From Baffinella frigidus (taxonomy: Eukaryota; Cryptophyceae; Cryptomonadales; Baffinellaceae): a DNA stretch of 28,059 nucleotides. The notes beneath the pieces were generated by a model that saw only the letters and a program-made list of their open reading frames with translations, did no database searches and was not told where the DNA came from. Shown one piece after another: positions 1 through 28,059 of the stretch. Positions within the stretch are counted from its first letter, which is position 1. Each line of letters begins with the position of its first letter. The DNA lies in the NCBI GenBank assembly GCA_026770585.1, contig MU646327.1:1257976-1286034 (forward strand), in the 5' to 3' direction. A program made the position numbers and the translations under genes.

Positions 1-39
<39 letters not shown>
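1..39. other. Poly-G run at the window edge
   Basis: Thirty-nine consecutive G residues occupy the first bases. They sit directly against the last visible exon of the SET-domain gene, where they would read as polyproline on the minus strand. A homopolymer of this length at a contig edge is more easily explained as a sequencing or assembly artefact than as real sequence. Confidence 0.8.
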
Positions 40-3000
40 CTGCCTCCGGACGCAAGGGTCTGGCGCTTGAGCTGTGCGAGATCGGGAGGATCCTGCGTGT
101 AGCCATCGCCCGAGTCCGTGTAGGCATCGACGTCATTCGAAGACACGAGATGCGCGAAGGAGAGGAGCAGGTCGGCCGCGCTGGCGGGGTGCAGGGGGTC
201 GTCACGCGTGAACCCTGCCGCCCCACCAGACCTCGTCACCACCTGCCGCCACTTACCGCCCTCCGCAGCCCCACCGCGTGTGTCTCAACCGCGGCGTGTT
301 TGTCCTGGCACAAAACCTGAGCCGGTCCGAACTGGGGCCAGGATCTCCTCCAGTGAGTCAAGAGTGTGTTGAGGCGTGCATGGGACATGGCAGGTAGGAG
401 GGTAGAGTTGAGGGAGTTGGGGGGCGGGAGCACCAAAGGAGTAGAGCATCTGAGCGTTGCTCTTGGCTCCGTAGAAGGTGTGCACCTGCATCAGCGAGAG
501 CAGCCAGTGTTGACTGGCCGAGTGCAGGGACGCGGTGGGCGGCGCGGGAGTGCATGGGGAGTGCAGGGTGGGAGGCAAGGGAGCGCAGGGGAGTCAAGGC
601 GGAGAGGCGAGTGACCGCAGGGGGGTGCAGGGTGAGTGGCGTGGGAGTGCAGGAAGGTGCAGGGTGCGAGCCGGGGTGGGGGGGGGTCAAGAGCTTGGGG
701 CAGAGGGTCGAGGACGCACCTCCTCCCCAGGGGCGTAGCAGCGATCAGCAACAAGCTCAGCAACGGGAGGCGCGGAGGAGGTGTCGCGAGAGGCGCCCAC
801 GATCTCCGAGACTGAATCGCGGTGGTTCGCCATGTCCAGCTGCCCAAAACCCACCACTGTTAACCATACATCGTAAACAGTAAACCGTACACTGTGAACC
901 CGACAACCTAAACCGTGGTTCGCCCACCCAGTGTGTGCAGGTGTTGAGAACCGCAGCCATGAAAACCCCCACCCAACGTCGTCCATCTCACTCACCTTGA
1001 CAAGCCTCATAATCACGGTGCAAACAACATGATTGAACCAGGTGTAGAGGTTTAGGGTTCAGGATTTAGGGTGCAGGGCGTAGAGTTAACGGTGAACAGT
1101 TTTGAGATGGGGGTTGGATTTAGGGTCTAGGGTCTAGACCTCAGGGTTGGGGTGTAAGGTTTAAGGTGTAGGGTGTGGGGTTCAGGATTGAGGGTTTAGG
1201 ATTCAGGGTTCAGGGTTTAGGGTTCAGGGTTTAAGGTTTAGGGTTTAGGCTTTGGGGTTTGGGGTTTAGGGTTTAGGGCAGAGGGTTTGGGATGAGGGTT
1301 GAGGGATCAAGGGGTAGGATGTAGGGTGAGGGCTGAGGGGGTGGGTTTAGGGATCAGGGAGTAGAGTTTGGAGTTTGAAGTTCAGGGTGTAGGGTTCAAG
1401 ATTTAGGGTTGAAGATTTAGGGTTGAGTGTGCAGGATGTCAGGACTAGGGTGCACGGTATCAGCCCTGCACCCTTCACGTTTGGGGTTGAGGGTCGAGGG
1501 TGTGGGGGTTCAGGGTTCAGGGTGTAGGGTGTATGGGTCCAGGGTTCAGGATTCAGGGTTTATGGTTGAGGGCTGAGGTGCATAGTGTATGTTGATCGGG
1601 TGAGGGTTTCGTGTTCAAGGTTTAGGTTTTGAGTTCAGGGTACAGGGTGTAGGGTTTAGGGTTTAGGGTTTAGGGTTTAAGAGTTTAAGGGTCGGGGTTG
1701 AGGGTTGAAGGCTTAGTGTTCATGGTTTGGGACTTGGGGTTGAGCCTCAACCCCTAAGAGGGTTACGAGTGGAGGGATGAGGTGTCTCGGTTTAGGTTCA
1801 GGGTGTTGATGGCTGAGTTTGACGTTGGGTTCAGGGTTGAAGGCTGAGGGTTTACGGTTTAGAGTTTAGGGTTTAGGGCTCAGGATTCAGGTGTCAGGGT
1901 TCAGGGTGCAGGTTTCAGGGTTCAGGGTTTGTGGTGTAAGGTTCGGGGGTTGGAGTTTAGAGCTGAGGCGAAGTGGCCTGTTGCTTGTCAGATGGCTTCT
2001 TCGTAGCAGCACGTTGACTCGAGATGAGAAGAAGGAGAGCGCAACGGCTTCCACCGATTCAGAGAAAGGGGGGAGGGGGGGAGGTAGGGGGGGGGGGGCG
2101 CACGCCAGGGAGAAGAACAAGGCCAGAGACGCCGAGGCCTTGAATGCTCTCTCCGGGAAAGCCGCGCGTCAACGCCATGGCTATCCCCCACCTGTCGACA
2201 CCCACAATCAGCCGGCGATGCGCACGTTCCATAATCCCGCATCCCTCATCCCCAATCGCTAGCCCCTCACCCCTAAGGATGAAAGGCGAACGCTAATCCA
2301 TAACCCTACGACGGGCTGAGAGGGAAAGGCACCGCAGCATGTTACGTGCTGCGTTTTGCCGCCTGCAGGCAGTGGTGCAAGGCCTCGAGACACGGGATCC
2401 CTCAACCATCAACCATGCACCCTGAACCCTGAACATAAACCTCTTGACCTTCTTCGTCTTTTCTTCTGTATTGCTCTCGATACAGGTCGTAGATAGGCCA
2501 TCAAGCCTTGAGTTGAGTGATACAATAGTCAAACCCTCAACCCTTGACACTCAACCCTGAACTCTCAACTCTCAACCCTCAACCCCTAACCCTGAATATC
2601 AACCCTCAAACCTAACCCTTTCTCCAGAATCGGGGCGCAAGAAAAGAGACCTGAACTTATCCAGGGAGAAGGCGCTCGGTGGGAAAATTTCCGGAAAGCG
2701 TTCGAAGACTCCAAAGGAAAGCAGCGCGTGATTCGCCGCCACTGCCAACCACGGTGCACACACGCGTGTGAGTCTTCGCGCCGACGCGTTTTGGCCGGGG
2801 AGCAGATTGACAGGCGGGAGATTCGGAGCAGAGCGACACTGGAGGGGTCAGAGAGGGAGAGGGAGAGGGAGAGGGAGAGGGAGAGGGGGAGGGAGAAAAA
2901 GAGGGGCGCACCTGCTGCACAGAGCTCTCTCGCGTCGTCACCCACCAGGCACCTGCGTCAGGTGGTTTCGGTCAAACACCTGAACCAACCAGACTGACTC

Positions 3001-3678
3001 TGGGGGGTTCGAAGCTCACCCTCCAAGGAGCCGGTCGACTTCCGCCTCGCCCCACATGAGAGGCGTCTGCACGGAGTCCGCGGCGGGGAGCATGCGGATC
3101 CAGGGCGCGAGGTCCGACGCGTTGCCCAAGCGCTGTTCGTGGAGAAGCCGGATCGCCAGCAAGACATCCCCCAGCTCCAGCGCTCCGCCGTTGCCGCCCC
3201 ATCCCCATGCCTCGTTCAACAGGCCCACCACGAGGCCCGAAGCCTTTTCAAGTTCCGGGACATTCAAGGCCGTCGCCGTTTGCAGCATCACATTGCTCGG
3301 CACCGACGCCACCACCTCCCCCTTTTGGATTTGCCTTATCGCGATAAGCCCCAAGCCGCTTTCGCCACAGCTCCCCACTTCAACACCACCTCGGACCAGG
3401 ACACCGCGTTCCCATAGCCACGCGTTCAGTCCTGCCACGTGTGCAGCAGCGTCTCCAGCCTGCATGCAGGGCAAAGCCCGTCGCCGCAGGGAGAAGCCAG
3501 GCCCCGTGCAGGGCAAAGCCCGTCCCCGCAGGGTGCCTTCCCGCAAGGTGCCACCCCGCTCTCCGCGCAGAAGCAGGAGGGTGCCTTGCGAGGGCAGGCG
3601 GGCGGAGGGCAGAAATGCACCGGCAAAGGCCAGATGCATGCAAAGCTGAAGCGGCATCCGCTTGACGGCCCCCATCAT
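40..3678 (-). CDS. SET-domain protein lysine methyltransferase, Rubisco-LSMT/SETD3-like, plastid-targeted (3' incomplete)
   Basis: Proposed exons on the minus strand: 3678-3020, 2773-2651, 2191-2104, 839-720, 485-434 and 214-40 (continuing outside). All introns are GT-AG and phases agree; the 2773 start is the weakest border (AAG acceptor). Residues 1-21 are a hydrophobic signal peptide (MPLQLCMHLAFAGA) followed by Phe22, the secondary red-plastid leader pattern. The SET domain begins at about residue 105 (SGLGLIAIRQIQKGEVVASV), continues with FERFPEIFPPSAFSLDKF and WGIAMALTRGF, and carries the two signature motifs: LLPGLDMANHR (NH at 295-296) and GEEVHTFYGAKSN (catalytic-type Tyr335), then YSFGFTRDDP. 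Family members methylate lysines of plastid proteins such as Rubisco large subunit or aldolase. The C-terminal substrate-binding domain is mostly outside. M3678 was chosen because it starts the leader; an upstream in-frame Met at 3930 would bury the signal peptide and overlap gene B. Confidence 0.82.
1041..1965. repeat. Degenerate telomere-like array (TTTAGGG/TTCAGGG on plus) in gene A intron 3
   Basis: About 0.9 kb of seven-base units such as GGGTTTA, GGGTTCA and GGGTTGA fills most of the 1,264-nt intron 840-2103, which separates the exon ending LVLLPG from the exon starting LDMANHR. On the sense (minus) strand the array reads CCCTAAA. Near the intron's 3' end (about 845-915 on plus) a short stretch of opposite orientation occurs (GTAAACAGTAAACC). 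Confidence 0.9.
2398..2630. repeat. Short telomere-like stretches (CCCTCAA on plus) in gene A intron 2
   Basis: Units such as ACCCTGAA, ACCCTCAA and ACTCTCAA occur at about 2398-2440 and 2527-2630 inside the 459-nt intron 2192-2650. Here the sense strand of gene A is G-rich, opposite to the larger array in the next intron. The rest of the intron shows no recognisable feature. Confidence 0.75.
2850..2898. repeat. GAGGGA microsatellite in gene A intron 1
   Basis: A purine-only run of GAGGGA units on the plus strand gives a long CTCTCC pyrimidine tract on the sense strand of gene A, within the proposed 246-nt intron 2774-3019. It lies upstream of the proposed acceptor and could serve as a polypyrimidine tract. 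Confidence 0.85.
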
Positions 3679-3812
3679 CAAGAGCGCGCGCGCGCGTGAG
3701 AGGAGAGGGAGGGACGAAGGGGCGTTTTCTAAGCTCTCTTGTTCGCAGCTCGAGTTTTCAGTTTTAAAATAATAGACGGACGGACGTCGACGCACCCAAC
3801 GAACCGACAAGA
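3679..3812. promoter_or_regulatory. Bidirectional promoter between genes A and B
   Basis: Only 134 bp separate the proposed start codons of the divergent genes A and B. The interval holds a GCGCGCGCG tract near gene A and an AT-rich island at 3755-3775 containing TTTTAAAATAATA; its TTTTAAA core (3762-3768) is about 45 bp upstream of the gene B start codon. The same TTTTAAA core occurs in the divergent D/E promoter. Function is inferred from position. Confidence 0.5.
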
Positions 3813-6800
3813 ATGCCACGGCACAGGAGGCGCCGAGCGGGGCTGAACACTTCCTTCCCGTGCGCTTTTGCAGTTGCGCTGATCTGTGCGGCATCGTATC
3901 CACGCCTGCTTGCGCTGGAAGGCGCTGCACCCTCCTTCCTGGGTTGCGGACGGGGGATGGCTGGCAGATCGGGATGGCTGGCAGATCGTGCAGCGGGCTA
4001 CCGCGAGCCGGTCCCTCGACTGTCGCTGAGGGGTGGAGCTAATGAGGGGGTGTCTGGGGGGAACATGGAGCTGTTCGAGGCATCGCGAGAGGCCGCTGCA
4101 GACAAGGAGGATTTTATGCATGAGGAGTTTTCCTCCATGTCTCAAATCGCATCGTACAGCGAGGTGCTGCGCGAGCTGGGCGTGACAGTCGAGCACGAGG
4201 AGGATGTCGTTAAGCACTGGGCGCCGACCATTGCTGAGGCCGCCGACAACGGTGCCTTGCCACATGCGAAAGCGCAGGTCCGTTTGTCCCAACTCCCAAT
4301 GTGTAAATCCGCCCTTGGCCCGAGCAAGCTCCTAGTTGGGGTTCCTGAGAGAAGACCGCGCCTTGCAGGCGCTGGCAGGGATCGATGTCGACGCTCTCTA
4401 CCAGCACCTGGAGATTGACGCCGGGCCTCCATCAACAGAGGAGCAGGAGAGAGCAGGGTTGCCCCGGGAGGGTCAGCAGTCCGGGGTCCCTTGTCAATGC
4501 CATCAGAGCCTTGGAGAGCATAGCAAGGGCGTCATGTGCGACTGGGAGATGGCCGGGGGCTACAACCAGTTCTACGAGTGCTACACGTACTTCAAAAACG
4601 TTCACAGTGGCGTGATCCTGGAGCTGGGCCACATTGACATGGGCGGATATTTCCGGTGCTTTCCCACCCGATTGTAGGGTGTTCTCCACGTGTGCACGGT
4701 TGGGAACCCTGCTCCCAAGCAGAACGCCATGTGCGTGTGTGGGTGGAAATGGCGGGCGCACGGTGACGAGGAGGGTGGGGGGGTCTTGCTGGCAGGGTGC
4801 AAGGAGGTGCGGCAGCGGGCCCGATCTACGTCTACCCCGACGGCGACGTCCTCGAAGCAGACAGGCTGAGCGAGTGGGCGTGCCCTGCGGTGCCTGCTGC
4901 GCTCCATGCTGCCGCGGGATGGGAGGAGGGGGGGGCGTCGCGCAGCGTGCGAGGCTTCCGCTTCGATGGCGACGCCTTTCAGGCCTCCTTGCAGGTGCCT
5001 GCTCCTGCATGCGCGTGTCTGCTCTTGCTCTCCCGGGCCATCCTCACATAATTGCCAGTGACCGTCTGCGGCGGGAGCTCGAAACCCCTGAAGCACCTCA
5101 CGGACCCCTCCTGCGTTGCACGGCGTGCCCGGTGCATGCGCGCGACAGGGGTGGCAGGGCGTCGGGAGCTGAGGGGTGGCGTGGCGGCGGCGGAGTGCAG
5201 GAGGGGAGCAAGGCCGGGTCGGTGGCAGTGGCGCCCGGGAGCAGCGACGCCGAGGGGCTGCTGCGCAAGGTGTGCTTGCACGGGGTGGTCCTCATGGGGG
5301 AGCGCCCTGTGAAGCTCGACGAGCTCGAGAGCGAGGACTCGAGCGAGGGGGGGGCGGCTGGGGCAGAGGAGGAGGAGGAGAAGGCGGCGCCGTTGGTGTG
5401 GGGCACGGGGACGGAGGAGCAGCAGGACGAGCAGCTGAAAGAGTGTGGAAAAGCCATCGAGGGGGTGAGCAGGTGCACGCGCGTCTCCGAGTTCAGCGTG
5501 GTGCGCTCCATCCTCGATGAGCCGCCCGAGCCGGGCCCCGCGCCCAAGGGGTGGCAGGTCGAGCCTGAGGGGGGGGGGGTCAGGCTGCGCGTCTGGCACC
5601 GCGCTAACCCGGCGGCTCAGCTGTTCCTCTGCAAGGTCATTTCCCCTTGGAGCTGGTGCTGGAAAGCCTCGGAACGCCCCCCTCGACAAACCTGGGTTGG
5701 TTCTCGAGACAAGTCCAGGGATGCCGAATCAATGCTCTGCAGCCAAAACACATCCCTATTGAGGGGCTTAGGCTTTAAGTTTGGGTTTACGTTTTCACGG
5801 TGTGGGGTGTGGAGTGTGAGGGTTATCTCTGCTGGGGCATCTTCTCTGGAACGTGGGTTTTGACAGCGGGGAGCAATGAGAAGGTTGGTACTGAACGGGA
5901 CGCGCGCGCGCGGGGGGCACGGAAACAGGACCAGCTCCTCTTCCTCTCGTCTCCGGAGCCTTCCAACGACTTCCGGGTCTGCCCTTCCTCCCCTCTCCCC
6001 CTCCCCTCGCACGCGCCTGTGTTTCCGCGCGACGGTGCAGGACACGAGTCCTTGGGAGGGAGGAGGGTGAGAGCTGCATGAGGTGACGTGTGTGTGTGTG
6101 TCGTGGAGAGGTGGTGGGAGAGGGGCGTGAGAGGTGACGTGCGAGTGCGCCGCAGGTCAGGGGCCTGGCGTTTCCTGCCGACGAGGTCCGACCCCCCAAA
6201 ACCTTACCCCTAAACCCTAAACCCTAAACCCTGGCTCCTATGCCCTCAAACCTGAAAACTCAACCCTTGACTCTAAACCCCAAAAACTAAACCCTAAACC
6301 CTAAACCCTAAACTCTAAACTCCAAACTCTAACCTCTAAACTCTAAACCCTTAACCCTGAAGCCTACACCATGAACCAAAAATTCTAAACTCTAAACTCT
6401 AAACTCTAAACCCTTAACCCTGAAGCCTACACCATGAACCAAAATCCCTTAACCCTAAACCCTAAACCCTAAACATTAAACCCTAAACCATAAACCCGAA
6501 ACCATAAACCCTAAACCCGAAACCCGAAACACAAACCTTAAGCGCTAAACATTAAACCCAATGCCCTGAATCCTAAACCCTAAACCCTGAACAAAACACT
6601 GAACACTAAATCCTAAACACTAAACCCTAAACCCTAAACCCTAATCCCTCAACCCTGAACCCTAAACCCAAACCCAAAACTATAAACCCTAACCCCTGAA
6701 CCCTAAACCCTAAACACTCAACCCTAAACCCTAAACCCTTGAACCCCTAAACTCTGAACCATAAACCCTGATCGCTAAACCCTAAATACTAAACCCTGAA

Positions 6801-9393
6801 CCTTGAACCCTCAACCCTAAACTCCAAACCCTAAACCCTAAACCCTAAACCCTAAACCCTAAACTCCGTACCCTTCACCTTAAAACCTAAACCCTATGCC
6901 TTCAACCCGAAACCCTCAACCCGAAACCATAAACTCTAAACCCTGAACCCTGAACCTTACACCCTCACCCCTAAATCCTAGACCCTAAACCCTCAACCCT
7001 AAACCCTTAACCTTAAACCCAAAACTTTAACCCCTGAACCCTATGCCCTAAACCCAAAACTCTGGACCCTATACCCTAACCCTTAAACTCTTAAACCCTA
7101 AACCTTCAACCCTTAAACCCTAAATCATCAACACTCACCCCTAAACTCTAGACTCTACACACTCAACACTAAAAACTAAACACTGAACCCTAACCCTGAA
7201 CCCTGAGCCCTAAACACTGAACTCTAAACCCTAATCCCTAAACCTTAAACACTGAACCCTGAACCCTAAACCCTAAACCCTAAACACTAAATTCTAAACC
7301 CTGAACCCTGACACCTGACCCAAAGCCTGAACTCTAAACCCTGAACCCCAACCACTGAACCCTAAACCCTGAACTCTACTCCCTAACCCCTCCACCCTGA
7401 AACCCTAAATCATTGAACTCCCAAACTCTGAACACTAAACCCTAATCCATGAATTCTAAACCCTAAACCCTGAACCTTGAACCCGAAACCCTAAACTCTA
7501 ACACCCAAACTCCAAACCCTCAACCCTAGACCCTCAACCCTATACCCTTCACCTTGAACCCTAAACACTTTACCCTATGCCCCCAGCCCTAAACCCTAAA
7601 CCCCAGACCCTAAACCCTAAACTCTAAACCCTAAACCCTGACCCCCAAACCCTTAAACCCAAACCCTACACCCTAATCCCTAAATCCTAGACCCGCAACC
7701 CTGAACCCTGAATCCTAAACCCGAAACCCGAAAATCTGACCACTGAGCCCTATGCCCTGAACCCTAAACCCTGGACTCTTTGCCCTAACCCTGAAACTCT
7801 TAACTCCAAACCCTGAACCCTGAACCCTAAACCCTCAACCCTAAACCCTAAATCCTAAACCCTAAACCCTGAAACCTAAACCCTAAACCCTAAACCCTAC
7901 TCCCTGAATCCTCAGTCCAAAACTCTGAACCCTTAATCCTGAACCTCGAACCCCCAACCCAAAACCCCAAATCTTAACCCTCAATCCTAAACCCTAAACC
8001 CTAAACCCTAAACCAAAAAACCTAAACCCTAAACCCTACATCCTAATCCCAGAACCCTGAACTCTGAAACCTGAACCCTCAACCCTGAACCCCAAACCCT
8101 GAACCCTGAACCCTAAACCCTGAATCCCAAACCCTCAACCCGCAACCCTTAACCCTGAACCCTACACCCTGAAACCTAAACCCTAAACCCCAAACCCTAA
8201 TCCCTGAATCCTCAGTCCTAAACTCTGAACCCTTAATCCTCAACCCTAAACCCTGAACCCAAAACCCCAAACCCTAAACCCTAAACCCTAAACCCTGAAC
8301 CCTAAACCCAAAAACCTAAACCCTTTACCTTAAATCCTAATCTCTGAACCCCAAACTCTGAAACCTGAACCCTAAACCCTGAACCCCAAACCCTGAACCC
8401 TGAACCCCAAACCCCAAACCCCAAACCCCAAACCCTAAACCCTACACCCTGAAACCTAAACCCTAAACCCTAATCCCTAATCCCTGAATCCTCAGTCCTA
8501 AACCCTGAACCCTTGATCCTTAACCCTAAACCCTGAAGCCTAAACCCTAAACCCTAAACCCTAAACCTTAAACCCTGAACCCAAAAACCCAAAAACCTAA
8601 TCCCTAAACCCCTTACCCTAAACCCTCAACCCTAAACCCTGAACTCTAAATCCTAAACCCTAAACCCCAACCCCGACACCCTTCACCACACACCCTACAC
8701 CCTACATCCTAAACCCCAAACCCTACACCCCAAACCCTCAGACCTAAACCCCAAACCCAAAAACCTCAAAACTAAGACCCTGAACCCCAAACCCTAAACC
8801 CTTAACCTTAAACCCCCTCCCTCTCTCCCTGCACCGCTGCCTGCGTCGTGGGTCCGCACTCGAGCATCCTGTGTTGGAGGGTGCGTGCTGACGCATCATG
8901 CTCAGGATTCAGGCTCTCTCGCCGGCATTTATTCGTGGTGTGGCGTCATGGGTGACTGGGGTCAGCGTTTTTGGCCAGGGACAGGGTCGGAGTTGCGGGG
9001 TGAGCATTGACACACGCGCCCCCCCCCCGCAGGCAAACCCCGTGGCTCTGTCAGAGGAGGAGCTGCACCAGCGTCTGCGCGAGTCGGGGCTCGAATACCA
9101 GGGGTACTTCCCCACCACCCAACGCACCGGAGTGCCACGCATGGGATTCTGAATCCACCCGCAGTACGGGTGGACAGTCTAATTACAGAGTCGCGTCTTC
9201 GCGACTCGGGGCTCGAATATCAGGGGTACTTCTGCGCCTTGCATAGCGCCGGAGTGCAACGCATGGAATTCTGAATCCACCCGCAGTACGGGTGGACAGC
9301 CTGATTACTGCATCTTTTGCATGCCGTAGCACCCATTTTGCGTGCCGTAGCACCCAGAGACAGAGAGAGGCAGAGAGCGAGAGAGTTTGAGGC

Positions 9394-9452
<59 letters not shown>

Positions 9453-9458
9453 GGCAGA

Positions 9459-9512
<54 letters not shown>

Positions 9513-10356
9513 CAGGTCCTAAGAGGATTGGTGGGAGAGCAGGTGCCCAGCGAGCGAGGCCATGTACCCAGGATGGCCGCTATTGGACAACTTCGACCCT
9601 GGCAACGACGCCAAGGACCCGGAGGCGAGCACCTTGATCCCTCTTGCACCGCCACCCGTGTCTCGCCGCAATTCCTCTCGCCCTCAACCCCTCTCGCCCC
9701 TCAACCCCGCTCGCCCATAAACCCCTCTTGCAACTCAACCCTGCTTGCCCCTCGACCCCTCTCGCCCCTCAACCTCCGCCCCCTGATGACCTGGTCGCAC
9801 GCGCTGGTGCCCGATGCGTGTCTGCAGCATGAATATCTTGAGCCCGACCGCATCTCGCCAATCCGAGACCAAGAGCTGCCGAAAACCGAGGCCTGACTCG
9901 CGGGGTTCTCCTCTGGGAGCAGGACGTAGAGTACCTGGTGCAAGCAGAAGGTGGGAACATTGCCTTCCCCGGGAAATATCAACACAGCGAGGACCCAAGA
10001 TGGCAAGCGGTGTCACCCATTCCTCCCCGTTTTCAAACCGTTCGACCCTACAATTATCCATGCCTGAAAGCGCCATGCCCCTCCGCTCCACTTGCAGCAA
10101 GTTGCTGGCATGCGCAACCACCCTCGCCGGTGCCGGCATGGCCACCCCTAGTTGGTTGCTCGGCGCGCGTACCCCCCGCGCGCGTACGCACGTGTTCACG
10201 GTGGGCGGTGGTGGGTGGCAGTACATGCAGCAGTGCATGGTGCAGGATGGGAGCGCGCACTCGTCCGACGAGAGCTCCGAAGCCGACTTCTTCGCCGACG
10301 AAGAAAAGCAGAGTGGTGAGGACAAAGAGGACGACTCCGATCTCTCGGGAGATTGA
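3813..10356 (+). CDS. Unrecognised 607-residue protein with N-terminal targeting leader and acidic C-terminus, nine exons
   Basis: Proposed exons: 3813-4277, 4369-4655, 4796-4994, 5201-5635, 6156-6185, 9033-9103, 9543-9657, 9923-10009 and 10222-10356. All junctions are GT-AG, phases agree, and the total is 1,824 nt (607 codons plus TGA). The N-terminus has a basic start, a hydrophobic segment (FAVALICAASYPRLLALEG) and then LSLRGG, a motif often seen after leaders of secondary-plastid algae, so export to the plastid or secretory system is likely. Conserved-looking blocks are MAGGYNQFYECYTYFK, GPIYVYPDGDV, KGWQVEPEGGGVRLRVWH, LSEEELHQRLRESGLEYQG and EGGNIAFPGKYQHSEDPRW. An acidic linker (GAEEEEEK) lies mid-protein, and the tail is Asp/Glu/Ser-rich (ESSEADFFADEE). 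No family was recognised. A 66-nt intron inside exon 2 (about 4464-4529) is possible in frame. The ten-codon exon 6156-6185 and the join across the 2.85-kb repeat intron are the least certain parts; two genes instead of one cannot be excluded. Confidence 0.6.
6190..8816. repeat. 2.6-kb degenerate telomere-like array (CCCTAAA on plus) in gene B intron 5
   Basis: Almost the whole proposed 2,847-nt intron (6186-9032) consists of units such as CCCTAAA, CCCTGAA, CCCTCAA, CCCCAAA and CACTAAA. Perfect runs are short and mixed with variants, so this is an old, diverged array rather than a functional telomere. It starts within a few bases of the donor (GTCCGACC) and ends about 215 nt before the acceptor CCCCGCAG. 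The C-rich strand is the sense strand. No gene is visible in it. Confidence 0.92.
9071..9314 (+). repeat. 122-bp tandem duplication across a gene B exon-intron junction
   Basis: Units 9071-9192 and 9193-9314 share GACTCGGGGCTCGAATA-like sequence (GAGTCGGGG in copy 1), the stretch GGAGTGC-ACGCATGG-ATTCTGAATCC, and a perfect 7-bp hairpin CCACCCG/CGGGTGG (9155-9173 and 9277-9295). The central 20 bases differ more. Copy 1 contains the end of exon 6 and its proposed donor (GG|GTAC at 9104). Copy 2 repeats the donor, but reading into it from copy 1 meets a stop at 9150-9152. Confidence 0.88.
9354..9512. repeat. GACA and GA microsatellites in gene B intron 6
   Basis: A (GACA)n run (about 9391-9422) is followed by two long (GA)n runs separated by GGTGGCAGAGATG. 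Just upstream, CGTAGCACCCA is repeated at about 9326 and 9345. The tract lies in the proposed intron 9104-9542. Confidence 0.92.
9665..9778. repeat. C-rich imperfect minisatellite in gene B intron 7
   Basis: Variants of CTCTCGCCCCTCAACCC recur about six times (CTCGCCCATAAACCC, CTTGCAACTCAACCC and similar) within the proposed intron 9658-9922. They look like longer relatives of the CCCTCAA unit, again C-rich on the sense strand. Confidence 0.75.
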
Positions 10357-10381
10357 GGCTGGGAATCGCAGTGAATTATGT

Positions 10382-10387
10382 TTTATT
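10382..10387 (-). promoter_or_regulatory. AATAAA overlapping the stop codon of the gene C paralogue
   Basis: The minus strand reads CAATAAAAC: the TAA stop is embedded in a canonical AATAAA polyadenylation signal. The arrangement is identical to that at the end of gene C. Confidence 0.6.
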
Positions 10388-10525
10388 GAGCGTCCTGTTC
10401 ACGCCAGCAAAGCATGCACGAGTGGGGGCAGTCGGCGTCCGAGGTGTCGATGGTGTCCGGTGTGGGCAGGTCCCAGTAGATGCACGTGTCTTGCCGCGCC
10501 GCCGCGCGCCGCGTCGTGAACAGGC
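10383..10525 (-). pseudogene. Truncated paralogue of the gene C 3' end
   Basis: On the minus strand this reads FTTRRAAARQDTCIYWDL, then DTSDADCPHSC and MLCWREQDAQ followed by TAA. It matches two separate parts of gene C: FTTRRAPAGQEACFYWEV near the end of exon 2, and DTEDAARAYSCMQCWRDQDA at its C-terminus. The DNA is also similar past the stop, including an AATAAA overlapping the stop codon. The upstream 400 bp shows no further recognisable gene C exons, so this is a remnant or a short relative. Its stop lies 26 bp from the stop of the convergent gene B. Confidence 0.7.
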
Positions 10526-10950
10526 ATCGTTGCGTTACAACAACCCATGGCTTAAGAATCCGTACCGGATTTAGGGTATGCGTGTTCTTGATTTTGTAGC
10601 AGAGGGTTGACTAAATCCAGTGTTGAGTCAACCCAGGGCGCATAACCTGTGAGACGCTACAAGTCCCAGGTGTCACGCGCAGTTTCTTGTCTTTCGTGAG
10701 GTTTACTGAAACGAATCAGCAGTCCTTAGGAGGCCCGGAGTCTCCAGTCCACTCTCTATTAAAAGGACAGGAGTTTCCAGTCGACTCTCTAAAGTGAATC
10801 TACTTTGGAGGCTTAAGTGAATCTACGTTGGCGTCCTCATAGCCTTGCGTCCTTAAGTGCCCTTAGAGCCTAGATACCCACACAGAGTGGCGAGAAGGAC
10901 AAAGAGGGCAAGGCCGAGGTCTCGTGCGAATGAGGCAGGTGATCGCAGTA
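10526..10950. other. Intergenic stretch with small repeats, no gene
   Basis: No coding region is supported here. A 20-bp imperfect direct repeat (GAGTCTCCAGTCCACTCTCT) lies at 10739-10758 and again at 10771-10790. GTGAATCTAC occurs twice (about 10795 and 10819), and its reverse complement appears near 22078, beside another repeat. GGTTGAC/GTCAACC-like half sites occur near 10606 and 10625. Confidence 0.5.
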
Positions 10951-10958
10951 AAATTAGG

Positions 10959-10964
10959 TTTATT
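10959..10964 (-). promoter_or_regulatory. AATAAA polyadenylation signal overlapping the gene C stop codon
   Basis: The minus strand reads TGTCAATAAACC, so the TAA stop and the AATAAA hexamer share bases. The conserved overlap in the paralogue suggests it is functional, although that is inference. Confidence 0.6.
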
Positions 10965-11784
10965 GACATGTGGCATCCTGGTCGCGCCAGCATTGCATGC
11001 ACGAGTAGGCTCTGGCGGCGTCCTCGGTGTCGAAGGTCTCCGCCTTGGTCACGTACAAGCGCCGCGGCCGCAGGCAGCTCCAGGTGTAGGTGTGCGAGGC
11101 GAGGGTGGCCGTGGCGCCTTGCAGCTCGCTCCCGAGGTTGTAGAAGAGCCCCTTCGTCGCGCTGTCCAGAGTGTTGGAGTCCGTGTTCCACCTGCGCCCG
11201 CCACACCAAGTCACAATCTCGTCACACGCGGCCGGGCACCGAGCCCGGCAGCCTGGCAGCGAGGCGGAGCAACACGCCTGGTGGACACGCTCTGAACGCG
11301 CACGCGCGCGCCTGCAGGGCGCAGCAGGATGCAGCACGCTCGGAATTGATGATGGCGGCTGGAGCAGGGCGGGGTGGTGTAGGTAGTGTGGTCCAGGCAC
11401 CTCTACGGCGGGCGGGGCAATCCTCGGAGGGATCATCAAGGTGCAGGCTACTCTACAGGGGTGCCTCGCTCAGAAGAAACCACCGCCCCCTAGGACCCTA
11501 CAGTAGGGCTATGCCTAGGGCCCGATGGTGGTCCTAGGGAGGGGGTCTCTTTCTTATGAGCGAGGTACCCCTGTAAGGCAGGGCGGGGCGGGGGACCGTT
11601 CGATGAGAGAGCGCTGGAGCTGGAGGTCGCGCGCCCCCGCGCAGAGGCAATCCGCATGCCCCACCGAGAAGTGCGAGCGGTACACGGTGTTGGGCATCAG
11701 CGCGTAGTCCTCCACGAACTGCAGGTCCAGGAACCCCGCCGCGATCTGCGCCCGCGCGTCCGGGAGCACCTGATGGTTCAGGGT

Positions 11785-11837
<53 letters not shown>

Positions 11838-12028
11838 GGTTCAGGGTTGAGGGTTGAGGGTTGAGGGTTNNNNNNNNNNNNNNNNNNNNNNNNNNNNNNN
11901 NNNNNNNNNNNNNNNNNNNNNNNNNNNNNNNNNNNNNNNNNNNNNNNNNNNNNNNNNNNNNNNNNNNNNNNNNNNNNNNNNNNNNNNNNNNNNNNNNNNN
12001 NNNNNNNNNNNNNNNNNNNNNNNAAGGT

Positions 12029-12059
<31 letters not shown>

Positions 12060-12098
12060 AGGTTCAGGGTTGAGTGTTGAGGGTTCAGGGTTCAGGGT

Positions 12099-12144
<46 letters not shown>

Positions 12145-14555
12145 GGTTAACCGACGCCGCGTCCAGCGCGTGCACCGCCGACCCCGCTCCTCCCGCCGGC
12201 GCGGGCGTGGGCAGCACCACGCGGGCCGGCGGCGGCGGCGGCGGCGTTGCCGGGGCCGGCGTGGTCGCCACGGCCGCTGGGGGCGTTGTTGCGCTGGCAT
12301 CTGTTACTTCCCAGTAGAAACACGCCTCCTGCCCCGCGGGCGCGCGGCGCGTGGTGAAGTTCGCGACGCTCGCGAAGGCCACGTCGAGGCACACGGACTT
12401 GAGGCCCCGCTGCGCCGCGACCCCGCACGCTGGCGTCGCGCTCATCGACACCCAGTAGGTGAAGGCCGTCGCCCCCTGCCCAGTGGTGAAGGTTGCTGCC
12501 GGGAAGTCCGCGGAGTGGAAGAGGTAGGAGAAGGACCACGTGGTGCTGGCTCCCCACACGCCCGACCCGGCGAACTGCGGGCGCCCGTCCACCTTGAACG
12601 CGAGTTTTGTTGTTTGTGTTGTTCCGCACGCCACCGTCAATGGCGCCTGGGGCGACGTCGCGCCCACCACGTTGGCAACCCCCTCCAGGGCGTACGTCCG
12701 GATGGGAGGCTCCCTCCACTGCCCCGCGACGTCCGAGGTTGTGCTCACCTCCACCCGCATGTCCACCATCGACGACACGACGCCGCCGCCAGGCGCGTCG
12801 ACAGACACCACCACAGGAACGGCAAACGCGCACATCTCGAGGAGCCGCCCGGCCGTGTGTCTCGCGCGCGCCGCCAGGCACAGCTCGTACACCGCGCGGT
12901 TCTCGAACGCGATCACCCCTGAGGCCTCGTCGATGACCAGCGCACCCGGCAGCACGAAGTTGTCCGAGGTGAGCGGCGCGAGCGCAAACTTGAGCGACGC
13001 CCCGTAGGTGCCCTTGGCAACGTAGGGCGGGAGCAGCGGGTCCTCGGGAAGATACGCAGCCACCTCCACTGAGTTGGCGTAGAGCACGCTCCCCCCGGAC
13101 ATGTCGTGCTCCAGCCGCACCGCGCCGCGCAGGAACGACGGTCCCAGCATTCGCCATGCATCGTACGCCGCCCCCTCCGGCCACACGCCCCCGATGGACT
13201 CCAGGAGAGGGAGCCCCGTGTCGCCGAGGGGAGCTTGTCCCACCAGCGCTCGAACGTCGCCTTTGACCACCACCCTGTTGTGGAGGAGGGGAGGGGGGGT
13301 TAGGTTGCTGGTCCATCATCCGCACACGCCGTGCGCCACAACCCTGTCGCAGAGTAGGGGAGGGGGGTTCAGGCCACGCTCTCGATTACCACCCGCCTGG
13401 TTTCGGGTTTCGGGCTTCGGGCTTCGCGCTTCGGGTGTCGGGTCTTTCGAATCGCGTAGTCTAGGTACATGGCGCTCGATGATCAGGCTTTGTGAGGAAA
13501 GGAGGCTGGGGAAAGGTTGATTCCACGGAAAGGCGTGATGTTCGCCTAAGTTGGGAGAAATCAAAACCTCAAGGACCTGAAAGCAGGCTTGGGAAAGGTT
13601 GGTACCATCCAGGCTGGCGAGCGTAGGCGCGCGTCCACTGCAGCTGCAGCTCGCCCCCCGGCGGGCACTCGAACCAGAGGATCGAGAAGCGCCCGTCCTC
13701 CCGCAGGTAGGCGCGCATGCTCCCCCCTTGCCGCACCGCCAAACTCGAGTCGATCCGCATGGTCGAGGCATACTCCGTGTACCTCCCCGCGACGTCCGTG
13801 TCGTTGACCAGCGAGTGCAGGGCGCCCCCCCCCAGCCCCGTGAGCAGCAGCGAACGGGGGAAAGCTTTCGTGGTCCGGCCCATCGCCTGCAGCTGCACCT
13901 GCGCAACTGGCGGAAGCACCACTGGGGAGAACGAGAGCGCCATGGAGGTCGCCGACACCTTGATGTGTGAGACCACGTTCCAGCTGGCGGGCTTTGAATA
14001 GTCTGCAGGCATTGTGTTGAGAAGCTCGTGCCACCGGCAGCACCCCTTGAAGAACGCCTCGTATTCCCCGCTCTCGGGCAGCATAACTGAAAAGGACAGC
14101 CGCGTGCTGTAGCCCGTGAAGCTGCCCATGTCTCCGTACGAGGTTGGTCGGTCGGCCAAAACCGCGAACAGATACCCCTGCCGTCCTCCCATCTCCGAGT
14201 ACGGCAGGAAAGTCTGCTCTCCGCCAGGCGCCTGCCAGCCGATCGAGCGCGCCTCCCCCCCCACCCCACCTGGAAGGAACACCGACCCCCCGCCCCCGCT
14301 AACGTAATCTGCTGCAACCGCACCCGCCGGGCCGGTCGGGATAAAGGTCGCGTGGAGAGATACGGCGACATGCAGCGGGTTGCGCATGTCGGTGGCGCAT
14401 AACTGCGGGAAGCGAGGGTCCGAGGCTCCCTCCAGCGAACGGCAGGACCTCCAAGACATTTCCATCGTTGCAAGCTGAAGCGCGCTGCATGGGCGCGCTA
14501 CCAGCGCGACCAATGCCAGCAGCAGCCCGCAGGCCGCTTGACCGTGGCTGCGCAT
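10960..14555 (-). CDS. Secreted 825-residue protein of unknown family, four exons
   Basis: Proposed exons: 14555-13606, 13274-12152, 11769-11597 and 11191-10960. Phases agree (2, 0, 2) and the total is 826 codons with stop. Residues 1-26 are a clear signal peptide (AACGLLLALVALVARPCSAL). The rest is rich in Gly, Ala, Val, Ser and Thr and looks beta-rich, with possible N-glycosylation sites (NDT, NFT). A Thr/Pro-rich linker with six consecutive prolines (residues about 641-691) separates the large N-terminal part from a Cys-containing C-terminal part ending in SCMQCWRDQDATCQ. This suggests an extracellular or cell-surface protein with a stalk-like linker. No domain family was recognised. The exon 3 donor (CG|GTCCCC) was chosen for phase; a later in-frame GT lies in the adjoining MITE terminus. 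Exon 1 contains few Cys, while exons 3-4 carry most of the CxC/CxxC-type pairs. Confidence 0.78.
11456..11573. mobile_element. MITE-like element with CAGGGGT termini, flanked by TA
   Basis: The 118-bp element has terminal inverted repeats of about 24 bp (CAGGGGTGCCTCGCTCAGAA against the inverted right end, two mismatches) and a TA dinucleotide on both sides, as for Tc1/mariner-type insertions. The interior has two CCTAGG palindromes and no coding capacity. It lies in gene C intron 3, with its right end 23 bp from the proposed exon 3 donor. Confidence 0.8.
11770..12151 (-). repeat. Gene C intron 2 made entirely of telomere-like CCCTCAA units
   Basis: The proposed intron begins GTTAACCCTCAACCC directly after the codon for Ser691 and ends CAACCCTGAACCATCAG directly before VLPDARAQ. 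Everything visible between is CCCTCAA or CCCTGAA repeats, interrupted by an N gap (11870-12023). The repeat is more uniform here than in the other arrays, suggesting a younger expansion. Confidence 0.88.
11870..12023. other. Assembly gap of 154 N
   Basis: The gap lies inside the uniform GGGTTGA array of gene C intron 2, so the true length of that intron is unknown. Any apparent open frame running through the gap is an artefact. Confidence 0.98.
13395..13446. repeat. TTCGGG minisatellite in gene C intron 1
   Basis: Units TTTCGGG, CTTCGGG and GTGTCGGG repeat about six times inside the proposed intron 13275-13605. On the sense strand these are CCCGAAA/CCCGAAG, a C-rich variant of the telomere-like unit. 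Confidence 0.75.
13522..13585 (+). repeat. Diverged copy of the CCTAAAGGA-tailed repeat in gene C intron 1
   Basis: The stretch shows CCACGGAAAGGCGTG, TTGGGAGAAATC and AAAACCTCAAGGACCT, matching the 3' block of the family at 15084, 16561, 16634, 17872, 18812, 18892 and 19094. It sits just downstream, in gene orientation, of the exon 1 donor. Confidence 0.75.
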
Positions 14556-14571
14556 CACGTCCGGCCCTCAA

Positions 14572-14839
14572 ACGCCGCTTCCTCCCCGACACCAGGGATC
14601 GCGGAAACGGCTGATCTGAGAGGGTGCCGTTCCCGTTCCCGGCCAGAAGAGCCGTTCCCGTTCCCTGCGGGAACGGCGGGAACGTCTGTCCCTGCAGGGC
14701 CTTGTGGGCAAGGCGCGAGGACCAAATTCAGCGCCGGAACGCCCACACCCCTTCGCTCCAGGGGTTGGAATTAGTCAACTCAACTGGTTTTGAGCCGGGC
14801 CTCGTTTGTTATTTCCATGAGCCTCATAACTCGGCGGCT
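14572..14839 (+). repeat. Dispersed repeat family 2, copy 1
   Basis: This is a 268-bp direct repeat, nearly identical to 17003-17259 (which lacks 11 bases near AGCGCCGGAAC). It contains a perfect 10-bp hairpin GCCGTTCCCG/CGGGAACGGC (14651-14677) and the block GGGGTTGGAATTAGTCAACT. It begins 17 bp upstream of the gene C start codon, so it would lie in the gene C promoter region. Confidence 0.88.
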
Positions 14840-14847
14840 GCTGTATG

Positions 14848-15146
14848 ACATAATCCCTCTCACCTTGTGGGGTATCCGTGGCTGGAGCTTTTATACTTCA
14901 ACCATGGGATACCATGAGCCTCAGAACCAGGCTGACTTGGGTTCGGTGTGTGCGCGAGCGTGTACCCACTTGGGACTCCTCAAACACCCCAAGAGAGCCA
15001 CCCTGTATCCCCTCTTCACGAGCCTCTGCACTGGAGAGCGAAACGCGATCCGAAAGCAAAAATGCTTTCTCTGCAGATCCCTTCTACGGAAGGGCGTGTC
15101 GTTGGCATATGTTGGGAGAAATTAAAACCTAAAGGACCTAAAGGAC
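14848..15146 (+). repeat. CCTAAAGGA-tailed repeat family 1, partial copy A
   Basis: It shares with the longer copies the imperfect hairpin GGGGTATCCGTGG...CCATGGGATACC, the block CACCCTGTATCCCCTCTTCA, the short hairpin AAAGCAAAAATGCTTT, and ACGGAAGGGCGTGTCGTTGG, ending in AAAACCTAAAGGACCTAAAGG. No conserved open frame is visible. The stretch that follows (15147-15430) shows no gene. Confidence 0.85.
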
Positions 15147-15429
15147 GCTAAAGGACGCTGCAATACAAATAATGCTGGGAAGTTGGCGTTCACTACTCTC
15201 ACTCGTGCAACAAGCCTCCTGTACAATGCCCCCCGGACTTTAAAACCAAACTGAACGCCCTCCATAAACTTCACCAAGCAGGTCGCAGACATGCGAAACG
15301 ACAAAAACAATAAAAACTGAAAAACCAAAGGACCTAAAAGAACCCAACATAACAAACAGACAATGACAACCCAACAAGAAACTGTACAGGGGGACAGACA
15401 CGGGCGAGTCGCTGAGGAGGAACGTGGGT

Positions 15430-15592
15430 GCTAAGAGGGGGGGGGGTGGAGCGAGGAGAAGGGGGAAGGGAGGGGCCGCAGAAACGGAGGGAGGGAGAGA
15501 GGGAGGGAGAGAGGGAGGAACAGGGGAGCGAGGAAGGAGGGGGGGAGGAGGGAAAGGAAGAGGGGAGGGAACTGTGGGTAGTGTGGGTAGGA
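15430..15592. repeat. Polypurine tract
   Basis: About 160 bp of almost pure A/G (GGGAGGGAGAGAGGG and similar) on the plus strand. Open frames on either strand here only reflect low complexity. A shorter similar tract lies at 17702-17767. Confidence 0.85.
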
Positions 15593-15640
15593 TGGGAACT
15601 CCGACTCCGACTCTGGGAGGGGAACTCCGAACGATAGAAC

Positions 15641-15692
15641 ATAAGTCATTAGGTAGACTTTAGGATATAAGTCATTAGGTAGACTTTAGGAT
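15641..15692 (+). repeat. 26-bp perfect tandem duplication
   Basis: ATAAGTCATTAGGTAGACTT plus TAGGAT occurs twice in direct succession (15641-15666 and 15667-15692). No function is apparent. Confidence 0.92.
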
Positions 15693-15877
15693 ATTGGGCT
15701 ATTTCGGGGATCATTCCACTAAAAAGGAATTCCCCTCGTGAGGAATACACAGGAAAACACAGAGGAACAGAGGAGGGAGGAAACGAAACATGCGGGACGA
15801 AGAAAAGAGGGAACCCTTCAAGGGGGGGTGACACTTCGAGTAGCCTACACGTAGGCGCCAAGCGGGGATGGCGAGTG

Positions 15878-16627
15878 ACAGGAACTTTATTGAAAGACGG
15901 GGGGTCCCTGACACACGCGTTACTTTCCTAAACTTGTATTATTGATCTCTAACAATTGGCTGGACTTGATGGTGCCCCACCTTTGTTTTGATGTCTTTCT
16001 GATGTTGCTTTCTGACGCTTGGATTGCCATTAACTTTGCTGACGTCCGTACATTGGGGGAAACCCCTACACACCCACATTTTATTTTTATTTTTATTTCA
16101 TTTTTTATCTCCTTTCACTGTTGGTTTCTGACTGATTTCACTGCACACCCCCACACAATCCCTCTCACCTTTGGAATCGTTGGTGTCTAGCTGATCTCAC
16201 CTCACCCCCCCTCGCAACCCATCTCAATTTCGCTGACTTCCGTACGTTAATCTCAACAAATACCACATTCATCTCCTTTCATCATTGGTGTCCATCTTTG
16301 GTGTCGAACTGATTTCACCTCACAACCCCACACAACCCATTTCACCTTGTGGGGTATTCGTGATTGAAGCTCTTAAACTTCAACCATGGGATACCATGAG
16401 CCTCAAAGGAGGCTGACTTGGGTTCGGTGCATGCGCGAGTGAGATATCCTCTGGATCAACTCAAACATCCCAAGAGAACCACCCTGTATCCCCTCTTCAC
16501 GAGCCTCTGCACTGGAGAGCGAAACGCGATCCGAAAGCAAAAATGCTTTCTCTGCAGTCCTTTCTACGGAAGGGCGTGTCGTTGGCGTATGTTGGGAGCA
16601 TTTAAAACCTAAAGGACCTAAAGGACG
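15878..16627 (+). repeat. Repeat family 1, full-length copy B (about 750 bp)
   Basis: It begins ACAGGAACTTTATTGAAAGA and ends in AAAACCTAAAGGACCTAAAGG. It aligns throughout with 18239-18871, including CGTACATTGGGGGAAACCCC, the T-rich TTATTTTTATTT segment, the GGGGTATTCGTG hairpin and the 3' block shared by all copies. No long conserved frame is present, so it looks non-autonomous. A second 3' block follows at 16634-16705, and 16706-17000 holds no recognised feature. Confidence 0.85.
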
Positions 16628-16633
16628 AAATCA

Positions 16634-16705
16634 ATGTCCTTTCTACGGAAGGGCGTGTCGTTGGCATATGTTGGGAGCATTCAAAACCTGAAGGACCTAC
16701 AGGAC
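16634..16705 (+). repeat. Repeat family 1, 3'-end fragment
   Basis: A solitary 3' block (CTACGGAAGGGCGTGTCGTT ... CAAAACCTGAAGGACCTACA) follows copy B directly, as if the end of the element had been duplicated in tandem. Confidence 0.85.
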
Positions 16706-17002
16706 GTTCATTAAAGCTCCATAAGCTCCATAGGCTGGTTCGTACCCTCACTTCTAGGTAGTTCGTCCTAGCGGGCGAGACGTTCTAGTGGACGACCCAC
16801 CCCTACGGGGTGGTTCTGTGCGCTAGAGCCCTGCGTCTCGGCCTATCTCTCGTCCTGGCGTACAGCGGTCGTGTTTGTCAATTTATTGAACCTTGTTTTC
16901 CCCTCATAAAGGCTTACCCCAACAGAGCCACCCTGTATCCCCTCTTCAAACGCGATCCGAAAGCAAAAATGCTTTCTCTGCAGATCCCTTCTACGGAACG
17001 GC

Positions 17003-17259
17003 ACGCCGCTTCCTCCCCGACACCAGGGATCGCTGAAACGGCTGATCTGGGAGGGTGCCGTTCCCGTTCCCGGCCAGAAGAGCCGTTCCCGTTCCCTGCG
17101 GGAACGGCGGGAACGTCTGTCCCTGCAGGGCCCTGTGGGCAAGGCGCGAGGACCAAATTCACCCACACCCCTTCGCTCCAGGGGTTGGAATTAGTCAACT
17201 CAACAGGTTTTGAGCCGGGCCTCGTTTGTTATTTCCATGAGCCTCATAACTCGGCGGCT
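17003..17259 (+). repeat. Dispersed repeat family 2, copy 2
   Basis: Nearly identical to 14572-14839 over its length apart from an 11-base deletion. It is inserted directly after CTTCTACGGAACGG, that is inside or at the end of a family 1 3' block, which indicates nesting of the two repeat families. Confidence 0.88.
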
Positions 17260-17399
17260 CCTTATGAACCATAGGTAACTGAATAGGACGGACGGACTTG
17301 GAGCCATTTGCATTTTCGTGGTACAAATTTGGGTCTGGGATTTGCATGGATTTGCATCGACAGGCTGTTCAAACGCGGGGCAGAAAAGCCCCCCCTTCC

Positions 17400-17488
17400 C
17401 GATGTCCGATTTCAAATTTGATCAACAGAGATACCCAAGCTCGCCGAGATTGGGTATCTCTGTTGATCAAATTTGAAATCGGACATCG
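17400..17488. repeat. Perfect 39-bp inverted repeat with 11-nt loop
   Basis: The arms 17400-17438 and 17450-17488 are perfect reverse complements, starting CGATGTCCGATTTCAAATTT. The loop is GCTCGCCGAGA. As RNA this would be a very stable hairpin. The flanks show no clear target duplication, and no coding region is nearby. Confidence 0.95.
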
Positions 17489-17768
17489 CACGCTCGCGGC
17501 AGTCTCGCAGACGTTTTCGCTCAGGGCGACCATCAAAAGCCGTGCAGGGGGACCAACGGCTCCAATTCCAGACCTTGGTCCAAAAATTATGAGGAAACGG
17601 CTCCACCAACTGCCTCACGATCAGGTTAGGGTCAGTCCGTCCCATTGAGATCCCCTTGTATGAACTGCACGCACACGAACGAGACAATGAGGAACAACGG
17701 GGAGGCTAACTGGGGAAGGGGCGGGGACGAGGAGAGGAAGGGGAAGAAGAGAGGGAGGGAGGGAGAGG

Positions 17769-17932
17769 CCCACACCCCTTCGCTCCAGGGGTTGGAATTA
17801 GTCAACTCAACAGGTTTTGAGCCACGACCCTCGTTTTGTTATTCCATGGGGGGAAAAAACCATGCAGTCCTTTCTACGGAAGGGCGTGTCGTTGGGCTAT
17901 GTTGGGAGCATTTAAAACCTAAAGGACCTTAA
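17769..17932 (+). repeat. Fragments of repeat families 2 and 1 in series
   Basis: 17769-17850 matches the CCCACACCCCTTCGCTCCAG to GTTTTGAGCC part of family 2. It is followed at 17870-17932 by a family 1 3' block (CTACGGAAGGGCGTG ... AAAACCTAAAGGACCT). Confidence 0.82.
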
Positions 17933-17936
17933 TGGT

Positions 17937-17983
17937 TTCCCGCCGACTTGGAGCGGTTCTATCCCGCTCCAAGTCGGCGGGAA
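17937..17983. repeat. Perfect 20-bp inverted repeat with 7-nt loop
   Basis: TTCCCGCCGACTTGGAGCGG pairs perfectly with 17964-17983 around TTCTATC. It lies immediately after the tail of a family 1 fragment. No T-run follows to suggest a terminator. Confidence 0.95.
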
Positions 17984-17987
17984 TCAT

Positions 17988-18181
17988 TTTCTTCTGTGAT
18001 TGACTTTACAAGTGTTTTTATCTGTTTTTTTGCGCCGCAGGCTGCCTAATTTCGGGCGACATCTCGTACAAATGCCGTTAATTCCCGAGAAACGGAAAAC
18101 CCGCAATCAAAAGTCAATTGTTTCCACCTGAGAAACGTTCGGCCGAGATAAAATCACTTGTAAAGTCGATCGCAGAAGAAA
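17988..18181. repeat. Imperfect inverted-repeat element, arms of about 35 bp
   Basis: 17988-18022 (TTTTCTTCTGTGATTGACTT...) and 18147-18181 are inverted copies with a few mismatches, enclosing about 125 bp. It abuts the 20-bp hairpin at 17937-17983 on the left and family 1 copy C on the right. It looks like a small non-autonomous element. Confidence 0.7.
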
Positions 18182-18238
18182 TGAGCCTCATAAAGACTGA
18201 CTTCAATAAGTGTCAAAAAGTGTACGGACCTAAAGGTA

Positions 18239-18871
18239 ACAGGAACCTTATTGAAAGACGGGGGACTCTTGATACACGCGTTGCTTTCCTAAACTTGTAT
18301 TATTCATCCCCAACAATTGGTTGGACTTGATGGTGCTCCACCTTCGTTTTGATGACTTTCTGATGTTGCTGACTGACTCTTGGATTGCAATTAACTTTGC
18401 TGACATCCGTACATTGGGGGAAACCCCTACACACCCACATTTCTATTTTGTTTTTACATCTCCTTTCACCTTTGGTTTCTGACTGACTTCACCGCACACA
18501 CCCACACAATCCCTCTCACCTTTTGGAATCATTGGTGTCTGACTGATCTCACCTCAGACCCCCTCGCAACCCATCTCACCTTTTGGAATCTTGTTTCCTC
18601 TGGGGTATCCATGGTTGAAGCTCCTATGCTCCAACCATGGGATACCATGAGCCTCATAAAGGCTGACTTGGGTTCGGCGTGTGGGCGAGCGCGGTCCTCT
18701 GGATCAACTCAAACACCCCAAGAGAGCCACCCTGTATCCCCTCTTCACGAGCCTCTGCACTGGAGAGCGAAACGCGATCCGAAAGCAAAAATGCTTTCTC
18801 TGCAGATCCCTTCTACGGAAGGGCGTGTCGTTGGCATATGTTGGGAGAAATTAAAACCTAAAGGACCTCAA
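18239..18871 (+). repeat. Repeat family 1, full-length copy C (about 630 bp)
   Basis: Collinear with 15878-16627, starting ACAGGAACCTTATTGAAAGA. The hairpin GGTATCCATGGTTGAAGC/TCCAACCATGGGATACC (about 18604-18646) is more complete here than in the other copies. It ends AAAACCTAAAGGACCTCAAGG. Further 3' blocks follow at 18888-18950 and 19007-19155. 19156-19320 shows no recognised feature. Confidence 0.85.
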
Positions 18872-18887
18872 GGTCCAGGGGATGGCG

Positions 18888-19155
18888 TCAAGGGCGTGTC
18901 GTTGTTGGGCCATGTTGGGATAAATCAAAACCTAAAGGACCTAACTGATTACTAACGGACGTCGCCTTGCCATCTCTGCGAGCCTCCTTCTTCCGACACA
19001 TTGAACCACCCTGTATCCCCTCTTCACGAGCCTCTGCACTGGAGAACTAAACGCGATCAAACGCGATCCGAAAGCTTTTTTTCTGCAGATACTTTCTACG
19101 GAAGGGCGTGTCGTTGGGCTATGTTGGGAGAAATTAAAACCTCAAGGACCTAAAG
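18888..19155 (+). repeat. Two further 3' blocks of repeat family 1
   Basis: 18888-18950 contains AAGGGCGTGTCGTTG and AAAACCTAAAGGACCTAAC. 19007-19155 contains CACCCTGTATCCCCTCTTCA through TTCTACGGAAGGGCGTG and AAAACCTCAAGGACCTAAAG. The blocks are 5'-truncated to different extents. Confidence 0.8.
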
Positions 19156-19320
19156 GGGACTCGAGGGGCGAGGAAACCTCTTCTCACTTGGGAATTTGGT
19201 GATACTGGTCCTTGCTTAGGGATAGCAAGGGCTGACACCGACAAACCTGTTTGATAAATCGGAAATAACGGAAATACAGGATCTAGGGCGTCTCCTTGCC
19301 CTTTCTGCGTGTCTCCTTCT

Positions 19321-20940
19321 CACAACCCTGAACCCTAAGCTCTGAACCCTAAAGCCTCAACCCCAAACTTGAAACCTTGAACCCTGAAAACCTAAACCCT
19401 AACTCCCAAGCCCTAAACCCAATGCTCTCAACCCTGAACCCTGAACCCTGAATCCTAAACCCTGAACCCTGAACCCTGAGCCATGAACCATAAGAACATA
19501 ACCCGCAAACCCTAAAACCAAAACCCTGAACTCTAAACCCTAAACCCAAAACCCTAAACCTCAAACCCGCAAAGTCCTAAACCCTATACTTTTAACCATA
19601 AACCTTGAAACCTAAACCCTCAACCTTGAGCAATCATCCCTGAACCGTGAACCTGACACTTCAAATCCTCAACCATCAACCCTCCACCCTAAACCCTGAA
19701 CTCTAAACCCAAAACCACAAACCCCAAACCCTCAATCCTGAACCCTAAATCGTAAACCTTTAACCCTAAACCCTAAACCCTAAACCCTAAATCCTAAATC
19801 CTAAGCCCCAAACCCTAAACCCTGAACCCTGAACCCTGAACCCTCAACCCTCAACCCTCAACCCTGAACCCTAAACCCTAAACCCTAAACCCCAAAACCC
19901 AAACCCTAATGCACGAAACCCCAAACAGTGTTGGCAAAACTGAAAACCTACAACTTGAAAAACAAAACGTACACGCCGCGTCTCACACCCTACCTCCTAC
20001 ACCGTGGACCCTAAAGCCCAAACCCCAAACCCTAAATCCTAAACCCTAACGTCCAACGCCTCAACCCTCAAGTGACTTTTAAGGTTAGAGCCGCAGCACT
20101 TTCTTCCCTGTGCTCTCGTGTGTGAGTGTGAAAACCATGAACCCTAAACCCTAAACCCTGAGCCCTGAACACTGGATCCTAAACACCAGACCTTCAACCC
20201 TAAACCCTAAAACCAAAATTCGTAGATTGGCAAAACCTGATCGATCCTCGCCATCAAAACGCGAAACCTAAAAACCGGAACCCTAAACCCAAAACCACAA
20301 ACACTTCATGTGAAACCCTAACTCCTGAACCCTGAACCCAAAACCCTACACCTTAAAACCTAAACCCTGAACTCTAAACTTTGAACCCTGAACCCTAAAC
20401 TCTGAATCCTGAGCCCTACACCCTAAACGCTCAAACCTCAAACTTAAACCCTACAACCTAAACCCCTAAACCCTGAACCCTAAAGCCTAAACCTTAAAGA
20501 CTCAACCCTAAACCCTGAACCCTAAACCCTAAACCCTGAACCCCAAATCCTAAACCCCAGACCCTAAACCTTAAACCCTAAACTCTAAACCTCAGATCCC
20601 AACCCCTCAACCCTCAAACCTCAACCCAAAATCCTTGACTTTAAACCCTACACCCTCAACCCTACTCCCTAAACACTCAACACTAATCCCCCAACTCCTA
20701 ACCCCAAACCTTCAACCCTAAACTCTAAATCCCAGATCCTAACCCCTGAAACCTACACCCTAAACCCAAAAACGTAAACTCTCAACCCTGAACCCTCAAC
20801 CTTACTCCTTAAACACTCAACACTAATCCCTCGACTCTAAACCCTAAAACTTAAACCCTGATCCTTCAACTCTGAACCCTAAACATACACCCACACAGTG
20901 AACCTCAAACCCTTAACTCAGAAACCTTGGCCCTGACCCC
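19321..20940. repeat. Degenerate telomere-like array (CCCTAAA on plus), intergenic
   Basis: About 1.6 kb of CCCTAAA/CCCTGAA/CCCTCAA variants, with non-repeat interruptions at about 19920-19990, 20080-20130 and 20220-20280. No flanking exons were found, so it is not known whether this array is intronic. No gene is visible inside. Confidence 0.9.
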
Positions 20941-21062
20941 TCAAAGATGAACCCTTGATCCAAATGCCTTTACACTGAGATTAAGAGGACAGCCGAGAGA
21001 TCGCAAACTTGCGCCTGTCTTCTGAAGTTCAAGGGCAAGGTTCCGGCACCATGTCCCACTCC

Positions 21063-21190
21063 TCGACCGTGGCTGCGAATCACGCCCTGGCCTTCCAAAC
21101 GCCAATTTCTCCCGACAACCCTTCGATGTCATGGGTTGGATTTTAACTCAACAGGTTTTGAGCCACCAGCCTCGTTTGTCATTTCGAGGG
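21063..21190 (+). repeat. Diverged repeat family 2 copy that also matches the gene C 5' end
   Basis: GACCGTGGCTGCGAATCACG followed by CCAAACGCCAATTTCTCCCG resembles 14538-14592, which includes the gene C start codon on the other strand. It is followed by TTTTAACTCAACAGGTTTTG, matching the later part of family 2; the middle of about 180 bp is missing. 21191-21480 contains no supported gene. Confidence 0.65.
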
Positions 21191-21483
21191 GATGGCGTCG
21201 CCTGGCCCTCTGCGTGCCTCCTTCTCCCGACACATTCCAGGATTCCGTGAGCTCAGTTTGACCATTGTCGCATTTGTCCTTGACGCAAAACAGGTGCAGG
21301 CGACTAAAGGAGCCCAACGGGGTCAGTCCCTCTAGCCTCTTCTCTGCCCTGGAGGAGCGATATGTTTGCGCCCGTGGCTCGGAGAGGCTGGCTATGCGGC
21401 GACGGCAACGTTTGAGGAAAGGCGACAGGGCCAGGCGAAAGAGTCATCTCGTTCACGCGGATGCAGGTCACGTCCTTGCTCAT

Positions 21484-22058
21484 GAAACCCTCAACCTTAA
21501 ACCCTACACCAAAAACCTCAAAACCCAAACGCTAAACGCTAAACCCCAAAACCTGAACCCTGAACCGATGCAGAGGGAAATTCTGAAGTAATGGGAAACT
21601 CCAAACTACGATGTAGTGGGAAACACCGAGGTTTGGTAACGTGACCGCCCCTGTGGGGTTGCACGTGCTGGGAAAATACAGCACACAGGCATGATGTACA
21701 CATGCTTCAGGGATGCGGCCTGGCATCCTCACACTGAACTCTCAACCCTGACATCTTCAACTTAAACCATGAATCCTAAACCAAAACCCCAACATCCTGC
21801 AACCTAATCCCTAAAGCGTAAACCGTAAACCGCAATTCTTAACCTCAAACCCTGAACCCGAAACACAAAACCCAAAACACTAATTTCTTCACTCTGAACC
21901 CTGAACCCCTAAATCCTAAACCCTAAACCCTGAACCCCTAAACCCCAAAACCCCAACCCTCAACCCTCAACCCTCAACCCTCAACCTTCAACCCTACACC
22001 CTCAACCCCCAAACCTTAACCTCAAAACTCTAAACCCTAAGCCACACACCATAAACCA
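21484..22058. repeat. Further telomere-like stretches (CCCTAAA orientation)
   Basis: Short runs at 21484-21565 and 21735-22058 flank about 170 bp of unrelated sequence. Units include CCCTCAA, CCCTAAA and CCCCAAA. At 21956-21990 CCCTCAA is repeated perfectly four times. Confidence 0.85.
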
Positions 22059-22228
22059 TAAATTTAGGCTTACAATGTAGATTCACTCTGGAGAGTTGAG
22101 AGAATCTAGTGTTGAAAGAACAGTTGGCTGGAAGTCCTGTGAGGATCACACCCAGAATGGCTGTCACAAGCTTCCGTCCTGTAGCCAGCAATGCAGTCAC
22201 CGGTACACCGGAGTTTCTCACTGACCCA

Positions 22229-22333
22229 TATCCCTTAAGTGGCGAGGTGGTCAAAATTGACCGCCAAGAGGTCCTAGGCAGGTCCTAGGGCCATACGATA
22301 TGGCGTATGAGCCTACTCGCCACTGAAGGGATA
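22229..22333. mobile_element. MITE-like element with 17-bp terminal inverted repeats
   Basis: Left end TATCCCTTAAGTGGCGA and right end TCGCCACTGAAGGGATA are inverted copies with one mismatch, and the outer TA on each side is consistent with a TA target duplication. The 105-bp interior contains CCTAGG twice and an internal palindrome CCATACGATATGG, but no coding capacity. Confidence 0.7.
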
Positions 22334-23699
22334 AGTCCAGGTCCTGAGCGAATCTACTCTGGACGCAGGTGGTTTCAGGCAAAGAAAGAGGCGAGCTTTT
22401 TCACAACTGGAAGCTGTTTCAAATGTGGCTTTCGGAATGCATCCGCGGTTCTTCGCAACTTTCGGATGCCAGTCAGGACCCGCTTTCAAGGTCTTCTGGG
22501 GGTGTCATAGTTCGTAATAGGTTGGGTAAGTGACGCTCGATTTTGTAAAAAGCAAGTGCCACTTTCTGTTCGACCACGCCAATCAGTTCATGCCCACGTT
22601 ACTGGTTCAAAGTTTACCGGTTCTTCACAGTTCGAATTAAAAGCTAAATCTGTTACTTCTTTGTTCCGGACCATGGATCAAACCCGACGAGCCAAGACGA
22701 TCCGCACACCGTGTTCCAATTGTCAACACGGAGAGGTATGTGATAAAGACAGACCTCTTGAGACAGGACGCACTCTGTCGGCGTCACCAAATCTCTTTCG
22801 ATTCAATCTAAAAACAAATGGGGTTCTTCATGTCAACAGGGAAAGATTTTTTTGTCCTATGCTTGTAGATTCCAAATCACTCCTACCTGATCCTAACACC
22901 AGCATGCATCTTGTTCGTGACCATCGGGCGCAGAAGTCGGCGAATTGGAGCCGCGTCTTCGGGACGAGTTCTAGAGTAGCCTATTTCGTAGTGTTTCAGC
23001 CACTCGGCTCTGCGTTCGGCTGTGTGGTTCAGCAGATTTCAAGGACAGGCCCGCCTCGGGGTGAAAGGCCCGCTGACGATAGTTAGCTCCACTGAATGTG
23101 GACACCACAAATGCAGTCGAGCTAGAGGTGTCTGAATTCAGTCGAGCTCAACATCCTCTGCTCCCGGGCCTGTCGCTCCGAGGCGGGCCAGTCTTAGGGA
23201 TCCTCACCTATGGTGGGCGTGCGACGCCTGGGAAGTGTGTGGTGAACCGTTCACTTGCCACCACCACCACAGTGCCTCGCCGGGCGGGTCGTGCCGGCGG
23301 GCACGGTACATGACATGGTTAATAACTACCGCTCCTGGGCTACTCCGCGCACTCAGGCTGCTCCGTTCACGCAGCCGCAGGCTCCGGCGCCTTGGGCCCC
23401 GCCTGGATCACGACGGCCATGCCCTTGCATCGTGTCGCCGCCTGCAGAGGGCACGTAGGTGGTCAGCGTTTATGCCCGCCAACAAGATTGCATTGCAACG
23501 CCGCCTGTGCCCAGAGGGCACCGGCACCACCCACGCGTCAGCGCCATCTTCCCACCGAACGCCGCGCCCTACACCACCACCAACGCGCACGCGCAGCACT
23601 CAACGCGGTCGCACCACTCTTGTCAACAGCGTGTGCGGACAGCGTCGGCAAGGTCTCAAGATAGCTCCGATTCAGGCCTGCACGGTTACCTCGCACAAA
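22334..23699. other. Stretch without a supported gene; one lower-GC open frame
   Basis: A 176-codon plus-strand frame (22556-23086) contains CSNCQHGEVCDKD and is less GC-rich than the genes around it. It matches no family I recognise and its flanks offer no clear gene structure, so I do not call it a gene. Two nested short inverted repeats (GACAGGCCCG at 23044 with CGGGCCTGTC at 23165, and GGCCCGCCTCGG at 23048 with its complement at 23178) bracket about 110 bp. 23235-23690 has overlapping open frames on the plus strand, typical of GC-rich noncoding DNA. Confidence 0.4.
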
Positions 23700-23865
23700 C
23701 AGAGGTGCACTCCCCAGAGCACCCTAAAGTAGGGCGATGCCTAGAGCCCTGCAGTGTTCCTAGGGGGGGGAGGTGCACTCCCCTAGGAACCTCAAGCAGG
23801 CCGATACCTAGAGCCCTGTGGTGGTCCTAGGTGGGAGGCGGCTCCTGATTTGCGAGGCACCCCTG
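23700..23865. mobile_element. Second, internally duplicated copy of the CAGGGGT MITE family
   Basis: The right end GCGAGGCACCCCTG is followed by TA, and the left end is CAGAGGTGC. Internal blocks GTAGGGCGATGCCTAGAGCC and GTGGTGGTCCTAGG match the element at 11456-11573. GAGGTGCACTCCCC occurs twice, so about half of the element is duplicated. It ends four bases beyond the gene D stop codon. Confidence 0.75.
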
Positions 23866-23869
23866 TACC

Positions 23870-26195
23870 TCACGCCATCCCCGACGCGGTGCTGAAACCG
23901 CGGCAGTCTCCGTGGGCGCACGCAGGCTGAGCGCCACACGCGGCAGCGCGCTCGGGGAAGGGCGCGCCAGAGAGAGCAGGGGCGAGCGTGGGTAGTGTGG
24001 GTGGGCGAGCGTGGGTAGTGTGGGTAGGCGTGTAGGAGTGGGTGGGCAGAGATCCGAATGGTACCCTCCTACCCACACTACCCACAGCGAGGGCGGGGGG
24101 GACCTTGGCCAGGAGGGCCTTGGAGGTGGCGGGCGCATCGCCCATGGCCTTGGTCTCGGCGTCCACTGACACCACCTGCGGGCACAACACCCGCTGAGTC
24201 GCACCACACCCCAACATGTCCACCATGCATTCCCACGCGAGGAGGCCTGCGTGTGACTAGGCGCCCTTCCCCCGCACCTCGCGCCTGGATGCACGCAGAC
24301 GCCCGCCGAGGGTGGGGTGATTGGGTCGGGGCGGGCACCTTGAGGTCGAGGGGGCCGGACACGGAGCCCTTCTTCCCCGGGAGGCCAGCAGCCACCTTGA
24401 CCACGTCCGCGGGGTTCACGAACGCGCCGCGGTTGACCATGTAGAAGGTCGTGTGCTGCGCCATGGCCATCACGAGCGTCGCGGCCGCCTGTCACCCGAG
24501 GGTCGGAAGGGTCAGGCTTTCGAGTCGGTGCGTGGGGTGGGGTGGAGGATAATGACATGGGGGTGGTGTGGTGCGGGCGAGCCCTAAACCCTCAATCCTC
24601 AACCCTAAGTGGAGGAGAATGGCGTGGGGGTGATGGGGGGATGACCTCGAAGTTGGTGCAGCCATCCGGCGCGCACGATGTCGCGTAGTAGAACGCCGCC
24701 TGTCCACCACACCTCCATCCGGTTAGGGCTTCGTGTGTGGTGTGTGGTGTGTGGTGTGTGGTGTGTGGTGTGTGGTGTGTTTTGATTTGGGGTGTGGGGT
24801 TTGGGGTTTGGGGTGTGGTGTGTGGTGTGGTGTGAGGTGTGTGGTGTGGAGTGTGGGGTGTGGGGTGAGGGGTGAGGGGTGAGGGGTGAGGGGTGTTGGG
24901 AGTGTGGGGTGGGGGGTGTAGGGTTTAGGGTTTGGGGCAAAGGGACAAGGGTTTATTTAGGGTTGAGGGTGAAGCATTTACATTTTGGGTTTTAGGGTTT
25001 AGGGTTTAGGGTGTAGGGTTTAGGGTTTAGGGTTTAGGGTTTAGGCTTTCGGGTGTAGAGTGTAGGGTTTAGGGTTCAGTGTTTTAGTGTTTAGGGTTTA
25101 GGGCTCGCATGCACCACACCAGCACCACCATGCCACCCTCCTCTACCCCAGCGCACTCACCGACTCGAAAGCCTGACCCTGCCAACCCCACACGGGGTGT
25201 CCCGCAACGAGAGGCTGCGCTGGCAGGGGGCACGGGGATCGGGATCGCACGGGTAGGGGAGGGTTGTCCACCTGGGCGGCGTCGAGCTCAGCCGCGGCAG
25301 GGATGGTGGCGGAGGCGTCGTCGGCGAACATGACCACTGCGCCCGGGGGGCTGATGCGGTTGGGCACGTCGTCGTAGAGGCTCGTGACAACCCCGCTCGC
25401 GTCGGACTGCCCCATCAGCAGTCTGCAGAACCCTGCCTCGCTCCACGCGAATCCGTGCATGATGTGTGACACCCCCTCGAACCCCTCGGACAGGTAGACC
25501 GCCTCGGGCCCCCCGGACCCCCAGAGCGGCAGCACCCCCCGCGCCAGGAACGCGTCGGTCGCGATCATGCTCATGTGCTTGATCAGGGTGTTGGCGTTCA
25601 GCTGTCCGTGCATCACAACAACCTTGTCGGCCTTGCCGCTGGACACGAACTCTGTGCCCCACTCTGAGTCCTCCGCCGCCGTGGACATCACCGTGACTTC
25701 CTCCATGTAATCCTTGAGGGGCCCGCCGCGGGTAGTGGCGCACAGCGACTTGAACGCCGCAGCTGTGGCCGCGCTGTCCGAGATCATGCGGACAGGCACC
25801 TCGTTGGCCGTCAGGCACCCCAGGGCACAGTCCTGGACGTACAGGACCCTGCCGGCGAGCTTGGCTTTGGTGCTCACATAGAGGGGCTTCGAGAACTTGA
25901 CCTCCTTCGGCTCCGCCGTGCTGATCGACCCCCCGGCCGCTGCAAGCTCGGGCGTCTTCAGATTCCGGAAGGCGACATTCTGGGGGACGATCCCAGAGCC
26001 GCACAGCGACCAGTTGAGCGCGTAGCTCCGCCCCTCCGCGACGTTCTCGTTGGGGAATGAGATCTCCTCAGCGGCGTCCACCGTGAACGCCTTTCGGGCA
26101 AATTCCCGGCGCTGCGGCGCAGGGGCCGCGGCCCGGCGAAGGGAGTTCGCCACGCCGCGCCCCTGGGACAGGGCGGGACGAAGGATGGACGCCAT
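23870..26195 (-). CDS. Probable mitochondrial protein of 418 residues; faint resemblance to ATP-type PEP carboxykinase
   Basis: Proposed exons: 26195-25272, 24699-24646, 24488-24339, 24175-24104 and 23926-23870. All are phase 0 and GT-AG, ending in TGA at 23872-23870. Residues 1-37 are basic, Ala/Arg-rich and free of acidic residues (MASILRPALSQGRGVANSLR, then RREFARKAF), a typical mitochondrial presequence. The body shows YALNWSLCGSGIVPQNVAFR, LYVQDCALG...EVPVRMISD, HIMHGFAWSEAGFCRLLMGQ and SDASGVVTSLYDDVP. The order of these blocks recalls ATP-dependent PEP carboxykinase, where a Gly-rich nucleotide-binding loop with Lys follows a Ser-Met-His segment. In this protein the corresponding stretch (residues 262-273, GQSDASGVVTSL) lacks the Lys and the GTGKTT signature, and the protein is shorter than the family's roughly 540 residues. 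If related, it would be a non-canonical or inactive member. The family call is from memory and weak; the gene itself is well supported. M26195 is preferred over an upstream in-frame Met at 26216. Confidence 0.72.
24011..24085. repeat. 18-bp perfect inverted repeat in gene D intron 4
   Basis: GTGGGTAGTGTGGGTAGG (24011-24028) is the exact reverse complement of 24068-24085. GTGGGTAGTGTGGGT also occurs at about 23988 and near 15576. It lies in the proposed intron 23927-24103. Confidence 0.9.
24724..25105. repeat. GTGTGGT minisatellite grading into a telomere-like array, gene D intron 1
   Basis: Period-seven GTGTGGT units (24731-24778) pass through GGGGTGT and GGGGTGA units into TTTAGGG (about 24915-25105), inside the proposed intron 24700-25271. 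The sense strand of gene D is C-rich. The shared seven-base period suggests these unit types are variants of one repeat. A 30-bp piece in the opposite orientation (CCCTAAACCCTCAATCC) lies in intron 2 at about 24582-24609. Confidence 0.88.
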
Positions 26196-26378
26196 CCTCG
26201 CGCCGCTGTTCACCATCGCAGCGATCCTAAAATCGGGACTTTTAAAGCCCGGTGAAGCGTTGGAGCCATTTTGCCTTGGGAGACGTCGGCTGGGCTGTGA
26301 AGAGCGAGAGCGCGTCCCGGAGCTCCAGGAGGGCTGTACATAGCGCTTCCAGAGCAGGGAGACCAGAGCTCCTGCACG
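26196..26378. promoter_or_regulatory. Bidirectional promoter between genes D and E
   Basis: The 183 bp between the proposed start codons of the divergent genes D and E contain TTTTAAA at 26240-26246, about 45 bp upstream of the gene D start codon. That is the same distance as TTTTAAA from the gene B start codon in the A/B promoter. No other recognisable motif is seen. Confidence 0.45.
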
Positions 26379-28011
26379 ATGGACGCGGACCCTGAGATCG
26401 ACGAGGAGGACGAGGAGGTCAACAACGTGAATGTCCTGCCGTCGTTCTCCGGCGGCGGCCTGCCCAGCTTCAGCAGCGCAGGAGGGGGTGGCGGGCGCGC
26501 AGAGGGTTCGGCGCCGTCCCCAACGCTCGGGTTCAGCGCCTCGGCTGGGGCAGGCGTGGCAGCGGGCACAACCCCTCAGAAGGCAGGGAAGAAAGCCAAG
26601 CGCAGCCTATCTCCACAGATCTCGGGGGAGCTGGACCCCCCGGCGCCGGACAGGTCCCCGCCCCCCCTGGACCACCACATTGTCACTTGCTGCCCCGCAA
26701 AAAAAGAAGGTGTGCACGGTCTGCATTTGCTTTGCCGTGCATGTCCTTGTCCTGCCGTGCTGAAGTGCTTTGGGTGGGAGCAGCGAGAACGCATCCCCAG
26801 CGAAGAAGAAGCCAAAGAAGAAGAAGGCGCCAGGCGACAAGAAGGTTGCCGACAAGGTGCACCGCCACCCACCCCAGCGGTGTCTCGCAGCTTGACGTGC
26901 CCGCGCCTCTGTGGACACCGCCTTCCTCAAGGCCCAGAACGCCTCTGAAATCGAATCTCTTGCGCCGCTGAAATCGAACTGAGTCTTGCGCTCATGCGTA
27001 CTTTGCGGTCGCTTCGCAGGAAGGAGGCAGCAGCGCCAAGTCGCCTGCCAAGGGCAAGGAGGCCGCGGGCAAGGACAAGGTGCGCACCTATCCCCCGTTT
27101 GCCTTACTCTGTCTTCCACCAGCCCTCACAAGTGAAACATTGCGCAGTTAGCGTGGCCCGGATCTGCATCAGCGGGAACCGCCTGCCGTGACCGGACCTC
27201 TACACGACCCGCATTTGGGTGACACGAAGCCCATGATACTAGTCGTCGTGTGCGGGGTGGTGTGTGTTATTTTTTGACGGCGTCTTGACCTCGTTTCGAG
27301 GGCGTATGCATGCACGGTTAGTGGGTGTCGCTTAGGTGTAGGTGGCTGCGAACCCTTAAGAGTACTTGTACGTAGGTAGGCCCCTGCCGTTCAAGTGCTT
27401 GTGCTCAGTCTTCTACAAAGCCGCATTATCCACAGTCGCACTTTGGTTTGTCTGCTTGGGTTGCAACTCAGGTTATCCGTGCCTGGCCTTTCTCTGAGGT
27501 CAACGACGGGATACCACTGTGAGTCTCCCGTTAGCCGGTTCTGCTGAGATACTCTGCACCGCCAGCTTCGATGCTTGAAACAAAGAAGGGCCATCCTGCG
27601 GATAAGTTGAAGTGTCCGCGTATGGTGGAGCTGGCAAAACCTGACGGATCTAGAGGGAGCGGTGAATCTAATTTCGGAACAAGACATAACCTGTCCCGCT
27701 TCTTAAGGCTGCCAACACCGAGATAAGGGTAGATATAATATTTCTGGCGTACACATAAACCTTAAAATAGCATAACTCTGTGTAGATTGTGGTATGTTGC
27801 GAGATAAAATGGGTGTGACTCGCAGGACGACGGGGAAGGGGACGTGGGCTCGAGCGGGCGGGAGCGCGAGGGCGGCGAGCGGAAGGAGGCCGAGGCCGGG
27901 GGAGAGGTGTCGGAAGAGGAGGAGGAGGAGGAGGATGACGCGGACGAGGACGAGAAGTACAAGAACGCCTACCGCAAGCGCGAGGCCCTGCTTTTCAACT
28001 CCTGCTCCGAG
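26379..28011 (+). CDS. Charged, low-complexity probable nuclear protein (3' incomplete)
   Basis: Proposed exons: 26379-26653, 26784-26856, 27020-27079 and 27826-28011, continuing outside the window. Phases are 2, 0, 0, 0 and all borders are GT-AG. The protein starts MDADPEIDEEDEEVNNVNVL, followed by a Gly/Ser/Pro-rich region. A Lys cluster KKKPKKKK (exon 2) resembles a nuclear localisation signal, exon 3 is a small Lys/Ala/Gly segment, and exon 4 is acidic (EEEEEEEDDADEDEK), ending YKNAYRKREALLFNSCSE. The mix of acidic and basic blocks suggests a chromatin- or RNA-associated nuclear protein, but no family was recognised. The 746-nt intron 27080-27825 contains no recognised gene; its 27400-27700 part is less GC-rich and unlike the rest of the locus. 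Confidence 0.68.
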
Positions 28012-28059
28012 GTGCCCGAAGCCCCTCCTCAACCGCCTCGTGCACTAGGGGGTTGGAGG

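Follow-up and report, generated by a model that had tools for sequence, protein, structure and literature searches.

Telomere-like heptamer arrays as predicted intron bodies in the cryptophyte Baffinella frigidus

Background

Can a telomere-like tandem repeat make up a whole intron and, if so, did it grow inside an older intron or bring the intron with it? The question is raised by gene C, a minus-strand gene in the window (the whole stretch of 28,059 nucleotides analysed, positions 1257976-1286034 of contig MU646327.1, here C25). Its coding sequence breaks off at 12152 and continues from 11769, with CCCTCAA/CCCTGAA-type units and a run of N in between; a direct reading of the sequence bears out an earlier note on this DNA, which had described the interruption in these terms. 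That note had also named two possible histories, expansion of an array inside an intron and insertion of a telomere-like tract that created one, and had treated the case as singular.

The assembly comprises 382 Mb in 1364 contigs and abounds in long runs of N, which account for 165,515 of the 200,000 bases sampled at 20 places. An array forms the end of at least one contig, C25 itself, so that assemblies may break at such sequences. No telomere was established from the seven contig-end places that were read in search of the telomere unit of the species: four were entirely N, one held TTGAGGG units, one held C-rich units in inward orientation and one held neither.

Results

Anatomy of the interruption in gene C

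The array interruption at 11770-12151 is a real feature of the sequence, and very probably a real intron, as predicted from its sequence (Table 1). The minus strand reads ...GCGGCGTCG then GTTAACCCTCAACCC ... 154 N ... CCCTCAACCCTGAACCATCAG then GTGCTCCCG..., that is, 128 bases of CCCTCAA-type repeat, a gap whose length of 154 N was set by the assembler, and 100 bases of the same repeat. These 228 visible bases begin and end as GTTAACC...CCATCAG, with GT and AG exactly at the coding boundaries, and they contain one GT (at position 1) and one AG (at the end), against 14.2 of each expected at 1/16. The array detector marks 217 of the 228. The visible intron thus consists entirely of the repeat, which merges with the splice site at either end and is separated from the donor GT by a single T, both as had been claimed before.

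The visible units comprise 23 CCCTCAA, 5 CCCTGAA, one CACTCAA, one CCTTCAA and the closing CCATCAG; CCCTAAA is found in none of the 31 units counted. According to Tandem Repeats Finder, the two parts of the array have 94% and 93% matches, compared with 63-72% in the window's other arrays of at least 300 bp. GGT occurs on both flanks of the array, where the splice consensus would give GGT anyway. No terminal inverted repeat was seen in the array by eye. A transposon reading of the array was considered and rejected: the terminal-inverted-repeat element at 11454-11575 lies within the next intron and outside the array.

Table 1. Positions in the window of the features of gene C and of the comparison intron
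Feature	Position	Strand	Basis
Gene C exon 1, from ATG	13606..14555	-	open frame, coding score, position check; end taken as the GT giving phase 2
Gene C intron before exon 2	13275..13605	-	limits inferred
Gene C exon 2, ending ...HALDAAS	12152..13274	-	open frame, coding score; start taken from AG
Gene C proposed phase-0 intron, CCCTCAA/CCCTGAA units	11770..12151	-	GT/AG count; negative coding score
Donor GT, then T, then AACCC of the array	12150..12151	-	sequence; sole GT in visible intron
Array, upstream part	12024..12148	-	Tandem Repeats Finder, period 7, 93% matches
Assembly gap, 154 N, within the array	11870..12023	.	sequence
Array, downstream part	11777..11869	-	Tandem Repeats Finder, period 7, 94% matches
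Last unit CCATCAG with acceptor AG, two substitutions from CCCTCAA	11770..11776	-	sequence; sole AG in visible intron
Gene C exon 3 (VLPDARAQIAAGFLDL...)	11611..11769	-	coding score up to acceptor; downstream end approximate
Gene C last exon and stop codon	10960..11187	-	coding score, open frame; upstream end approximate
PEPCK-like gene intron, largely CCCTAAA/CCCACAC array	24700..25271	-	homologues continuous across junction

Coding signal on either side of the array

Coding potential was scored with a codon model whose training set consisted of exons of other genes. It gives +30.9 bits for the 24 codons that separate the proposed acceptor from the first in-frame Met and, in the same phase, +30.0 bits for the final 40 codons ahead of the donor, which are partly proline-rich, while the array scores negative in every frame. 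Joining exons 1-3 at the proposed sites yields a frame free of stops, with phase 0 on both sides of the array, whereas the exon-2 frame, if continued, reaches a TGA at 12092-12094 inside the array, so that read-through would truncate the protein. With an in-phase coding signal up to either edge, 11770-12151 is best read as a phase-0 GT-AG intron. A short run of CCCGAAA-type heptamers (13399-13443) also lies within the intron that precedes exon 2.

The relatives of gene C were sought in several ways. The whole 819-residue model found no homologue at E <= 0.001, and its residues 325-660 none at E <= 1, among the 7991 candidates scored in each case; no Pfam family exceeded its cut-off. In its own genome, a 503-residue model (exon 2 to the last exon) recovered only itself, with all three matches at its own locus among four candidates scored.

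Array introns in other genes

Introns that are telomere-like and, as proposed here, splice-silent form a wider pattern in this genome; gene C is one clear case of it, and its treatment as singular does not stand: LRR, PH and PEPCK-like genes have array introns as well. The LRR gene, 20 kb from gene C, contains a gapless intron of 462 bp (L024:1714-2175) in which the array extends from GT to AG. The intron reads GTACCCTACACCC...CCCTGAACCCGCAG, has 459 of its 462 bp assigned to the array by the detector, holds one AG and two GT, and has CCCGCAG as the edge unit at its acceptor. The PH-domain gene has three array-bearing introns (L023:6369-6637, 7145-7411 and 8531-9694), with 128 of 269, 232 of 267 and 976 of 1164 bp in arrays, respectively; the first of these is our own placement and requires a GC donor. 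The PH domain itself lies well above the Pfam cut-off (3e-14), and a C2 match in the preceding exon lies below it. Pfam matches fix the strand of the PH and LRR exons, and the arrays between them are C-sense.

Simple repeats other than heptamer arrays are also present in introns; a second intron of the LRR gene, for example, is (CT)n-rich and contains one AG and two GT in 222 bp.

A sample that had not been selected for repeats was drawn from introns lying between consecutive pieces of kinase domains. Twenty were listed and the central 103 bases were read in nine, of which, as judged by eye, one was all array, two were partly array and six had no array; all three arrays were C-sense. With six of nine centres free of them, array introns appear common and not the rule.

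A comparison intron in a PEPCK-like gene

As a control for splicing, the PEPCK-like gene serves best. Of its 572-bp intron, 368 bp are C-sense array, together with a single G-sense stretch of 62 bp. The relatives of the window's proteins include one labelled Tamp_05232, which we take to be from the cryptophyte Teleaulax amphioxeia. Seven of the 20 proteins found were aligned with the PEPCK-like model, and five of these seven (P0002, P0004, P0005, P0006 and P0008, with P0004 derived from MMETSP) read straight through the array-intron junction. P0001 represents the window's own frame continuing into the intron.

Two relatives bear on the history of this intron. P0003, which is 61% identical to the model, leaves the family exactly at the array-intron junction, at a valine codon (GTN), and then continues for 113 residues in which there are no heptamer peptides; read in any frame, a CCCTAAA or CCCTGAA array would present a stop after no more than a few codons. 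P0003 therefore appears to carry an intron at this position, one free of the array, as far as this can be read from protein and not from DNA, and this favours expansion at the PEPCK-like site. P0002 crosses the array junction yet leaves the family further on, at the LDLK junction, in much the way expected of the window's own DNA; it may therefore be genomic and may lack the first intron. An array-less intron and no intron may thus both be present among the relatives at this site, to judge from predicted proteins, and given P0002, gain or loss may also have occurred there.

Abundance, strand and edges of arrays across the genome

In the 34,485 non-N bases of seven of the 20 sampled places (the other 13 being entirely N), ACCCTAA and its rotations head the list of 7-mers, interspersed with CCCCCCC and CTCTCTC. 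In 110,404 non-N bases, a sample partly chosen near the window, the detector assigns 15.8% to arrays. The heptamers CCCTAAA, CCCTCAA, CCCTGAA, CCCTACA and CCCGAAA have neither GT nor AG, the variant CCCTAGA has an AG, and the complements of the C-rich heptamers carry GT in nearly every unit and mostly AG too. In arrays totalling 17,612 bp, AG and GT number 1.29 and 0.76 per 100 bp on the C-rich strand and 11.55 and 14.85 on the G-rich strand; the corresponding figures for non-array DNA are 6.37 and 5.55.

Arrays are present in 12 of 26 gaps between coding segments on the same strand, mostly C-sense in nine of the 12 and mostly G-sense in three. In length, C-sense array amounts to 3589 bp of these gaps versus 294 bp of G-sense, although counted by gap the bias is not significant (9 vs 3 of 12, p = 0.15). 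The three G-sense gaps hold 41-58 bp of array each. One of the nine C-sense gaps, 225-3027 of the window (2.8 kb), includes a G-sense stretch of 89 bp and possibly extends over two genes. G-sense repeats were also encountered at L030, about 4400-5300, where exon-like copies have donors followed by repeats in the G-rich sense, and at L021:7911-8090, beside a coding segment on the plus strand.

The edges of arrays were examined for splice-like words, repeat-edge counts being lower bounds by general rule. Genome-wide, arrays enter CAGG directly in at least 51 places and the matched word CGAG in at least 15 (p = 1e-5), with backgrounds of 1.42 vs 1.41 in sampled sequence. A second control, CATG plus CACG (CAYG), gives at least 43 for the two words; the excess of CAGG over it has p = 4e-5 without a transition preference and p = 0.47 if transitions are twice as frequent as transversions. 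At the donor edge, GGT occurs 358 times vs 338 for the two control words GAT plus AAT, pattern counts that are given as whole, or roughly 1.5-fold after background correction. The acceptor-edge excess is supportive and the donor-edge excess weak. Among the 16 CAGG places (contigs C1-C101) and the 100 of 358 GGT places (C1-C103) that were listed, gene C alone had an upstream GGT match nearby on the same strand.

Discussion

In our preferred explanation, to which we assign a probability of roughly 0.6, the interruption at 11770-12151 is a spliceosomal intron with GT and AG ends, in which a telomere-like heptamer, amplified locally, has come to occupy the body, where it would serve as splice-silent and expandable filler. 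With the C-rich strand as sense, the heptamer has no GT or AG, so that no competing splice sites come with the array, and the sole GT and the sole AG at its two ends would be the ones used by the spliceosome. In the opposite orientation, GT would occur about every unit and AG in most of them, giving many decoys such as TTCAG|GG, and arrays in this sense would mostly be kept out of introns. Because a C-sense array would be nearly blank to the spliceosome, it could grow, shrink and displace the earlier content of the intron until it reached both splice sites; the first AG past the array could then serve as acceptor and the edge units would merge into the splice sites, as CCATCAG may have done in gene C and CCCGCAG in the LRR gene. 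The splicing itself, the history of expansion and a role of such an orientation filter in causing the strand bias are parts of this explanation that we infer from the arrangement of the DNA.

The opposite history would make the intron as old as the array: an exon without introns would have received a telomere-like tract, for instance through telomerase acting at a double-strand break, and the edges of the tract itself would have furnished the splice sites. Several observations agree with it: the array extends between the two splice sites and no other intron sequence is visible, the intron lies in phase 0 and its removal restores a continuous frame, P0002 may be without the array-bearing PEPCK-like intron, and short telomeric tracts are described as inserted at breaks in mammals in the available text of PMC7215372. 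We nevertheless consider this origin doubtful. The visible array has no CCCTAAA, although heptamers of that type are the commonest 7-mers sampled; its high purity together with this lack suggests that a variant unit was amplified locally and recently, and not that telomerase added fresh repeats, for which reason we prefer expansion over insertion. In addition, the searches described above found no homologue or paralogue of gene C that could show an intron-less state, the flanking GGT is what the splice consensus predicts, and P0003 suggests an intron without an array at the PEPCK-like site. Of the two histories proposed before, expansion inside an existing intron is thus somewhat better supported, given the array-rich genome, the 462-bp LRR intron and P0003, and on gene C by itself it is a preference only; creation of the gene C intron by insertion is the less probable history.

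Other readings dispense with the intron, or with the locus as assembled. Gene C might end within the array or ahead of it, and another gene begin beyond it, given the in-frame stop inside the array and an in-frame Met 24 codons into exon 3; this is improbable in view of the strong coding signal that precedes that Met in phase with exon 2, and of the fact that the only GT and AG in the visible array sit exactly at the coding boundaries. A scaffolding error, in which contigs of different genes that each ended in an array were joined across the gap, would account for the N within the array and is in keeping with the similar array at the end of C25. Such an artefact appears decidedly improbable, both flanks of gene C ending in phase 0 with the joined frame open, and gapless introns of like anatomy occurring in the LRR and PH genes. 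Translation of the array as a low-complexity segment, (PSTLNPQ)n, has in its favour that CCCTCAA is open in all three frames, but it is hardly credible: the CCCTGAA units bring a TGA into the frame of exon 2, and every frame of the array has a negative coding score. The frame relation of the two halves of the array is hidden by the gap.

A bolder extension of the preferred explanation is that telomere-like tracts landing or growing in genes act as ready-made introns, creating introns and not only filling them, with the strand rule as a footprint of selection by splicing. Since GT and AG are both absent from the C-rich strand, a spliceable intron would need no more than one or two point mutations, located at the edges; this extension is speculative and we regard it as unlikely. 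More generally, the analysis offers a simple testable rule, that introns tolerate repeats whose transcribed strand is without GT and AG, and a genome in which some introns seem to consist of such repeats throughout. Should the rule be true, repeat expansion, strand choice and splicing become linked, and intron gain from telomere-like DNA becomes directly testable by comparing relatives.

As judged by titles and the first lines of abstracts, no report of telomere-like arrays as whole introns in a protist was found among the papers listed, and the nearest known systems differ from the present one in instructive ways. Human interstitial telomeric sequences likewise consist of telomere-like tandem units inside chromosomes, some of them in introns; according to the part of PMC7215372 that was available, 31% lie within introns, a share equal to the random-insertion expectation, and the effect of intronic telomeric repeats on splicing is named there as interesting and still to test. 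Unlike those sequences, as far as that text describes them, the arrays here fill some introns end to end and stand mostly in the C-rich sense, and the visible array of gene C is without CCCTAAA. Telomeric arrays inside an intron, and prone to expansion, are also found in the split URA3 gene of yeast, an engineered system in which, by the partial text of PMC9272169, repeats in C-orientation cut mRNA more than those in G-orientation; here the C-orientation prevails, so that the effect of orientation may differ between organisms or the bias may have another cause. In Cryptococcus, intron copies were gained via repeat expansion, as the accessible portion of PMC2395259 has it, and there too expansion alters the intron content of a gene, but the repeated unit is a piece of exon and intron that already contains the intron, whereas here a unit of seven bases forms the intron body. 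Introners, finally, are elements that copy themselves into many genes (PMC9860276, in the text available), and they resemble the present arrays in that repeated DNA makes up introns in several genes; unlike introners as described there, the arrays of this genome have, as far as they were compared, only the family of their seven-base unit in common.

Repeats as probable intron bodies and the surroundings of gene C

The telomere-like array is joined by a further simple repeat that serves as intron body, (CT)n, which makes up most of a 222-bp intron in the LRR gene (L024:3829-4050), the comparison gene on another sampled piece of the genome; within those 222 bp, AG occurs once and GT twice. A degenerate CCCTAAA array of 2.6 kb (window 6191-8818), situated 3' of plus-strand coding segments, is possibly an intron of the gene to which those segments belong. 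On a separate piece (L030:4400-5400), the end of an exon is present as partial copies in tandem, followed by GT and then by telomere-like repeats that are G-rich on the sense strand, the reverse of the orientation in most introns seen.

The element beside the array intron of gene C carries terminal inverted repeats of 26 nt each (TACAGGGGTGCCTCGCTCA...). In the sequence sampled from the genome, exact copies of its arm motif, ACAGGGGTRCCTCGC, number 12 and lie in the window and in the pieces L005, L020, L024, L027 and L029. Immediately downstream of gene C, a diverged second copy of the last exon, with its own AATAAA, was recognized by eye (window 10375-10530).

Coordinates of the inverted-repeat element and of kinase matches in open frames (G000, assembly; C, contig)
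Feature	Coordinates	Setting
Element with terminal inverted repeats	window 11454-11575	within the next intron of gene C
Kinase match	G000:C811:139513-139752	open frame of 46653 residues
Kinase match	G000:C546:254053-254850	open frame of 13283 residues
Kinase match	G000:C477:124894-125064	open frame of 9912 residues

The three frames with kinase matches were probably extended through N gaps. At the right end of contig C25 (L035), TTGAGGG units extend off the contig end, marking either a telomere or an assembly break within an array.
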